Assembly: GCA_020344415.1 (NCBI GenBank) | Contig: CP070825.1 | Span: forward strand, 3,094,991 to 3,158,990 | Reading direction: 5' to 3' | Source of the DNA: Candidatus Aminicenantota bacterium | GTDB taxonomy: Bacteria > Acidobacteriota > Aminicenantia > Aminicenantales > Aminicenantaceae | DNA: 64,000 bases | In this document: positions 1-64,000 of the stretch, piece after piece | Numbering within the stretch: position 1 is the stretch's first letter | Layout of the letters: the number at the start of each line of letters is the position of its first letter | The notes under the pieces: generated by a model | Told to the model about the DNA's origin: nothing | Databases searched by the model: none | Seen by the model: only the letters and a program-made list of their open reading frames with translations | Program-made: the position numbers and the translations under genes

Positions 1-200
1 GTTTGATTCATCAAAGCCACCTTATGAACGAAAGCAGGGGAAAAAGGGGACAGGCTACTTTAAATATTAGTAATTGTCATTGCGAGCAAAGCGTGGCAAT
101 CCTCCGTTGCGAGTGATACGAAGCAATCTCATCCTTTTTAAGCAGGAGCTTGATTCATCAAACCCACCTTATGGAAGGAAAAATAGGGGAAAAAGGGGAC
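1..200. repeat. Cluster of dispersed repeats upstream of arsR
   Basis: This stretch holds two degraded copies of the GGGCTTGAT/ATCAAGCCC palindrome (about 1-24 and 146-168), two GGGGACAGG motifs (near 46-54 and 194-203) and one TGTCATTGCGAG element (about 76-130). The same modules recur in other intergenic regions of the window, in the order GGGGACAGGCTACTTT then TAATTGTCATTGCGAGC near 17700 and 34445. No coding sequence is supported here. From 200 to 367 I see only A/T-rich sequence without a recognisable signal. Confidence 0.7.
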
Positions 201-367
201 AGGCCGCATTTCTTCAGGAAATATTTCTTCTCTATTATTAGCAAAAAAAACAGCGGATAATAAATTCAAGGTTGAAAAGAGCATCCTGTTAGCTCTGGCC
301 AAAAATCAGATGAGGTCGCAAATTGCGACCAGGTCTCAAAAAAAATATCCCAACTCATATTATTTTA

Positions 368-396
368 TTGAATTAAATAAAAACTTGTGCTATTAT
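368..396 (+). promoter_or_regulatory. Sigma-70-type promoter of the ars operon
   Basis: TTGAAT at 368-373 and TATTAT at 391-396 are separated by 17 nt, close to the sigma-70 consensus. It lies directly upstream of an operator-like palindrome and of the ArsR gene. Confidence 0.6.
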
Positions 397-416
397 ATTT
401 CGTTATATGGCGAAAT
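397..416. promoter_or_regulatory. Operator-like inverted repeat, probable ArsR site
   Basis: ATTTCG and CGAAAT form a 6-bp inverted repeat around an 8-bp A/T-rich centre, starting right at the end of the -10 element. ArsR-family proteins bind such palindromes overlapping the transcription start. Binding here is inferred from position and symmetry only. Confidence 0.5.
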
Positions 417-437
417 GTAGTAATAAAGGAAAATACA

Positions 438-779
438 ATGAGAGACCATCTAAAAATATTTAAAGCCTTAAGCGATAAGAATCGATTGCGAATAGTGAAG
501 ATGCTGGAAGAAAAGCCAATGTGTGTTTGTGAAATAACTGCCGTCTTAAATCTTGCTCCTTCAACAGTTTCAAAACACCTCAGCCTTCTTCACGAAGCCG
601 AACTTATTGAAGATAGAAAAGATGGCAAATGGGTCAATTATTCGCTGCCAAAGAAGAGTCAAATCCCTTTTGCTGCGGAAACACTGAAACTTTTGCGCCG
701 TTCTCTTAAGGAAGATCCCACTATTCTTCTTGATATGGAGAAAGCGGCGAAGGTCAACAGAGTTAAATTGTGCCGGTAG
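438..779 (+). CDS. arsR: ArsR-family metal/metalloid-responsive repressor
   Basis: A 113-residue winged-helix repressor, the usual ArsR/SmtB length. The ATG at 438 is chosen because AAAGGA lies 7 nt upstream; an upstream GTG at 387 would run through the promoter and operator. Residues 28-32 read MCVCE, the Cys-x-Cys pair (C29, C31) that binds As(III) in ArsR proteins, and residues about 36-57 form the recognition helix region (APSTVSKHLSLLHEAELI). It heads a cluster with a PF03773-type permease, a CxxC thioredoxin-fold protein and ACR3, so it most likely represses this operon until arsenite or a related thiophilic metal binds. The inducer is inferred, not shown. Confidence 0.88.
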   Translation: MRDHLKIFKALSDKNRLRIVKMLEEKPMCVCEITAVLNLAPSTVSKHLSLLHEAELIEDRKDGKWVNYSLPKKSQIPFAAETLKLLRRSLKEDPTILLDMEKAAKVNRVKLCR

Positions 780-819
780 GGCGTTTCAATAATTTAGTAA
801 TTAAAATGGATTATAAGCC

Positions 820-1995
820 ATGAAAGACTGGAAGATTCTTTTTCTATTTTTAGGCATTTTTCTGCTTGTTTTCTGGCTGCCTGTTGAAAGCACAAATTTC
901 CAGAAGAGCTTTATTGAAGGTTTTGCCCTTCTCAAGGAATATGCCCGTGAGCATGTTCTCCTCTGTCTTGTTCCTGCGTTTTTTATTGCGGGTGCTATTT
1001 CGGTATTTGTCAGCAAAGCTTCGGTCATCAAATATTTTGGGGCTCAGGCAAAAAAGATCCTCTCTTACAGTGTCGCGTCAGTTTCAGGAACAATCCTTGC
1101 TGTCTGTTCCTGTACAGTCCTTCCCCTTTTCGCCGGCATCTATACACGTGGGGCAGGCATTGGGCCGGCTACAGCTTTTCTCTATTCAGGGCCTGCGATT
1201 AATGTTCTGGCAATCATACTGACAGCCAAGGTCCTGGGGTATAAACTTGGCCTAGCCAGAGCCGTAGGCGCTATAGTTTTTGCCGTTATCATCGGGTTGC
1301 TGATGCACTTTATTTTTCACAAGGAAGAAGAGAGAGAGTCTGAAGATAAGAAATTTGTAGCTTTGGAAGAAGCACAAGGGAGCAGAGCATTATGGAAAAA
1401 TACTCTTTATTTTGCCTCGATGGTGGGTTTTCTAGTCTTCATCAACTGGGGAAGGGCAGGCGATGCTTCTTCTGGAATCTGGGTATTGATTTACAGAATG
1501 AAATGGATTATCGGGGGAGTCCTGCTTGCGGTTTTAGCCTGGATGCTCTGGAAGTGGTTTAAAAGAGAGGAAATAGAGGAATGGATGGATTCGACTTGGG
1601 GATTATCAAAGCAGATTCTTCCTCTTCTTTTCATCGGAGTCCTGGTTGCGGGTTTTTTGCTCGGGAGGCCTGGTCACGAAGGTGCAATTCCAGGCCGTTG
1701 GGTGGCCAGCCTCGTCGGCGGAAATTCTCTTTGGGCCAATCTTTTTGCCTCGATGTCTGGTGCGTTGATGTATTTTGCTACTCTCACTGAAGTTCCCATT
1801 TTACAGGGACTTCTCGGTTCCGGGATGGGCCAAGGCCCAGCTCTGGCACTTCTTCTTGCAGGTCCGGCTCTTTCTCTACCCAATATGCTGGTCATCCGAA
1901 GCATCATCGGCACTAAAAAAACTCTTGTCTATATCGGGCTTGTTATCCTTATGGCTACAATCTCGGGCTTGATATATGGATTAATAATTGGATGA
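820..1995 (+). CDS. PF03773/ArsP/SO_0444-type permease
   Basis: A 391-residue integral membrane protein with about ten hydrophobic segments in two halves separated by a charged cytoplasmic linker (about residues 170-190). The CSCT motif at residues 96-99, followed by LPLFAGIYTRGAGIGPA, and a matching GxGxGPALALLLAGPALSLPN block in the second half, are typical of the PF03773 permease family, which includes ArsP exporters of organoarsenicals and SO_0444-type putative Cu/Zn exporters. It sits 40 bp after arsR and is followed by a thioredoxin-like protein, a pairing common in this family. Substrate cannot be told from sequence. No clear Shine-Dalgarno precedes the ATG. Confidence 0.85.
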   Translation: MKDWKILFLFLGIFLLVFWLPVESTNFQKSFIEGFALLKEYAREHVLLCLVPAFFIAGAISVFVSKASVIKYFGAQAKKILSYSVASVSGTILAVCSCTVLPLFAGIYTRGAGIGPATAFLYSGPAINVLAIILTAKVLGYKLGLARAVGAIVFAVIIGLLMHFIFHKEEERESEDKKFVALEEAQGSRALWKNTLYFASMVGFLVFINWGRAGDASSGIWVLIYRMKWIIGGVLLAVLAWMLWKWFKREEIEEWMDSTWGLSKQILPLLFIGVLVAGFLLGRPGHEGAIPGRWVASLVGGNSLWANLFASMSGALMYFATLTEVPILQGLLGSGMGQGPALALLLAGPALSLPNMLVIRSIIGTKKTLVYIGLVILMATISGLIYGLIIG

Positions 1996-2009
1996 TTTAA
2001 GGAACAAAA

Positions 2010-2117
2010 ATGATACATCATTCGTCGCAGCTTTTCATCGGCATTATATTTGTGATTTTTAGTTTGCTGGAATTTTATCTGATAAATTTTTCTTTTAATC
2101 TTATTAGGAGGCCTTAG
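2010..2117 (+). CDS. Candidate 35-residue single-span membrane peptide
   Basis: An uninterrupted ATG-to-TAG frame encodes 35 residues, with a hydrophobic stretch (LFIGIIFVIFSLLEFYLI) long enough for one membrane span and a basic tail ending RRP. TAAGGA lies 6-9 nt upstream of the ATG, and its TAG abuts the ATG of the thioredoxin-like gene, whose own Shine-Dalgarno (AGGAGG) is inside this frame. That is a translational-coupling layout. No family is recognised; it could be a small partner of the permease or chance coding in a leader. Confidence 0.4.
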   Translation: MIHHSSQLFIGIIFVIFSLLEFYLINFSFNLIRRP

Positions 2118-2366
2118 ATGAAAATTAGAATCCTCGGACCCGGATGCCCTCGATGTGATGAGGTGGAAAAAAGGACAATAAACGCATTGGTAGAACTCAA
2201 TGTTGCTGCCGATGTCCAAAAGGTAAAAGATCTCAAAGAGATTTCATCTTTTGGAGTTCTTGCGACTCCCGGTCTTGTCATAAATAACAAAGTCAAAGTC
2301 CAGGGACGCATCCCTTCTCTTTCCGAGATCAAGGAGTGGATTAAATCAGAAACTGTGGGTGAATAG
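2118..2366 (+). CDS. Thioredoxin-fold redox-active disulfide protein (TM0996/MTH895 type)
   Basis: An 82-residue protein starting MKIRILGPGCPRCDEVE, with the CPRC active-site pair at residues 10-13 and a cis-proline region (FGVLATPGLVINNKV, residues about 50-64), as in small thioredoxin-like redox-active disulfide proteins. These are commonly encoded next to PF03773 permeases and in arsenic clusters. A role in reducing a metalloid-thiol species or delivering metal to the permease is inference. AGGAGG about 7 nt upstream decides the start. The 84 bp that follow hold only a 16-codon frame of no evident meaning. Confidence 0.85.
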   Translation: MKIRILGPGCPRCDEVEKRTINALVELNVAADVQKVKDLKEISSFGVLATPGLVINNKVKVQGRIPSLSEIKEWIKSETVGE

Positions 2367-2450
2367 CATGAAACCGGGATATCGTCCGATTCCTGAAATG
2401 GAGAACAAAACAAGCTAGAAGTCTGATCAGAATGGAATAGGAGGTTAGAA

Positions 2451-3494
2451 GTGTCTGAAAAAGCAGCGTCAAAGCTTTCTTTTCTAGATAGATATCTCAC
2501 CTTGTGGATATTTCTGGGAATGGCCATAGGAGTTCTTACAGGATATGTATTTCCTAGTATTGTTGATTTTATCAATAAGTTTCAGGTGGATACAACGAAC
2601 ATTCCGATTGCCATCGGATTGATTCTGATGATGTATCCACCACTGGCAAAGGTGAAGTACGAAGAATTGGGCGATGTTTTCCGCGATGTAAAAGTACTCT
2701 CCCTTTCACTTGTCTTGAACTGGATCATAGGTCCTATTCTGATGTTTACACTGGCGGTAGTCTTCCTGAGGGGCCACCCCGCATATATGTATGGTCTTAT
2801 CATGATCGGGCTGGCTCGTTGTATTGCAATGGTAATTGTCTGGAATGAGCTTGCCAAGGGGGACACAGAATACGCAGCCGGATTGGTGGCATTTAACTCC
2901 ATTTTCCAGGTTTTGTTTTTCTCATTCTACGCTTACATTTTCATCACAAAATTCCCAGCATGGATAGGGCTGAAGGGAACGGTCGTTGACATTTCCATGG
3001 GGCAGATTGCGAAAAGCGTTTTTATCTATCTTGGTATCCCGTTCATAGGGGGAATAATTACCCGTTTCAGTCTCATCAAGCTTAAGAGTCGTTCATGGTA
3101 TGAGCAAAAGTTCATCCCGAAGATTAGCCCGATTACATTGATTGCGTTGCTATTTACGATTTTTGTCATGTTCTCCCTCAAGGGAGAGTATATCGTCAAG
3201 ATTCCTCTCGATGTTGTGAGAATTGCGATTCCTCTTGGGTGTTACTTTGTCATAATGTTTTTCGTTTCCTTTTATCTTGGCAAAAAGGCAGGGGCAGACT
3301 ATCCTAAGACGACGACACTCTCATTCACTGCTGCCAGCAACAATTTCGAGCTGGCCATCGCAGTGGCTGTTGCCGTATTCGGAATTCACTCTAGAGAGGC
3401 ATTTGCGACTGTAATTGGTCCGCTTATAGAAGTTCCTGTTCTCATAAGCCTTGTGAATGTTGCCTTGAGATTTAGAAGAAAATTCTTTTTGTAA
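2451..3494 (+). CDS. acr3: ACR3-family arsenite efflux permease
   Basis: A 347-residue, ten-span transporter of the BASS superfamily that expels arsenite. Residues 120-132 ([13 protein letters not shown]) contain the essential cysteine (C124) of ACR3, and the second-half motif [16 protein letters not shown] carries the conserved asparagine and glutamate of the broken helix. The start is a GTG with AGGAGG 7 nt upstream. It is the last gene of the arsR cluster and supplies the main arsenite export step. No ArsC-type arsenate reductase is seen in the window, consistent with direct As(III) exposure in anoxic habitats (inference). Confidence 0.93.
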
Positions 3495-3554
3495 AACTGG
3501 TTGTTAAACGGGAGGGGCCTGTCTGAACTATCATTAGTAGATTATATTTTTATA

Positions 3555-3582
3555 TTGACTTAATGTATTATTAAAATATAAT
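3555..3582 (+). promoter_or_regulatory. Sigma-70-type promoter of the GntR gene
   Basis: TTGACT at 3555-3560 and TATAAT at 3577-3582 are separated by 16 nt, about 30 nt upstream of the GntR start codon. Confidence 0.7.
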
Positions 3583-3612
3583 AATAGTGTAATATGAATT
3601 AGGGGGGCAGCG

Positions 3613-4587
3613 ATGCTCAAATGGCAAATCGATAAAAGCAATAAAATACCTTTATATCTCCAACTAAAAGATTCGATTAAGTCCAATATCTCAACAGGCG
3701 TTGTTCAGGATGGTCAGAAACTTCCTGGAGTGAATGCTTTGGCTAAAGATTTAGGAATCAATTTCGAGACAGTGCGCAAAGCATACAAAGAACTGGAGAA
3801 GGAAGGCTTTATATTCATGCAGAGGGGGAAGGGCACGGTTGTCTCTCTTCATAAGGCCCCAGTGCAAGCGATAAGCCCGGAAATTAGCCTGGAATTGGAA
3901 CCCGTAGATATACTGATGAGCGTGATCAAAAAACTTCTTCATGCAGGTATGGATTCGGGTGATATAAAAAATACTTTTGATAAAGCTTTTGAAAGAATAT
4001 CCGAAGAGCATTCTCTTCAGACAGTTATTTTTACGGAGTGTAACCTTCATCAGGTCAGAGAGATTTCAAAGCTTCTCAAGAACTATTTAAATTTGAATGT
4101 AAAGCCTGTCCTATTAAAGAATCTGAGAAGAGAAACGCAAAAGGTTCTAGATGGAGAAGAGGAGCTTACGGGGATAATAACGACAGGTTTTCATATCCAT
4201 GAAGTTCAGAATATCCTCAAGGATACGCCCATAAATATTCATGTCCTCATAACGCAGATGTCACCAGAAACCAAACAAAAACTTGATTCGTTTAAGAAAG
4301 GAACCTGTTTTGGATTTATCTGCCGGGATCAGGAGGTGGTGTCTTTTTTTGAAGACCTGATCAGGACTGAATTAGGAGAGAATGTAAAGCTTTCTTGTTG
4401 TTTTCTAGAAGAAGAATCAAAAGTAAAGAATATTATAAAATCGTCTGATGTTCTTTTGACTTCCCCTCCAGTCTACGAGAGAATCAAGAAATTTGCAGAT
4501 GTAAGGCTGCCCGTATTTAATGTCTTTGATAAAGTTGACCCAATGTCCTTAAAATTAATTAAAGATAAGCTCCAGGAAACGATCTAA
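3613..4587 (+). CDS. GntR-family regulator with a non-aminotransferase sensor domain
   Basis: Residues about 9-77 form a GntR winged helix (IPLYLQLKDSIKSNI, GQKLPGVNALAKDLGINFETVRKAYKELEKEGFI), of the YtrA/MocR-like type. At 324 residues it is too short for a MocR aminotransferase and longer than YtrA. Residues about 115-320 alternate hydrophobic strands and helices in two halves, with short loops after strands (VIFTECNLHQVREI, GIITTGFHIHEV, DVLLTSPPVYERI), resembling a periplasmic-binding-protein fold; this is my reading, not a confirmed family. It lies 118 bp after acr3 with its own promoter and just before the DUF5916 gene, which it may control. Confidence 0.8.
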   Translation: MLKWQIDKSNKIPLYLQLKDSIKSNISTGVVQDGQKLPGVNALAKDLGINFETVRKAYKELEKEGFIFMQRGKGTVVSLHKAPVQAISPEISLELEPVDILMSVIKKLLHAGMDSGDIKNTFDKAFERISEEHSLQTVIFTECNLHQVREISKLLKNYLNLNVKPVLLKNLRRETQKVLDGEEELTGIITTGFHIHEVQNILKDTPINIHVLITQMSPETKQKLDSFKKGTCFGFICRDQEVVSFFEDLIRTELGENVKLSCCFLEEESKVKNIIKSSDVLLTSPPVYERIKKFADVRLPVFNVFDKVDPMSLKLIKDKLQETI

Positions 4588-4646
4588 TTAAAACATAAAA
4601 CCTCTCTATCAAATTACATTCCAATAAATTCTCTCTATAAAATTAT

Positions 4647-4675
4647 TTGACAAAGGAAACCTTATTGGTTCTAAT
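4647..4675 (+). promoter_or_regulatory. Promoter of the first DUF5916 gene
   Basis: TTGACA at 4647-4652 and TCTAAT at 4670-4675 are separated by 17 nt. They lie about 33 nt upstream of the chosen ATG. Confidence 0.6.
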
Positions 4676-4708
4676 GGCGTATTAATATGGAAGGGACTTT
4701 TGTACAGA

Positions 4709-7069
4709 ATGAAGAAGTCATATCTAGGCTGCAGAGTTGAGGAGGCAATCGCTGCGACAATTCGCAATATTTTGAGATTCATACTTACCGCATTTATTAT
4801 AGTCAGTATGGCTTGGGGCATCACAGCCGGAAATTTCCTTCATTCCGAGGATGCCTCAAAAGCGTCAAATATTATTCAACCGGACCAGGAGAAGCCCAAG
4901 GAGCGACCAAAACCTGATTATTTCACTGTCACTCCGGCAACTTCAGAGATAAGAGTGGATGGAGTGCTGGATGAAAAAGCTTGGGATGATTCTGTAGTCA
5001 TAAAGCTCCCTTATGAGTGGCTCCCTGGAGATAATATCCCCCCTCCTGTTGATACAGACTGTCTTGTCACCTTTGATAGGGATAATTTCTATGTGGCGTT
5101 CCGCTGCTATGACCCTGATCCCTCGAAAATTCGTGCCCATCTGATGGACCGGGATTCCATAGATACCTTCATCCAGGATGACCATATTTACTTCATTGTT
5201 GATACCTTTAATGATGAACGGAGGGCATTTCAATTCAGGTCCAACCCAATCGGTGTTCAAGCTGACGCAATTTTTAGCGACTCAGTAGGATATGAGGATT
5301 TCTCCTGGGACGCCATCTGGAATTCAGCCGCGAAAATCAATGAGTGGGGATATGCAGTTGAATTCGCAATTCCGTTCAACCAACTGCGCTTTCCCCGTAC
5401 TTCAGAAGCACAGACCTGGGGATTCGCTGCCGGGCGTTCCTATCCCAGATTTATCCGCCACCGCATGTCGTCTCATAGGATGGACCGCGACATGAGTTGT
5501 ATCATTTGCCAGAGCAATAAGATAACAGGAATCAAAGGAATCTCACCAGGGCTGAATCTGGAATTTGACCCGACGCTTACATCGACCCGTACAGATGAGA
5601 GAAAAGACTTCCCTCAGGGTCCGATGAAATCTGGCAAGGTGGATGCAGATCCTGGTTTGACAGCTCGCTGGGGAATCACACCCAATCTGATCCTGAATGC
5701 CACTGTCAACCCCGATTTCTCTCAAGTCGAAGCTGATGTAGCCCAGTTGGAAGTAAACACAAGGTTTGCTCTCAGGTATCCTGAAAAAAGGCCTTTCTTC
5801 CTGGAAGGGGCTGACATTTTCCTTACACCCTTTGAAGCAATGTTTACCCGCACGGTCGCTGATCCAGCTGGCGGGCTGAAAATCACAGGAAAGCTCGGAA
5901 AAAACGCCCTGGGTATTTTTGGAGCTTATGATAGAATCAACAACCTGCTTTTTCCCTCCAATCAAGGTTCAATGTCCACCTCACTAAACCAGGATGTCGC
6001 AACTGGTGTGTTCCGGTACCGAAGGGATATCGGTCAGAGTTCTACTCTGGGAGCTCTTTATACAGGCCGGGCGGCTGAGGACTATTTCAACCATATGGCT
6101 GGAGTTGATGGATTTTTGCGCATTTCTAGAACGAAGCATATTCGGTTTCAATATCTTCGCTCAGAAACAAAATATCCTGAGGACATTTCTCTTGCTTTCG
6201 GTCAGAGCAGAGATACTTTCGGCGGATATGCATTCATGACTGATTTCCACCATATCGGGCGAAATTGGCTTTTGGGAGCCTCCTACCGAGACCTTAGTCC
6301 TGGTTTTCGGGCTGATTATGGATATATTCCTCGAGTCGATACGCGGAGAATCCAAGGAGTAATCAGGAGAACGGAATGGGGGGAGAAGGGTGGCTGGTAT
6401 ACCAGACTCAATTTTGGAATTAATGGGGTGGTAGTCTACGACCATGAAGGCAGGTTAACCGATCAACTAATCAGTCCCAATGTGACTTATCAAGGTCCTT
6501 TACAGTCGTTGGTTTCGATCAGTTACTTCCGAGACAGGGAGCTTTACAAGGACAAACTGTACGATTTAGATCAGATAGAGGTATACTCAGAGATAAAACC
6601 AGCTAGTGGGTTCAGTTTTTGGATTTATGGGCAATTTGGCGATGGCATTGATTATCAGAATGCTAGAAAAGCCACTGCTATGAACGTTGCTCCGTTTGCC
6701 GAATTTGGTTTGGGAAGGCACATCAATATAAATCTCCAGCATACTTTTCAGCGTTTCACGTTGAAAGGGAGTGAGATTTTTCAGGCAAATCTTTCTCAAT
6801 TACGCTTTATATATAATCTAAATGTCCGGACTTTTGTTCGGGCCATCGTTCAGTATCTGGATGTCGCGCGAGATCCGGCGCTTTATCTATCTCCCGTATC
6901 CCCAAAAACGCAGACGTTTTTCACACAGTTTCTATTTTCCTACAAGCTCAACCCTCAGACTGTCCTTTTCCTCGGGTATTCAGATAACTATCTGGGTATG
7001 ACTGGAATCGATATCACTCAGACAGACAGGACATTCTTTGTCAAGCTTGGCTACGCCTGGACACGCTAA
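4709..7069 (+). CDS. DUF5916 protein with CBM9-like N-terminal domain (paralogue 1)
   Basis: About 786 residues. The ATG at 4709 is preferred over a TTG at 4700. An N-terminal hydrophobic segment (NILRFILTAFIIVSMAWGI) should act as a signal sequence. Residues about 65-240 look like a CBM9-type sugar-binding domain (RVDGVLDEKAWDDS, FYVAFRCYDPDPSKIRA, WGYAVEFAIPFNQLRFP). The rest matches the DUF5916 architecture, including YPEKRPFFLEGADIF and DPAGGLKITGKLGK, followed by alternating aromatic/polar strands ending in an aromatic residue cluster, which suggests an outer-membrane beta-barrel. Function is unknown; membrane-associated polysaccharide handling is a guess. A paralogue lies at 32260-34398. 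It is followed closely by a convergent gene. Confidence 0.82.
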   Translation: MKKSYLGCRVEEAIAATIRNILRFILTAFIIVSMAWGITAGNFLHSEDASKASNIIQPDQEKPKERPKPDYFTVTPATSEIRVDGVLDEKAWDDSVVIKLPYEWLPGDNIPPPVDTDCLVTFDRDNFYVAFRCYDPDPSKIRAHLMDRDSIDTFIQDDHIYFIVDTFNDERRAFQFRSNPIGVQADAIFSDSVGYEDFSWDAIWNSAAKINEWGYAVEFAIPFNQLRFPRTSEAQTWGFAAGRSYPRFIRHRMSSHRMDRDMSCIICQSNKITGIKGISPGLNLEFDPTLTSTRTDERKDFPQGPMKSGKVDADPGLTARWGITPNLILNATVNPDFSQVEADVAQLEVNTRFALRYPEKRPFFLEGADIFLTPFEAMFTRTVADPAGGLKITGKLGKNALGIFGAYDRINNLLFPSNQGSMSTSLNQDVATGVFRYRRDIGQSSTLGALYTGRAAEDYFNHMAGVDGFLRISRTKHIRFQYLRSETKYPEDISLAFGQSRDTFGGYAFMTDFHHIGRNWLLGASYRDLSPGFRADYGYIPRVDTRRIQGVIRRTEWGEKGGWYTRLNFGINGVVVYDHEGRLTDQLISPNVTYQGPLQSLVSISYFRDRELYKDKLYDLDQIEVYSEIKPASGFSFWIYGQFGDGIDYQNARKATAMNVAPFAEFGLGRHININLQHTFQRFTLKGSEIFQANLSQLRFIYNLNVRTFVRAIVQYLDVARDPALYLSPVSPKTQTFFTQFLFSYKLNPQTVLFLGYSDNYLGMTGIDITQTDRTFFVKLGYAWTR

Positions 7070-7073
7070 GGTT

Positions 7074-7499
7074 TTATTCACAGAAAATTCGGACTTTTTC
7101 CTCTTTGCTATCTACGTCTACAGTCAGCTCATCCAAGTGCACCAAAAGTTCTTCTAGGTTCTCAGGTGTAATATTGGAAAGATCAATATTGACTCCTTTT
7201 TCTTTTAAGTGCTCATTGACCGTTCCTTGAACATCTACGGGTAGCACAGACGCAAGTTTGACGCCAGCCCGGAGAAGCTGAAAAGGCACACGGATGTTCA
7301 CTTTTTCTCCCTTAACACTCTCAGGGCCCGGCTCAACGACTACTCTTAAATACTTAGGAAACTCTTTCTTGCCAGGCTTTTCACTCTGTTCAGACTCACC
7401 CGAAGGTTGGGAAATCGCTGAAAGCAATTTTTCAGCCTCATCGACAGTGATTTTTCCTTGGGCTAACATATCCAGGATTTTTCGACGGTCTTCACTCAT
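7074..7499 (-). CDS. SHOCT-like domain protein (YvlB-type), envelope-stress associated
   Basis: About 141 residues. Residues 1-28 (MSEDRRKILDMLAQGKITVDEAEKLLSAI) match the short helical SHOCT-like segment common at the N-terminus of YvlB/DUF4097-associated proteins, followed by a polar linker and a hydrophilic C-terminal region with no signal peptide. The second ATG (7499) is chosen because AGGAGG sits 7 nt before it and only 1 nt before the first. It is the last gene of a minus-strand cluster with a DUF2089 protein and a small membrane protein, a grouping seen in many anaerobes. Cytoplasmic regulatory role inferred. Confidence 0.7.
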   Translation of the reverse strand: MSEDRRKILDMLAQGKITVDEAEKLLSAISQPSGESEQSEKPGKKEFPKYLRVVVEPGPESVKGEKVNIRVPFQLLRAGVKLASVLPVDVQGTVNEHLKEKGVNIDLSNITPENLEELLVHLDELTVDVDSKEEKVRIFCE

Positions 7500-7518
7500 A
7501 TTCATTCCTCCTTTAACA

Positions 7519-7559
7519 TGAATTATTCAAAAAAATGCCGATACTTTCTGCAATCACAG
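7519..7559. repeat. Copy of a conserved ~40-bp intergenic motif
   Basis: Reads TGAATTATTCAAAAAAATGC followed by CGATACTTTCTGCAATCACA. A near match lies at 42812-42853 and a partial one at 34700-34720. It lies in the gap between the SHOCT-like gene and the small membrane gene. Its role is unknown. Confidence 0.55.
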
Positions 7560-7594
7560 CAATCTCGACTCATGAATAATCCATGGCATTTATG

Positions 7595-7876
7595 TTATTT
7601 AATAGTTATGTAGACTTTGCTATCTTGATCTTGAGTCTGTATGTACAAACCGCTCAACGAATTGAGCACATTGAAAAACATCGGCCCAAACATCAGGAGC
7701 TTCTTTCCAAGTCCGCTGGGCCATAAGACTAGAGCTGCGATCAAGATTAATGGTGATAATGCTATTGCCAGAACAAGAAAAACCAGCCAAACAAGGATGA
7801 AGGGGAACCATAGTCTTATCTTGTTCTTTCCTTTTTGTACTATAAGAATCCTGATAAATAGTGGAGGTCGCATCAT
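7595..7876 (-). CDS. Small two-span membrane protein in the DUF2089 cluster
   Basis: A 93-residue protein with two adjacent hydrophobic segments (FPFILVWLVFLVLAIALSPLILIAALVLW and a shorter one around LLMFGPMFFNVLNSL), a basic N-terminus and a polar C-terminal tail. Its ATG overlaps the stop of the DUF2089 gene by 4 bp (7873-7876), so the two are translationally coupled. Small membrane proteins of this size are usual companions of DUF2089 and SHOCT/DUF4097 genes. No catalytic motif is visible. It may be the membrane partner of the regulator. Confidence 0.7.
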   Translation of the reverse strand: MMRPPLFIRILIVQKGKNKIRLWFPFILVWLVFLVLAIALSPLILIAALVLWPSGLGKKLLMFGPMFFNVLNSLSGLYIQTQDQDSKVYITIK

Positions 7877-8235
7877 TCTTTTAACCTTTCTAGGGTTTCT
7901 TCGATTGAAAATTCTCCCTTTTCCAGCTGTGAGAGAATCTCGCTCCGAGACGGAGGTGGATTGACTTCCACGAACTCGAGCTTCTCGGCGATACGGTTGA
8001 GACGATTTTTTACCGTTGGATAACTTATGCTGAATAGTTCTTCCATTTCTTTTATCGAGCCGTGGCTCCGGATAAAGGCAGTAATGAAAATTTGGTCCTC
8101 CATGTTCAGCTGAGCAAGGGGAGGGAGTTCAAAGCTTCCCTCAAGGGCAATATCCTTTTCCACGAGTCGAACCCTCTCTACCGTGATTGGAGCTCCTCTT
8201 GTCATTTTTGTTAATTCTTGCCAATCTCTAGCCAT
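7873..8235 (-). CDS. DUF2089-family regulatory protein without its zinc ribbon
   Basis: A 120-residue protein whose central part (LNMEDQIFITAFIRSHGSIKEMEELFSISYPTVKNRLNRI) is the DUF2089 helix-turn-helix region, with a C-terminal short helix resembling the SHOCT-like segment (LSQLEKGEFSIEETLERL). Many DUF2089 proteins begin with a Cys4 zinc ribbon; this one contains no cysteine and starts directly with a basic segment. AGGGTG lies about 6 nt before the ATG. A strong promoter lies upstream. Likely a DNA-binding regulator of its own operon (inference). Confidence 0.78.
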   Translation of the reverse strand: MARDWQELTKMTRGAPITVERVRLVEKDIALEGSFELPPLAQLNMEDQIFITAFIRSHGSIKEMEELFSISYPTVKNRLNRIAEKLEFVEVNPPPSRSEILSQLEKGEFSIEETLERLKE

Positions 8236-8265
8236 TTTTTCACCCTATATTAATTATTTTAATAT

Positions 8266-8294
8266 AATATAAGGAAAAATATTAATTTTGTCAA
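8266..8294 (-). promoter_or_regulatory. Promoter of the DUF2089 operon
   Basis: Read on the minus strand, TTGACA (8294-8289) and TATATT (8271-8266) are separated by exactly 17 nt, near-consensus sigma-70. The surroundings carry repeated ATTAATATTTTAATAT-like A/T palindromes that could be an autoregulatory operator. Confidence 0.65.
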
Positions 8295-8359
8295 GTATTA
8301 TATTAAAAATATTAATATATTCTCATATAAATATTAATAAATTTAATATCCTTTTGTTC

Positions 8360-8440
8360 TTTTCTTGGGATGCAGGTCTTGCTTTTTGCCCAAAAAACAA
8401 TCTGTTGGGGTCAGGTCTTGCTTTTTGCCTAATTAACAAG
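8360..8440. repeat. Paired copies of a CAGGTCTTGCTTTTTGCC motif
   Basis: GCAGGTCTTGCTTTTTGCC and, after a short spacer, GGGGTCAGGTCTTGCTTTTTGCC occur as a direct repeat. A related GGGGTCAGGTCTTGTTTTTT lies near 49968. They appear to belong to the dispersed GGGGTCAGG repeats of the window. An overlapping 81-codon frame is not convincing as a gene. The remainder of 8295-8550 shows no other feature beyond an A/T-rich inverted repeat near 8480-8505. Confidence 0.5.
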
Positions 8441-8550
8441 ACATGGCCTGTTTCTCAATTAGCGACTAAAATTAACAAAAAAAAGAATTTTTTAATTGAG
8501 GCAACCTTTTTTGTCTCTGTTTCATCTTTATAGATTGAGGAAGAAAAAAG

Positions 8551-9228
8551 ATGTCCAAATCAGGAGCTGAGCTAGTCCTTAACGGGTCAAGAATTGAGGA
8601 TGGAAGTTATATTAAAATTGGTTTACACTATCCAATCGTGACACAAGAAGATAAAAGCCAAGCAATGGAAAAAGACGTAGAAAAAGCTGATTTCCTCATT
8701 GATTTAGTAAAGCGCAGCCGTAGGGGGGACTTAGAGGCTATGGAAGGCATTTATGAACACTATAAGCGCCCTATTTTCAATCTTATTTACCGTCATATTT
8801 ATAACCGTGATGTTGCTGAAGATCTACTCCAAGATATTTTTGTTAAAGTTTTTACACATATGCATACTCTCCAGAGAAATGATACTTTCTCAGGTTGGGT
8901 TTATCGGATTGCGCTTAACACCTGCTATAGCTATTTAAGAGGGACGAAAAGTCAGCTCCAGAAAACCGTATCCCTTAGTGATGTGGAAGGAACCATCGCG
9001 GAGAAAATTGACGACTATGATGACACTCTGATGAGAAAACCGCTGGAGGAAGCGATCCAGAAACTCCCTCACAGATTAAAGAGCATTTTTCTTCTGCATG
9101 ATGTTCAGGGTTTCAAGCATGAGGAAATTTCTCAGATCCTTGGATGCTCTGTAGGGACATCCAAATCCCAGCTTTTCAAAGCGAGAATGAAAATCAGGGG
9201 ATACCTTAAAAATAAACAAAATCAATAA
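8551..9228 (+). CDS. ECF-type RNA polymerase sigma factor
   Basis: A 225-residue sigma-70-family protein. Residues about 58-125 hold region 2 (RGDLEAMEGIYEHYKRPIFNLI, DVAEDLLQDIFVKVF, FSGWVYRIALNTCYSYLR) and residues about 165-218 hold region 4 (EAIQKLPHRLKSIFLLHDVQGFKHEEISQILGCSVGTSKSQLFKARM). It has about 45 extra N-terminal residues beyond the usual ECF start; a later ATG at 8665 lacks a Shine-Dalgarno, whereas GAGGA lies upstream of 8551. It is followed after 12 bp by its likely anti-sigma factor and then a DUF4097 protein, a typical self-regulated envelope-response cluster. Confidence 0.92.
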   Translation: MSKSGAELVLNGSRIEDGSYIKIGLHYPIVTQEDKSQAMEKDVEKADFLIDLVKRSRRGDLEAMEGIYEHYKRPIFNLIYRHIYNRDVAEDLLQDIFVKVFTHMHTLQRNDTFSGWVYRIALNTCYSYLRGTKSQLQKTVSLSDVEGTIAEKIDDYDDTLMRKPLEEAIQKLPHRLKSIFLLHDVQGFKHEEISQILGCSVGTSKSQLFKARMKIRGYLKNKQNQ

Positions 9229-9240
9229 AGAGGTAAGACA

Positions 9241-9939
9241 ATGAGATGCGCAAAAGCAAAGAAATTAATCAGCGAATATATAGACGGCAATCTGGGTGCC
9301 GAGAAAAGTGTGGGCCTTGAACAGCATCTCGATACCTGCGCAGATTGCCAGACGCTTTTAAAGGATTTTCAGACCATCACTCAGGATGCCCAGGAACTTA
9401 AAGAGGATTCGCCTTCTCCACATGCATGGCTCAAGATAAAAGAAAGACTGACTACAGAAGAGCAGAAGGTATTGGCTTTACAGCCGCAAAAAAAGAGATG
9501 GTTTCATTTTCCACAGCCAAGGCTTAAATATGCACTCAGCTCAGCACTGGTATTGGTTGTTATGGTTGGGATAGTCATCTTCGGCATATGGTATGTGAAA
9601 GGAAGAGGAATTTTGGAAGGTCTTGATGCTCAAAGCTATACTCTTGCCAAATTAGCGGAAGCCGAGCGCCATTATCAGCTAGCTATAGAAGCGCTCTGGG
9701 AGGCCGTATCTTCTCAGGAAGAGAGCCTCGACCCTCAAGTTGTGAAGGTTTTCCGGACAAACCTTGAGATTATAGACATGTCTATCGCCGATTGCAGGCA
9801 AGCAGTGCTAAGCCAGCCTGAAGACATCGAGGCACGTAACTATCTTTTAACTGCGTACAAAAAGAAAGTGGATTTCCTGAATGAAATGATGGTTGCTAGG
9901 GAGACTTCGTCTCGACAAAAGGCAAAAACAACAATTTAA
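9241..9939 (+). CDS. Membrane-bound zinc-finger anti-sigma factor
   Basis: 232 residues. The N-terminal cytoplasmic part has the ZAS-type zinc-binding motif: a first cysteine at residue 3, then HLDTCADC (residues about 30-37), giving the His-x3-Cys-x2-Cys core. A single membrane span (ALSSALVLVVMVGIVIFGIWYV, about residues 97-118) is followed by a helical extracytoplasmic domain of about 110 residues. This is the classic arrangement of an anti-sigma factor that holds the cognate ECF sigma at the membrane until an envelope signal arrives. The signal is not evident from sequence. Confidence 0.88.
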   Translation: MRCAKAKKLISEYIDGNLGAEKSVGLEQHLDTCADCQTLLKDFQTITQDAQELKEDSPSPHAWLKIKERLTTEEQKVLALQPQKKRWFHFPQPRLKYALSSALVLVVMVGIVIFGIWYVKGRGILEGLDAQSYTLAKLAEAERHYQLAIEALWEAVSSQEESLDPQVVKVFRTNLEIIDMSIADCRQAVLSQPEDIEARNYLLTAYKKKVDFLNEMMVARETSSRQKAKTTI

Positions 9940-9974
9940 AATAGATTTTAATGATCGAATAAAGGAGAAAAGGC

Positions 9975-10934
9975 ATGAAATTAAGAAAGACAATCACCTC
10001 AATGGCATTTATAACCTTACTGATTTTCTTTATGGGGTTTATTCCAGCAGAATCTGGAATAGGAGCAAAGGAGAAATATGAGGAGAAGTTCGAAAAAACC
10101 GTCCCGGTCGCTAAAGATGGAAAAGTTGATGTAAGAAATATCTCTGGAAGCATCGAGGTCACAACCTGGGATAGGGCTGAAGTGAAAATTGAGGCCCTTA
10201 AAATATCCAAAGCCTCTTCGCTCTCTAAGGCTGAAGAGAACGCCGGGAAAGTGACCATAGATGTCTATAAAGAAGATAGTATTGTAAGGATAGAGACTAA
10301 ATACCCAGAAAGGCGTATTAGGTCTTTAAGTGTCTCTGTAAATTATAGCTTAACGATTCCCTCAAAGGCTGCCATAGAAGCTAAATCTGTCAGTGGTGGT
10401 GTCAGGCTTGAAAATATTGGAGGCATGGTTGAGGCCGGTACTGTAAGCGGGAGCGTGAGGTTAATGACTGCAGAAAAAGGAGCAGATCTCCACACAACAA
10501 GCGGAGGTATAGAAGCAGAAGATATCACAGGTGATGTTGACTTACATGTTACATCCGGGAGCATTACCGCTAGGCGTATAAAAGGCTCTGTGACTGCAGA
10601 AACAGTGAGCGGAAGCGTAAAGCTGCTGGATGTTTCTGAAGCCAGAGTCGTAAAAGGAAAAGCTTTAAGTGGCTCTGTCATCTATGAGGGCAACCTTAGA
10701 GCAGATGGAAGATATTCCCTGAAGACTCACAGCGGGCGAATCGAGATAAGAATCCCCTCTAACTCTGCGTTTGATCTTGAAGCCAAGACATTCAGCGGCT
10801 CTATCAACAGTGATTTCGATATCACAATTTCCGGAAAGATCAGCAAAAGAAAGATTAGAGGAAGCGTAAACGGCGGTGGAGCTAATGTGGAGCTTTCCGC
10901 TTTTAGTGGCGGTATTTACATAAAAAAGAGATAA
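9975..10934 (+). CDS. Exported DUF4097-family beta-helical protein
   Basis: 319 residues with a signal peptide (about residues 1-33, hydrophobic core MAFITLLIFFMGFIPA). The mature part contains many short repeats ending in SG(S/G) (NISGSIEV, SVSGGVRL, TVSGSVRL, TTSGGIEA, VTSGSITA, TVSGSVKL, TFSGSI, AFSGGI), the stacked-strand pattern of DUF4097. Such proteins are periplasmic or surface-exposed and often cotranscribed with ECF sigma/anti-sigma pairs. GGAG lies 8 nt upstream. It is the likely output or sensor component of the cluster and is followed by a strong terminator. Confidence 0.86.
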   Translation: MKLRKTITSMAFITLLIFFMGFIPAESGIGAKEKYEEKFEKTVPVAKDGKVDVRNISGSIEVTTWDRAEVKIEALKISKASSLSKAEENAGKVTIDVYKEDSIVRIETKYPERRIRSLSVSVNYSLTIPSKAAIEAKSVSGGVRLENIGGMVEAGTVSGSVRLMTAEKGADLHTTSGGIEAEDITGDVDLHVTSGSITARRIKGSVTAETVSGSVKLLDVSEARVVKGKALSGSVIYEGNLRADGRYSLKTHSGRIEIRIPSNSAFDLEAKTFSGSINSDFDITISGKISKRKIRGSVNGGGANVELSAFSGGIYIKKR

Positions 10935-10958
10935 TAAACCCAGTTTTATTATCGAAGC

Positions 10959-10993
10959 GGAGGAGAACAGCTTTGTTCTCCTCCTTTTTTTTT
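10959..10993 (+). terminator. Intrinsic terminator of the sigma/anti-sigma/DUF4097 operon
   Basis: GGAGGAGAAC (10959-10968) pairs perfectly with GTTCTCCTCC (10975-10984) around a 6-nt loop, followed by nine T. Confidence 0.9.
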
Positions 10994-11009
10994 ACCCTCT
11001 TGTGTTCTG

Positions 11010-11122
11010 TAGGGGCTTGATTTATTTTATGTAAGGGCTTGATTTATCAGACCCACCTGCCTCTTAATGTAGGGGTTTGATTTATCAAACCCACCTGCCG
11101 AAAAAGGGGACAGTCCCCTTTT
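11010..11122. repeat. Three GGGCTTGAT-type palindromes and a GGGGACAGTCCCC hairpin
   Basis: Degraded copies of the GGGCTTGAT/ATCAAGCCC palindrome occur around 11013, 11035-11058 and 11073-11098, followed directly by AAAAAGGGGACAGTCCCC (11101-11118) and a T-rich run. The same hairpin recurs at 51474-51528. This accounts for most of the gap between the terminator and the next gene. Confidence 0.65.
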
Positions 11123-11229
11123 CCCTTTTTTTCTTGACCGCGCATTTGTGAGGCGCTATTATAGAAAACTTATAATAATTATAGAAATTCATTTGATCTT
11201 TTGAAAAGACAAATCCTGAAAGGAGTCTA

Positions 11230-12591
11230 ATGAGCAAAAAAGAGAAATCAAAGGAATCGAATCGAGAAGGTTTGAGCCGCCGCCGATTTCTTGGGGGAGC
11301 CCTTGCTTCCCTAGCAGGTGCCGGGTTATATGGGCAGGATAAGGTTTTTGGAACCGCGAGCTCACTCGGTTCTAATGGTCCTTCCAACGATGGAGAACTA
11401 AAAATCAAGGAATTCCGCACCCTGGGACGCACTGGATTCAAGGTTTCTGATATCGGGCTCGGCAGTGGAGAGACGACGGATCCTGCTTTGCTAGAGGCTG
11501 TGCTGGATGCTGGAATCAACTACATCGATACTGCAGAAAATTATGTAAGAGGACAGGTAGAGAGCACAATTGGAAGTGTTCTAAAGAAACGCAACCGAAA
11601 ATCTATCTTTATATCCACAAAGCTGGGATTAGGGAGAAAAGTAACTAAAGAATCCATTATCAAAAGGGCGAACAAATGTTTGGAGAGGCTCCAGACAGAT
11701 TACATCGACTGCTTGATGATTCATATGCCTTCAACGGTTGAAGCGCTGAAGACTGAAGAATTTCATTCTGCAGTTGCCGAACTCAAGACAGAAGGAAAGG
11801 TCCGATTCTGCGGTCTTTCTAACCACGGTTCCCAATGGCAAGAAGTACCGGAGACTATGGAGAAGGTCTGTCTCGCAGCGGCCGAAGATGGTCGGTTCGA
11901 TGTTGCGCTGTTTGTCTATAACTTCATGCAGAGAGACATGGGAGAGAAGATATTGAAAGCCTACAAGGAAAAAAACATCGGGACAACCCTAATGAAGACC
12001 AATCCTGCTGCCACCTACAACAGAATGAAAGCGGGTATCGATAAAATGAAAGAAGAGGGAAAGAAGATTCCTGATTTCTATAATAAGCTCATGGATAGAC
12101 TCAAGGCCCGAGTTGATCAGGCTGAAGCCTTCAAGAAAGAACAAGGCCTCACAAGTTTTGACCAGTTGAGAGATGCAGCGATCAAGTTTGTCCTCAGCCA
12201 TCCTGGTGTGCATTCAGCCTGCCCCACCATTGGAAATTACAGCCAATTAGAGGCCTATGTTGCCCTATCCGGGAAGAAGTTAGAGCCTAAAGAGGCGAAA
12301 ATGCTGTCTGCCTACAAGTCAACATACGGCCAGTTCTATTGTCGTCATGCTTGCGGAGAGTGTGAATCACGGTGTCCGCGCGGAGTGCCTGTCAATACCA
12401 TCATGCGCTATAATCATTATTTTGAAGCCCAGGGACGTGAAAAAACTGCGATGGTCAAATATGCAGCTCTTCAAGCGAATAAGGCTGATAACTGTCTGAA
12501 TTGTTCGGGAAATTGCGAGAGGGCTTGCCCTTACGGAGTTCCTATACAAGGCTTGCTGGCTTTAGCCCACCAGACACTCTCGCTGGCATAA
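11230..12591 (+). CDS. Tat-exported aldo/keto reductase fused to a 4Fe-4S ferredoxin domain
   Basis: 453 residues. A twin-arginine signal (SRRRFLGGALASLAGAG, residues about 17-33) predicts folded export. Residues about 60-340 form an aldo/keto reductase barrel, with the catalytic tetrad visible as Asp and Tyr in YIDTAENY, Lys in ISTKLG and His in LMIHMPS. The C-terminus carries cysteine clusters (CRHACGECESRCP and CLNCSGNCERACP), matching a ferredoxin-type iron-sulfur domain. This fusion is known among AKRs of anaerobes and Bacteroidota/Acidobacteriota-like genomes. The substrate is unknown. AAAGGAG 6 nt upstream supports the ATG. It is monocistronic by spacing. Confidence 0.9.
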   Translation: MSKKEKSKESNREGLSRRRFLGGALASLAGAGLYGQDKVFGTASSLGSNGPSNDGELKIKEFRTLGRTGFKVSDIGLGSGETTDPALLEAVLDAGINYIDTAENYVRGQVESTIGSVLKKRNRKSIFISTKLGLGRKVTKESIIKRANKCLERLQTDYIDCLMIHMPSTVEALKTEEFHSAVAELKTEGKVRFCGLSNHGSQWQEVPETMEKVCLAAAEDGRFDVALFVYNFMQRDMGEKILKAYKEKNIGTTLMKTNPAATYNRMKAGIDKMKEEGKKIPDFYNKLMDRLKARVDQAEAFKKEQGLTSFDQLRDAAIKFVLSHPGVHSACPTIGNYSQLEAYVALSGKKLEPKEAKMLSAYKSTYGQFYCRHACGECESRCPRGVPVNTIMRYNHYFEAQGREKTAMVKYAALQANKADNCLNCSGNCERACPYGVPIQGLLALAHQTLSLA

Positions 12592-12599
12592 ATAGCGCT

Positions 12600-12640
12600 G
12601 ATTTTTCTCCTCGGCGGAGCTTTTCTTTTTTTTTAATAAA
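12600..12640. terminator. Possible weak terminator between convergent genes
   Basis: CTCC-TCGGC-GGAG (about 12617-12629) forms a short hairpin followed by a T-rich run on the plus strand. The stem is only 4 bp, so this is tentative. Confidence 0.3.
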
Positions 12641-12676
12641 ACAATTTTGACTCTCATCCCCTAAAATCCAGTTCAA

Positions 12677-13840
12677 TCAGTGAGGGTGGCAGGCTTTTTC
12701 GAGCTCTTCCCTGACTTTTTCCAAATACCGGGGATAAGTATATTTCTTCTCTGCTAGCTCTTTAGCTGCGTGGGCGCGTTTTTGGGCATCGGTGTTTCCA
12801 AGGGAAAAGCAAATTCCATCTGCCAGGCTCTGGGGGTTAGGATCGACAAGAACAGCATTTTCCGGGCCTAAAACCTGGGTATGGGCCCAGAGATTGGTGG
12901 CAACAACAGGCTTTCCCGATTTGAGGAAAGAATAGATTTTTAGAGGCGTGTTTGTGCCTAAAAGACGTGGAGAGACAAGCACATCTGCTATTGAAATATA
13001 GAGAGGAATCTCTGAAGGAATAACCTCACCAGCGAAGATGATTTTATGGGATATGTCCATCGCTTCTGCTTTTCTCCGCATCTTTTCGCTGTCGGCCTTG
13101 CTTCCTCCAACAAGGAGAAAAAAGACTCTTTCGTCTTTTATTTTTGCCGCAGCCTTCAGGAGAAGCGGAATGCCCTGATAGGGCTCGAAATTTCCAGTGT
13201 AGAGGATAATCTTTTCTCCTTTGGGAGCAAACATTCTCTTTTTATTCTGTATTTGGTCTTCTGAGAATTCTTGATTAATAAAGTCCAGGAAGTTTTCAAG
13301 AAGGATGGCTTTTTTCCCGTAACCGGCCTTTTCCGCTTTTTTCAACAGATCAAGACAGATGACGATCAAGGCGTGGGAATTTTTCAGGCTGTATTTTTCA
13401 ATCCCCTGTAAAAATTTTTTTAAAATCTTTGAATGAGAGAAGGTGAAAGTTTCTAGTTGATCAGGAAGGCTTGAATGCATGTCGTAGATATGAGGCATGC
13501 GCCAGATTTTTGCGAGGATCGCTCCTGGCCAAGCTGCCTCTTCATGGGAAAAAAGCAGATCATACGGCTTGATTGTCAGTTGAAATAAGGCTTTAAAAAA
13601 AAGTAGAAAGTCAAGGGGGACTTTGATAAAAGAAGGACCGATTTTTACTCTTCGTATGAAAAAAAGATCAGGAATCCTGAGAATTTTTAGGTCTTGAATC
13701 CTAACGTCCTCTCCGAGATGGTAGGTAATCAGGTCAACTTTATGACCGAGTTCTGAAAGAGCTCTTATTCTGAAATATATACTGATAGGAGTGCCCCGAG
13801 GCTGGAGAAAGGGTTGTGGAGCGAGCATCAGGATGTTCAT
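12677..13840 (-). CDS. Glycosyltransferase family 4 (GT-B fold)
   Basis: 387 residues. The N-terminal Rossmann half begins MNILMLAPQPFLQPRGTPISIYFRIRALSELGHKV, with the usual GT4 acceptor-side glycine-rich loop. The C-terminal half contains KIILYTGNFEPYQGIPLLLKA, a segment around IPLYISIADVLVSPRLLGTNTPLKIYSFLKSGKPVVATNL, with the ExxL-like nucleotide-sugar region replaced by TNTPLKIYSFL, and a final helical tail. It is 12 bp downstream of a GT2 transferase and probably works with it in lipid-linked glycan or LPS assembly. Donor and acceptor are not predictable from sequence. Confidence 0.85.
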   Translation of the reverse strand: MNILMLAPQPFLQPRGTPISIYFRIRALSELGHKVDLITYHLGEDVRIQDLKILRIPDLFFIRRVKIGPSFIKVPLDFLLFFKALFQLTIKPYDLLFSHEEAAWPGAILAKIWRMPHIYDMHSSLPDQLETFTFSHSKILKKFLQGIEKYSLKNSHALIVICLDLLKKAEKAGYGKKAILLENFLDFINQEFSEDQIQNKKRMFAPKGEKIILYTGNFEPYQGIPLLLKAAAKIKDERVFFLLVGGSKADSEKMRRKAEAMDISHKIIFAGEVIPSEIPLYISIADVLVSPRLLGTNTPLKIYSFLKSGKPVVATNLWAHTQVLGPENAVLVDPNPQSLADGICFSLGNTDAQKRAHAAKELAEKKYTYPRYLEKVREELEKACHPH

Positions 13841-13852
13841 TGCGTATTGACT

Positions 13853-14827
13853 TTAGGTTTTTTCTTTATCAGAGTCGACAATTTCTTTGACAAAGTAGAT
13901 GCTTTTTTTTGCAGATTCATGGTAAGCGCGAACCATGATCTCAGCCAGAAGACCCAGAGTTATAAATTGAATGCCTATCACGATAAGCAAGATGGCTAGG
14001 AGAAGCAGCGGCCGGCCGGCGATGCCCCGCATAAGGATGAGTCGCTGGTAGGATAGGTAAAGGGCCAGGATCCCTCCAGTGAGACCGCTTATGAGTCCTA
14101 TAAGGCCAAATATCTGTAACGGCCGAGTGGAGTAACTCAAGAGAAATTTTACAGTCAAAAGATCCAGTATGACTCTTACGAAGCGGAAAATGCTGTATTT
14201 TGATTTCCCGCGCCGACGCGGGCGGTGGCTTACCTTGACTTCAGCAATAGAGACGCCCATATCGCTTGCTATCGCTGGTATAAAACGATGGAGTTCTCCA
14301 TAGAGTCTTATGTTCTTTATGACATCTTTGCGAAAGGCCTTCAGTGTGCAGCCGTAATCATGGAGTTTGACTCTGGTTATAGTTGAGATGAACCAGTTGG
14401 CGATAGAAGACGGAAGGCGCCGAGTCAGAAATCTATCTTTTCTATTCTCCCTCCACCCGTTGACGATATCGAAACCCATTTCAATTCTTTCAATGAGACG
14501 GAAAAAATCTTCAGGATCGTTCTGTAGGTCTGCGTCCAAAGTAATGATGATTTCACCTTTTGCGTAATCAAAGCCCGCAACAAGAGCAGCAGTCTGTCCG
14601 AAGTTCTTCCTCAGCCTAATGATTTTAACCCTTGAATCCTCTTTTTGAATTTTTTTAAGCACGGGAACGGATTCATCCCAACTCCCGTCATCGACAAAGA
14701 TCATCTCATAGGATTTGTCAATCTTTATGCAGGAATCAGTTATTTCCCTGAAGAGTTCATGCAAATTATCTGCTTCGTTATAGACAGGAATGATGAAAGA
14801 GAGATCCAGACACCCGGTTTTGCTCAT
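13853..14827 (-). CDS. GT2 polyprenyl-phosphate glycosyltransferase (DPM1/GtrB/ArnC-like)
   Basis: About 324 residues. The GT-A domain starts LDLSFIIPVYNEADNL, has the DxD-type motif LDADLQNDPEDF (about residues 96-107) and a WRENRKDRFLTRRLPS segment followed by the acceptor region. Two membrane spans near the C-terminus (LQIFGLIGLISGLTGGILALYL and LLLLAILLIVIGIQFITLGLLAEIMV) are typical of GtrB/ArnC proteins that transfer a sugar to undecaprenyl phosphate. I prefer the ATG at 14827 over 14836, because the first ATG overlaps a -10-like TATTAT. The resulting mRNA would be leaderless. It is divergent from the receiver gene. Confidence 0.87.
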   Translation of the reverse strand: MSKTGCLDLSFIIPVYNEADNLHELFREITDSCIKIDKSYEMIFVDDGSWDESVPVLKKIQKEDSRVKIIRLRKNFGQTAALVAGFDYAKGEIIITLDADLQNDPEDFFRLIERIEMGFDIVNGWRENRKDRFLTRRLPSSIANWFISTITRVKLHDYGCTLKAFRKDVIKNIRLYGELHRFIPAIASDMGVSIAEVKVSHRPRRRGKSKYSIFRFVRVILDLLTVKFLLSYSTRPLQIFGLIGLISGLTGGILALYLSYQRLILMRGIAGRPLLLLAILLIVIGIQFITLGLLAEIMVRAYHESAKKSIYFVKEIVDSDKEKT

Positions 14828-14834
14828 GTATGGC

Positions 14835-14864
14835 ATAATATCACAAGGAAATTACGCCAATCAA
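14835..14864 (-). promoter_or_regulatory. Promoter of the glycosyltransferase pair, apparently leaderless
   Basis: On the minus strand TTGATT (14864-14859) and TATTAT (14840-14835) are 18 nt apart. The ATG at 14827 lies 7 nt beyond the -10 element, and no Shine-Dalgarno is present. Confidence 0.5.
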
Positions 14865-15039
14865 CTCACATGCCGGGTTCAGGCGCACACAAAATGAATT
14901 TTATTGACTGAGACAAGCCTCTGCAGGGCGATAAATAAATTTTTCTTTCCTTTTGATTTTCTGGCGTAATCCGTAATAAAGATAACTATATCTCCTGATT
15001 ATCTAATACCCCACTTTTCGTAATAGAGCCCCGTTGACG

Positions 15040-15068
15040 TTGACAATCGAACAGGAAAATTTTAAAAT
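15040..15068 (+). promoter_or_regulatory. Promoter of the receiver/accD/folC operon, apparently leaderless
   Basis: TTGACA (15040-15045) and TAAAAT (15063-15068) are separated by 17 nt. The ATG at 15081 is only 12 nt past the -10 element, and no Shine-Dalgarno is visible. Confidence 0.6.
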
Positions 15069-15080
15069 TGCTACCTCGCC

Positions 15081-15572
15081 ATGGCAAAAAAGGTAATCCT
15101 TGTCGCAGACTATGATAAAAGGAGCCTGGATTCTATAGCTGAGCTTCTTGCACCCCATAACTATAAGATCATAAGTACGATGGATGGCATTTCTGCCTAT
15201 GAAAAATTCAGAACGGAAATGCCAGATTTGGTTATTCTCGAAGGGATGCTCCCCCGATTACACGGCTTTGACCTGACTCAGAAGATTTACCAGGAGACCA
15301 AGGGGAAGACTCCTGTTATCATTGTAACTGGAGTTTATAAAGGTCCTCAGTATAGAAATGAAGCCATTCGCAACCTGGGTGCGTCCGATTATTTTGAAAA
15401 ACCCTTTGATAAGAGCAAGTTGGTGAAGTCGGTGACGGGTTTACTCAAGGATGAGGTGAAGATAGAGGAGGAAGAGATCATAGATATTCCAGATCTTCCA
15501 GATACGGATTCCGTGATGGAAAATCTTTCACAAAAACTTAAGAGGAAAGCTTCCTCTGCAAAGAAGGAATGA
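15081..15572 (+). CDS. CheY-like receiver protein with Glu at the phosphorylation site
   Basis: 163 residues: a receiver domain (about residues 4-122) and an acidic C-terminal tail, without an output domain. The fold is clear: VILVADYDK supplies the acidic pocket, VTG the conserved threonine strand and DYFEKPF the conserved Lys-Pro. At the phospho-acceptor position the motif reads PDLVILEGMLPR, so the aspartate is replaced by Glu54. Asp-to-Glu replacements often mimic the phosphorylated state, so it may be permanently active. It is followed after 39 bp by accD and folC; a metabolic link is not obvious. Confidence 0.85.
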   Translation: MAKKVILVADYDKRSLDSIAELLAPHNYKIISTMDGISAYEKFRTEMPDLVILEGMLPRLHGFDLTQKIYQETKGKTPVIIVTGVYKGPQYRNEAIRNLGASDYFEKPFDKSKLVKSVTGLLKDEVKIEEEEIIDIPDLPDTDSVMENLSQKLKRKASSAKKE

Positions 15573-15611
15573 TTCTTAAGACGGGGGCTGTGGAGCATTC
15601 AGTAGAGAGTC

Positions 15612-16403
15612 ATGACTCAGCTATGGACGCGTTGTAATAACTGCCGTCGGATTCTATATAAGCAGGATATCCTCGATAATCTATCAGTCTGTCCCTCCTG
15701 CAATTTCCATTTCAGGCTATCGGCTTCAGAGCGCCTAGAGATGCTTTTCGATGACGGACAGTATAACGTCTTAGATCAAAATATCTACCCTCAGGATCCT
15801 CTCAAATTTAAAGATAGTGTGAAATACTCCGAGAGGCTGGAGGAAAACAAGAAGCGCACTCAGCTTCAAGACGCTGTGCTGAATGCAGTAGGGACAATGG
15901 AAGGGATAAGAGTAGTTGTCTCTGCCCTGGACTTTTCCTTTATGGGCGGGAGTATGGGATCTGTTGTTGGAGAAAAAATCACGAGAGCCGCTGAGAAAGC
16001 CCTGGAAGAAGGCTTGCCTCTCATCATAGTCTCCTGTTCTGGGGGAGCAAGAATGCAGGAAGGAGTCCTTTCTCTAATGCAGCTTATGAAGACGAGCTCC
16101 GCTATTGCCAAGCTCGATGAGGCTGGCATCCCTTTTATTTCTGTTTTGACCGACCCTACAACTGGTGGCGTAACAGCCAGCTTTGCCATGCTCGGAGATA
16201 TCAACATCGCGGAGCCGGGCGCTCTTATTGGATTTGCAGGTCCCCGGGTCATCGAGCAGACCATTCGGGAAAAATTGCCCAAGGGATTCCAGCGGTCAGA
16301 ATTTCTCCTCAGCCATGGGATGCTTGATGATGTTGTGGAAAGGAAAAACTTGCGATCTTATCTAATAAAAGCCCTGCGCCTCTTTCTTAACCGTGCTCAA
16401 TGA
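15612..16403 (+). CDS. accD: Acetyl-CoA carboxylase carboxyltransferase beta subunit
   Basis: 263 residues. The N-terminal Cys4 zinc ribbon is present (CNNC at about residues 8-11 and CPSC at about residues 27-30), followed by the crotonase-like carboxyltransferase core with DFSFMGGSMGSVVGEKI, IIVSCSGGARMQEG and DPTTGGVTASFAMLGDI, which line the biotin/CoA site. It forms malonyl-CoA for fatty acid synthesis with AccA, which is not in this window. It is slightly shorter than E. coli AccD (304). Its TGA overlaps the folC ATG by 4 bp, the widespread accD-folC linkage. Confidence 0.95.
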   Translation: MTQLWTRCNNCRRILYKQDILDNLSVCPSCNFHFRLSASERLEMLFDDGQYNVLDQNIYPQDPLKFKDSVKYSERLEENKKRTQLQDAVLNAVGTMEGIRVVVSALDFSFMGGSMGSVVGEKITRAAEKALEEGLPLIIVSCSGGARMQEGVLSLMQLMKTSSAIAKLDEAGIPFISVLTDPTTGGVTASFAMLGDINIAEPGALIGFAGPRVIEQTIREKLPKGFQRSEFLLSHGMLDDVVERKNLRSYLIKALRLFLNRAQ

Positions 16404-17695
16404 ATTACGAGCAATGCCTGAAATATTTAGAAAAAATTCAAAACCTGGGCATCAAGTTCGGGTTAGATAACGTCCGGACTCTTCTTTCTTCTTTCGGCAA
16501 TCCTCACACGAAATTCGCCTCTGTTTTGGTGGCAGGTACAAATGGGAAAGGCTCGGTTTGTGCCATGCTCACTGAAACACTGGCCCTTCATAATTTCCGA
16601 GCAGGCCTCTTCACATCACCTCATCTTGTCAGAGTAGAAGAGAGGATTCGTATTGGAAGAGCGCTCATTCCAACACAGAGTTTCTGCAATATATTGACAT
16701 CCCTCAAAGAGAAAATAGAAGAATTAATAGCTCAGAAAAAATTGCTTTCGCCTCCCACCTATTTTGAGTTGTTGACATGTCTGGCCCTGCTTTATTTTGA
16801 AAAACAAAAGGTGGATATGGCTATCTTAGAGGTGGGCATGGGAGGAAGATTTGATGCCACTAATGTGGTGAATCCCGTGCTTTCTGTTATCACAACGATT
16901 TCAAGGGAGCACCAGAAGTTTCTTGGGCAGAGTTTAAGTCAGATAGCTTTTGAAAAAGCTGGGATTATTAAACCTGATGTTCCTGTTGTCTGCGGTGTGG
17001 AAGCCTCCGAGGCTTATGAGACGATAAAAAAGAGAGCAAGAGAGCTCGAGGCTCCGTTTCTCGGGGTCTTCGACAGGAAAAATTCTTTCCAGGTGCAAAA
17101 GGCTGAAAGAAAATGCTCCTTTATTTACGAGACTAAGAACAATAAATACTGGTTTTCCCCTTCACTTCAGGGAGAACATCAGGGGAGGAATGCCGCTGTG
17201 GTTATCACAGCGGCAGAACAGCTCAGTGAGAATTGGAAAAAGCTGGAGCAAAACAAAATAGTAGAGGGCATAGAAAAGAGCAGATGGGAAGGTCGTCTTG
17301 AAGTTGTCTCACGCGATCCTCTCGTTATTCTGGATGGTGCCCATAATGAGGAGGGAGCTCTAGCGTTGAGAAAATACATAAAAGATTTTATTCCCTCTCC
17401 CTTAATCCTCATCTTTGCCATTATGAGAGATAAAGAGGTTGAAAATGTTGTTGATATCCTCTTCCCTATGGCTGAGAGAATTATCCTGACTCGATTTCCT
17501 TACTTCAGGGCCTCTTCTCCAGAAGAGATTAAGGAGAAGGCCTCTGGGTTTCAGGACCGAGTAGTCTTAGAGCCAAATGTGAATCGGGCGATAGATCTGG
17601 CGCGAAGGAGTGTCGGTCCAAAAGGCAGCATCCTTGTGGCGGGTTCTCTCTATTTAGTTGGAGAAATCAAAAAATATCTTTCCCTTGATGAATAA
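16400..17695 (+). CDS. folC: Bifunctional dihydrofolate/folylpolyglutamate synthase
   Basis: 431 residues, normal FolC length. The P-loop VAGTNGKGSVCAML is at about residues 42-55, the HLVRVEERIRI segment and DMAILEVGMGGRFDATN form the omega-loop and metal region, and VILDGAHNEEGA is the C-terminal domain signature (Mur ligase family). It adds glutamate to dihydropteroate and to folates. The ATG overlaps the accD stop (ATGA), indicating translational coupling. The end of the gene runs directly into a repeat cluster. Confidence 0.94.
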   Translation: MNYEQCLKYLEKIQNLGIKFGLDNVRTLLSSFGNPHTKFASVLVAGTNGKGSVCAMLTETLALHNFRAGLFTSPHLVRVEERIRIGRALIPTQSFCNILTSLKEKIEELIAQKKLLSPPTYFELLTCLALLYFEKQKVDMAILEVGMGGRFDATNVVNPVLSVITTISREHQKFLGQSLSQIAFEKAGIIKPDVPVVCGVEASEAYETIKKRARELEAPFLGVFDRKNSFQVQKAERKCSFIYETKNNKYWFSPSLQGEHQGRNAAVVITAAEQLSENWKKLEQNKIVEGIEKSRWEGRLEVVSRDPLVILDGAHNEEGALALRKYIKDFIPSPLILIFAIMRDKEVENVVDILFPMAERIILTRFPYFRASSPEEIKEKASGFQDRVVLEPNVNRAIDLARRSVGPKGSILVAGSLYLVGEIKKYLSLDE

Positions 17696-17795
17696 TAAAA
17701 GGGGAAAGGCTACTTTTTAATATAATTAATTGTCATTGCTAATAAAATTAATTGTCATTGCGAACGAAGTGTGGCACTCTTTCCTTGCTTTTTAA
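17696..17795. repeat. Composite GGGGAAAGGCTACTTT / TGTCATTGCGA repeat
   Basis: AAAAGGGGAAAGGCTACTTT (17698-17717) is followed by two TAATTGTCATTGC units, the second continuing as a TGTCATTGCGAACGAAG element with its distal part degraded. The same order of modules is seen at about 44-130 and 34440-34500. The segment separates folC from the ATP synthase genes. Confidence 0.6.
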
Positions 17796-17846
17796 GGCTA
17801 AAAATGTTAAATTTTTGCCTAATTTTCTCTTGTCTCTCTTATAAAA

Positions 17847-18263
17847 ATGCTTGATGTTGATCTGAGCGTAATCGTAATTTTTTTAATTGTTTGGGTATTG
17901 GTCTTTATCCTCTCCAGGATATTTTTTAAACCCCTGAGAAAGACCTTGGATGAAAGGAATGCCAATATTCAGGGTAACAAGAAAGCCTGCCAGAAATCTA
18001 TCGAGGACTATGAAAAAACAGTGCAAGAGATTGAAGAGAGGATAAAAGAAGCAAAGGTCCTATCTCAGAGGGCAAAAGAAAAAATTGAACAAGAGGGTTT
18101 AAAAGAGAGAGAACGCATTCTTGCAGAGGTAAGCGCAGAATGCAGGGACAGTGTTGAAGAAGCCAAAGAAAAATTGGAGCAACAGATGAAGAGCTTGAAG
18201 AAAGAGATGGAATCTCGAAGTGAGCGTTTAGCAGAAAGAATTGAAAAGAGACTTTTACACTGA
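17847..18263 (+). CDS. atpF: ATP synthase F0 subunit b' (first b-type subunit)
   Basis: 138 residues: one N-terminal membrane span (VIVIFLIVWVLVFILSRIFF), the FKPLRKTLDERNANI turn typical of subunit b, then a long charged coiled coil of about 100 residues. It forms half of the peripheral stalk. A second b-type subunit follows immediately with 1 bp overlap, so this complex uses a b/b' heterodimer as in cyanobacteria and several other phyla. It is the first gene of the F1-side operon; subunits a and c are not upstream. Confidence 0.88.
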   Translation: MLDVDLSVIVIFLIVWVLVFILSRIFFKPLRKTLDERNANIQGNKKACQKSIEDYEKTVQEIEERIKEAKVLSQRAKEKIEQEGLKERERILAEVSAECRDSVEEAKEKLEQQMKSLKKEMESRSERLAERIEKRLLH

Positions 18264-18841
18264 TGGTAAGAAGAAAACAGATCATTCTTGTATTGCTCCT
18301 TGTGCCTTTTTTTATTTTTATGGTTTCCGATGAAGAGCACTCATCCGGTTTCAAGGATTTTTTAGGGAAGACGATTAACTTCTTTGTTCTTATCGGAGCA
18401 TTGATTTATTTTCTCTCTAAACCCCTTCGAAGCCTGCTTGAGAAAAGAGCAACTGAAATTGAGCATTCCATGAAGGAGGCGGAAGATTCGAGAAGCGAAG
18501 CTGAAGAAAGGCTTAGAGTGGTGAGAGAGCGCCTCTCTGGTCTGGAAGAGGAGGCAGCCCAGATCAAAAGAGAGGCGGAGATTGAAGGTCAAAAGGAGAA
18601 GGAAAGAATTCAGGAACTCGCACGGTCGGAAGCAGAGAGGCTAAAGCTTTTTGCCAGACAGGAAATCGAGGTGTACACCAACGCAAGTATCAAAGAACTT
18701 AGAGAGCACACAGCAGAACTTGCTACAAAATTGGCTCAAGAGAGGATTAGGAAAAAATTAACGCCTGAAAACCAATCTCTTCTTTTAGATAAATCCATCG
18801 AAAGATTCGAGAAACTCTATGAAAAATCAGATTCTGGTTAA
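18263..18841 (+). CDS. atpF: ATP synthase F0 subunit b (second b-type subunit)
   Basis: 192 residues. Residues about 7-20 form an extra hydrophobic N-terminal segment (IILVLLLVPFFIFMV), followed by the usual membrane span (INFFVLIGALIYFLSKPLRSLLEKRA) and a long heptad-rich stalk. The N-terminal hydrophobic segment resembles a signal peptide, as seen in some b subunits that place their N-terminus outside. Its start overlaps the previous stop by 1 bp and its end overlaps the delta gene by 23 bp, so the operon is tightly coupled. Confidence 0.88.
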   Translation: MVRRKQIILVLLLVPFFIFMVSDEEHSSGFKDFLGKTINFFVLIGALIYFLSKPLRSLLEKRATEIEHSMKEAEDSRSEAEERLRVVRERLSGLEEEAAQIKREAEIEGQKEKERIQELARSEAERLKLFARQEIEVYTNASIKELREHTAELATKLAQERIRKKLTPENQSLLLDKSIERFEKLYEKSDSG

Positions 18842-19361
18842 GAGATACACTCAAGGTCTAGTTAACTCTATCAAGAGCGAGAAAGAGTTTCGAGCCCTGT
18901 ATGAGGAGCTTACAGATTTTTCTCAGCTCACGAGTACACATGAAGAGCTGAAAGAAATCCTCTTAAGTCCTTTTATTCCCAAATCAAAGAAAAGGGAGAT
19001 AGTTGAAGAACTGCTAGCTAAGAAGGCCTTCGGCGAGAAAGCGTCACGGTTTGTTTTGCTCCTCCTAGAAAATAATCGTTTTGATCTTTTGCACGATATT
19101 TTGGACTCGTTACCTGAGCTGTGGAATGAAGAAAGGGGAATCTTGACTTTTGAAGTGGCTTCTGTTGTCCCCTTGAAAGAGGATCAAAAGGAAAAAATCC
19201 AGGAAAAATTAGAGTTGCTAGAAAAAAAACCTGTGGTGTTGAAGTACAGGATCGATCCAGACTTAATAGGCGGTCTTTGGATTAAGAAAGGAAACATAGT
19301 TTATGATACATCTATAAGGGGACATTTATTAAAGCTTAAGGAAAGAATTTGTGAGGAGTAA
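18819..19361 (+). CDS. atpH: ATP synthase F1 subunit delta
   Basis: 180 residues, the usual size. The N-terminal helical domain ([27 protein letters not shown]) and the C-terminal signature [37 protein letters not shown] are clearly OSCP/delta. It connects the top of the alpha-beta hexamer to the b/b' stalk. It overlaps the preceding gene and is followed after 8 bp by atpA. Confidence 0.93.
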
Positions 19362-19369
19362 GAAGAAAA

Positions 19370-20887
19370 ATGGTAATAAAAGCCGATGAAGTAAGCAAGA
19401 TTATTCAACGCCAAATCGAAGGATATGAAACAGAGGTCGACATAAAAGAGGTCGGAACTGTTACTTCGGTGGGGGATGGCATTGCCCGAATTTATGGGCT
19501 GGATAGGGTTATGTACAACGAATTGCTCGAGTTTCCTAATGATGTTTATGGTATTGCGCTTAATCTGGAGGAAGACAGTGTCGGAGCCGTCCTTCTAGGA
19601 GAAAGCCATCTGGTTAAAGAGGAAGACCTGGTTAAGCGCACTCGTAGAATCATGCAGGTTCCCTCTGGCTCGAATCTAGTCGGTAGAGTAGTGAATCCTC
19701 TGGGAATTCCTTTGGATGAGAAAGGCCCAATAAAGACCGATGTTCACATGATGGTTGAACGCCTGGCTCCTGGTGTAGTTGACAGGGTCCCAGTGAAAGA
19801 GCCTTTGCAGACAGGAATTAAAGCCATTGATGCCATGATTCCAATCGGAAGAGGCCAGAGAGAACTCATCATTGGTGATCGCCAGACTGGTAAGACAGCC
19901 ATCGCGGTGGATACGATTATCAATCAGAAGAATAAAGATGTGATCTGCATCTATGTGGCTATCGGTCAGAAAAATTCCACTGTAGCCTATGTCATCAAAA
20001 TACTGGAAGATCACGGAGCGATGGATTATACAATCGTCGTGACTGCTTCTGCCTCTGATCCTTCTTCTCTTCAATATCTTGCACCTTACAGCGGATGTGC
20101 CATAGGAGAGTATTTCCGAGACAATGGACAACATGCCCTTCTTATCTACGATGATTTATCTAAGCATGCTGCGGCCTATCGTGAGATCGCGCTGCTCCTG
20201 CGCAGGCCTCCAGGGCGGGAAGCCTATCCAGGCGATGTCTTCTATCTTCATTCGAGACTTCTTGAACGTGCCGCCAAATATGATGAGGGACATGGAGGAG
20301 GCTCGCTCACCGCTCTTCCAATCATCGAGACTCAAGCTGGAGATGTCTCAGGCTATATTCCAACAAACGTCATCTCTATTACAGACGGTCAAATCTATCT
20401 GGAGCCTGAATTGTTCAATGCAGGCATCAGGCCAGCTGTCAATGTGGGTATTTCTGTATCAAGAGTTGGAGGAAATGCTCAAATTAGAGCTATGAAACAG
20501 GTGGCTGGAAAATTGCGGCTTGATTTAGCTCAATACCGCGAGCTGGTTACTTTTGCTCAGTTCGGAACCGAGCTGGATAAGGCGAGCCAAGCGCAGTTGG
20601 ATAGAGGGGAAAGATTGACTGAAGTTCTCAAACAACCTCAATATCAGCCCCTCTCTGTTGAAAAACAGATATTGATCATCTATGCAGGCAATCGCGGTTT
20701 TTTGGATGAATTAGATGTGAGTCAGCTCAAGGAATATGAAGAGAAGCTGTATGATTTTTTTGGCAAGGAACATTCTAAACTGTTGAAGAAAATCGCAGAA
20801 AAGAAGGAGATAGATGCGGATTTGGATGAAGACATAAATAGAGCTGTTACGACTTTTAACCAGAAATTCAAAGAAGAGAAAGAATAA
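19370..20887 (+). CDS. atpA: ATP synthase F1 subunit alpha
   Basis: 505 residues. The N-terminal beta barrel ([29 protein letters not shown]), the P-loop [14 protein letters not shown] (about residues 168-181) and the C-terminal helical domain are all present and in family order. It carries the non-catalytic nucleotide sites. The gene begins ATGGTAATAAAAGCC, 8 bp after atpH. No anomalies were seen. Confidence 0.97.
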
Positions 20888-20888
20888 A

Positions 20889-23567
<2,679 letters not shown>

Positions 23568-23580
<13 letters not shown>

Positions 23581-23675
23581 TTCAGATGCAAGGGCTTGAT
23601 TCAGATGTAGAGGCCTAATCCAGATGTATGGGCTTGATTCAGATGTAGAGGCTTAATCCAGATGTGTGGGCTTGA
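23568..23675. repeat. 19-bp tandem array beginning inside the atpC stop region
   Basis: Five consecutive 19-bp units (23581-23675) follow the pattern TTCAGATGTAGAGGCTTAA or TTCAGATGTAGGGGCTTGA with substitutions. The partial unit TGTAGAGGCTTAA (23568-23580) is the 3' end of atpC itself. A related array lies at 26708-26782. Confidence 0.85.
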
Positions 23676-23792
23676 TTCATCAAACCCACATTGTCATTGC
23701 GAGGAGTGTAGCGACGAAGCAATCTCACGTGAAGGTAAAGATTGCCGCGCTTCGCTCGCAATGACAATGTGAGTTTAATAAATCAAATCCCC
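23668..23792. mobile_element. 125-bp palindromic repeat element (MITE/REP-like)
   Basis: The left arm (23668-23703) begins GGGCTTGATTCATCAAACCC and continues into ATTGTCATTGCGAG. The right arm (23755-23791) is its imperfect reverse complement, CTCGCAATGACAAT and onward to AAATCAAATCCC. The interior contains GACGAAGCAATCTCACGTGAAGG and AGATTGCCGCGCTTCGCTCG, which can also pair. Pieces of this element are scattered through the window. No protein is encoded, so it would need a transposase in trans. Confidence 0.65.
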
Positions 23793-23849
23793 ATATCATT
23801 AGTAAATATTTTACCCTTCGTGAATAAAGAATCTATCTTGATTAATTAG

Positions 23850-24590
23850 ATGATAATGATGACTTTGAACAAAAAATTGAAAGGTGAAGACGAGACTCTT
23901 GATTCCTTTTACCTTGGCCGGGTGCTTGTGCTCCAGAAAAAAAGGGGATACCGCTTTTCAGTAGATGCTCCCCTCCTAGCAGATTTTATTCAGACCGCCG
24001 AGTCTGATGAGCTCTTAGAGCTCGGAGCCGGGAATGGCATTATTTCTCTTCTTTTGAGCATCAAGCCTTTTAAACACATCACAGCCCTTGAAATTCAAGA
24101 ATCTTTGGCTGATCTGGCCCGCAGGAATGTTCAATTGAACAAGCTTGAAGATAAAATCAGTATTATCCAGAAGGATCTACTTCGCTTCCGTTCGAAGAAA
24201 AAGTTTGATATTATCTTTTCCAACCCCCCTTATATCAAAAAGAACCGAGGCCATCTTAGCCCTTCTGCGGAAAAGTCTATCGCTAAACATGAGTTAAAAA
24301 TTGATATTTTTGGTATAATGCGGAAGACAGGAGAGCTTTTGAAGAGAGAAGGAAGGGCATATTTCATATTCAGAGCCAGGAGGAAAGAGGATTTTATGCA
24401 AGCAGTTGAGATGAGTGGCCTGAAGGTGCGGTCCGTACGATTTGTCCAACCTCGCCAGTCCAGCTCTCCGAACTTTTTTATGACAGAGTGTGATTTCACC
24501 TCCAGGCAAAGACGAGTTTTGCCTCCCTTTATCCTTTACGATGAAGAAGGAAACTATACAAAAGAAGCAGAAGAGATGTTTCGAGGGTGA
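23850..24590 (+). CDS. trmN6: TrmN6-like tRNA1(Val) adenine-N6 methyltransferase
   Basis: 246 residues. The opening LNKKLKGEDETLDSFYLGRVLVLQKKRGYRFSVDAPLLADF is characteristic of TrmN6/YfiC. SAM-binding motif I reads LLELGAGNGIISLLL (about residues 56-70) and the catalytic NPPYI motif is at about residues 128-132, as in N6-adenine methyltransferases. It probably methylates A37 of tRNA(Val). Start choice among closely spaced ATGs (23850, 23856, 23859) is uncertain, as none has a clear Shine-Dalgarno. Confidence 0.82.
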   Translation: MIMMTLNKKLKGEDETLDSFYLGRVLVLQKKRGYRFSVDAPLLADFIQTAESDELLELGAGNGIISLLLSIKPFKHITALEIQESLADLARRNVQLNKLEDKISIIQKDLLRFRSKKKFDIIFSNPPYIKKNRGHLSPSAEKSIAKHELKIDIFGIMRKTGELLKREGRAYFIFRARRKEDFMQAVEMSGLKVRSVRFVQPRQSSSPNFFMTECDFTSRQRRVLPPFILYDEEGNYTKEAEEMFRG

Positions 24591-24594
24591 ATCA

Positions 24595-25413
24595 ATGCTG
24601 AGACTTTTAAAAAATCTTAAAGAATTATACAAATACCGGGCACTCATCCAGAATTTAATTAGCCGCGAGCTCAAAGCTCGCTATCGAGGTACAATCCTTG
24701 GCTTCCTCTGGTCATTTTTTAATCCTCTCCTCCTGATGATCGTCTATACGATTGTCTTCGGTTTTATCATACAGCCGCGGGATCCGGCTTTTGAAGGGAG
24801 TCCCTGGCTTTATGCCCTTTTTCTCTTCTGCGGAGTCCTGCCGTGGGTTTGGTTCTCATCTTCTTCCTTAGAATCAGCGAATGTCTTGATGGTCCATGGC
24901 AATTTGATAAAGAAAATCCTTTTTCCTGCTGAGATCCTTCCTATTGTCGTCGTATCCTCGAATCTGATTCATTTCTTTTTTGGCCTTCCCATTCTCTTTA
25001 TCTTTGTTCCCATTTTTGGGAAGGCCTATACCCCTTTTCTGCTCTTTCTACCCATAGTCATTTTGCTCCAGTTTGTTTTTTCCTTGGGATTCTCTTTCCT
25101 TATTTCATCCTTGACTGTCCATTTCAGGGATATAAAGGACATTCTGGCCAATTTGATTACGTTCTGGTTTTTCGCATCACCCATAGTTTATCCAATGACG
25201 TTTCATACTATTCAGAAGTCAAGTCTTCTCAGGACAATGCTCAATTTAAATCCTATGACTCATGTCATGCAGGGCTATCAAAATTGTGTTTTCTACGGAA
25301 GAGCGCTCCAATGGGAAAAAATAGGGTTGACTTTCGCCTTCTCCATAGTTTTATTTTTCATCGGATATTACATTTTTGACAGGTTGCGTGATTCGTTTCC
25401 TGAGGAGGTTTAA
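24595..25413 (+). CDS. ABC-2 type polysaccharide export permease (Wzm/KpsM/TagG)
   Basis: About 272 residues. The ATG at 24595 has GAGG upstream and lies 4 bp after the methylase stop; an in-frame upstream start would overlap the methylase by about 100 bp. The protein has six hydrophobic segments and the RELKARYRGTILGFLWSFFNPLLLMIVYTIVFGFI opening typical of O-antigen and teichoic-acid exporters. It is followed with no gap by its ATPase. It likely exports a lipid-linked glycan across the inner membrane. Confidence 0.92.
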   Translation: MLRLLKNLKELYKYRALIQNLISRELKARYRGTILGFLWSFFNPLLLMIVYTIVFGFIIQPRDPAFEGSPWLYALFLFCGVLPWVWFSSSSLESANVLMVHGNLIKKILFPAEILPIVVVSSNLIHFFFGLPILFIFVPIFGKAYTPFLLFLPIVILLQFVFSLGFSFLISSLTVHFRDIKDILANLITFWFFASPIVYPMTFHTIQKSSLLRTMLNLNPMTHVMQGYQNCVFYGRALQWEKIGLTFAFSIVLFFIGYYIFDRLRDSFPEEV

Positions 25414-26700
25414 TTGGTCGCCATTGATGTGGATAATGTTACTCGCATTTACCAGAAATTCTCTGCTCGCCACCGTTTTCAGACATTCAAGAGCGCTTTA
25501 GTAAAGGGTGACATTTTCAGGTCTTTAAAGGCTGATGAGCTGGTGACAGCCCTTGACAGAGTCAGTCTTAAAGTTGAAAGGGGGACCACGTTCGGTGTTA
25601 TCGGCGAAAATGGTTCAGGAAAAAGCACGCTCCTCAAGGTCATTGCTGGCATCGCCAAGCCCACATCTGGCCGTGTCAATGTACAGGGCAAAGTTTCGGC
25701 TTTGATCGAGCTCGGAGCTGGTTTTCATCCTGAAATCTCAGGCAGAGAAAATGTCTACATCAACGGCATCATGCTCGGTCTCACAAAGAAAGAAATCACA
25801 GAGAAATTTGATGAGATTGTAAAGTTTGCAGAGCTGGAGGAATTCATCGACGCTCCTGTCAAGACTTATTCTTCAGGGATGTATATGCGCTTAGGTTTTT
25901 CTATTGCTATCAATGTCAATCCCGAGATCTTGTTGGTTGATGAGGTGCTGGCCGTAGGAGATGCATCCTTTGTGCCCAAATGTCTGGATCGAATAGACGA
26001 TTTTCGCCGCAGGAAAAAAACGATCCTTTTTGTTAGCCACGACCTGACAACAGTAGAGAAGATCTGTGACCAAGTAGCCTGGCTCAAAGATGGAAAAATT
26101 CAGATGATTGGCGAACCCAAGAGAGCAAACGCTGCATACCTTCAGGATATTGCTGAAAAGCAGGAGGAAGATTTCCAAGTCCGCCAGAAGGATATACAAG
26201 AGGATATAGAGAAGGAAAAAGAATGGGAGGAAGAAAGAAGAGAGGCCAGGTGGGGAAAGAAAGAGATTGAAATCACGAAAGTAAGTCTAAAGGATCTGGA
26301 TGGGAAGGATAAGCATGTTTTTTCTCCTGAAGAGGGGATGATTATCGATATGGATGTCGTCTCTTCCACCGAGATCAAGGACTTTGTTTTTGGCATCGGC
26401 GTATTCAATCCTCAGGGTATTTGCTGTTATGCCACAAATACTCATCTGGAGGATTTTGAGCATCACGCTATTAAAGGGAAAGGGAAGGTATCCTGCAGGA
26501 TTGAGCAGTTGAATCTTATCAATGGAACCTACTACGTTGATGTAGCCGCTCATAAGAAGGATGGTTATCCCTATGATTACCACCGCAACCTTTACTCCTT
26601 TTTGGTTCATTCTCGATACAAAGATGGAGGTGTTGGGCGACTGAAACATACATGGAGTTTTTCTCCGAAGATCAAGGCAAAACCGCCAAAAAAGTCGTAA
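25414..26700 (+). CDS. ABC polysaccharide exporter ATPase with Wzt-like C-terminal domain
   Basis: 428 residues starting at TTG, with GAGGAGG 5 nt upstream and the start adjoining the permease stop. Residues about 60-230 form the ATPase: Walker A GENGSGKSTLLK, signature YSSGMYMRLGF, Walker B ILLVDEVLAVGD and a switch histidine in FVSHDLTT. A charged helical linker (about 240-290) leads to a beta-sandwich C-terminal domain (about 295-420), as in Wzt proteins that recognise the glycan's terminal cap. With the permease it forms a Wzm-Wzt type exporter. The substrate is unknown. Confidence 0.93.
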   Translation: MVAIDVDNVTRIYQKFSARHRFQTFKSALVKGDIFRSLKADELVTALDRVSLKVERGTTFGVIGENGSGKSTLLKVIAGIAKPTSGRVNVQGKVSALIELGAGFHPEISGRENVYINGIMLGLTKKEITEKFDEIVKFAELEEFIDAPVKTYSSGMYMRLGFSIAINVNPEILLVDEVLAVGDASFVPKCLDRIDDFRRRKKTILFVSHDLTTVEKICDQVAWLKDGKIQMIGEPKRANAAYLQDIAEKQEEDFQVRQKDIQEDIEKEKEWEEERREARWGKKEIEITKVSLKDLDGKDKHVFSPEEGMIIDMDVVSSTEIKDFVFGIGVFNPQGICCYATNTHLEDFEHHAIKGKGKVSCRIEQLNLINGTYYVDVAAHKKDGYPYDYHRNLYSFLVHSRYKDGGVGRLKHTWSFSPKIKAKPPKKS

Positions 26701-26707
26701 ACAGAGA

Positions 26708-26905
26708 TTAATGTAGGGATTTGACTCAGATGTAGGAGCATGATTCAGATGCAGAGGCTTGATTCAGATGTAGGGGCTTGATTCATGAAGCCCACCTTGT
26801 CATTGCGAGGAGCGTAGCGACGAAGCAATCTCACGTGAAGGTTGAGATCACCACGCTGCGCTCGTGACAGAAGATTGCCGCGCTTCGCTCGCAACAGGCA
26901 GTGCA
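26708..26905. repeat. 19-bp tandem array followed by the TGTCATTGCGAG composite element
   Basis: Units of TCAGATGTAGGGGCTTGAT type occur at 26726-26744, 26745-26763 and 26764-26782, with a degraded one before. They lead into a TCATGAAGCCCACC palindrome half and TTGTCATTGCGAGGAGCGTA (from 26797), then ACGAAGCAATCTCACGTGAA, and a second tract ending GCGCTTCGCTCGCAACAG. The layout copies that at 23581-23792, without the right palindromic end. It stops within 15 bp of the rfaE2 start. Confidence 0.75.
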
Positions 26906-26918
26906 ATCTCATAAGATA

Positions 26919-27398
26919 ATGAAAAAAAAGATAATTAGCCTGGCTGAGCTTTCAAAGATTCGGAAGAAACTCAAGCAACAGGGAAAAAAAGTCGTCTTCA
27001 CCAACGGCTGCTTTGATCTTCTTCACAGCGGCCACATCCACCTTTTTAGGGAGGCAAAGGAGTATGGAGATATTCTCGTAGTAGCTGTCAACGACGACTT
27101 TTCAATCAAAAAAATAAAAGGAGCCTCGCGTCCCATCTTTCCTTTGGAGGAGAGACTTGAGATTTTAGAAGCAATTGAGGAGATCGATTATCTGACTCAT
27201 TTTTCTGAAGAAACTCCTCAAAAGATCATCGCTGCTCTGGTCCCTGATGTCTTGGTCAAAGGGGGAGATTGGAAACCAGACGAGGTTGTAGGTAAGAGAG
27301 AAGTAGAAGGTGCAGGAGGAGAAGTGAAGATTGTTCCCTATCGTGAAGCATGCTCTACTTCTGATATTATAGATAGAATCGTTCGTTCTGCGAAATAA
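26919..27398 (+). CDS. rfaE2: D-glycero-beta-D-manno-heptose 1-phosphate adenylyltransferase
   Basis: 159 residues from the ATG at 26919; a GTG at 26901 lies in repeat DNA. The nucleotidyltransferase motif VFTNGCFDLLHSGHIHLFREAKEYGDILVVAVN holds the HxGH-type active site (HSGH) of cytidylyltransferase-like enzymes, and DVLVKGGDWKPDEVVG and ACSTSDIIDRI are hallmarks of RfaE domain II. It makes ADP-heptose for the LPS core as a stand-alone enzyme, without a fused kinase. With the GT9 heptosyltransferase at 53203 it supports a heptose-containing outer membrane. Confidence 0.93.
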   Translation: MKKKIISLAELSKIRKKLKQQGKKVVFTNGCFDLLHSGHIHLFREAKEYGDILVVAVNDDFSIKKIKGASRPIFPLEERLEILEAIEEIDYLTHFSEETPQKIIAALVPDVLVKGGDWKPDEVVGKREVEGAGGEVKIVPYREACSTSDIIDRIVRSAK

Positions 27399-27443
27399 AA
27401 AAAGCTCGCCGCTTCTTTGGATTTAAATAACGGCGAGCTTTTT
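27399..27443. terminator. Bidirectional intrinsic terminator after rfaE2
   Basis: AAAAAGCTCGCCG (27399-27411) pairs perfectly with CGGCGAGCTTTTT (27431-27443) around a 19-nt loop. Poly-A on one side and poly-T on the other allow it to serve both rfaE2 and the minus-strand small gene. Confidence 0.85.
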
Positions 27444-27449
27444 AGCGAT

Positions 27450-27546
27450 TTATTCGAGATTAGAGAGCAGTTTTACATCGTACTCAGGATAAACGTTTAC
27501 AGCCTTCGCCACAATGGGCCACTCGCGGAACTGAAAACCTTTTCAT
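27450..27546 (-). pseudogene. Small gene with apparent frameshift (peptide ending NVYPEYDVKLLSNLE)
   Basis: On the minus strand AAGGAG lies 6 nt before an ATG (27546-27544). That frame ends after only 20 codons. The frame one base away reads QFREWPIVAKAVNVYPEYDVKLL and stops at 27450, resembling the repetitive, often highly expressed small proteins with KVVNSYPDFxVK-type motifs (DUF6150-like; my recollection of the pattern). One extra A in the AAAA run after the ATG would give a continuous product of about 32 residues starting MKKGF. A near-consensus promoter and a terminator flank it. Confidence 0.5.
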
Positions 27547-27580
27547 TTTTTTCTCCTTCTTAAGCGATTATACTACATTA

Positions 27581-27609
27581 AATATATAGAAATTATATAG
27601 TTTTGTCAA
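27581..27609 (-). promoter_or_regulatory. Strong promoter of the minus-strand small gene
   Basis: On the minus strand TTGACA (27609-27604) and TATATT (27586-27581) are exactly 17 nt apart, about 35 nt before the ATG of the small gene at 27546. Confidence 0.65.
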
Positions 27610-27695
27610 GACGGAAAAAATCATTTCATAAAATCACACATTCGTGTGGTGACAAAATACTTCCAGCTGAGTATATTAGGATAGGGAAAGAAGAA

Positions 27696-30434
27696 ATGCG
27701 AGAGAAAATCCTTAAAACCCTAGCAGGATTCCATGCGCGCCGACCTTGGTGGATGTTAGCTATTATCGCTGGCTTGACAATCATTTTCGGGTACTTTGCC
27801 GCTCATTTCAAAGTTACTATGCGCTGGTCTGACCTTTTGCCCTCTGAGGACAGAAGGACTATTCAATTTAACAAAATAATCGACGAATTTGTCTCTGCTA
27901 CGAGCATAATTCTCGTCGTAGAAGGACAAGAGGAAAGGATAAAAAGCTTTGCTGAAGAAGTCGTTCCTGAAATCAGATTATTGGTTGACTCAAAAGACGA
28001 CACTCCTTTCATCAAGCGAATAGATTACAAGCTGGAAATTGATTTTCTTAAACAGCACGGGCTTATGCTCATAAAGGAAGATGACCTCAAGAACATGAAG
28101 GATGTCTATAAGAATCCAAATCTTGTTCCCTTGGTGACAAACATCAACAACAGTCTTGAAAAGGAATATGTCGGCCGTGAAGAGTCACTTTCCACAAGAG
28201 AAAAAGAAGATCAGGCTTTCACGTTTCTAGACGGATTAGAGAACTTTATAACTTCCATGAAGCTCTATGTTGTTGATATGCCGGAGGAGTCTTCTGCACG
28301 TAATCCTCAAAATGCAGCTCTTCAAGCTGTCGATAGGCTTCTTCTTGGCGAGCCTTATATACTTTCCTATGACAGGACAACTTTGATCGTCAATGTCATT
28401 CCGAATTTTACGATGTGGGATGCTGGCAAGATGGTTGATGGAGTGGATGCTGTTCAAGAGGTAGTCGATAAAGCCTTATTGGATAACCCAGATATAAGAG
28501 CCGGGCTTACGGGAATTCTTCCTGTGGGACATGAGGAAATGGTTTATGGTGAAAAAAGCATCGGTTACACCACCTTTATCGCTTTGATAGCTGTGTTTTT
28601 CTTACTGGTAGTTTCCTTTCGGATGTGGATTGCTCCGGTTTTGGCTTTATCTAACCTGATCGTGGGCATTGTCTGGGCTGTAGGAGCTGCAATGCTCCTT
28701 GTTGGAACCTTGAATGTAATGACCTACATGATGACAGTGATTTTGGTCGGTTTGGGGATTGATTTTTCGATTCACATGATTTCCGGTTTTACTGAAGGAA
28801 GATCGTTAGGCAAGCCGGTTGAAGTGGCCATGGAAGAGACATTTCTTAAAAACGGGAAAGGGATTTTAACCGGAGGCTTGACAACGAGTATTGCTTTCCT
28901 AACCTTGAACATAAGCAGCTCGCGCGGAATGAAAGAACTGGGAATTGTTACGGGTATTGGCCTTATTGCTATATTGATCGCCACTTTCCTCTTTCTTCCC
29001 TCTCTTCTTGTTTTTCGCGAACGTCGATTTGAGAAGAAAAGGAAACAGGGAAAGTTGAGAAAAGAGTTTGCCCTGAAAGACATTTCTTTCAAGTCGCTCG
29101 GTAGAATAGGGAGGGTTCTTTCTGAACGGTACATTACCACTTTGATTGCTTCCGTTCTCGTTACTGCATTTCTGATTTTTTCCTCGACACAGATTTCTTT
29201 TGACCAGAACTACATGAACATGGAACCCAGAGGATTGCCTTCAGTTACCCTCCAGGATACTGTTTTGGATAAATTCGACATGAGCATGGATTACGCCCTG
29301 ATCCTGGCCCAAAGCGTTGAGGAATCAAGGGCCATGGCTGAGAAAGCCAAAGATTTAGGTATCGTTGCTGTGGCAGAGGATATTTCAGTCTATTTTCCTT
29401 CAAATGAGCAGCAGAAACAAAGGATGCCCTTTATCAATGAAATAAGAGACGCTGTGCGTGACTCTCCAGTGGAGGAGTCTTTTGAGGAAGAGGATTTTGA
29501 AAAATTCCGCAAGGAACTGAATCGACTGGAAATGAACATCATGGAGATTCAGGATATGGCTTATTTGGGAGGGCAGGATAGGGTGGATAACAAATGTGTG
29601 CAGATTATCGGGAAACCCGATGATTCTGAATCCAAAAATCTCATCCGGGAATTCATCGAGATGTTAGAGAGCGACAGAGTGAGGGCAATGGCGGGATTAA
29701 GTAAATTTCAGGAAGAGTTTTCTCCTTATTTTCAAAAATCGGTCGTAGGGATGTCTTCGGTTGAGCCGATTCACCTTGAGAGCCTTCCCCAGACCATCTT
29801 AGATAGATATACCAACAAAGGTAGGACCGAATTTTTGATAACAATATTCCCTTCAGACAACATCTGGCAGGATGCAGAGTTTTTGAAAAGTTTTGTCAAT
29901 AACTTGGAAAGAGTCAACGAAAATGTAACAGGGATGCCTTCTGTGTTCAGGGCCCTTATCGAGATTATCGGAAGAGACGGAAGAAATGCGATTTTGCTGG
30001 CTCTTGTCGTTGTCTTTTTAGTATTGTGGATGGATTACAGAAAACCAGGGCACGCTCTCATGGCTATGATTCCTCTGACGATCGGTTTTTTCTGGATGTT
30101 GGGCTTCATGGGCATAACTGGAATTAAGCTGACAGTGATGAGTGTCATGGGACTTCCGATGATTATCGGCATTGGAGTGGATGATGGTGTTCATATCGTG
30201 CATCGGTGGCGGATAGAAGGGAAAGGAAGAATCATTCAAGTCTTTGCCAGCACTGGGAAAGCTATCCTGCTCACAAGCGCAACCACAATGTTGGCTTTTG
30301 GGTCATTGGTGTTTTCCATCTGGCCAGGTTTTGCCAGCCTTGGTCTTGCCATGTTTATAGGCGTAGGGGCGTGCTTTCTCGCAACGGTTATCATTTTATC
30401 AGGTATTCTCGGGCTTTTAGAAAGAAAAAAATAA
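27696..30434 (+). CDS. MMPL/RND-superfamily membrane protein
   Basis: About 912 residues from the ATG at 27696 (GGGAAAG upstream); an upstream TTG would run into the promoter of the divergent small gene. The layout is twofold: an N-terminal span, a large periplasmic domain (about 40-300), five to six spans with the SSD-like GLGIDFSIHMISGF motif, a second span and periplasmic domain (about 510-760), then a second membrane block with GIGVDDGVHIVHRW. These GxxxD motifs are the proton-relay helices of MMPL/HpnN-type exporters. It probably moves lipids or hydrophobic compounds across the envelope; no adaptor or TolC gene is adjacent. Confidence 0.88.
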   Translation: MREKILKTLAGFHARRPWWMLAIIAGLTIIFGYFAAHFKVTMRWSDLLPSEDRRTIQFNKIIDEFVSATSIILVVEGQEERIKSFAEEVVPEIRLLVDSKDDTPFIKRIDYKLEIDFLKQHGLMLIKEDDLKNMKDVYKNPNLVPLVTNINNSLEKEYVGREESLSTREKEDQAFTFLDGLENFITSMKLYVVDMPEESSARNPQNAALQAVDRLLLGEPYILSYDRTTLIVNVIPNFTMWDAGKMVDGVDAVQEVVDKALLDNPDIRAGLTGILPVGHEEMVYGEKSIGYTTFIALIAVFFLLVVSFRMWIAPVLALSNLIVGIVWAVGAAMLLVGTLNVMTYMMTVILVGLGIDFSIHMISGFTEGRSLGKPVEVAMEETFLKNGKGILTGGLTTSIAFLTLNISSSRGMKELGIVTGIGLIAILIATFLFLPSLLVFRERRFEKKRKQGKLRKEFALKDISFKSLGRIGRVLSERYITTLIASVLVTAFLIFSSTQISFDQNYMNMEPRGLPSVTLQDTVLDKFDMSMDYALILAQSVEESRAMAEKAKDLGIVAVAEDISVYFPSNEQQKQRMPFINEIRDAVRDSPVEESFEEEDFEKFRKELNRLEMNIMEIQDMAYLGGQDRVDNKCVQIIGKPDDSESKNLIREFIEMLESDRVRAMAGLSKFQEEFSPYFQKSVVGMSSVEPIHLESLPQTILDRYTNKGRTEFLITIFPSDNIWQDAEFLKSFVNNLERVNENVTGMPSVFRALIEIIGRDGRNAILLALVVVFLVLWMDYRKPGHALMAMIPLTIGFFWMLGFMGITGIKLTVMSVMGLPMIIGIGVDDGVHIVHRWRIEGKGRIIQVFASTGKAILLTSATTMLAFGSLVFSIWPGFASLGLAMFIGVGACFLATVIILSGILGLLERKK

Positions 30435-30435
30435 A

Positions 30436-31590
30436 TTATTTCTTGTTGTCGTGGTATTCCTTGAGTTTTTGACTGAGCCAGGCCCAGATCTTTTTATGAA
30501 AATCAAAGCTGGGTGGATTATCCTCGAGGATAGAACGCAGGCTTTTTCCTTCATTCTCTTCGAGAGTGAACCTGAGCTTCAGGCCTCTGTCCCAGAGCGA
30601 CGGAGATTCCGGGTGGAACTGGACACCAAGTACGTTTGGATATGAGTCATGTTCGATGGCTTCTACCACTTTCCCGTCTAAAGAAGTAGCTATAATTTTT
30701 ATCCCTTTTCCCTTCTTGTCGACCATCTGGTGGTGAGCGCTGAGGATGTAAGGAGTGTCATCTTTATTGAATCCGAGCTCTGTGCAGAATTTTCCATCTT
30801 TGAGAAGCTTAATCGGATGCATGTTGATAGGTGCGAGTCTTTCTTCCGGGTAGAGACGGGCAAGAGGATTCGTATGCCAATTTTCTTTACCTATAGCGAT
30901 CACATCTTCTAGATATTTTTTCTTATACTTCTCAAACGGGATATCCTGGATCAGTGTTCCCCCAGTGCCGATGTTGAGACTCTGGCAGCCTAGACAGATT
31001 CCTAAGACTGGATACTGAGGACGGGATTCAAGGAAGGCCTTGAAATTCTTATCCTGAGTGCCACCTAAAAGATGGAAAACGCATGAGAGCTCTAGAAAGT
31101 GACGGTAGGGCGTTGAGATTCGAGTTAGAATACTTGTCTTTTTTTTGTAGATAATGGGCGGGATGTCTGCTCCTCCAAAGAAAATAATCCCGTCTGATTT
31201 CTTGAAGATTTGTTCGAAATCAGTAGTGTGGGGATTTTTTTGGAAAAGGTTGTCCTTTGTTAGTTCCCCTGACAGCTTGTGAAATTTGAACCATTCCAGC
31301 TTTTTTCTCGCAACGTATGAGATGGACGCTTTAAAATTGGTGAGCTCCTTTTCGTGGTAAACACCGATAACGATCAGATCATCAAGGGTGATGAAACCTT
31401 GATTCCTAAGCTCTACCAGAGTGCGGATACTCCCCACAGTAGGATGAAGGATAGCCAGCCTCACCTCTTTGGAGTTTAGCTCTGCCGTATCGAAGTATCT
31501 TTCCTGTGATTGGGAAAAGAGCACTCCCGAGAAAAACCAAAAGATGAATAAAACAAAAAAATAGGGCTTTTTCTGGAATAACTTTATCAT
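30436..31590 (-). CDS. Exported class-I glutamine amidotransferase-like / C26 peptidase-like protein
   Basis: About 384 residues. The ATG at 31590 follows GGAG and starts a signal peptide (LFQKKPYFFVLFIFWFFSGVLFSQSQ); an upstream in-frame ATG adds a polar segment of 27 residues and is disfavoured. The catalytic triad of class-I amidotransferases is visible: Cys in GICLGCQSLN and His/Glu in GVQFHPESP. A leading domain of about 110 residues precedes it. Export makes a metabolic amidotransferase role unlikely; a gamma-glutamyl hydrolase-type peptidase is more plausible. It is convergent with the MMPL gene, 1 bp apart. Confidence 0.8.
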   Translation of the reverse strand: MIKLFQKKPYFFVLFIFWFFSGVLFSQSQERYFDTAELNSKEVRLAILHPTVGSIRTLVELRNQGFITLDDLIVIGVYHEKELTNFKASISYVARKKLEWFKFHKLSGELTKDNLFQKNPHTTDFEQIFKKSDGIIFFGGADIPPIIYKKKTSILTRISTPYRHFLELSCVFHLLGGTQDKNFKAFLESRPQYPVLGICLGCQSLNIGTGGTLIQDIPFEKYKKKYLEDVIAIGKENWHTNPLARLYPEERLAPINMHPIKLLKDGKFCTELGFNKDDTPYILSAHHQMVDKKGKGIKIIATSLDGKVVEAIEHDSYPNVLGVQFHPESPSLWDRGLKLRFTLEENEGKSLRSILEDNPPSFDFHKKIWAWLSQKLKEYHDNKK

Positions 31591-31692
31591 TCTTGAGTCT
31601 CCATTTGGAGGATTAAGAAATCTTTTTGATTTCAGGCTGATTATAAACAAAAAAGGGTCGCGTCTCAACATTTGATAGGAACGGGTTCCAAC

Positions 31693-31785
31693 GTGGTCAG
31701 GCTTTCATAAGTTTTATAATTGGTCATTATTTGAAATATTATTCTTTTTCCAAATAAATTATGAAACTTATGAAAGCCTGACCCC
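31693..31785. mobile_element. MITE-like inverted-repeat element, copy A1 (93 bp)
   Basis: The left end GTGGTCAGGCTTTCATAAGT and its continuation are complementary to the right end, which finishes CTTATGAAAGCCTGACCCC. The arms are about 29 bp. Two longer copies with the same ends and different interiors lie at 41632-41789 and 57154-57330. Confidence 0.75.
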
Positions 31786-31865
31786 AATGGTCTTAAGTAT
31801 TGAGTCCCTTTTTTTAAAGAGGTAGAATATATGATTAAGAAGAGACCCGATTAAAGGAAAAGATA

Positions 31866-32132
31866 GTGTCCGGCTTTAGAAAAGAAGTAGAGCAAAGCGG
31901 AAAATTCGAGCTGCGATTTTATGCCGGATACAAGGGAGATGAGACTCCTAGGTCTGTTATAATCGGCGACCGGGAATTCAAAATAGATGAGATTCTTTCA
32001 AGAAAAAGAGTTCTCGACCAGAAATGCGGGAAAAGGATAGAGATCTACAAGTGCAAGATGGAAGGTGAGATAGTCGAGATCACGAAATTTGGATCTGGAG
32101 AATGGTCCCTCTCATTCTCTAAAGAAACGTAG
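31866..32132 (+). CDS. Small protein of unknown function
   Basis: 88 residues starting at GTG, with AAAGGA 7 nt upstream. The sequence is soluble, strand-rich (ELRFYAGYKGDETPRSVIIGDREFKIDEIL, KRIEIYKCKMEGEIVEITKFGSGEWSLSF) and has two cysteines but no recognised motif. I do not recognise a family. It lies between an inverted-repeat element and the second DUF5916 gene, in the same direction as the latter and 127 bp upstream. Confidence 0.6.
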   Translation: MSGFRKEVEQSGKFELRFYAGYKGDETPRSVIIGDREFKIDEILSRKRVLDQKCGKRIEIYKCKMEGEIVEITKFGSGEWSLSFSKET

Positions 32133-32259
32133 TCAATCAAAAAAGATTTCAAAAATTTCCCCTGGCAACAAACCTTTTTACTCTTTTTTTCGTTTATATA
32201 TTTGATGTTCAGGGATGAACAGAGAAATGATGAAAAACTGAGGATTAAGTATAGATAGA

Positions 32260-34398
32260 ATGACAATGAAGACCGGAGTGATTTTACTGTGTTCCTTTAG
32301 TCTATTTCTGTTCCCTCTTTTCGCCTTCTCTTATAGTGAAGAAATTATTAATATTCCGAAATTTTCCCAACCACCAAAGATTGATGGGATGCTTGACAAT
32401 CCACTCTGGGAAGAGCAGGCCTTGAAGATCGAGGATTTTCTCCAGTACACTCCCAAGGAGAAAGGAAAGCCCACTCAAAAAACAGTGGCTTACATCGGTT
32501 ATGATCAAAAAAATATTTATCTTGCCTTCCGCTGTTATGAGTCCGATCCAAAAAAAATAAGAGCCACAATAACCAATCGAGATAACATCTTCGATGATGA
32601 TTGGATCGTCGTCTTCCTGGATACTTTTAACGAAAAGAGAAGGGCTTTTTCATTCATGATCAACCCGTTAGGTATCCAAATGGACCTGATCAGGATGGAA
32701 GAAGGCGGGAACAACAATATGGACGCAAGCTGGGATACCGTATTTTATTCAGACGGAAAGATTGATGAACAAGGCTATACTGTGGAAATGGCTATTCCAT
32801 TCAAGAGTATCCGATTCCCTGATAAAGAGAATAATGTCTGGAATCTTTTTTTAGGAAGGAATATTTCTCGCAACGGTGAAGTAATCACGTGGCCTGCTGT
32901 ATCACTAAAAATACCTGGATTGCTTTGTCAGGGGAAGGAGATCATGATCCGGGGCGAGATAGAAAAAGGCAAAAACTTTGAACTCATGCCCATATTCACA
33001 TCACTTAAGACTAAAGGGGAGAAAATTGACCCAGGGCCTGGTTTGAACTTCAAATGGGGAATAAGTTCTGATTTGACTATGGACCTAACGCTCAATCCTG
33101 ATTTTAGCCACATTGAAGCCGATGCTCCTCAGATAGATGTAAACCAGAGGTTTGCTCTCTATTACCCTGAAAAACGGCCCTTTTTCCTGGAGGGAATGGA
33201 AATCTTCCGATTTCCTGAGATCGAAATGGTCTATACCAGAAGAATCATCGATCCTCTCGGAGGAGCAAAGCTGACTGGGAAAGTGGGGCGATTCACTTAT
33301 GGTCTTCTCTCTGCCTATGATGTTAATCCGACAGAGAGCCTTTGGGAAGTTCATAATGGCGCTGGCACCAGGGATGATAATGCCCTTTTCAACATCTTTC
33401 GAGTGAAGGCAGATGTTCTTAAAGAATCTTATATAGGCTTTTGCCTAGCCGATAAAGAGATTGACGGGACGTATAATCGAGTCGTTGGAATGGATGGGCA
33501 GTTAAAGTATAAAAATAGGCTCTTTTTCTCTTTTCAAGCCATTGCTTCAAAAACAAGGTTTGAAGAAGAGGAAACCGGAATCGTTCCAGCCCTGTATGCT
33601 GATTTAATGTATTTTTCAAAACATGTGGGAGCTGGATTGTGGTGGGAATCGCTTCACCCTGACTTTGAAGCTTCCTCTGGTTTTGTCAATCGAGTAGATT
33701 ACAGAAGTTTTGGATCATATACCTTTTTTAACATCTATCCCGAGAAACAATATTTAAACCAGGTTAGATTTAGCTTCAACGCGGGAAGGAGGCTTACATA
33801 TTTTGAGGATACTATAACTGACGAATGGATTAGAGCGGATGTTCATATCAGGTTCACCGAATTCAGCAATTTGAATGTTTCTTTCGGGAATTCTATGGAG
33901 CGGTATGAAGGCATTGATTTCAATAAAAATTATATATCCATAAACGGCGAAACCAATTTAATCGGCTGGCTTCCCTTAGGGATTTACTTCAGCACTGGCC
34001 ACAGCATTTATTATGATCCTGATGACCCCTACCGTGGCTGGAGTAATGCTTATGGACTGTATTTTAACCTCAAACCCAGCAAAAGATTACAGATGGCCGT
34101 GAATTTCAGCAAACAGACTTTCTGGAAGAAGAGAGGAGGAGAACAGGTTTTTGATTTCAATGTTGTCCGTCAGAGAACGACATACCAGATTTCAAAGACT
34201 CTCTCCCTGAGGACAATCGTTGACTACAATCACTTTTATAAAGAAATTTACGGAAGCTTTCTTGTGAGCTGGATCCTAAAACCAGGAACCTTGTTCTTCC
34301 TCGGAGTCGACAATAATCTCCTGAGGGGAGAGAGCGGAAAATATGCTCAGACAGGTTACAGCGTCTTTCTGAAATTCTCCTACTGGTGGAGAATATAA
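32260..34398 (+). CDS. DUF5916 protein with CBM9-like N-terminal domain (paralogue 2)
   Basis: 712 residues. A clear signal peptide (residues about 1-24, VILLCSFSLFLFPLFAFS) is followed by the CBM9-like domain (KIDGMLDNPLWEEQAL, IYLAFRCYESDPKKIRA, YTVEMAIPFKSIRFP; about 25-205) and the DUF5916 part with RFALYYPEKRPFFLEGMEIF and DPLGGAKLTGKVGR. The C-terminal half alternates polar and aromatic strands and ends FLKFSYWWRI, an outer-membrane-barrel-like finish. It is a diverged paralogue of the protein at 4709-7069. Its last codons and stop lie within the first unit of a 22-bp tandem repeat. Function unknown. Confidence 0.84.
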   Translation: MTMKTGVILLCSFSLFLFPLFAFSYSEEIINIPKFSQPPKIDGMLDNPLWEEQALKIEDFLQYTPKEKGKPTQKTVAYIGYDQKNIYLAFRCYESDPKKIRATITNRDNIFDDDWIVVFLDTFNEKRRAFSFMINPLGIQMDLIRMEEGGNNNMDASWDTVFYSDGKIDEQGYTVEMAIPFKSIRFPDKENNVWNLFLGRNISRNGEVITWPAVSLKIPGLLCQGKEIMIRGEIEKGKNFELMPIFTSLKTKGEKIDPGPGLNFKWGISSDLTMDLTLNPDFSHIEADAPQIDVNQRFALYYPEKRPFFLEGMEIFRFPEIEMVYTRRIIDPLGGAKLTGKVGRFTYGLLSAYDVNPTESLWEVHNGAGTRDDNALFNIFRVKADVLKESYIGFCLADKEIDGTYNRVVGMDGQLKYKNRLFFSFQAIASKTRFEEEETGIVPALYADLMYFSKHVGAGLWWESLHPDFEASSGFVNRVDYRSFGSYTFFNIYPEKQYLNQVRFSFNAGRRLTYFEDTITDEWIRADVHIRFTEFSNLNVSFGNSMERYEGIDFNKNYISINGETNLIGWLPLGIYFSTGHSIYYDPDDPYRGWSNAYGLYFNLKPSKRLQMAVNFSKQTFWKKRGGEQVFDFNVVRQRTTYQISKTLSLRTIVDYNHFYKEIYGSFLVSWILKPGTLFFLGVDNNLLRGESGKYAQTGYSVFLKFSYWWRI

Positions 34399-34453
34399 AA
34401 GGGGATAGCGGAGAATGTAAAAGGGGATAGTGGAGAAAGTAAAAGGGGGCAGG
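34388..34453. repeat. Three 22-bp tandem units starting within the DUF5916 stop region
   Basis: GGAGAATATAAAAGGGGATA (34388), GGAGAATGTAAAAGGGGATA (34410) and GGAGAAAGTAAAAGGGGGCA (34432) begin units spaced 22 bp apart. The gene's TAA stop (34396-34398) lies inside the first unit. Confidence 0.85.
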
Positions 34454-34545
34454 CTACTTTTTTTGTAATTAATTGTCATTGCGAGCGAAGCGAAGCAATC
34501 TCGCCTTATTTATGTAGGGACTTAATTCATCAAGCCCGCCTGTAA
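34440..34545. repeat. Composite GGGGGCAGGCTACTTT / TGTCATTGCGAGC / palindrome repeat
   Basis: AAAAGGGGGCAGGCTACTTT is followed by TAATTAATTGTCATTGCGAG, a short GAAGCAATCTC piece and a GGGACTTAATTCATCAAGCC palindrome. This is the same module order as near position 50-170. From 34546 to 34745 there is only A/T-rich DNA, with a partial ATTATTCGTAAAAAATGCCG motif at 34701-34720 that is shared with two other sites. Confidence 0.65.
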
Positions 34546-34745
34546 GATATTCTTACGAGAGGATCTAAGCCATCTCACCCGCTTCTTAATAAAGTGGCCG
34601 CTTCTCTTTTTTATCATTTTTTTATAACAAAAGGGTGGTGCTTTAGGGAACGTCCCCTTTATTTTAATTCTCACTTTTATGTATATTGTATATAGCCTGG
34701 ATTATTCGTAAAAAATGCCGGTTAATATAAAAGGATAAAAATTAA

Positions 34746-37700
34746 ATGAGCATAGATTTTCTGAGAGAAACGGAAGAATTCAAGAAGCTCCTTGAGTCTA
34801 TAAAAAGTGGACAGAGAAGTATAAGAATAACCGGCGTTACAGAGCCAGCCAAACCTTATTTCCTTTCTACTTTGGCTCAAGAAACAAAGAAGAGAGTCGT
34901 TTTCATCCAATCGTCGTCTTCATCTCTTTCTCGCATTGAGGAGCAATGTGGGTTTTATTTATCTCAGTATTCTTCTGATATAAGCCCGAGACCTCTGCCT
35001 GCTCTTTCAGAAAATCCTTATCAAGAGATATTTCCTTCTCTGGATTCCGTCTCTTCAAGGATGCGATTTTTCTATGAATTGCTCCACGGTTCACCCGCGC
35101 TGGTTGTGACAAATCTCTTTGGTCTTCTCAAGCCTTTCCCCAACCGCCAAAACATAAAGCATTTCTTTTTGGGATTAGAAAAGGGAGAGGCTGCGGGGAG
35201 GGATCGCGTTCTGAGAATACTCAGTGAATATGGCTATTCAAGGGAGGATCTAATAAACTCACATGGAGAATACGCCTGGCGAGGAGGGATAGTCGATGTT
35301 TTTTCTCCATGGCAGCCTTTCCCCTTTCGTATAGAATTCAGCGGCGATGAGATTGTATCCCTTCGAGAGTTTGAGCCTTCCTCCCAGCGCTCGACAAAAA
35401 AGATTGATCGCATACTCCTCCCATCCCTCAGAGAATTTCCAGGTTCACCTCAGTTTCTACAAGAATGGGAGGAGCTGGCTAAGCAAAGGGACGGCTCTCG
35501 TCTTTTATTAGATATTAAAGAAAAAACAGAGCAGCTAGAGAAGGGCGATTTTTTCCCTTCCTTTGTCTATCTTTCTCTGCTTCATAAGGATCATTATGTT
35601 CCCTTCACCGATCACTTTGAAGATTCTTTGTTTGTCATTGATGGTGTTGAAGGCGTTGATAAGGAGTGGGAGGAGACACTAAAAGATATTGGAGAACAAT
35701 ATCGTGAACTTGAGAAGAATCGAAAACTTTGTCTGTCTCCAGAAGAGATTTATCCGCCTCATCTCTGGGAGAAACTCAGAAGCGAAGCTATTTATTTCCA
35801 AGAGTTGGATTCATCAGGAGCAAAGAAGACATTGGCCTTTCCTTTTCAGTCTGTTCCGCGGTTTCAAAACAAGATTCCTTTTTTTCTCCAGTATTTGAGA
35901 AGGCTGCAGGATGAGAGAGAACGATGTTTTATATATTTTTCGAGCCAAGGTGTACGCCAAAAGCTAGCCAGCCTTCTCTCTCAGCATCAGATTTTACACG
36001 TCGAATCTTCAAACCCATTTACATTCCCCAAAGATGGATCGATTGTGCTTCTAGTGGGTCCTCTTAATCATGGCTTCAGTTATTCTAAAGAGAAAATGAC
36101 CCTCTTCTCTGAAAGAGATATCTTTACAGAAGAAAAGGTCGTTGTCAGCCGTCCTCGGGTAAAGCCATTTATTTCCCATTTCCAGGACCTTGGAGCAGGA
36201 GATCATGTAGTACATACAGATTACGGCATAGGAATTTTCAAGGGCCTTGTAAGGATGAAAGTCGATAAGATGAACAGGGAATTTATAGAGCTAGTATATA
36301 AAGATGATGATAAGCTTTTTGTTCCAGTTGAGGACCTCAATCTGGTCCAGAAGTACTCAAAAATGGGGACAGTCTCTCCAATTCTCAATAAATTAGGAAG
36401 CCTTTCCTGGGAAAGGACAAAAGCCAGGACAAAGAGGGTCATCGAGAAAATGGCCAAGGAGCTTTTACAATTATATGCTCAAAGGAAAGCTATTAAAGGA
36501 TTCAGCTTCAGCCCTGAAGGTTCCTGGCAGTCTGAATTTGAGAGAATATTCGAGTATGAAGAAACACAGGATCAACTATTAGCCATAAAAGAGATAATGA
36601 GAGATATGGGATCAGAGTCTCCGATGGACCGCCTTCTTTGCGGAGATGTGGGCTATGGGAAAACAGAGGTGGCAATGAGGGCAGCTTTTAAGGCGGTGAT
36701 GGACGGGAAACAGGTGGCTGTTCTTTGCCCCACCACTGTTCTTGCCAGCCAACATCTAAAGACTTTGCGAAACAGGATGGTCCTTTTTCCAATAAGGGTA
36801 GAAGGTCTCACCAGGCTTCAGACAAAAGGAAAACAAAAGAGAACCGTTGAAGATTTGAAAAAAGGATTGGTAGACATCATCATCGGTACTCATCGTCTTC
36901 TTTCTAAAGATGTCCAATTCAACGACTTAGGGCTTTTAATCATTGATGAAGAGCAGAGGTTTGGCGTGAATCACAAGGAGAAGATAAAAAAGATGAAGGC
37001 TAATATCGATGTTTTAACCCTCACCGCAACGCCCATTCCAAGGACATTAAACTTGTCCCTCACAGGCCTTAGAGATATAAGTCTGATTGAAACGCCTCCC
37101 AAAGATAGATTGGCTATTCATACGGTTGTCACGCCATTCAATACTAAGCTTATTGCTTCTGCAATAAAGATGGAGTTAGCCAGGGGAGGTCAAGTTTATT
37201 ATATCCATAACAAGATTAAAGACATTGAAGATGTTTCCCGCCTGGTCGAAAAATTAGTGCCTCAAGCAAAAGTGACTGTGATCCACGGCCAGATGCCCGG
37301 TCTAACCTTGGAGAAAAGAATGATTGATTTTATCACTCAGAAATCAAATGTCTTGGTTTCTACAACAATAATCGAGAATGGGATTGACATCCCTCTTGTC
37401 AACACGCTTATTGTTGATCGGGCAGATGCCTTTGGTCTAGCTCAGCTCTACCAGCTCCGTGGAAGAGTAGGACGTTCCTCTCGCCAGGCTGTCTCTTATT
37501 TTATGGTCCCTCCTTTTGCAGAATTAAATCCATTGGCCAAGCAGAGGTTGAAAGCCCTTCGAGAGTTTAGTGAGCTGGGATCAGGCTTTCGTCTGGCAGC
37601 TAAAGACCTGGAAATAAGGGGAGCCGGGAATTTTTTGGGTTTTGAGCAGCACGGATACATGGAAGCAGTTGGATTTGATTATTATATGCACCTTTTAGAG

Positions 37701-38174
37701 CAGACGATCAAGAAGCTCAAAGGGGATGCGAGTGAAGAAGTTAAGAGTGAAATTAACTTGAAAGTCGATATTCAGATTCCCGAAGATTATCTGCCTCAGA
37801 TAAATTTAAGACTTAACCTCTACAAAAGAGTTTCTTCAATCGAATCACTGGACGAAATTGACAACATAAAAAATGAGATTGAGGATAGATTTGGCCCTCT
37901 TCCTTCAAGCGTTCGGAACCTTCTTTGCTATGGTGTAATCAAGCACTTTGCTCAGAAGATAAAAATCCATGCTATTGATCGAGTTGGAAGGAAACTAATC
38001 TTTAAGTTTTTCCCTGAGCCATCTGCGAACTTGAGTCGAATGACCAGCCTCATAGAGGAATATTCAGGCTCTATTAGTCCCCAAGGAGTGATGGGCCTTC
38101 CTATTAGAGCTGAGGATGATAGCGAGATTCTGGATGAAACAATATCTGTCTTGAAGGAGTTATCAGTATTGTAA
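34746..38174 (+). CDS. mfd: Transcription-repair coupling factor Mfd
   Basis: 1142 residues, full length. The N-terminal UvrB-like region (about 1-340) has lost its ATPase motifs as usual. The RNA-polymerase-interacting domain follows at about 470-540 (DLGAGDHVVHTDYGIGIFKGL). The superfamily-2 translocase has Walker A GDVGYGKTEVAM (about 630), IDEEQRFGV (about 733), LTATPIPRTL and QLYQLRGRVGRSSR, and the TRCF C-terminal domain ends the protein. It removes stalled RNA polymerase at lesions and recruits UvrA. AAGGAT about 10 nt upstream is a weak Shine-Dalgarno. The two isomerase genes follow closely. Confidence 0.97.
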   Translation: MSIDFLRETEEFKKLLESIKSGQRSIRITGVTEPAKPYFLSTLAQETKKRVVFIQSSSSSLSRIEEQCGFYLSQYSSDISPRPLPALSENPYQEIFPSLDSVSSRMRFFYELLHGSPALVVTNLFGLLKPFPNRQNIKHFFLGLEKGEAAGRDRVLRILSEYGYSREDLINSHGEYAWRGGIVDVFSPWQPFPFRIEFSGDEIVSLREFEPSSQRSTKKIDRILLPSLREFPGSPQFLQEWEELAKQRDGSRLLLDIKEKTEQLEKGDFFPSFVYLSLLHKDHYVPFTDHFEDSLFVIDGVEGVDKEWEETLKDIGEQYRELEKNRKLCLSPEEIYPPHLWEKLRSEAIYFQELDSSGAKKTLAFPFQSVPRFQNKIPFFLQYLRRLQDERERCFIYFSSQGVRQKLASLLSQHQILHVESSNPFTFPKDGSIVLLVGPLNHGFSYSKEKMTLFSERDIFTEEKVVVSRPRVKPFISHFQDLGAGDHVVHTDYGIGIFKGLVRMKVDKMNREFIELVYKDDDKLFVPVEDLNLVQKYSKMGTVSPILNKLGSLSWERTKARTKRVIEKMAKELLQLYAQRKAIKGFSFSPEGSWQSEFERIFEYEETQDQLLAIKEIMRDMGSESPMDRLLCGDVGYGKTEVAMRAAFKAVMDGKQVAVLCPTTVLASQHLKTLRNRMVLFPIRVEGLTRLQTKGKQKRTVEDLKKGLVDIIIGTHRLLSKDVQFNDLGLLIIDEEQRFGVNHKEKIKKMKANIDVLTLTATPIPRTLNLSLTGLRDISLIETPPKDRLAIHTVVTPFNTKLIASAIKMELARGGQVYYIHNKIKDIEDVSRLVEKLVPQAKVTVIHGQMPGLTLEKRMIDFITQKSNVLVSTTIIENGIDIPLVNTLIVDRADAFGLAQLYQLRGRVGRSSRQAVSYFMVPPFAELNPLAKQRLKALREFSELGSGFRLAAKDLEIRGAGNFLGFEQHGYMEAVGFDYYMHLLEQTIKKLKGDASEEVKSEINLKVDIQIPEDYLPQINLRLNLYKRVSSIESLDEIDNIKNEIEDRFGPLPSSVRNLLCYGVIKHFAQKIKIHAIDRVGRKLIFKFFPEPSANLSRMTSLIEEYSGSISPQGVMGLPIRAEDDSEILDETISVLKELSVL

Positions 38175-38196
38175 TATAATGATTTAGGTCTATAAA

Positions 38197-39174
38197 ATGA
38201 AGCTCTTAAAGTCAAAGTTAAAGTGGTTTTCCTTCTTGGGAGTGGTTATTTTCATTTTTGTTCATTGTGGAAGAGAGAAAACCCCAGAGAGCTCAGCGGA
38301 TTCTGGTCTTTGGGATCCACAAAAAAGGAATAACGTTATCCTAGATATCGGAGGTTCTCTATACTTTAATTCTGATTTTGAAGAGCACGTCCAAGGTGCT
38401 GTTGGAGATGATTACAATAGCTTATCTCTTCCTTCTTTAAGCCGGCTTTTTGACAGTTTCGTTGAGGAGAAGATTCTTTTACAGACGGCTCGGTCTCAGA
38501 ACATAACCTTAACCTGGGAGGAGAAGAAAGAGTATTTGGCGAAGGTATCGAATGAGTTTTGGTTCATCAATAAAAAGGCTGCACTGGAAGAGGGTGACGT
38601 TGAGATCCTGTTCGACAGATTGCTGATTGAAAAATATACTTACGAAATTGTAAAAGACATTGAAATAAGTGATGAAGAGATCAAAGAGTATTACAATCTC
38701 CATAAGAGGGAATTTTTGCGTCCTGAAAGGGTAAGAGTCAGCCAGATTTTGTTGGAGACCGAAGATAAGGCTATCGAGGTCTATGAAAGAGTGAAATTCG
38801 CTACTGAAGAAGGCTTCAGAAAGGTTGCTCAGGAAGAATCTATAGGAGTAGAGGCTTCTAAAGGAGGGGAGATGGGTGTGTTCGAACTTGGCCAGCTTCC
38901 CTTTGAGATGGAAAAAGTTGTTTTTTCGCTAAAGGTGGGAGAGTTAAGCCCGGTAGTGGAATCCACATATGGTTACCATATTTTCAGGTTGGATGAAAGG
39001 TATGAAGCAGAATTGATTTCCGAAGAAAAGGCTTCTTCTTCCCTGAGAGTGAAGTTGCTGGATCAAAAGATTAAGCAGTCTATAGCCCAGCACATAGAAG
39101 ATTTAATGAATAGTTTGGAGTGGACTTTTTATCCGCAGAATTTATCATTCCCCTATCAGAGGAATAACCTATGA
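38197..39174 (+). CDS. Parvulin-type peptidyl-prolyl isomerase, probable lipoprotein
   Basis: 325 residues. The N-terminus (WFSFLGVVIFIFVHC, cysteine at about residue 25) looks like a lipoprotein signal, though FVHC is not a textbook lipobox. A SurA-type helical chaperone region precedes one parvulin domain (about 183-275: RVSQILLE, GGEMGVFELGQLPFEMEKVVFSLKVGELSPVVESTYGYHIFRL). It should help outer-membrane protein folding in the periplasm. It starts 22 bp after mfd and its stop overlaps the next isomerase by 4 bp. Confidence 0.88.
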   Translation: MKLLKSKLKWFSFLGVVIFIFVHCGREKTPESSADSGLWDPQKRNNVILDIGGSLYFNSDFEEHVQGAVGDDYNSLSLPSLSRLFDSFVEEKILLQTARSQNITLTWEEKKEYLAKVSNEFWFINKKAALEEGDVEILFDRLLIEKYTYEIVKDIEISDEEIKEYYNLHKREFLRPERVRVSQILLETEDKAIEVYERVKFATEEGFRKVAQEESIGVEASKGGEMGVFELGQLPFEMEKVVFSLKVGELSPVVESTYGYHIFRLDERYEAELISEEKASSSLRVKLLDQKIKQSIAQHIEDLMNSLEWTFYPQNLSFPYQRNNL

Positions 39175-40145
39175 GAAAGATAAGCGTGGCGAGTTTTTTT
39201 GTTTTGATCATATCTGTTACCTTGTTTGGTTCCTGGCAGGAAGTCGTTGAGGAAATTGTAGCCGTTGTGAACGAGGATATTATTACTCTTTCCGATTACA
39301 AGAATGAACATGATAATATGTATGAACTTCTCAGGTCTCAGTTAAGTGGAGAAGAGTTTGACAAACAATATAACCAGATGAAAAAAGAGCTTTTGAATAC
39401 TATGATTACCAATATTTTGCTACTGCAGGAAGCCAAAAGGAAGGGATTTGATGCTGGGGAACAAGTAAGGCTGCAAATAGAAAATATAAAAAAAGAAAAT
39501 AACATTAATTCAGATGAAGATCTGAGGCGTGCTTTGCAGCAACAGGGTTTGGTCTATGAGGAATGGGTAACGTCTCTGGCAGAAAGCATCCTGCGAGAAA
39601 ACGTTTTTTATGATGAAGTGAGAAGAAATGTCGTCATCGATGACTCAGAAGTCGTTAATTATTACAAACTTCATCCAGAGGAGTTCACAGAGCCCGTAGA
39701 ATACACGCTAAAGGCCCTATATATTTCTGCAGAAGGGAGAAGCGAGGAAGAAGTAGAGGCCAAAAAGCGAGAGATTGATGAGAAAATTCAAGCTGGTGAA
39801 AAAATAGCTGATCTGGCCGGCCAGTATTCAGAAGGTCCAGAGAAGGAGTCTCAAGGAGATCTGGGGAGTTTCAAAAAAGGTCAATTAGAAGCGACTTTGG
39901 AACAAGCTGTCGAGGAGTTAAAGGTTGGCGATATGACTCCTTGGCTGAATATAAGAAGTGGTTGGTATTTATTGAAATTAGAGCAAAAGAAAGAGAGCCG
40001 CTTAAAATCTTTTGAAGAAGCCCGGAGAGGAATAGAGGAAAGACTGTTTAATCAAAAATCACAAAGGGGGCTTCAGGACTATTTGAGCAGGCTCAGAGAA
40101 AGAAGCTATATAAAAATTCTGAAACCCAATCCTTTAGATATGTAA
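39171..40145 (+). CDS. surA: SurA-like periplasmic chaperone/peptidyl-prolyl isomerase
   Basis: 324 residues with a signal peptide (about 1-20). The SurA N-domain hallmark VEEIVAVVNEDIITLSDYKNE follows directly, then a helical chaperone domain and one parvulin domain (about 180-280: YTLKALYISAEGRS, GDLGSFKKGQLEATLEQAVEELKVGDMTPWLNIRSGWYLLKLE). Many parvulin active-site residues are replaced in this domain, so chaperone activity may dominate. Its ATG overlaps the previous stop (ATGA). Together with the upstream lipoprotein it gives the cell two SurA-class factors. Confidence 0.88.
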   Translation: MRKISVASFFVLIISVTLFGSWQEVVEEIVAVVNEDIITLSDYKNEHDNMYELLRSQLSGEEFDKQYNQMKKELLNTMITNILLLQEAKRKGFDAGEQVRLQIENIKKENNINSDEDLRRALQQQGLVYEEWVTSLAESILRENVFYDEVRRNVVIDDSEVVNYYKLHPEEFTEPVEYTLKALYISAEGRSEEEVEAKKREIDEKIQAGEKIADLAGQYSEGPEKESQGDLGSFKKGQLEATLEQAVEELKVGDMTPWLNIRSGWYLLKLEQKKESRLKSFEEARRGIEERLFNQKSQRGLQDYLSRLRERSYIKILKPNPLDM

Positions 40146-40262
40146 AGATTTGATTCGTCAATCCCACCTTGTATATTTGATGTAGGGGTTTGATTCATCA
40201 AGCCCACATGTTTGATGTAGATTATATGGTGTAGGGGCTTGATTTATCAATCCCGCCTTATC
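40146..40262. repeat. Three consecutive GGGCTTGAT-type palindromes
   Basis: Degraded copies occur at about 40147-40171, 40184-40208 and 40235-40260, spaced by roughly 40-50 bp, each with the CCCACC/CCCACA/CCCGCC tail. They lie between the convergent surA-like and decarboxylase genes and could act as transcript-end hairpins. From 40263 to 40396 no feature was seen. Confidence 0.7.
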
Positions 40263-40396
40263 AAGAGTTATCAATAAGATACATAAGACAAAACAAGAGC
40301 CAGCTTATGTTGGCAAATAGTCAACAATCCCGAGGCAACGGTAGGGGGATAAAAGCTGATTTTTGGAAAAGCGGGTTGCTGGTGTATGATTCCTGA

Positions 40397-40948
40397 TTAA
40401 GGAATAAGGATGGCTGCGGCGAAAGCCGAAGTCCAGAGCCCTTTATTCCCTTTCGCTGTTTGAGTGATATTCCTTGTTCTGACGGTTATCGAATCAGATA
40501 TTTTGTAGATATTTCTATCTTCGTTCCAGATTTGGTTGGTATCAAAGTTCACTCCGAGTGTGGTGGCTAGCATATAAGCTGCCAAATCCTCGGCATATTG
40601 ACCCGCTTCCTTTTCGTTTTGACCAAAGCTGTGATGTTCGGAGAGATAGCCGTAGTGATTGGGGTCGTTGGGAATAGCCAGTCCGATCGACGCTGAAATC
40701 AAACGGTGTGCTTCGTTTGTATAGTTCTCGCTCATCACCAGGAAAACAATTTGGCCTGGCTTGAGCAGCTTCAATCCTTCCTCTCTTGAGATGAGCTTGC
40801 AATGAGGAGGAAAGATGCTGGAGATTTTAACAAGGTTAAAAGGTGCTATGCCAGCTGCCCTAAGAGCCTGCTCAAAACTGGCCAATTTTTCTTTATGTTG
40901 TCCTTTCCCTTTGGTTAAAAAAGCTCTGGTAGGGATAACCGTGCTCAT
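40397..40948 (-). CDS. pdaD: Pyruvoyl-dependent arginine decarboxylase proenzyme
   Basis: 183 residues, family length. The self-cleavage site is recognisable in NLVKISSIFPPHC (about residues 38-50), where cleavage between the two serines yields the beta chain and a pyruvoyl-capped alpha chain. SASIGLAIP and HHSFGQNEKEAGQYAEDLAAYMLA contribute to the active site. It converts arginine to agmatine, for polyamine synthesis or acid resistance. AAAGGA 4-5 nt upstream supports the start. No agmatinase or agmatine deiminase is nearby. Confidence 0.93.
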   Translation of the reverse strand: MSTVIPTRAFLTKGKGQHKEKLASFEQALRAAGIAPFNLVKISSIFPPHCKLISREEGLKLLKPGQIVFLVMSENYTNEAHRLISASIGLAIPNDPNHYGYLSEHHSFGQNEKEAGQYAEDLAAYMLATTLGVNFDTNQIWNEDRNIYKISDSITVRTRNITQTAKGNKGLWTSAFAAAILIP

Positions 40949-41001
40949 GATTTCCTTTCACGCCCTGAAGGCAAATCTTTATGAAAATTATTCAAATTGG
41001 G

Positions 41002-41577
41002 CTAGGCTCCTTGCTGAAGGGGAGGCTTTTTCTCTTTTTTTGGAGGAGGGAACGGTTCCGGTTCTTTGAAGTCTATTTTCTTGGAAATATCCCATTCTCC
41101 CAACAGAACATGCTGGGATCCCTTTGACTGTGCGAAAAGTCTGACAAAACTCATTCTCCAGTGAGGATTGTTTTTGAAAGAGTTCAAAGATTTCCCCTCC
41201 ACTCCATAGTTACTTTTAAGTAGGATGACTTCGCTCAATTCTCCTGGCATTATGGGTTCTCCACGTATTGCTGATAGGAAAGAATCACCTAAGTTTTCAT
41301 AGTCGTCCTTTAATTTGAAGACGGCATTAAAATTTATGTAGCGAAGAGGTTTGTCTGTAAGATTTTTTACCCTGAAAGAAATGGCAGGGACGAGTGTCAG
41401 TTGTTGAGGCCAAGGCATATAGATTTTCTTTACCCATTTCGTTTCTATATCGGTTAATTCTATGGAAGCCTTCAGTTCTTCTGGAGAGATGGTCTTCATT
41501 AATCCAGCTCTTTGAAGGATAAAGAATAAAAGAATAGTGGCAATTATAACAATTGCGAGGGGCATCCATCTTTTCAT
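41002..41577 (-). CDS. Membrane-anchored protein of unknown function
   Basis: 191 residues: an N-terminal anchor (PLAIVIIATILLFFILQRAG) followed by an extracytoplasmic strand-rich domain of about 140 residues (SFRVKNLTDKPLRYINFNAVFKLKD, MPGELSEVILLKSNYG) resembling an immunoglobulin-like or FxLYD-type fold, and a proline/lysine-rich tail. I do not recognise a specific family. AAGGAGG 5 nt upstream makes the start secure. It lies 53 bp upstream of the arginine decarboxylase in the same direction and may be cotranscribed with it. Confidence 0.72.
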   Translation of the reverse strand: MKRWMPLAIVIIATILLFFILQRAGLMKTISPEELKASIELTDIETKWVKKIYMPWPQQLTLVPAISFRVKNLTDKPLRYINFNAVFKLKDDYENLGDSFLSAIRGEPIMPGELSEVILLKSNYGVEGKSLNSFKNNPHWRMSFVRLFAQSKGSQHVLLGEWDISKKIDFKEPEPFPPPKKEKKPPLQQGA

Positions 41578-41631
41578 TTCATCCTCCTTTTCTATGATTC
41601 TAATATAATTGATAGCTAGAAAAATTTCAAT

Positions 41632-41789
41632 GGGGTCAGGCTTTCATAAGTTTCATAATTTTTGTTTAGCTTTAGGGTTATCCTGTGGAATTCAAGTAAT
41701 AAGCGGTAAAAAAAATAAATCTTCCTTATCGCAAGGCCTGACACCTGACACATAAATTTAAGTTATGAAACTTATGAAAGCCTGACCCC
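41632..41789. mobile_element. MITE-like inverted-repeat element, copy A2 (158 bp)
   Basis: GGGGTCAGGCTTTCATAAGT at the left end and its complement, ending CTTATGAAAGCCTGACCCC, at the right end frame an A/T-rich interior that includes GGCCTGACACCTGACAC. The ends match copies at 31693 and 57154. Confidence 0.75.
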
Positions 41790-41835
41790 ATAGGCTTGCG
41801 TAACTTGAATTTTTTGTTTATCGTTATCAGGCGCA

Positions 41836-42750
41836 ATGAAAGAAAAAATCCTTCGGATGAATCTTTACTTCGGCTTTCTTGTTCTTACCGTTTCCGCAAT
41901 TCTTCTCAATCGTCAAGTGGCTTTTATGAAGAATTGGTTTTTTTGTTTTGCCTGGTGGTCTTTTATTCTGATAGTGGACAGCTTAAACTTCAGAAGAAAT
42001 AAAGTCTCTCCCCTTTCAAAATCAATTAAGAATTTTCTTTTCACTGCTTTCATTTCTGTCTTTGTCTGGCTTGTTTTCGAGCTTTTTAACTTGAGGTTGA
42101 AAAATTGGGCGTATCACAATCTCCCTCAGAACCTTTTTGAGAGGTGGATAGGATATTTCGTGGCATACGCTTCAGTCATCCCGGCATTGCAAGAAATATA
42201 TTTGTTTGTGAATTCCATCTTGGGGAAGAAAAAACTTGCTCTTTTTAGAATTAAAGTGACCTCAATCCTTCTATATTCGAGTGTTTTTATTGGAGTGATA
42301 TCGATATTTTTGGCAATTAACCTGCCGCGCATTTTTTTTCCCTTAGTATGGCTATGCTTTATTTTTCTCCTTGAGCCCATAAATTATTGGCTGGGGAACG
42401 AAACATTATTAAAAGATTTAGAGAAGAAGGATTGGACTAGATTCTGGAGTTGGGTTACAGCTGGCCTTACGGCTGGATTTTTCTGGGAGTTCTGGAATTT
42501 TTGGGCAAATTCTCGTTGGGAATACTCTCTTCCCTATCTAGATTTTTGGAGATTTTTTGAGATGCCAGTTTTTGGCTACACTGGATTCCTTCCTTTTGCC
42601 CTTGAAGTTTTCGCTCTTTACCAGATTCTCTTTTATGATTATAGGAAATTACAGAGGAGGGTTTTTCTTAAAGGTTTGATTTTTGCCTTATTACTCTTGT
42701 TTTATATAAGCTGCTTTAATCTTATCGACAACTTCACCCTTATCCGCTAA
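41836..42750 (+). CDS. Polytopic membrane protein of unknown function
   Basis: 304 residues with about eight hydrophobic segments. Striking aromatic motifs (WWSFILIVDSLN, WLVFELFNLRLKNWAY, FFWEFWNFWANSRWEYSLPYLDF, FEMPVFGYTGFLPFALEVFALY) suggest a conserved family of unknown function. I cannot name it. There is no Shine-Dalgarno before the ATG, and a weak promoter-like pair (TTGCGT at 41795 and TATCGT at 41819) ends about 11 nt before it. The left flank is an inverted-repeat element and no operon partner is evident. Confidence 0.72.
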   Translation: MKEKILRMNLYFGFLVLTVSAILLNRQVAFMKNWFFCFAWWSFILIVDSLNFRRNKVSPLSKSIKNFLFTAFISVFVWLVFELFNLRLKNWAYHNLPQNLFERWIGYFVAYASVIPALQEIYLFVNSILGKKKLALFRIKVTSILLYSSVFIGVISIFLAINLPRIFFPLVWLCFIFLLEPINYWLGNETLLKDLEKKDWTRFWSWVTAGLTAGFFWEFWNFWANSRWEYSLPYLDFWRFFEMPVFGYTGFLPFALEVFALYQILFYDYRKLQRRVFLKGLIFALLLLFYISCFNLIDNFTLIR

Positions 42751-42811
42751 CTGATGCCTGTCAATACCCAAGCAGAGAACAAATGATAAAGATTTAAGGA
42801 TTTGATTAACC

Positions 42812-42853
42812 TGAATTAATCATAAAAAATGCCGATACCTTCTGCAATTACAG
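42812..42853. repeat. Second full copy of the ~40-bp ATGCCGATAC motif
   Basis: Reads TGAATTAATCATAAAAAATG then CCGATACCTTCTGCAATTAC, matching 7519-7559 at most positions. It is followed by a short hairpin (ATCAGG..CCTGAT, near 42859-42874), possibly the end of the convergent transcripts. Confidence 0.55.
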
Positions 42854-42891
42854 TACTATCAGGAAGTTACCCTGATATTGCCGTAAATCAC

Positions 42892-44067
42892 CTATTTCTC
42901 TATTATCTGGGAAACAAATACAGGTTCCAGATTGTATTCGCTGACAAGGTGGAAGTTTTCTTTTAAGACCTTTAGAGTTTCCTCCGATGGGTGGCAGATA
43001 CCCACGGCTTTCCCGGTTTTCTGTGCGAGGCGAAAAAGCTCGAGCAACTTATTTTTTATGTAATCCTCGTCGTTGTAGGTATCGAGAAAAACATGGCGAC
43101 TGATTGAGGGGATTTCCATTTTTTGAGCCAGGCTGAACGCAATAGAATTTCCTGTTGTTCGGCTGTCCACAAAGAAAAGATTGTTTTCTTTTAAGTGAGA
43201 AAGGATAATGCGCATGGGGATCTCATTCGCGGTAATCTTCGAGCCCATGTGGTTGTTAACTCCAGAAATGAAAGGAACCTGTTCGAGGCTCGCCGCGACT
43301 GTTTCTTTAATTTCTTCCTCTGTCATATTTGAGTGGATAATTCCTTCGATATCGTTATTTTCATCTTGGCTGTTTATAGATTCCATCGGAAGATGAAGCA
43401 TAACCTCCAGACTGTTCTGTTGGGCAATCCGAGCCGTCTCTTTGGCTAAGGGAGTGTAGGGAAGAATAGATACCGTTAAAGGGAGATTTATAGAACATAT
43501 ATCTCTGATCGCTTTTAGGCTATAGCCCATGTCATCCACGATGATGACCACTTTGTTCTTGGCCGGCTCACGAATTGGCTCTTCTTTTTTTGCTATCAGT
43601 GGTTTTTGACATGCGAAGAGAATCATTAAGGTTTGTTTTCTTCTTCCTTGAACATGCCATAGGTAATAATCTTGTTCCTCACTTTTTTGTTCTTCTCTTT
43701 TTATGATGGAAGCTTCTACTTTTTTGAATTCATTTTCCAGGGACGTACTTATCTGGCTGAATACTTCTATTGGCAGGTTGATCATGAAATGCAGAATCCC
43801 CTCCTGGTCCCTGTACTGGTGGATCGACTCAGAGGATATTTTGTAACTGGACAGGCTATTCTGAACGATCATTTCTGGATTTTCCTCGCTAAGCAAAGCC
43901 TCCCGTTCTTCAGTAACGCCACGAAACAGATAGGATTTTTCTCCTCTTTTCCAGTTAACGTAGTCTAGACCTATGGATGAGATCAGTGCAAGGAGAATAA
44001 GAATAGAGGCATAAGTCAAAAGTAGATTTTGAGCCTCTGTTCCTTTTGGTAAACGGCCTTTGAGCAT
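42892..44067 (-). CDS. Divergent polysaccharide deacetylase (YibQ/DUF610 family)
   Basis: 391 residues with one N-terminal membrane span (LLLTYASILILLALISSIGLDYV) and an extracytoplasmic part. Residues about 168-390 form the NodB-like barrel: VVIIVDDMGYSLKAIRDI, LTVSILPYTPLAKETARIA, EVMLHLPMES, NHMGSKIT and FVDSRTTGNSIA, as in YibQ. It is third in the envC / S41-like / yibQ operon, an order shared with many Gram-negative bacteria, so it likely belongs to cell-wall remodelling at division. It starts 3 bp after the S41-like stop. Confidence 0.88.
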   Translation of the reverse strand: MLKGRLPKGTEAQNLLLTYASILILLALISSIGLDYVNWKRGEKSYLFRGVTEEREALLSEENPEMIVQNSLSSYKISSESIHQYRDQEGILHFMINLPIEVFSQISTSLENEFKKVEASIIKREEQKSEEQDYYLWHVQGRRKQTLMILFACQKPLIAKKEEPIREPAKNKVVIIVDDMGYSLKAIRDICSINLPLTVSILPYTPLAKETARIAQQNSLEVMLHLPMESINSQDENNDIEGIIHSNMTEEEIKETVAASLEQVPFISGVNNHMGSKITANEIPMRIILSHLKENNLFFVDSRTTGNSIAFSLAQKMEIPSISRHVFLDTYNDEDYIKNKLLELFRLAQKTGKAVGICHPSEETLKVLKENFHLVSEYNLEPVFVSQIIEK

Positions 44068-44070
44068 AAA

Positions 44071-45243
44071 CTATATTTTAGACAGGATATTATGGGTTTT
44101 CTCGAGATATAGGCGGTGACTCTGAGTTTTATTGTTGATTTTAATATCGGGCTTTATGCCTTTTTCCCACAATTTTTTCCCTGAGCTCAGAGTGAAAATT
44201 CCAGAGGTGAGGAGCAGACCGGTTCCGTCTTCAAATGTAAAGAAATGTTGTTTGGCTACAAGCCCTCCAGTTTGGATCCCAACGATCTTAGCTTTTCTGA
44301 ATTCTTTCAAGACTGCAGCCACGGCTTCTGCCGGTCCGATGGTCGCTTGGTTTGTCCAAATGATTAAAGGTAGTTTTTTTAGTTCAGCCTCTTCCTTGCA
44401 GGAGAGAATCTCCTTGGACTTTCCTTTTTTCTCGAAATAGCCTATTTTTGGAGATTTTATGAAGAGATTTATGAGCCTTTGGGCTTCTTCAATTTCACCT
44501 TCATAGCAATTTCTCAGGTCCAGAATCAGGGGCTTATTCTGTTGCTTTAATCGGGAAAGGAGCTTTTCTTTTATCTTGATTACACAATCAGGATAGAGTT
44601 TATGGATTTTTAGAATTCCGCTCGTTCCTTCTGAAGAAGAATAGGAAAAGCGCTCTTTAAAAAGTTGTTTCCTCTCGACTTTTATAGTTGTGGAATCTTC
44701 TGTGCTTGCCCTTTTGAGAATCTTTAGATTAATCGGGATTTCTTTTTTGGATTTGAGGTGAAGGTTTGCCTCTATTAAACTCATCGTCAGGGTTGAGCGG
44801 TTATCCAGAGCGCTGATGTAATCGCCGATTTTGATTCCTGTTTTTCCGGCTGGAGAGTTTTCTATGATACCAACGACCTGAGCGAAGAGTCCGTATTTTT
44901 TATATAAAATAATTCCTATGTCTTTGATATCTTGCTCCTTCCGTTGGCGATATCTGCTGACGCTCTCCTTATCAAGATAAGTCGAAAGAGTGTCGAGTGA
45001 GTCAATCAATCCCTTGAATGCCCCTTTCATAGTTTTGGAAGGATCGGGCTTTTCAACATATTCATTCTGGATCAGGCTGGCCACCTTTCCTAGCAGACTG
45101 TATTTCTCTAAAGGAGAGTCCTTTGAAGAAAGTCCAGGTAGAAAATTTTTTTCCAACAGAAGCAGAAGAGAAACCCCTATTAGAATTGTCAGGAGAAGAA
45201 ACTTTACTCTTTTAGCAGTCATTTTCTTATTTGATTCTATCAT
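44071..45243 (-). CDS. S41/CtpA-like PDZ protein with missing catalytic serine
   Basis: About 390 residues: a membrane anchor (FLLLTILIGVSLLLLLEK), a helical region, a PDZ domain (about 105-195, KYGLFAQVVGIIENSPAGKTGIKIGDYISALDN) and an S41 core. The ATG at 45243 is preferred because it overlaps the EnvC stop as ATGA. At the position where S41 proteases have a SASASE-type motif this protein reads TNQATIGPAEAVAAVL, so neither serine is present, and the later lysine region reads TGGLVAKQHF. It is therefore probably inactive and may act as a scaffold or regulator. Confidence 0.82.
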   Translation of the reverse strand: MIESNKKMTAKRVKFLLLTILIGVSLLLLLEKNFLPGLSSKDSPLEKYSLLGKVASLIQNEYVEKPDPSKTMKGAFKGLIDSLDTLSTYLDKESVSRYRQRKEQDIKDIGIILYKKYGLFAQVVGIIENSPAGKTGIKIGDYISALDNRSTLTMSLIEANLHLKSKKEIPINLKILKRASTEDSTTIKVERKQLFKERFSYSSSEGTSGILKIHKLYPDCVIKIKEKLLSRLKQQNKPLILDLRNCYEGEIEEAQRLINLFIKSPKIGYFEKKGKSKEILSCKEEAELKKLPLIIWTNQATIGPAEAVAAVLKEFRKAKIVGIQTGGLVAKQHFFTFEDGTGLLLTSGIFTLSSGKKLWEKGIKPDIKINNKTQSHRLYLEKTHNILSKI

Positions 45244-46409
45244 CTTCTTCTCAGCCATTGCAAGGGATCGAGCGGTTTTGTCTTGAAGCGAATTTCAAAG
45301 TAGAGAGAAACTCCTTCCAAAGAGCCAAAATCACCGACAAAGGCAATAGGATGTTGAGCCTTAACAAATTCTCCTTTTTTTGCCAGAAAATCTGAACAGT
45401 GGCCGTAGAGGGAATAATAGGTCATTCCATGATCGATAATAATAAGATTTCCATACCCTTTAAAATAATCTGAATAGACGACCTTGCCAGGATGGACAGA
45501 TTTAACAATTATTCCCTTTTTTCCTGGGGAAATTTCAATCCCATTGTTCATAGTGATTGTTTTGAACCGGGGATGCCTCTGAATTCCGAAGCGAGTGATA
45601 AGCTTGCCTTCGACAGGCCAGGGAAGTTTCCCTTTTTTCTCATAAAGGGGAACGAGGGGGAAGGGCAAGGAAACTTCCTTCTCGAGCAAGTTTTTTATAA
45701 AAATCTGTAATTGTTCAGACCTTTCTTTATATTCTTCGAGAGTCTGTATGTGGGTGCTTCTGTCTCTTTTTATTTCTCTTATAAGAGCCTTATTTTTTCT
45801 TTCTTGAGCCGCGAGCTCTTGGTTTTTCTGTTTTGCATTTTGGTTTAAGGTAGAGATCTCCTCTTTTTTAGCCTCTTGTGCTTCTTCATTCGTGTTTAGT
45901 TCGGTCAGTGTATTCACGTAGCCTGAGATGATATCTCGTTGATATTGGGCCAAGAGAGTCAGGCGCTTATTTTCAGAAATGAACGTTCCCATATCTTTTG
46001 CTTGGAATATGGACTGGAGAAAGCTGAATTTGCCAAACTTGTACATCGTAACGAGTATCTTCTCAATCGATTTCTTTTCTCCTTCCAGCTTTTTCTTCAA
46101 TTCAGAAATGCTCCTTTTTATAGTGGCGAGCTCTTTATTGGCCTTTTCAAGCCGCGTGTTGTAAAGTGATATTTCTTTTCTGATCAATCTTTTATTCAGG
46201 CCTATCTTATCCAGGCGCGATAGGATGGACGTTTCCTCCTTTTCTCCCTTTTTGATTTTTGCCTGGAGTTCCTTTATCTGCTCGGCTAATTTTGCCAGGC
46301 GTTTTTCATATTCAGAAATATCCTGTTGAGGTATAGAAGGTAGAGAAAGAAAGAGACTTGTCAAGATAATTGCGATCAGGAGAACTCGTGCAGTGATTTT
46401 GCAGGGCAT
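45240..46409 (-). CDS. envC: EnvC-like murein hydrolase activator (coiled coil plus degenerate LytM)
   Basis: 389 residues: a signal peptide (about 1-27), a long coiled coil (about 30-255) and a C-terminal LytM/M23 domain (about 275-388). The zinc ligands of active M23 enzymes are not all kept: NNGIEI replaces the HxGxD-type motif and SLYFEIR replaces HLHFEIR, although YGHCSD retains one histidine. This matches EnvC, which lacks peptidase activity and activates amidases under FtsEX control. It leads the operon with the S41-like and deacetylase genes. Confidence 0.88.
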   Translation of the reverse strand: MPCKITARVLLIAIILTSLFLSLPSIPQQDISEYEKRLAKLAEQIKELQAKIKKGEKEETSILSRLDKIGLNKRLIRKEISLYNTRLEKANKELATIKRSISELKKKLEGEKKSIEKILVTMYKFGKFSFLQSIFQAKDMGTFISENKRLTLLAQYQRDIISGYVNTLTELNTNEEAQEAKKEEISTLNQNAKQKNQELAAQERKNKALIREIKRDRSTHIQTLEEYKERSEQLQIFIKNLLEKEVSLPFPLVPLYEKKGKLPWPVEGKLITRFGIQRHPRFKTITMNNGIEISPGKKGIIVKSVHPGKVVYSDYFKGYGNLIIIDHGMTYYSLYGHCSDFLAKKGEFVKAQHPIAFVGDFGSLEGVSLYFEIRFKTKPLDPLQWLRRR

Positions 46410-46450
46410 GATTCTTTAATGATTATATCATAATGCCAATAAGAAAGGGG

Positions 46451-46544
46451 AAAGAAAGGGGGACACAATACTTAATTCCGTATAGGAGACTGCTAAAATC
46501 CTTAACACTTTTCTTGCAATTAAGTATTGTGTCCCCCTTTCTTT
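46451..46544. mobile_element. Perfect 27-bp inverted-repeat element (94 bp)
   Basis: AAAGAAAGGGGGACACAATA with CTTAATT (46451-46477) is exactly complementary to 46518-46544, around a 40-bp interior. A partial end, GGGGGACACAATACTTA, is found at 49820-49836. It lies between the envC and AgcS genes. From 46545 to 46645 I see nothing else. Confidence 0.75.
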
Positions 46545-46645
46545 CTACCCTCAATCATCGAGATATGTCTTATGAATCCAGTGACCGGACAGGGTTCGTC
46601 TAATATGGATAAGTCATCAGAATTGATAGAACAGTTGGAGCGCCT

Positions 46646-48145
46646 CTAAGGATTATTTCCCTCTTTTTTATAGAAATATTTGGTGGTCATTGTTCCGACT
46701 AATCCTGCTAAAAGAATGAGGGACAACAGATTGGGAAAGGCCATAAAAGCGTTGGCCACATCTCCTACATACCAGACAATATACCGGTGAGGGCCCTGGA
46801 TGATAGACCCGATGAAGAGCAATATTATAAAAGTAAGCCTGTAAGGATAGATTATCCGAATACCCAAAATGTATTCCAGGCATTTTTCACCATAATAGCA
46901 CCATCCGAGTAGAGTGGAATAGCCAAAGAGAAATGAACATAATGCAATGATTTTTCCACCGAAGGGAATGGCAGAAAAAGCTTCCGCTGTCAGGGCTGTA
47001 GATGTCAAAGCTTCCGGTGCACCGAAAGCAGCCGTTTTGAGGTAGGCTCCGGAGATGACGATGGTCAGGGTAGTCAGGGTATTAACGACTAATGTATCAA
47101 TAAAAGTTCCGGTCATAGCGATAAGACCGTTTCGAGCTGGGTCTTTGGATTTTGAAGCAGCCTGGGCGATGGCTGCCGAACCCAATCCAGATTCGTTAGA
47201 GAGAAGTCCTCTCCTAATGCCTTGGCTTATAGCTTGCTTTATGGTGACTCCAACCAAACCTCCCCCAATAGCTTTCGTGGCAAAGGCGGATTTAAAGATG
47301 ACAGAGAAAGCGGCTGGCAGTTGCGTGATATGGGAAAAGATAACGACCAGTGCTCCTCCAAAATAGAAAAGGATCATGGTTGGGACCAGTCGTTCCGATA
47401 CGCTTCCGATTCTTTTAATTCCCCCCAAAATGACCGCTCCCACAATACCCGTGATAATTAGCCCAGAGATCCAGAAAGGAATTTGGAATTCTCTGTTGAA
47501 TACCAATGCCATGGAGTTGGATTGCATCATGTTCCCTGTACCCAAGAGGGCAGCAGTGGCACCGCAGACTGCAAAGAGCATTCCCATGAATTTGGCTAAA
47601 TTTATGTTTTTGATACCGTGTCTGGCATAGAACATCGGACCGCCGGACATTTCTCCTCGTTCATTCTTAATCCTGAACCTGACTCCCAAGAAACCTTCAG
47701 CGTACTTTGTCGCCATACCGAAGAAGCCAGCGATCCACATCCATACAGGAGCTCCGGGACCACCCACGGCTATAGCCGTAGCCACTCCTGCGAGGTTCCC
47801 ATTCCCAACAGTGGCTGCCAAGGCAGTCATCAGGGCTGCATAAGGAGAAATGTCTCCCTCTTCTTTCTCAGATTTGTCCTTTTTCGTTGCTCCCTGGAGA
47901 ACCATCTGCAATGAATTTTTCAGTCTTCTGACCTGGATTAGACGGGTGAGAAACGTCAATAGAATTCCGGTTCCAAGAAGAAGTCCGATCATCCAGTAGC
48001 CCCACATGAAATCGCTTGCTTTTGTGATAAAAATAAGGGCTCTATCCAGCAGAGAAAGATTAATCGTGAAGCTGAGATCCAGTATTTCTGTTTCTTCTTT
48101 TATCTCTATTTCTTCTTCAAAAGGAGTCATTTCGTAGAGGTCCAT
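46646..48145 (-). CDS. AgcS-family sodium:alanine/glycine symporter (transporter part of an interrupted fusion)
   Basis: 499 residues downstream of the first in-frame ATG after the stop codon. The transporter core (from about residue 30) is full length, with the AgcS signatures ALAATVGNGNLAGVATAIAVGGPGAPVWMW, GFFGMATKYAEGFLGVRF and GLGSAAIAQAASKS and about ten or eleven spans. The first ~28 residues continue a beta-sandwich domain whose beginning lies upstream, beyond an in-frame TAA at 48224-48226. No Shine-Dalgarno precedes this ATG, so translation of the core may need reinitiation or readthrough. It is cotranscribed with the NSS symporter. Confidence 0.85.
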   Translation of the reverse strand: MDLYEMTPFEEEIEIKEETEILDLSFTINLSLLDRALIFITKASDFMWGYWMIGLLLGTGILLTFLTRLIQVRRLKNSLQMVLQGATKKDKSEKEEGDISPYAALMTALAATVGNGNLAGVATAIAVGGPGAPVWMWIAGFFGMATKYAEGFLGVRFRIKNERGEMSGGPMFYARHGIKNINLAKFMGMLFAVCGATAALLGTGNMMQSNSMALVFNREFQIPFWISGLIITGIVGAVILGGIKRIGSVSERLVPTMILFYFGGALVVIFSHITQLPAAFSVIFKSAFATKAIGGGLVGVTIKQAISQGIRRGLLSNESGLGSAAIAQAASKSKDPARNGLIAMTGTFIDTLVVNTLTTLTIVISGAYLKTAAFGAPEALTSTALTAEAFSAIPFGGKIIALCSFLFGYSTLLGWCYYGEKCLEYILGIRIIYPYRLTFIILLFIGSIIQGPHRYIVWYVGDVANAFMAFPNLLSLILLAGLVGTMTTKYFYKKEGNNP

Positions 48146-48379
48146 CTTGATAATGTATGTTCCAGGTCTAAGGTTGCGGTAGATGAAGTTTCCCTGCGGA
48201 TCGAGTATTGTCTCAGTAAAATATTATTCTCCCAGTGCTTTAAGAAGGATGCTTCCCTCAGTGTAAGGTGTCCCTTTAGGAGCGAGGATAACCTTGCCTT
48301 TGATTTCGGCTGCCCTCAGATTTGAAAAGCTTACGAGGCAGGCAAATAGGAAAATGATGGCGAGCGTTTTTTTCTTCAT
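48146..48379 (-). pseudogene. Signal peptide plus carboxypeptidase-regulatory-like domain, split from AgcS by an in-frame TAA
   Basis: From ATG 48379 (AAAGGA 5 nt upstream, 9 bp after the NSS stop) the frame encodes a signal peptide (MKKKTLAIIFLFACLVSF) and EIKGKVILAPKGTPYTEGSI up to codon 51, then TAA at 48224-48226. It then continues, still in frame, as FTETILDPQGNFIYRNLRPGTY into the AgcS gene. The parts together look like one CarboxypepD_reg-type beta sandwich placed before the transporter. A single base change in the TAA would restore an intact fusion of about 577 residues. Confidence 0.75.
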
Positions 48380-48388
48380 TGGCTTCCT

Positions 48389-49750
48389 TTATCCTGAAAC
48401 AATTGTTTTTATGAAAATGAGAATAATAATTATTGCTATGGGAGTAAGAAATTTAACCGAAAAGGTCCAGAGAGGTCTGATTCTGAATCGTGGATTTCCA
48501 GAAAAGATTTCCTGGATTGCCTTTTTTGCCCCCCAGGCATATCCCAGAAAGAGACAAATAAAAAGAGCCCCTACTGCTAGAGCAATATTGCCGAATATTG
48601 TGTCAAATATGCTAAAAACATTAATTTTCGTAAAAAATTCCATTCCTCCCCAAGAAAGGGCAGAGGGTACTCCAACAAAAAATGCAAGGGAACCTATGAC
48701 AATAGCCGCTTTTTGTCTGGGCCAATTCCGCTCGTCAACGAAATAAGCTACAGGAACTTCCAGCAGGGATATGGTCGAGGTTAAGGCAGCCACGATAAGA
48801 AGAGCGAAGAAGAGAATTCCAAAAATATATCCTCCAGGTATCTGGGAAAAGATAATAGGAAAAATCTCGAATACGAGGCCCACTCCCCCTACATCGCCTG
48901 GCTGCCCGGAGAAAGCAAGAGTTGGGAAGATGATGAGTCCCGCTAGAAGGGCTATAAGCGTGTCTGCGAAAGAAACCCATCCGGCCGAAGTGACGAGGTT
49001 GTCAGATTTGGAGAGATAGCTGCCGTAGGTAATTATCGTCCCCATGCCCAGGCTTAAAGAAAAGAAAGCCTGCCCCAAGGCGAAAAGGACGACTTTGCCG
49101 CTGAATTTAGAGAAATCAGGTTTGAGATAAAAACTAAGCCCTTCGCCGGCATGCGGAAGTGTTAACGCTCTGATAGCCAGGAAGATTATCAAGAGAAAGA
49201 GAATGGGCATGAGTACTTTGGTCCATCTTTCTATTCCTTTTCTGACTCCTCTTGAAATGATATATGTGGTTATCCCTAGGATCACCATAAGATAAATCAG
49301 GACCTGAAGAGGGTCTGAGCTAAATTCTGTGAATATTCTGCTTGTTATCTGGCCTGTAATTTCTCCCTTGAAAGCACCTGACCCGGTTTTAACCAGGTAA
49401 CCAATAGCCCAACCCGCCACAACAGAATAGTAGGAAAGAATACCTACGCCAGTTATGATTCCCATATAACCGATGAGTTTCCACGGCGAGCTGGGTTTTA
49501 TGTAATTAAAGGCTCCCACAGGGTTTTTCTGGGTATGGCGTCCGATGGTTAGCTCTGCCAGCATGACTGTAAATCCGATAAAAACAACAGCTAAAATGTA
49601 GACCAAAACAAAGACCGCTCCTCCGTTTTGGCTCGCTGTGGTCGGGAAGCGCCAGATGTTGCCCAGACCTATCGCTGAGCCAGTAGCTGCTAAGATAAAG
49701 GCGATTTTGGAGCCCCATATTCCTCTTTCCTTCTGTTCCTGGCCATCCAT
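48389..49750 (-). CDS. Sodium:neurotransmitter symporter family (NSS/LeuT-like) transporter
   Basis: 453 residues with about eleven to twelve spans. The first span holds the sodium- and substrate-binding signature ILAATGSAIGLGNIWRFP, followed by NGGAVFVLVYILAVVFIG, and span 6 is recognisable as FFSLSLGMGTIITYGSY. Bacterial members move amino acids such as tryptophan, tyrosine or leucine with sodium. It is the first gene of a two-gene cluster with the AgcS transporter, suggesting amino-acid scavenging. The start carries GGAG about 6 nt upstream. Confidence 0.92.
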   Translation of the reverse strand: MDGQEQKERGIWGSKIAFILAATGSAIGLGNIWRFPTTASQNGGAVFVLVYILAVVFIGFTVMLAELTIGRHTQKNPVGAFNYIKPSSPWKLIGYMGIITGVGILSYYSVVAGWAIGYLVKTGSGAFKGEITGQITSRIFTEFSSDPLQVLIYLMVILGITTYIISRGVRKGIERWTKVLMPILFLLIIFLAIRALTLPHAGEGLSFYLKPDFSKFSGKVVLFALGQAFFSLSLGMGTIITYGSYLSKSDNLVTSAGWVSFADTLIALLAGLIIFPTLAFSGQPGDVGGVGLVFEIFPIIFSQIPGGYIFGILFFALLIVAALTSTISLLEVPVAYFVDERNWPRQKAAIVIGSLAFFVGVPSALSWGGMEFFTKINVFSIFDTIFGNIALAVGALFICLFLGYAWGAKKAIQEIFSGNPRFRIRPLWTFSVKFLTPIAIIIILIFIKTIVSG

Positions 49751-49815
49751 TTCATTCTCCTTTATATGGAAAAGCGGAAAAGTCTCATTTTATTTCAATA
49801 TTTATTACCATAATA

Positions 49816-49990
49816 ATCAGGGGGACACAATACTTATTTACTCATTTATTCATATAGCAATAAATATTAAATATTGTCCGAATGAACCATTTATTAAATT
49901 CGATTACTTTCATAATGCTGTCTAACGAGATAATTGTAGAGCAAAGTGGCAGTTGATTATAAATTTTGGGGTCAGGTCTTGTTTTTTGTT
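49816..49990. repeat. Fragments of GGGGGACACAATACTTA and GGGGTCAGGTCTTG repeats
   Basis: GGGGGACACAATACTTA (49820-49836) is one end of the element at 46451-46544, without its partner arm. GGGGTCAGGTCTTGTTTTTT (from about 49969) resembles the pair at 8360-8440. The rest of the 370-bp gap before the glycerate kinase is A/T-rich and shows no further feature. Confidence 0.55.
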
Positions 49991-50119
49991 TTTTTTATGT
50001 AAACAGCTATCGTTTTTTTATCCCGCTTTCATTGTTGAAGGCAAAATCGAAGAAAAGGAAAAATTTCATGTTCGTTTCCTCCTTCCCAAATCTTGTGAAT
50101 TCATATATATTTGGCATAC

Positions 50120-51475
50120 ATGGCTTCGACAAAAATCACTGACGCTGAACTTTTTAGGAAAGCAGAGAAAATATACAGGGCTGCCTTGTCAGAAGTTGTT
50201 CCAGAGAATCTTATCAAAAAAAATGTTTCTGTTCACGAAGAGAAACTGATTGTTCAAGATAGAAGTTTTGATCTAAGAAGGTTTGATAATATTTATTTAG
50301 TGGCGATCGGAAAGGCAGCGCCTTTCATGGCTAAAGGCCTCAGGGCTGTCCTCAAGGATAGAATTAAAGAGGGAATTGCCCTTTATCTCCCCCAAAACAA
50401 GATAGCCTTGAAGAACATTACCGCTCTGCCTGCTTCCCATCCTCTTCCTGATGAAAGAAGTTTCCAAGCCGCCCAAAGAATTCTTAACCTCGCAACAAAA
50501 TTAAGAGAAAAGGACCTTATGTTTGTACTTATATCAGGAGGCGGTTCTGCCCAAATCAGCCTTCCAGCCTCTGGAATTTCACTTGAAGAAAAAAGGGTAA
50601 TAACCGATAGGCTTCTTTTGGCAGGAGCAGATATAACAGAGCTTAATACTGTTCGAAAGCACCTCTCCAGGATCAAGGGGGGACGTTTGGCACAAGAGGC
50701 CTTCCCAGCAACAGTAATCAGCCTAGTTATTTCAGATGTTCGTGGGAATGATTTGGAGAATATTGCTTCTGGTCCGACCCATTGGGATTCGTCAACCTAC
50801 GGAGATGCTTTTCAGGTGTTGAAAAAATATAATCTCTGGGACAGAGCCCCGGCTTCCATAAGAACTGTCATTAAGAGTGGGGTGCGGAATAAAATCCAGG
50901 AAACAGTAAAGAGGGAAGCCCCCATTTTCAAACAAATTCATAACATAATAATCGGTGATAATCTTGAAGCGTTGAGAACGGCCAAAGGGGAGGCAGAGAA
51001 ACTCGGTTTTCGAAGTTTTATCCTCACTTCTTCAGATCACGGGGAAGCCAGGAAAGTTGCCCAAAATTATGTCTCTCTTTTCTTAAATGTTCTCGAATCA
51101 GAAAAGGCTACTTCCCGGCCCTTGTGCCTTTTAGCAGGAGGGGAGCTAACTGTCACAGTGAAAGGAAAAGGAAAGGGAGGTCGAAACCAGGAATTTGCAT
51201 TAGCTTCTTTGATAGAAATGAAAAAGTCGCTTCGAGGAGAAGCAAAATGGTTGATATTAAGCATTGGAACAGATGGCATTGACGGTCCCACAGATGCAGC
51301 AGGTGCCTGGATTACGCCTTCAATCCTGGAGACTATACAGGGATTATTTCTCGACCCTATTCAGTATCTCAATAATAATGATTCATATAATTTTTTTAAA
51401 AAAGTCGGCAGATTAATTCTCACTGGGCCCACCCATACCAATGTCATGGATCTCCGCCTCTTCTTGATTGAATAA
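50120..51475 (+). CDS. Glycerate 2-kinase (DUF4147 plus MOFRL domains)
   Basis: About 451 residues. The N-terminal DUF4147 domain contains VAIGKAAPFMAKGL, ASHPLPDERS, FVLISGGGSAQISLPASGISLEEKRVITDRLL and NTVRKHLSRIKGGRLA. The C-terminal MOFRL domain contains GGRNQEFALAS, SIGTDGIDGPTDAAGAW and TGPTHTNVMDL. This is the GckA/GarK-II-type kinase that makes 2-phosphoglycerate from glycerate. The ATG at 50120 has no Shine-Dalgarno; a TTG lies 9 bp upstream. It ends in a GGGGACAGTCCCC hairpin that may terminate transcription. Confidence 0.92.
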   Translation: MASTKITDAELFRKAEKIYRAALSEVVPENLIKKNVSVHEEKLIVQDRSFDLRRFDNIYLVAIGKAAPFMAKGLRAVLKDRIKEGIALYLPQNKIALKNITALPASHPLPDERSFQAAQRILNLATKLREKDLMFVLISGGGSAQISLPASGISLEEKRVITDRLLLAGADITELNTVRKHLSRIKGGRLAQEAFPATVISLVISDVRGNDLENIASGPTHWDSSTYGDAFQVLKKYNLWDRAPASIRTVIKSGVRNKIQETVKREAPIFKQIHNIIIGDNLEALRTAKGEAEKLGFRSFILTSSDHGEARKVAQNYVSLFLNVLESEKATSRPLCLLAGGELTVTVKGKGKGGRNQEFALASLIEMKKSLRGEAKWLILSIGTDGIDGPTDAAGAWITPSILETIQGLFLDPIQYLNNNDSYNFFKKVGRLILTGPTHTNVMDLRLFLIE

Positions 51476-51528
51476 AAAGGGGACAGTCCCCTTTTTTCCA
51501 TTGTAAAAAAGGGACAGTCCCCTTTTTT
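51474..51528. repeat. Two GGGGACAGTCCCC hairpins with A/T flanks, possible terminators
   Basis: AAAAAGGGGACAGTCCCC with a run of six T (51474-51497) and a near-identical second unit (51505-51528) each form a 6-bp GC stem extended by A-T pairs. The first starts inside the glycerate kinase stop codon. The same hairpin is present at 11101-11118. Confidence 0.7.
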
Positions 51529-51539
51529 CCAAAAGCCAC

Positions 51540-51870
51540 GATAGCTGAAGTGATTTTGGAAATCTCTGAAGCAACCTTGAAGATTTAGCCTTCCCGAGCT
51601 GTCTTTCGAAGGGACCCGGCGAAGTCGGGCGCCGAGGATATTTGAGAAAGCTCAGGCCAGTGGGCTCAGAAAACACGCAACTTTTGCCCCAGCGAGTCAA
51701 AAGCTGCTCGGTTTCAGGCTTCGCTCTCCTCTTCGAGGAACCATGCCCGCTCAGCCTTCAAACGGTTTTTTTCACCCACTGCCCTTCACTTATCTAGCGA
51801 GGAGGACAGTGAGGGAATGGCGTTAAAAATCTGAAGGGAGCAGGAAGATTTCCGAAATCATGGCTCTATC
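51540..51870. other. ~330-bp structured repeat element, copy 1 (candidate ncRNA or folded mobile element)
   Basis: The ends TGATTTTGGAAATC (51551-51564) and GATTTCCGAAATCA (51847-51860) form a 14-bp stem with one G-T pair; GATAG/CTATC extends it. The interior contains a GCAACTTTTG/CAAAAGCTGC stem (51677-51715), a TCCTC-TTC-GAGGA hairpin and the tract CGGTTTTTTTCACCCACTGC. The core from about 51670 to 51785 is almost identical to that of copy 2 at 58200-58325. No coding potential is convincing on either strand. Confidence 0.7.
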
Positions 51871-51966
51871 AATAAAATTGAGATGTTTACTGTTACAAAA
51901 AAGAGATTGCATCTTCAACTCCTACTTCTTAAAATTATAAGTTATATCAAGCGAGGAGGTGTCTCG

Positions 51967-53163
51967 ATGCCTGCTGTAGAAATCAAACCGGATGTTTTTT
52001 GGGTTGGAGTCAATGATAGAACCACCGATCTTTTTGAAGGCATATGGCCTATCACAAAGGAAGGTGTCTCATACAATTCATATCTCATTGATGATGAAAA
52101 AAAGGCGATCATAGATCTTACAAAGTCAATCAAAGGAGATGAATTTCTTGCTCAGATCGACGAAGTTGCCGATATTTCAAAGATTGATTATATAATCGTG
52201 AATCACATGGAACCAGATCATTCAGGACTTTTGAGGACATTTAGAAGGATTGCTCCTCAGGCAACTATCCTGGGATCGGCGAAAACAAAAGATATGCTGG
52301 AAAGCTTTTTTTCTATAAAAGATAATGTTCAGGTTGTTAATGACGGAGATACACTCTCTTTGGGGAAGAAGACGCTGAAGTTTTTTTCTACACCTTTTCT
52401 CCATTGGCCTGAGACAATAATGACCTACGAGGCTTCTCATAAGATTCTCTTCGCCTGCGATGCTTTCGGAAGCTATGGCGCCATCCGCGGCTCCATTTTT
52501 GATGACGAATGTGAGCACTTCGATTTTTATCAGAAAGAAGCTCTCCGCTACTATGTAAACATTGTGGCTAATTACAGTACACGGGTATTGAGAGCCATAG
52601 AGAAGCTCTCCGGCATTCCTGTTGAGGTTATTGCCCCCTCTCATGGTCTTATCTGGCGAAAAAACATTTCACTTATCGTCAACCTCTATAAAAAGTGGGC
52701 TGAATATGCGAGCGGGGATACCGAACCAGGAATAACCCTTATTTACGGCTCTATGTATGGTAATACAGAGGTCATGATGAATGCAGTAGCCCAGGGGATT
52801 TCCCGGACGGGAGTTCCCCTTGAGATTTTTGATGGATCCCGAACACATTCCAGCTACATTCTTCCCTCTCTATGGACAAAGAGAGGAGTCATAGTAGGAG
52901 CCTCTACTTATGAAGTCTCCCTCTTTCCTCCGGTCGCAGAGGTCTTAAACATGGCCGCGCAAAAACATATCAAGAATAAAAAGGCTGCTTTTTTCGGAAG
53001 CTATGGATGGAGCGGTGGAGCACTGAAAGGATTGAAGAGGATCATCGAACCGCTGAAATGGGATCTTGCAAATACTTTAGAATTTGTCGGGTCCCCCACA
53101 GGAGAAGAACTCAAGAAGGGAGAGAGATTCGGAGCCAGTTTTGCAGAATTGATAAAGAAGTAG
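51967..53163 (+). CDS. fprA: FprA-type A flavoprotein (flavodiiron oxygen/NO reductase)
   Basis: 398 residues. The ATG at 51967 follows GAGGAGG and is preferred over one 84 bp upstream. The N-terminal metallo-beta-lactamase-like domain (about 1-245) carries the diiron ligand motif HMEPDHSG plus further histidine/aspartate ligands in HWPETIM, CDAFG and PSHGLIW. The flavodoxin domain (about 250-398) has the FMN loop IYGSMYGNTEVM. No rubredoxin domain is fused. It reduces O2 to water or NO to N2O and is typical of anaerobes that meet occasional oxygen. Confidence 0.94.
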   Translation: MPAVEIKPDVFWVGVNDRTTDLFEGIWPITKEGVSYNSYLIDDEKKAIIDLTKSIKGDEFLAQIDEVADISKIDYIIVNHMEPDHSGLLRTFRRIAPQATILGSAKTKDMLESFFSIKDNVQVVNDGDTLSLGKKTLKFFSTPFLHWPETIMTYEASHKILFACDAFGSYGAIRGSIFDDECEHFDFYQKEALRYYVNIVANYSTRVLRAIEKLSGIPVEVIAPSHGLIWRKNISLIVNLYKKWAEYASGDTEPGITLIYGSMYGNTEVMMNAVAQGISRTGVPLEIFDGSRTHSSYILPSLWTKRGVIVGASTYEVSLFPPVAEVLNMAAQKHIKNKKAAFFGSYGWSGGALKGLKRIIEPLKWDLANTLEFVGSPTGEELKKGERFGASFAELIKK

Positions 53164-53202
53164 ACCTCGTTTGCGTTTGGTTTTTTCCATCATAAAGAAA
53201 AG

Positions 53203-54144
53203 ATGAAATCTATACTTTTATTTCGACTTGGGGGTTTGGGGGACATGTTGGTAGCCTTCCCTTCAATTTATCTCGTCCGAAAAAAGCTCTCCCCGTGTTC
53301 TATCACTCTGGTCTGCCGGGAGGAGTATGGATCGATCCTGAAAGAAACTGGCATTGTGGATGATCTTATTTCTGAAGGTGATGTTAATCTTGCTCCTCTT
53401 TTTGCAGGTTCTGTTCGTCTTGATGGAACCCTTGTCAGGTGGCTGGAGGGCTTTTCTATAATTTTGGGTTGGATGCAGAAAAAAAGCAGTATGCAAATAA
53501 CAAAGAGCCTTCTTTTTCAAAACAGAAAGGGCATTCGCTTTTTTGTTTTTGATCCCGCCTATCCAGGCCCGATAAGCAAGTTTTTTTTTGAAAAAACCGC
53601 CGAATTTTTGAAAGGAGATGAACCAGTTAACTTCAATGAGTGCAGCAGTCTGCCCTTCAGCCTTAAACAGAAGCAGGATGGCCTAGGACTTCTTGGGAGA
53701 AGAGCTTTAAAGCAAAACAAGCAGATTCTGGTCGTTCACCCGGGAAGTGGGAATACAGAGAAGTGTTGGCCTATTCACAATTTTATCAGGATAATCACTC
53801 AATTAGGCCAGAAAAGAATTAGAGGAGCATTAGTCACTGGAATGGCTGAAGAGAAGATAGAAGATGTCATTGAAAAGGCTCAATTGCCTGAGGGTTGGAC
53901 TTGGCTTCGAAATCCACCTCTTTTGAAACTTGCAGAGCTGCTTTCATCAACGGACTTTTATCTTGGAAATGATTCGGGTGTGACGCATCTTGCAGCCGCC
54001 TGCGGGACAAATGGTGTAGCTCTTTTTCGAAAAGATTTGGCAGACAAGTGGAGACCTTACGGCCGTGTTTCTGTTCTCAACGGAGAGTCCATCTCTGATA
54101 TAAAATTTGACTCTGTTTGGGAGGCTGTAGCAAATCCAGGATAA
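53203..54144 (+). CDS. GT9-family ADP-heptose:LPS heptosyltransferase
   Basis: 313 residues, GT-B fold. The N-terminal motif LLFRLGGLGDMLVAFPSIYLVRKK is the acceptor-side loop. The C-terminal nucleotide-sugar side has VVHPGSGNTEKCWPIHNFIRI and YLGNDSGVTHLAAACGTNGVALF, the signature of the family. It should add heptose to the lipid A-linked core using ADP-heptose made through RfaE2. It lies 39 bp after fprA, probably in the same transcript by chance of orientation. Confidence 0.9.
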   Translation: MKSILLFRLGGLGDMLVAFPSIYLVRKKLSPCSITLVCREEYGSILKETGIVDDLISEGDVNLAPLFAGSVRLDGTLVRWLEGFSIILGWMQKKSSMQITKSLLFQNRKGIRFFVFDPAYPGPISKFFFEKTAEFLKGDEPVNFNECSSLPFSLKQKQDGLGLLGRRALKQNKQILVVHPGSGNTEKCWPIHNFIRIITQLGQKRIRGALVTGMAEEKIEDVIEKAQLPEGWTWLRNPPLLKLAELLSSTDFYLGNDSGVTHLAAACGTNGVALFRKDLADKWRPYGRVSVLNGESISDIKFDSVWEAVANPG

Positions 54145-54171
54145 GGCCTGAACTGTCAATTATACTCAAGT

Positions 54172-54237
54172 AATAAAAACCTGAACGGAGCAGAGGGATT
54201 TCCAAAATCATGCTTTTCTCACGAAAATTGAGATGCT
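54172..54237. repeat. Partial third copy: right end of the ~330-bp element
   Basis: TAAAAACCTGAACGGAGCAG and GGATTTCCAAAATCATG, followed by AAAATTGAGATGCTTGC, match the right end and downstream flank of copy 1 (51826-51888) at roughly four of five positions. No left arm or core is present. The conserved AAAATTGAGATG supplies the -35 element of the next promoter. Confidence 0.6.
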
Positions 54238-54256
54238 TGCGATCCTGTTGTATAAT
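54228..54256 (+). promoter_or_regulatory. Promoter of the unknown gene at 54315
   Basis: TTGAGA (54228-54233) and TATAAT (54251-54256) are 17 nt apart. The -35 element lies in the repeat-derived tail. Confidence 0.65.
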
Positions 54257-54314
54257 CGATTTATTGAGGAAAATGTGTTAAGATACCTGAGGTGCCCGTA
54301 GCAAGAGGTGGAAT

Positions 54315-54770
54315 ATGGTCAAGAATGATTGGAGAGAGGCTTTAAAAAATTTTTTCGAAGACCTCAGCATCCTTGAAGAATCCAAGAAGGAAACAGTCCA
54401 AAATTTTCATCAGTTTTGTGAATTTATTGCTGAGCCTGCTTTTGAAACATTGAATCAAGAGTTCAAGCAATACGGCATAAAATCTCAGTTTCAACGGTCA
54501 AAGGGGAAAGCAATTTCTTTTAAGATAAACTTCTCAAAATCAAAAGTAGATAATTTCACCTATATTATTCGCCTTCCCGAAAACTCCTTCAAGCTCAAGT
54601 TGAAGCTTGTTGTTAGAGGCAGGAGAAGCAAAAAAAGTCAGATTGAGGAAAGAGAAATGCCTTTTATGGAGAATGTTGATCCTGATGATATTTTGAAATT
54701 GTCCCAGGAGGAACTTATCAAAGACGTTATCGAGAAATATAAGAATTTCAATTACGATGCTCTTGTCTAG
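54315..54770 (+). CDS. Conserved-looking protein of unknown function
   Basis: 151 residues, soluble. Helical N-terminal part (ALKNFFEDLSILEESKKETVQNFHQFCEFIAEPAFETLNQEFKQYG) followed by a strand-rich part (KAISFKINFSKSKVDNFTYIIRLP, FKLKLKLVVRGRRSKKSQIEER) and an acidic helical tail. No catalytic motif is evident and I do not recognise the family. AGAGGTGG 3-7 nt upstream of the ATG and a good promoter indicate that it is a real, independently transcribed gene. The 190 bp after it hold nothing recognisable. Confidence 0.7.
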   Translation: MVKNDWREALKNFFEDLSILEESKKETVQNFHQFCEFIAEPAFETLNQEFKQYGIKSQFQRSKGKAISFKINFSKSKVDNFTYIIRLPENSFKLKLKLVVRGRRSKKSQIEEREMPFMENVDPDDILKLSQEELIKDVIEKYKNFNYDALV

Positions 54771-54961
54771 CCCGTGTGAAAATAAATAATAGCCTCGCCA
54801 GACCAATCAATTAATCTTTTTTGTCCTTCTTTCATGAATTCTTCCTTTTTCCATTAGGCTCATTTTTTATTTTCATCAGAGGTGAGTTGAGTGGAAAGTC
54901 TTCCTAGATATGAATTAAGGGATTGAAAGCGACTCACAAATTTGTTACCTTCTGTTTCTTT

Positions 54962-56134
54962 ATGATGAACAAAAAAAGATTGCCTCCGGGAATATTGCCC
55001 ATCCAATTTCTGATCTTGATGTCTTACTCCTCCCTTGCCATTTTGGCGCTCCTTCCTCTTTTTTTTGAACATCTGGGTGGGAATCGTCGCGAAATCGGAT
55101 TTTTGGTAGGACTTTTTTCATTGGCTGCCTTCTTTTCCCGCCCTTTCGCTGGTTGGCTCTTGAGCAAATACTGCCCTAGAAAAGTCCTTATAGGAAGATT
55201 TGTTCTTATTTTAAGCATGACCACGCTGTATCTCCTTATCAATAGCCTGAACTGGTTTGTTGTTTTCATAAGGATCTTTCACGGCATCGGTTTTTCCATT
55301 GCTGTCCTGGCAGCCCTGTTAATAGTCGTTTTAAAAGTGGGCAGGGAAGAGAGAGCCTATGCGATCGGTGTTGTTTCCACAGGTTTTATGCTTCCTCTTC
55401 TCGTTGTGCCGTATATTGGAGAAGTGATTATTGAGAGAATGGGCTTTTTTTACTTTTTTCTCTCTGCCATTGCACTAGTTGCGATTCCCTTTTTTTATGC
55501 CATTTTTAAAAAAATAAGCGTTCCCCAATTTTCCGAAGACCCCTCAGTCCAGAGTACAGGCTTTTTTCGCCTTCTGGGACGAAAGAAGATATTCCTGATT
55601 TTTTCTCTGACGTTCATTTTTGAGGTCGCACTCAGCTCCAGCATCAGTTTTGTTCCTCTTCTTGTACACGAGCATTCCTCGATGAGAGCCGGCTATTATT
55701 ATACTTTTATTGGTTTATCTACTGTTTTCATGCGACTCTATGCGGGGAGAAAGCTCAAATTCTGGGGAAGCCCGATGCTCATTCTTCCGGCCTTCTGTTT
55801 TCTTTCAGGAGGGGGAGTGTTGATTTATTTGTCTTACAATAATTTTCTTCTTGCCATCTCTGGGCTTATCAGCGGGATAGGTGTAGGCATACTTTATCCT
55901 CATCTATCTGCTATGGTAGTGGAGGGAATTGCTTCCAGTGAAAAAGGGAAAGTCTTGAGCCTTTTTGCTTCTTCTGTAGATTTAGGTTTTGCCATGGGTC
56001 CTATCGCCTTTGGCTGGATATCTCAAGCTCTTGAACTAAGGATTACTTTTGTTCTCTTTGCCCTGTTTGCCTTCCTCTCTTCTTTTCTCCTGATTGTATG
56101 GGGAAGATCTGAGTTGTTTGAAAGGAAAGATTGA
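54962..56134 (+). CDS. Major facilitator superfamily transporter
   Basis: About 390 residues with twelve hydrophobic segments. Start is uncertain: two adjacent ATGs (54962, 54965) or an upstream TTG, none with a good Shine-Dalgarno. The loop between spans 2 and 3 reads FSRPFAGWLLSKYCPRKVLIGR, the MFS motif-A position, and the protein has the usual internal repeat. It resembles drug/sugar efflux MFS proteins of the YfcJ/AraJ kind. The substrate is unknown. Confidence 0.85.
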   Translation: MMNKKRLPPGILPIQFLILMSYSSLAILALLPLFFEHLGGNRREIGFLVGLFSLAAFFSRPFAGWLLSKYCPRKVLIGRFVLILSMTTLYLLINSLNWFVVFIRIFHGIGFSIAVLAALLIVVLKVGREERAYAIGVVSTGFMLPLLVVPYIGEVIIERMGFFYFFLSAIALVAIPFFYAIFKKISVPQFSEDPSVQSTGFFRLLGRKKIFLIFSLTFIFEVALSSSISFVPLLVHEHSSMRAGYYYTFIGLSTVFMRLYAGRKLKFWGSPMLILPAFCFLSGGGVLIYLSYNNFLLAISGLISGIGVGILYPHLSAMVVEGIASSEKGKVLSLFASSVDLGFAMGPIAFGWISQALELRITFVLFALFAFLSSFLLIVWGRSELFERKD

Positions 56135-56156
56135 AATTAAAGTTGGGTTAAAGAGA

Positions 56157-57104
56157 TTAAAATTTCCAGATGAGGCGCAACTTTTCCTGTTTATCCAAAC
56201 GCATGATCCCTTCTTTCTTTGCTGCTTCTATGGCTTCATTAAATTCGTTGGTGGTAATTCTTCTGGATAGAGGTGATTTTGGGTCAATACTGCCGCACGG
56301 ATGATATTGGTCCATGATGTTAACATAAGTATTCTTCGAGATTTCTGATGCCAAGAAATGCATCACCTCCTTCGTTCCAGCTGATTCTTGTGGAAGGACA
56401 AGGTGTCTCACTAGGAGTCCTCTCAAGGCGATCCCTTTCTCATCGATAATGAGGTCTCCAACCTGGCGATGCATCTCCTTGAAGGCGAGCCTTGCGACTG
56501 GGGGATAATCAGGCGCTTGAGAGTATGTTTGAGCAACTTCGGAACTGTTGTATTTGAAATCAGGCATGTAAATGTCAAAGACACCATCTAGAAGTTTAAG
56601 AGTTTCTACTGAATCATAACCGCCTGTGTTGTAAACGAGTGGTACGGAGAGCCCTTTGTCTATGGCTAAAACCAGGGCCTTCAGGATTTGGGGAACATAA
56701 TGAGTAGGCGTTACGAAGTTGATGTTGTGGCAGCCGATTTTTTGAAGCTCAATCATCATCTTGCCGAGTCTTTCAAAAGAAACTTCCTGGCCTTCTCCCA
56801 GATGGCTGATCGAGTAATTCTGACAAAAAAGGCATCTTATATTACAGTGAGTCATGAAAATAGTCCCAGAGCCGTGAAATCCTACCAAAGGTCTTTCTTC
56901 TCCAAAATGAGGTGAATAAGAAGAAACCTCAAGAAGATAACCTGCTTTACAGACTCCCCTTTCTCCCCCGAGGCGATTTACGCCACAGTTGCGAGGGCAC
57001 AGAGAACATTTCTTGAGCATCTGGAAGGCCTTCTCGACTTTCTCAGCGAAAAGGCCGGTTTTGAAGGTCTGGATGTAGACAGGTTCAAATTCATTTTTTG
57101 ACAT
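56157..57104 (-). CDS. Radical SAM protein, PflA-like (AmmeMemoRadiSam-type)
   Basis: About 315 residues. An N-terminal cysteine cluster (LKKCSLCPRNCGVNRLGGERGVC) precedes the radical SAM motif THCNIRCLFCQNY (CxxxCxxC, about residue 90) and a TIM-like barrel with GGYDSVETLKLLDGVFDIYMPDFKY. It resembles proteins annotated as pyruvate-formate-lyase activating enzyme-related. The ATG at 57104 is chosen over a TTG at 57113 because an extended -10 (TGCTATAAT) ends 11 nt before it, leaving no room for a leader. Divergent from the YfiH gene. The substrate is unknown. Confidence 0.86.
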   Translation of the reverse strand: MSKNEFEPVYIQTFKTGLFAEKVEKAFQMLKKCSLCPRNCGVNRLGGERGVCKAGYLLEVSSYSPHFGEERPLVGFHGSGTIFMTHCNIRCLFCQNYSISHLGEGQEVSFERLGKMMIELQKIGCHNINFVTPTHYVPQILKALVLAIDKGLSVPLVYNTGGYDSVETLKLLDGVFDIYMPDFKYNSSEVAQTYSQAPDYPPVARLAFKEMHRQVGDLIIDEKGIALRGLLVRHLVLPQESAGTKEVMHFLASEISKNTYVNIMDQYHPCGSIDPKSPLSRRITTNEFNEAIEAAKKEGIMRLDKQEKLRLIWKF

Positions 57105-57115
57105 TTTTCGCAATG

Positions 57116-57124
57116 ATTATAGCA
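57116..57124 (-). promoter_or_regulatory. Extended -10 promoter of the radical SAM gene, apparently leaderless
   Basis: TGCTATAAT on the minus strand (57124-57116) is a perfect extended -10 with no good -35 element. It lies 11 nt before the ATG at 57104. Confidence 0.5.
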
Positions 57125-57153
57125 ACATTTGTTCCAAAAGAGCAAAAGGCAAT

Positions 57154-57330
57154 GGGGTCAGGCTTTCATAAGTTTCATAACTCTATTAATTTTGAATTCA
57201 TGCTTTATCATATAGGCGTCTAGGAAATCAAAGATAGAATAATTTCTCTTTTTGAGGGCTAGGTATGCCCCAATTAATAGGCAAATATGCTGATAAACTC
57301 AAGTTATAAAAGTTATGAAAGCCTGACCCC
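57154..57330. mobile_element. MITE-like inverted-repeat element, copy A3 (177 bp)
   Basis: GGGGTCAGGCTTTCATAAGT on the left and AGTTATGAAAGCCTGACCCC on the right match the ends of copies A1 and A2, with a different, longer A/T-rich interior. It separates the divergent radical SAM and YfiH genes. Confidence 0.75.
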
Positions 57331-57340
57331 AAAGAAAGGC

Positions 57341-57369
57341 TTGAATTCTTAGGAGACAATATATATAAA
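57341..57369 (+). promoter_or_regulatory. Promoter of the YfiH gene, apparently leaderless
   Basis: TTGAAT (57341-57346) and TATAAA (57364-57369) are 17 nt apart. The ATG at 57382 is 12 nt beyond, without a Shine-Dalgarno. Confidence 0.55.
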
Positions 57370-57381
57370 GTCATATAACAG

Positions 57382-58086
57382 ATGACTGAAACAAAACAAA
57401 ATAATTTTATTACCATTCCTCAACTAGAAAACATTTCTTTCCTCATCCAAGGCTTCGGAACAGAAAGATGGAAAGAGGAGGATTTTAAAAGAAGGCCAGA
57501 GTGGAAGAATTTTAGACTTCTATTCCTTGATCAGATTCATTCAGATGTGATTCAATCCATAGATGAGATTCCTAGAGGTAATTTAAAAGGGGATGCCATG
57601 GTCACAAGCCTTTCTTCCCTTTTCCTCATCATCAGGACGGCTGATTGTCTTCCTGCACTCATTGTGAGTCAATCGCCAAAAGTCATTGCTGCTGTCCACT
57701 GTGGCCGGAGGGGAACCTGCAAGCGAGTCGTTCAGCGCGCCATCCATAGGATGATAGATCATTATGGTTGTGACCCATCAGTACTTCTTGTGGCTTTAGG
57801 TCCTTTGATAGGAAGCAGATGCTATGAGGTCGGAGAAGATGTGCTTATGAGCTTCGAAAAAGATGGTCATTCTACTGAATCCTTTCAAAATCATCCTACT
57901 CATGAGGGAAAGTACCTCTTTGATTTAAAAGAGGCCAATATATCCCAGATGCTCAATCTGGGGATTAAAAAAGATAATATTTTTTCCGTTGACATCTGTA
58001 CTCACTGCCATAGAGACTTCGCTTCATATAGACGGGATAAGGATAAAGCGAGCAGAGTTTTGAGTTTTATTGGTATGAAAGGATAA
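57382..58086 (+). CDS. YfiH/LACC1-family multicopper-oxidase-like / purine nucleoside phosphorylase
   Basis: 234 residues, usual length. The family signatures are in place: GDAMVTSLSSLFLIIRTADCLPALI and AAVHCGRRGTCKRVVQRAI contain the cysteine and histidine of the metal/purine site, and GPLIGSRCYEVGEDV and DICTHCHRDFASYRRDK complete it. Members act on purine nucleosides and were formerly called polyphenol oxidases; YfiH is also linked to peptidoglycan precursor editing. It is monocistronic between repeat elements. Confidence 0.88.
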   Translation: MTETKQNNFITIPQLENISFLIQGFGTERWKEEDFKRRPEWKNFRLLFLDQIHSDVIQSIDEIPRGNLKGDAMVTSLSSLFLIIRTADCLPALIVSQSPKVIAAVHCGRRGTCKRVVQRAIHRMIDHYGCDPSVLLVALGPLIGSRCYEVGEDVLMSFEKDGHSTESFQNHPTHEGKYLFDLKEANISQMLNLGIKKDNIFSVDICTHCHRDFASYRRDKDKASRVLSFIGMKG

Positions 58087-58088
58087 AA

Positions 58089-58400
58089 GGACCAGGGTAA
58101 TGTCGGAGCGACATTGAAGATTTAACCTTTCGGAGCCGTTCTTCGAGGGAATCAGGCGAAGACGGACACCGAGTATGTCTGAGCGGGGCTCAGGCCAGTG
58201 CGTTCCGAAAACACGCAACTTTTGCCCCAGCGAGTCAAAAGTTGCTCGGTTTCAGGCTTCGCTCTCCTCTTCGAGGAACCATGCCCGCTCAGCCCTCAAA
58301 CGGTTTTTTTCACCCACTGCCCTTCGCCTATCGGCTGGAAAAATTGGGGGAGGGAATGGCGTGAAAAATCTGAACTAGAGCGGAGACATTACCCTGCTCC
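58089..58400. other. ~310-bp structured repeat element, copy 2 (candidate ncRNA or folded mobile element)
   Basis: The ends GGACCAGGGTAATGTC (58089-58104) and GACATTACCCTGCTCC (58385-58400) pair at 15 of 16 positions. They share no sequence with the terminal stem of copy 1, although both form the same kind of stem. The core (about 58200-58325) is nearly identical to copy 1 and includes a perfect GCAACTTTTG/CAAAAGTTGC stem, the TCCTC-TTC-GAGGA hairpin and CACCCACTGCCC. It follows the YfiH stop by only a few bases. From 58401 to 58434 nothing is seen. Confidence 0.7.
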
Positions 58401-58434
58401 TTATGGTGATTTTATTTAATCCCATTACTTTGGG

Positions 58435-58507
58435 ATAACCTTAATTTATTAAGTCCACATGTTTATTTTTTTACATAGGAGGTGGGCTTGATGAATCAAG
58501 CCCCTAC
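58435..58507. repeat. Two facing copies of the GGGCTTGAT palindrome
   Basis: CCTTAATTTATTAAGTCCAC (about 58439-58458) and GGTGGGCTTGATGAATCAAG followed by CCCC (58481-58504) are oriented towards each other, so the pair could fold into one larger hairpin. Downstream is only T-rich DNA up to the purC promoter. Confidence 0.65.
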
Positions 58508-58540
58508 AGTTTTAAAAAAAGCAGTCTGCCCCCTTTTTTG

Positions 58541-58569
58541 TTGCTTTTTGAATTTAATTTTTTTATGCT
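58541..58569 (+). promoter_or_regulatory. Promoter of purC, apparently leaderless
   Basis: TTGCTT (58541-58546) and TATGCT (58564-58569) are 17 nt apart. The ATG at 58579 is 9 nt beyond the -10 element and has no Shine-Dalgarno. Confidence 0.45.
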
Positions 58570-58578
58570 TTAGCTACT

Positions 58579-59472
58579 ATGAAAGAAGCATTTTCTGAAA
58601 TAAAAATCCCTGAATTAAACCTGTTTAAAAAAGGCAAGGTCAGAGACGTTTATGAGCTGGAAGATAAACTTCTCATAGTCGCCTCAGACCGAATCTCGGC
58701 CTTTGATTTTGTTCTTCCTGCTCTCATACCGAACAAAGGAAAGGTCCTGACCCAACTTTCTAAATTTTGGTTTGAGTATACTTCTGATCTTTGCTTGAAT
58801 CATATGATAACAGCTGAGGTTGAGGATTTTCCTTCTGAGCTTCACAAACACAGAGAAATATTGGAGAAGAGATCCATGCTGGTTAAGAAGACAGAAGTGG
58901 TTCCGGTAGAATGCGTTGTCCGTGGGTATCTCAGTGGATCGGGCTGGAGAGATTATAAAGAAACAGGGGAAACAAGCGGGGTTACGCTTCCTCCTGATTT
59001 AAGGGAGTCTGACAGGCTGGACGAGGTTATTTTTACACCTGCCACAAAGGCCGAGGAAGGACATGATCTGAATATCTCTTTCGAAGAGATGCAAAAGTTG
59101 ATTGGGGCGGAATTTGCCCGAAAGATTAAAACAGTAAGCATGGAACTTTATCAGAAAGCCTCTTCTTATGCTCTATCCAAAGGAATCATTATCGCTGATA
59201 CGAAATTCGAATTTGGGCTTTTTCAAGACGAGCTTATCCTTGTCGATGAAATCTTTACTCCTGATTCTTCTCGCTTCTGGCCCATGGAAAGTTATTCTCC
59301 TGGCATGCCTCAACCCAGCCTGGATAAGCAATTCGTTCGAGACTATCTTGAGACTACAGGGTGGGATAAAATGACTCCTCCACCTCCCTCCTTGCCTCCT
59401 TCAATCATCGAGCAGACATCAAACATGTATCATAAAATTTATCGAATCTTGACAGGAAGGGATGAACTCTAA
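58579..59472 (+). CDS. purC: SAICAR synthetase (phosphoribosylaminoimidazole-succinocarboxamide synthase)
   Basis: 297 residues, the longer eukaryote/PurC-I-like form. Residues about 15-45 hold the ATP loop (LFKKGKVRDVYELEDKLLIVASDRISAFDFVL) and the acceptor-site motifs VECVVRGYLSGSGW, FTPATKAEEGHD, ADTKFEFG and LVDEIFTPDSSRFW are intact. It adds aspartate to CAIR in purine synthesis. Other pur genes are not adjacent. Its end overlaps the PHP gene by 11 bp. Confidence 0.96.
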   Translation: MKEAFSEIKIPELNLFKKGKVRDVYELEDKLLIVASDRISAFDFVLPALIPNKGKVLTQLSKFWFEYTSDLCLNHMITAEVEDFPSELHKHREILEKRSMLVKKTEVVPVECVVRGYLSGSGWRDYKETGETSGVTLPPDLRESDRLDEVIFTPATKAEEGHDLNISFEEMQKLIGAEFARKIKTVSMELYQKASSYALSKGIIIADTKFEFGLFQDELILVDEIFTPDSSRFWPMESYSPGMPQPSLDKQFVRDYLETTGWDKMTPPPPSLPPSIIEQTSNMYHKIYRILTGRDEL

Positions 59473-60343
59473 AATCGATTTGCATATTCACTCCAATAAA
59501 AGCAGTGATGGAGATTTCTCACCTTTTCATATTGTTCAGTTGGCAAAAGAAAATGCGCTTAGGGCTATTTCGATAACCGACCATGATACAGTGGCAGCGT
59601 ATCCAGAAGCTATCGAGTTCGGAATAAAAGTAGGTGTTGAGGTTATCCCCAGTATTGAGCTTACGACCCTCTTTGACGGCCGCGAGTTTCATCTTCTTCT
59701 TCCATTTGTAGACTGGGAAGAGAAGACGGTATTCGATCTCATCAACAAAGTCGTGGAGAGCAGATTCAAAGAGGCCAAAGAGCGTGTCCGCATACTCAAG
59801 AAAATCGGATTTGATATAAGCTGGAAAGAGGTTCTTAAAAAATCGAGGTCCAATCCTCCCCTGGGAGTGACGATTGCCCAGATTTTGCTGGATAAAGCAG
59901 AGAAACAAGAAAACCCAGCCTTCAAGAAATATCTTGAAGGGGCCAATCGACTCTTTGCTCCTTACTCCTTCTATAAAGATTATTTCATGGAGGGCAAGCC
60001 TGCCTATGTCTCCAAACAAAGCCTGGATTTGCTAGATGTGCTCAAAGTCGCGCCAAAGACCGAAGCTGTTCCTGTGCTTTCACATCCTGGGGCATATTTT
60101 CAGCAGGCCAGGAAAGAAGATTTGATTATTCTCAAGGAGAGTGGGCTTGTGGGATTGGAGGTTTATACTTTTTATCATGACTCTTCTCTTAAAGAGTATT
60201 ATAAAGAAGTGGCTCAGGAACTTGACCTTGTTCCAACAGCTGGCTCTGATTTTCACGGGAAAATAAAGCCACACATCCATTTTGGTTCTCTGGAAGGCGG
60301 AGAATACTGGATGATAGAGGAGTTAAGAAAAAGGAGAAAATAA
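59462..60343 (+). CDS. PHP-domain metal-dependent phosphoesterase (TrpH/RNase AM-like)
   Basis: 293 residues. The four PHP motifs are visible: DLHIHSNKSSDGDFSP (I), ISITDHDTVAAYPEA (II), a conserved glutamate in VEVIPSIEL (III) and LSHPGAY plus TAGSDFHG (IV). These bind two or three metal ions. Relatives hydrolyse 3',5'-nucleoside bisphosphates or trim RNA 5' ends. It overlaps purC by 11 bp and abuts cvpA, so all are probably cotranscribed. Confidence 0.9.
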   Translation: MNSKIDLHIHSNKSSDGDFSPFHIVQLAKENALRAISITDHDTVAAYPEAIEFGIKVGVEVIPSIELTTLFDGREFHLLLPFVDWEEKTVFDLINKVVESRFKEAKERVRILKKIGFDISWKEVLKKSRSNPPLGVTIAQILLDKAEKQENPAFKKYLEGANRLFAPYSFYKDYFMEGKPAYVSKQSLDLLDVLKVAPKTEAVPVLSHPGAYFQQARKEDLIILKESGLVGLEVYTFYHDSSLKEYYKEVAQELDLVPTAGSDFHGKIKPHIHFGSLEGGEYWMIEELRKRRK

Positions 60344-60880
60344 ATGGATTTGAACTGGGTTGATATTTTATTGATCGTGATTTTGATAATTACCGTTGTC
60401 TTGGGCTTAATCAAGGGTTTTATTAGACAGATCATTGGAATACTGGCAGTAATCATCGGCTTGATATTGGCCGTAAATTTTTATCCCTTCGTCTCGGATA
60501 TTTATTCTAAGTGGATTTCACACAAAGTTCTTCCCTATCTCTTGGGATTTCTAACCATATTCCTTGCTGTTCTGGCCGTAGGTTGGCTAATTTCCCATTT
60601 GCTATCCAAAATGATGAAGGGCCCCTTAAAATTCGCAAATCATGTTTTAGGAGGAGGAATTGGCCTCTTAAAAGGAATCCTCATTTGTGGAGTTGTTGTT
60701 TTTGCATTCTTATTATTCCCTGTAAATAAAGAAGCGTTAAAGGCGTCGAAGCTCTCTCCCACTTGCGTGCAGGCGACAAAAGCTGTATTTTTCCTTATTC
60801 CCCAGGAGATTAAAGATCAATTCCAGAAAGCCTATCAAGATATTATGGGAAAAGGAGCAAAGAATGGAAGAGAAGTTTAA
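60344..60880 (+). CDS. cvpA: CvpA-family inner-membrane protein
   Basis: 178 residues with four membrane spans (starting VDILLIVILIITVVLGLIKGFIRQIIGILAVIIGLILAVNF) and a polar C-terminal tail, the CvpA architecture. In enterobacteria CvpA is encoded with purF and is needed for colicin V export and envelope resistance to bile salts. Its presence in a purC operon keeps the purine connection. It begins directly after the PHP stop and overlaps the next gene by 17 bp. Confidence 0.85.
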   Translation: MDLNWVDILLIVILIITVVLGLIKGFIRQIIGILAVIIGLILAVNFYPFVSDIYSKWISHKVLPYLLGFLTIFLAVLAVGWLISHLLSKMMKGPLKFANHVLGGGIGLLKGILICGVVVFAFLLFPVNKEALKASKLSPTCVQATKAVFFLIPQEIKDQFQKAYQDIMGKGAKNGREV

Positions 60881-61100
60881 GGAACTCAGCATTCACAAAA
60901 AAATGGAAATAGTAATTAAAGAAATGGTAGATAAAGAATTGCTTCTGAGAGATGCTATGGAAGAGTTTGAGAAGATTTATATAGAGACGGCATCAAAAAA
61001 CTACAGGGGGAACAAGACGGCGATCGCCAAAGCCCTAGGGGTTCATCGCAATACTCTGAATAATCGAGTCAAATCTTTAAAGATATCAAAGAGAATCTAG
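60864..61100 (+). CDS. Small Fis-type helix-turn-helix protein
   Basis: 78 residues. The C-terminal NYRGNKTAIAKALGVHRNTLNNRVKSLKI is the Fis/NtrC-type DNA-binding helix-turn-helix, and the N-terminal helices would support dimerisation as in Fis. There is no AAA+ or receiver domain. It may act as a nucleoid-associated or local regulator. It overlaps cvpA by 17 bp and its TAG stop forms part of the CIRCE element of the groE operon. Confidence 0.82.
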   Translation: MEEKFKELSIHKKMEIVIKEMVDKELLLRDAMEEFEKIYIETASKNYRGNKTAIAKALGVHRNTLNNRVKSLKISKRI

Positions 61101-61123
61101 CACTCTGTCAATGAGAGTGCTAA
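61097..61123. promoter_or_regulatory. CIRCE operator (HrcA binding site) of groES-groEL
   Basis: TAGCACTC, nine bases (TGTCAATGA), then GAGTGCTAA form the CIRCE inverted repeat with only the first T of the consensus changed to C. HrcA represses heat-shock operons through it. It lies upstream of the -35 element rather than at the transcription start, and it overlaps the stop codon of the Fis-like gene. Confidence 0.92.
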
Positions 61124-61139
61124 TTTTTTCATTTTTTTC

Positions 61140-61169
61140 TTGACAAAAGGGGGGAGTGTGGCTTATATT
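61140..61169 (+). promoter_or_regulatory. groE promoter
   Basis: TTGACA (61140-61145) and TATATT (61164-61169) are 18 nt apart (17 to an overlapping TTATAT), 55 nt before the groES ATG. Confidence 0.7.
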
Positions 61170-61223
61170 AGCAAATTCTTCTTAACTCTGCTAAAAATAT
61201 TTATCATCTTATAGGAGGTCAAA

Positions 61224-61511
61224 ATGAAGGTGACACCATTACAAGACAGAGTTCTTCTAAAGAGATTGGAAGAACAGGAAGTCAAAAAAGGAGGAATAAT
61301 CATTCCTGACACTGCCAAAGAAAAGCCTCAAGAGGCAGAAGTTATTGAAGTCGGAAAAGGCCGCGTGGCAGACGATGGAAAGGTTATTCCACTCGACGTA
61401 AAAAAGGGTGATAAGGTTCTCATCGGGAAATTCAGTGGTACTGAAGTTACGATTGGCGATGATGAACTCGTTATTGTTCGTGAAGAAGAAATTTTAGCCA
61501 AAATCACCTAA
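61224..61511 (+). CDS. groES: Co-chaperonin GroES
   Basis: 95 residues, standard length. The start MKVTPLQDRVLLKRLEEQEVKKGGIIIPDTAKEKPQEAEVIEVG contains the mobile loop (KKGGIIIPD) that binds GroEL. It caps the GroEL cavity during folding. TAGGAGG is 6 nt upstream. It is the first gene of a CIRCE-controlled operon and lies 21 bp before groEL. Confidence 0.97.
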   Translation: MKVTPLQDRVLLKRLEEQEVKKGGIIIPDTAKEKPQEAEVIEVGKGRVADDGKVIPLDVKKGDKVLIGKFSGTEVTIGDDELVIVREEEILAKIT

Positions 61512-61520
61512 ATTCGTTAA

Positions 61521-63152
<1,632 letters not shown>

Positions 63153-63174
63153 AACAACTGAAATCGCCGCACCC

Positions 63175-63243
63175 TTCGGGGTCGCAATGACAAAAAAGGA
63201 TGTCATTGCGAGGTTTAGGGGCTTGATTCATCAAGCCCACATG
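63175..63243. repeat. TCGCAATGACA/TGTCATTGCGA inverted pair plus GGGCTTGATTCATCAAGCCC
   Basis: TCGCAATGACA (63182-63192) and TGTCATTGCGA (63201-63211) form a short hairpin. A perfect GGGCTTGATTCATCAAGCCC palindrome lies at 63219-63238. It is the best-preserved copy of that palindrome in the window. Confidence 0.8.
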
Positions 63244-63257
63244 CTGGTTGTCATATC

Positions 63258-63295
63258 AAGGCCCTGGGCTTTTGCTCAGGGCCTTTCTTTTTTTT
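63258..63295 (+). terminator. Intrinsic terminator of groES-groEL
   Basis: AAGGCCCTGGGC (63258-63269) pairs with GCTCAGGGCCTT (63274-63285), with one G-T pair and a TTTT loop, followed by a T-rich run. Confidence 0.92.
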
Positions 63296-63322
63296 AGCGC
63301 TTTTCTGTGGTATAAAAACAGA

Positions 63323-64000
63323 GTGTACAAGTTTTTTGACCGGTATGTCATCAAAGAAATTGTTCCCCCGTTTCTTATAGGCATCCTTATTTTCACTTTT
63401 GTTCTCTTGATGAACCAAATCCTCCAGCTTTCGGAAATATTCATAACTAGAGGGGTCTCTTTTAAAGCAGTCGTTGAAATTTTTGTTTATCTCATACCAG
63501 CTGTCTTGGCTTTTACAGTGCCTATGGCGGTGCTTACAGGCATTTTGGCTGGCCTGAGCCGCCTCTCCTCAGACTCAGAGATTATAGCTCTAAAAACCTT
63601 AGGCATCAGTTATAAAAGGCTTCTTCGGCCCGTGCTCATCTTCTCTTTGGGTGGATGGCTGATTGCTTCTTATTTGACTCTCTATCTTGCTCCTCGTTCC
63701 AACTACAAGTGGGTCCAGAGCCTTTCTCAATCTGTCCTGGCAAAGGTTCAGTTCAAAATTAATCCTCGTGAATTCAATGAATCGATACCAAATATGGTCC
63801 TGTTTATCCAGGATATAACCCAAGATAATAATTGGGAGAATATTTTTGTCTATTTTTCAGATCCACCAGAGGAACCTAGAGTAATTTTGGCAAAAAAGGG
63901 AAAGCTGAATTTTTATCCTGAGATAAAAAGAGCTACCCTTGAGCTTTTAGATGGCTCTCTTCATTCTTACGCTCTCGCAACCCCAGAAAAGTACAGTGTG
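63323..64000 (+). CDS. LptF/LptG-family LPS export permease, truncated by the window edge
   Basis: An open frame of 226 codons runs from GTG 63323 to the end of the window. It begins VYKFFDRYVIKEIVPPFLIG and continues with spans ILIFTFVLLMNQIL, AVVEIFVYLIPAVLAFTVPMAVLTGIL and LIFSLGGWLIASYLTLYLA, then the start of a periplasmic jellyroll domain, as in YjgP/YjgQ proteins. LptF and LptG form the LptB2FG exporter that extracts LPS from the inner membrane. Which of the two it is cannot be told here. TGGTATAAA, an extended -10, ends 6 nt before the GTG and no Shine-Dalgarno exists, so the mRNA may be leaderless. Confidence 0.88.
   Translation, partial: MYKFFDRYVIKEIVPPFLIGILIFTFVLLMNQILQLSEIFITRGVSFKAVVEIFVYLIPAVLAFTVPMAVLTGILAGLSRLSSDSEIIALKTLGISYKRLLRPVLIFSLGGWLIASYLTLYLAPRSNYKWVQSLSQSVLAKVQFKINPREFNESIPNMVLFIQDITQDNNWENIFVYFSDPPEEPRVILAKKGKLNFYPEIKRATLELLDGSLHSYALATPEKYSV

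Follow-up and report, generated by a model that had tools for sequence, protein, structure and literature searches.

The window, a stretch of 64,000 nucleotides (G000:C1:3094991-3158990) in a genome of 4.43 Mb that forms a single contig, carries two related elements that contain no gene, as a first-pass annotation of the sequence had said. That annotation placed the copies at 51540-51870 and 58089-58400. Both are present there; their full extent had been drawn too narrowly, as the arms run wider, to about the limits given in Table 1. The terminal stems that it described, TGATTTTGGAAATC with GATTTCCGAAATCA in copy 1 and GGACCAGGGTAATGTC with GACATTACCCTGCTCC in copy 2, exist and pair; the mispairs in these stems are one U-G and one mismatch. 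The block common to both copies comprises 145 nt at 95% (51650-51794 and 58188-58332), preceded upstream by 77 nt more at 77%. The near-identical 115-125 bp that had been reported corresponds to a domain designated module B.

Table 1. Features of the two elements and of related sequences in the window (positions in the window).
Feature	Position	Strand	Basis
Two GGGGACAGTCCCC hairpin repeats	51474..51527		abut copy 1, replace its left end
Copy 1, composite T1-type MITE (A core, B module in tip)	51527..51890	+	arms match T1 elements having 9-bp duplications
Copy 1 inner terminal stem, 5' strand	51551..51564	+	pairs with 51847-51860
Copy 1, core A 5' half	51554..51649	+	profile E=1.1e-26; R1 48.1 bits
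Copy 1, module B	51648..51786	- (folded strand)	profile E=5e-37, + reading; A-C > G-U on +
Copy 1, core A 3' half	51798..51858	+	profile E=3.5e-12
Copy 1 inner terminal stem, 3' strand	51847..51860	+	pairs with 51551-51564
Remnant, 3' end of T1-A element (core end, inner stem strand, T1 right arm)	54174..54240	+	65 nt with 80% identity to copy 1
Copy 2, composite T2-type element	58083..58442	+	full-length T2 relative L003
Copy 2 inner terminal stem, 5' strand	58089..58104	+	pairs with 58385-58400
Copy 2, core A 5' half	58094..58191	+	profile E=4.5e-23
Copy 2, module B	58187..58325	- (folded strand)	profile E=1.5e-36, + reading
Copy 2, core A 3' half	58347..58396	+	profile E=2e-9
Copy 2 inner terminal stem, 3' strand	58385..58400	+	pairs with 58089-58104

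Both window copies are decayed composites of a conserved core, core A, the tip of which has been swapped for module B. The right end of copy 1 is intact (51879-51890) and its outermost left end has been lost to a GGGGACAGTCCCC hairpin repeat, a type of junction that was also found at locus L008. In copy 2, the right arm (ATCCCATTACTTTGGGATAAC) is intact and the left one is cut short where the upstream ORF (57382-58086) has its stop codon. One end of each copy is thus damaged, and neither has a clean target duplication of its own. In the remnant between them, the core profile matches 54174-54208 and the T1 end lies at 54218-54240.

The first-pass annotation had counted two copies only. This count was wrong: 65 matching stretches were found in the window's own genome, far more than chance would give, and they belong to a dispersed, order-wide family. 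Homologues were collected in related genomes by using R1, a model of core A. R1 gave 39 core A matches in the window's genome and detected core A in 31 of the 41 genomes searched (own genome included), with up to 57 copies elsewhere. DNA queries detected module B in 28 and core A in 41 of 60 genomes, again with the own genome included. When an even sample of 149 genomes from the phylum was searched with strict filters, only four had matches, all from the same order; among the genomes sampled, the family is confined to one bacterial order, which is Candidatus Aminicenantes by protein matches. The ORF at 50111-51475 of the window has its nearest match in that group, to which the source organism is accordingly taken to belong. 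No match to the elements was found in the plasmids, phages and viral contigs searched. Rfam gave no match over the elements at the gathering threshold in the window, nor at lenient thresholds for the window copies (E<=5) and ten loci of relatives (E<=1); neither HEARO, which had been named as a candidate, nor any other family was thus matched.

From the outside inwards, the elements consist of inverted ends, a terminal stem of 15-20 bp, the multi-helix core A and an exchangeable tip. The sequence of the terminal stem is variable and its pairing is always kept. The 5' half of core A reads GCGACATTGAAGATTTAGCC...CGCCGAG and the 3' half GCCGAGAAGG...GGAATGGCGTTAAAAATCTGAA..GGAGC; its tip is a short loop, a domain of ~75 nt or module B, which was also found alone, closed by a terminal stem of its own. 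Composites of A and B occur in another genus too (L118 and L248, both in genome G010), which suggests that the composite is a stable type of long standing. Conserved tandem G.A steps, known from sequence alone as readings of the alignments, are present in core A (UUC-GA-GG / CC-GA-GAA, for example) and on the minus strand of module B (GGCU-GA-GC / GC-GA-AGCC).

The terminal stems sit inside true transposon ends, and most elements continue into longer inverted arms, which pair in all 58 cores examined. Four recurrent end families carry the same core, namely T1 (GGAAGCATCTCCAAATCCGTGAT), T2 (GGCTTTGTCCCAAAGTGACGGGAT), T3 (GGTTCTCTTCCATATTGTGTGG) and T4 (GGCTCATCACAATAATGAGTA); 24 of 79 cores could be assigned to none of them. 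T1 ends were present in 39 of 60 genomes, and a reversed control pattern gave no match. In the 60 elements with paired T1 ends, about 95-395 bp separate the two ends, in a search that allowed for up to 420 bp. T1 ends also carry module B and another cargo, type C.

The earlier proposal that the elements are mobile was borne out by target-site duplications. T1 elements are flanked by a duplication of 9 bp (6.12 of 9 bases matched in 60 elements, against 2.48 +/- 0.19 after permutation) and T2-T4 elements by one of 8 bp (5.83 of 8 in 23 elements, against 2.88 +/- 0.30; 0/5000), the ninth base being at chance in the latter. A solo T2 hairpin (L211) was considered as an empty site and rejected: it has kept remnants of the core and is a deletion product. 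Long inverted ends together with duplications of 8 or 9 bp point to a DDE transposase.

An autonomous partner was identified for T3. Loci L311 and L315 hold complete insertion sequences of the ISL3 family (~1,330 bp), each with an ORF of 416 aa that matches DDE_Tnp_ISL3, with GGTTCTCTTCCATATTGTGTGGGTAAT at both ends (T3 ends) and with perfect 8-bp duplications. The T3 ends of the family are nearly identical to those of the complete ISL3 element, which implies that T3-ended members were moved in trans. A T4-like end lies near an ISL3 gene at L318. No autonomous partner was found for T1 or T2; for T1 it was sought through the proteins beside its ends, and no recurring protein was found beside unpaired T1 ends. 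By inspection, T1 ends look like those of IS1, and assignment to an IS1-type element was rejected, as no IS1 transposase exceeded the threshold in 60 relatives. The elements thus have inverted ends, target duplications, a short length without a transposase gene and, for T3, an autonomous partner: they are non-autonomous DDE-type transposons (MITEs) moved in trans. Core A was looked for within the ISL3 elements and none was found; the core is therefore cargo, not a remnant of an ISL3 element.

The history of the ends is in part independent of that of the core. A tree was built from 69 cores, of which 48 had an end that could be assigned; 10 changes are required to explain the end labels on it, where 3 would be the minimum and shuffled labels gave a mean of 19.5. 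Branches with good support require two or more changes for each of T1, T2 and T3. The core was likely joined repeatedly to different ends; as the tree rests on only 127 columns and has few supported forks, the number of such events is loose. At somewhat less than even chances, we propose that the core is a portable selfish RNA cargo, which would have been re-ended several times with the ends of unrelated transposases (an 8-bp ISL3 type and a 9-bp type), the stem sequence being renewed and its pairing kept because the RNA aids spread or tolerance.

The claim that covariation reveals selection on folding, made originally from two copies, is strongly supported across the family. In the model alignment of core A (26 cores), two-sided changes are seen in 31 of 48 pairs and 89.9% of cells are paired, against 37-48% with the partners slid. 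A second set of 37 core A matches, mostly sequences outside the model (families f2 and f6 included; a few rows are also model members), was aligned by fitting to the R1 model; here, 36 of 48 pairs change on both sides and 91.4% of cells are paired, against 42-50%. Module B has 44 pairs, of which 31 differ on both sides, with 85.7% paired against 37-50%. When the inner terminal stems of 79 elements were paired, strands of one element scored 32.4 on average and strands of different elements far lower, at 15.2, which generalises the remark on the stems of the two window copies.

Dyads that are kept only as double-stranded DNA should show G-U and A-C equally. On the plus strand of core A, 60 G-U were counted against 7 A-C (p=1e-11), and in the second set 52 against 13 with two misaligned helices omitted (p=1e-6; 55 against 37 in the core helices before that omission); the cells of such pair counts are not independent events, and the p values are optimistic. 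The terminal stems of the 79 elements have 76 G-U against 38 A-C. Module B, in the plus reading, has 15 G-U against 41 A-C (p=7e-4, with the same optimism), and its folded strand is therefore the minus strand. Folding of A on the plus strand and of B on the minus strand explains the conflicting wobble clues in the first-pass annotation, where the inner stem favoured the minus and the outer stem the plus strand; both were right, the inner stem being B and the outer A. Selection acts on the fold, and for the most part on one strand.

Taken as a whole, the two window copies are likely to be decayed composite MITEs with a conserved fold under selection, acting probably as RNA. Elements of the family have transposed as DNA by way of ends that transposases recognise, the T3 members by implication in trans through the ISL3 transposase, and the core would act as RNA when the element or neighbouring genes are transcribed. 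Most likely, the folded core would form a rigid structure that is handled by a host protein or RNase; such handling could make insertions tolerable or useful in cis, so that copies persist. A role of the RNA in cis, within transcripts, has close to an even chance and is favoured by comparison with BOX elements and with Correia elements, the latter being substrates of RNase III; it is somewhat unlikely that the core takes part in, or controls, the transposition of the element itself. The upstream neighbour of core A points away from it in 47 of 68 cases, only a modest bias (p=0.002, uncorrected, from simple ORF calls).

Several other readings were weighed against selection for an RNA fold. If these were plain MITEs, young copies whose two ends derive from one transposase site, their pairing would need no selection on folding. 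The inverted ends are indeed long, target duplications do occur, and transcripts of MITEs generally fold (PMC10969869), but the internal core helices covary across families without being part of the transposon ends, the motifs in the loops are conserved, and the excess of G-U over A-C on one strand is not expected of double-stranded palindromes; this very improbable reading is largely refuted. It is quite unlikely that selection acts on single-stranded DNA, one strand of which would fold and be bound by a protein while the DNA is replicated or transferred. G-T wobbles and tandem G.A pairs form in single-stranded DNA as well, so that the asymmetry fits and the strand test alone does not separate it from RNA; the ends and the 8/9-bp duplications, however, indicate double-stranded DDE transposition, and copies in the window's genome lie on both strands with no evident regional bias (judged by eye only).

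Elements of the IS200/605 type lack long inverted ends with target duplications. A folded single-stranded mobile DNA, which the first-pass annotation had listed, is accordingly not supported in the form of an IS200/605-type element, since such an element should have neither inverted ends nor a target duplication and both were found here. The other listed candidate, a standalone HEARO/omega-RNA-like guide RNA of an IscB/TnpB system, would account for elements that are high-copy, structured and without a gene of their own; with no HEARO match at lenient Rfam thresholds, long inverted DDE-type ends with target duplications and no common protein beside T1 ends, it is hardly tenable. A cis-regulatory RNA that the host had domesticated, similar to a riboswitch and later spread by transposons, would suit the distant family G041, where cores in low copy number, with no clear transposon ends, are found in sense orientation upstream of purC-like and accB-like genes (names read from translations). 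Elsewhere, however, neighbours differ, orientation is mixed and there are many copies per genome, which leaves this origin improbable.

MITEs of bacteria are generally regarded as transposon shells without content. In the present family, the hundreds of copies in one order have conserved one-strand helices and tandem G.A loops while their ends change, so that selection of a bacterial transposon for the RNA that it carries becomes directly testable; the two covarying folds, A and B, lie outside Rfam and provide sequences enough for structure work.

Modular MITEs that fold when transcribed are a known kind, and BOX elements are the nearest. These pneumococcal and streptococcal elements are non-autonomous, dispersed and modular and are predicted to fold if transcribed; their outer modules form a stem, their inner modules are exchangeable and, in S. 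suis, two outer pairs (AC and EF) flank the same boxB modules (PMC3049150). The present elements share this organisation and differ in having four or more end families, duplications of two lengths, an order-wide range, strand-resolved covariation of the core and, for one end family, a partner among ISL3 elements. In Neisseria, the Correia/NEMIS MITEs are likewise small, high-copy inverted-repeat transposons, and their transcripts fold and are cut by RNase III (PMC10969869); they are known for folding through their inverted ends, whereas a conserved multi-helix core with internal-loop motifs lies here inside variable stems. ISL3 insertion sequences and their MITEs share the near-identical T3 ends and 8-bp duplications, but core A is absent from the ISL3 element. 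HEARO/omega-RNAs are also multi-copy, structured and RNA-like without a gene of their own, but the present elements match no such model and have DDE-type ends. No description of these elements was found in the open-licence literature searched. Within Rfam and that literature, what is new is the folds A and B themselves, their order-wide, strand-resolved conservation and their being common to ends of two duplication classes.

In copy 1, one of the two worn composite MITEs of the window, and in the relative locus L008, the place of the left transposon end is taken by GGGGACAGTCCCC hairpin repeats. These repeats are also contained in the tip of the type C elements, another cargo (GTCAGGCAAGCTGATGAGGAAGTC...) found within T1 ends at L173, L178, L182, L188 and L197; the motif GAGCGGGCATGGTTCCTC..GAGGAGAGCGA is common to this cargo and the minus strand of module B, the fold in the tip of core A. 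The L211 hairpin retains remnants only of the core and is the product of an internal deletion.

Coordinates of repeats, small elements and low-copy cores
Feature	Sequence	Positions	Remarks
GGGGACAGTCCCC hairpin repeats	window	51474-51527, 11101-11123, 58516-58538	
Further small palindromic element	window	57153-57331	30-bp inverted arms (TGGGGTCAGGCTTTCATAAGTTTCATAACT)
Hairpin, ~100 nt	L211	1500-1602	T2 ends
Low-copy core A, distant family f6	L216	1501-1681	
Low-copy core A, distant family f6	L219	1501-1681	

The stop codon of ORF 57382-58086 falls where copy 2 has its shortened left arm (58083-58104), and the insertion may therefore have contributed the 3' end of this gene. The arms of the palindromic element are 93% complementary and spaced by 119 nt; a similar string adjoins L006. 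A lenient Rfam search returned a sub-threshold lysine riboswitch match (53812-53948; 24.8 bits vs. gathering 30), which falls within ORF 53203-54144 and is probably due to chance.

Both f6 cores lack clear transposon ends and are situated in sense orientation upstream of genes whose translations were read as purC-like and accB-like; they may hint at a function that is either ancestral or domesticated.
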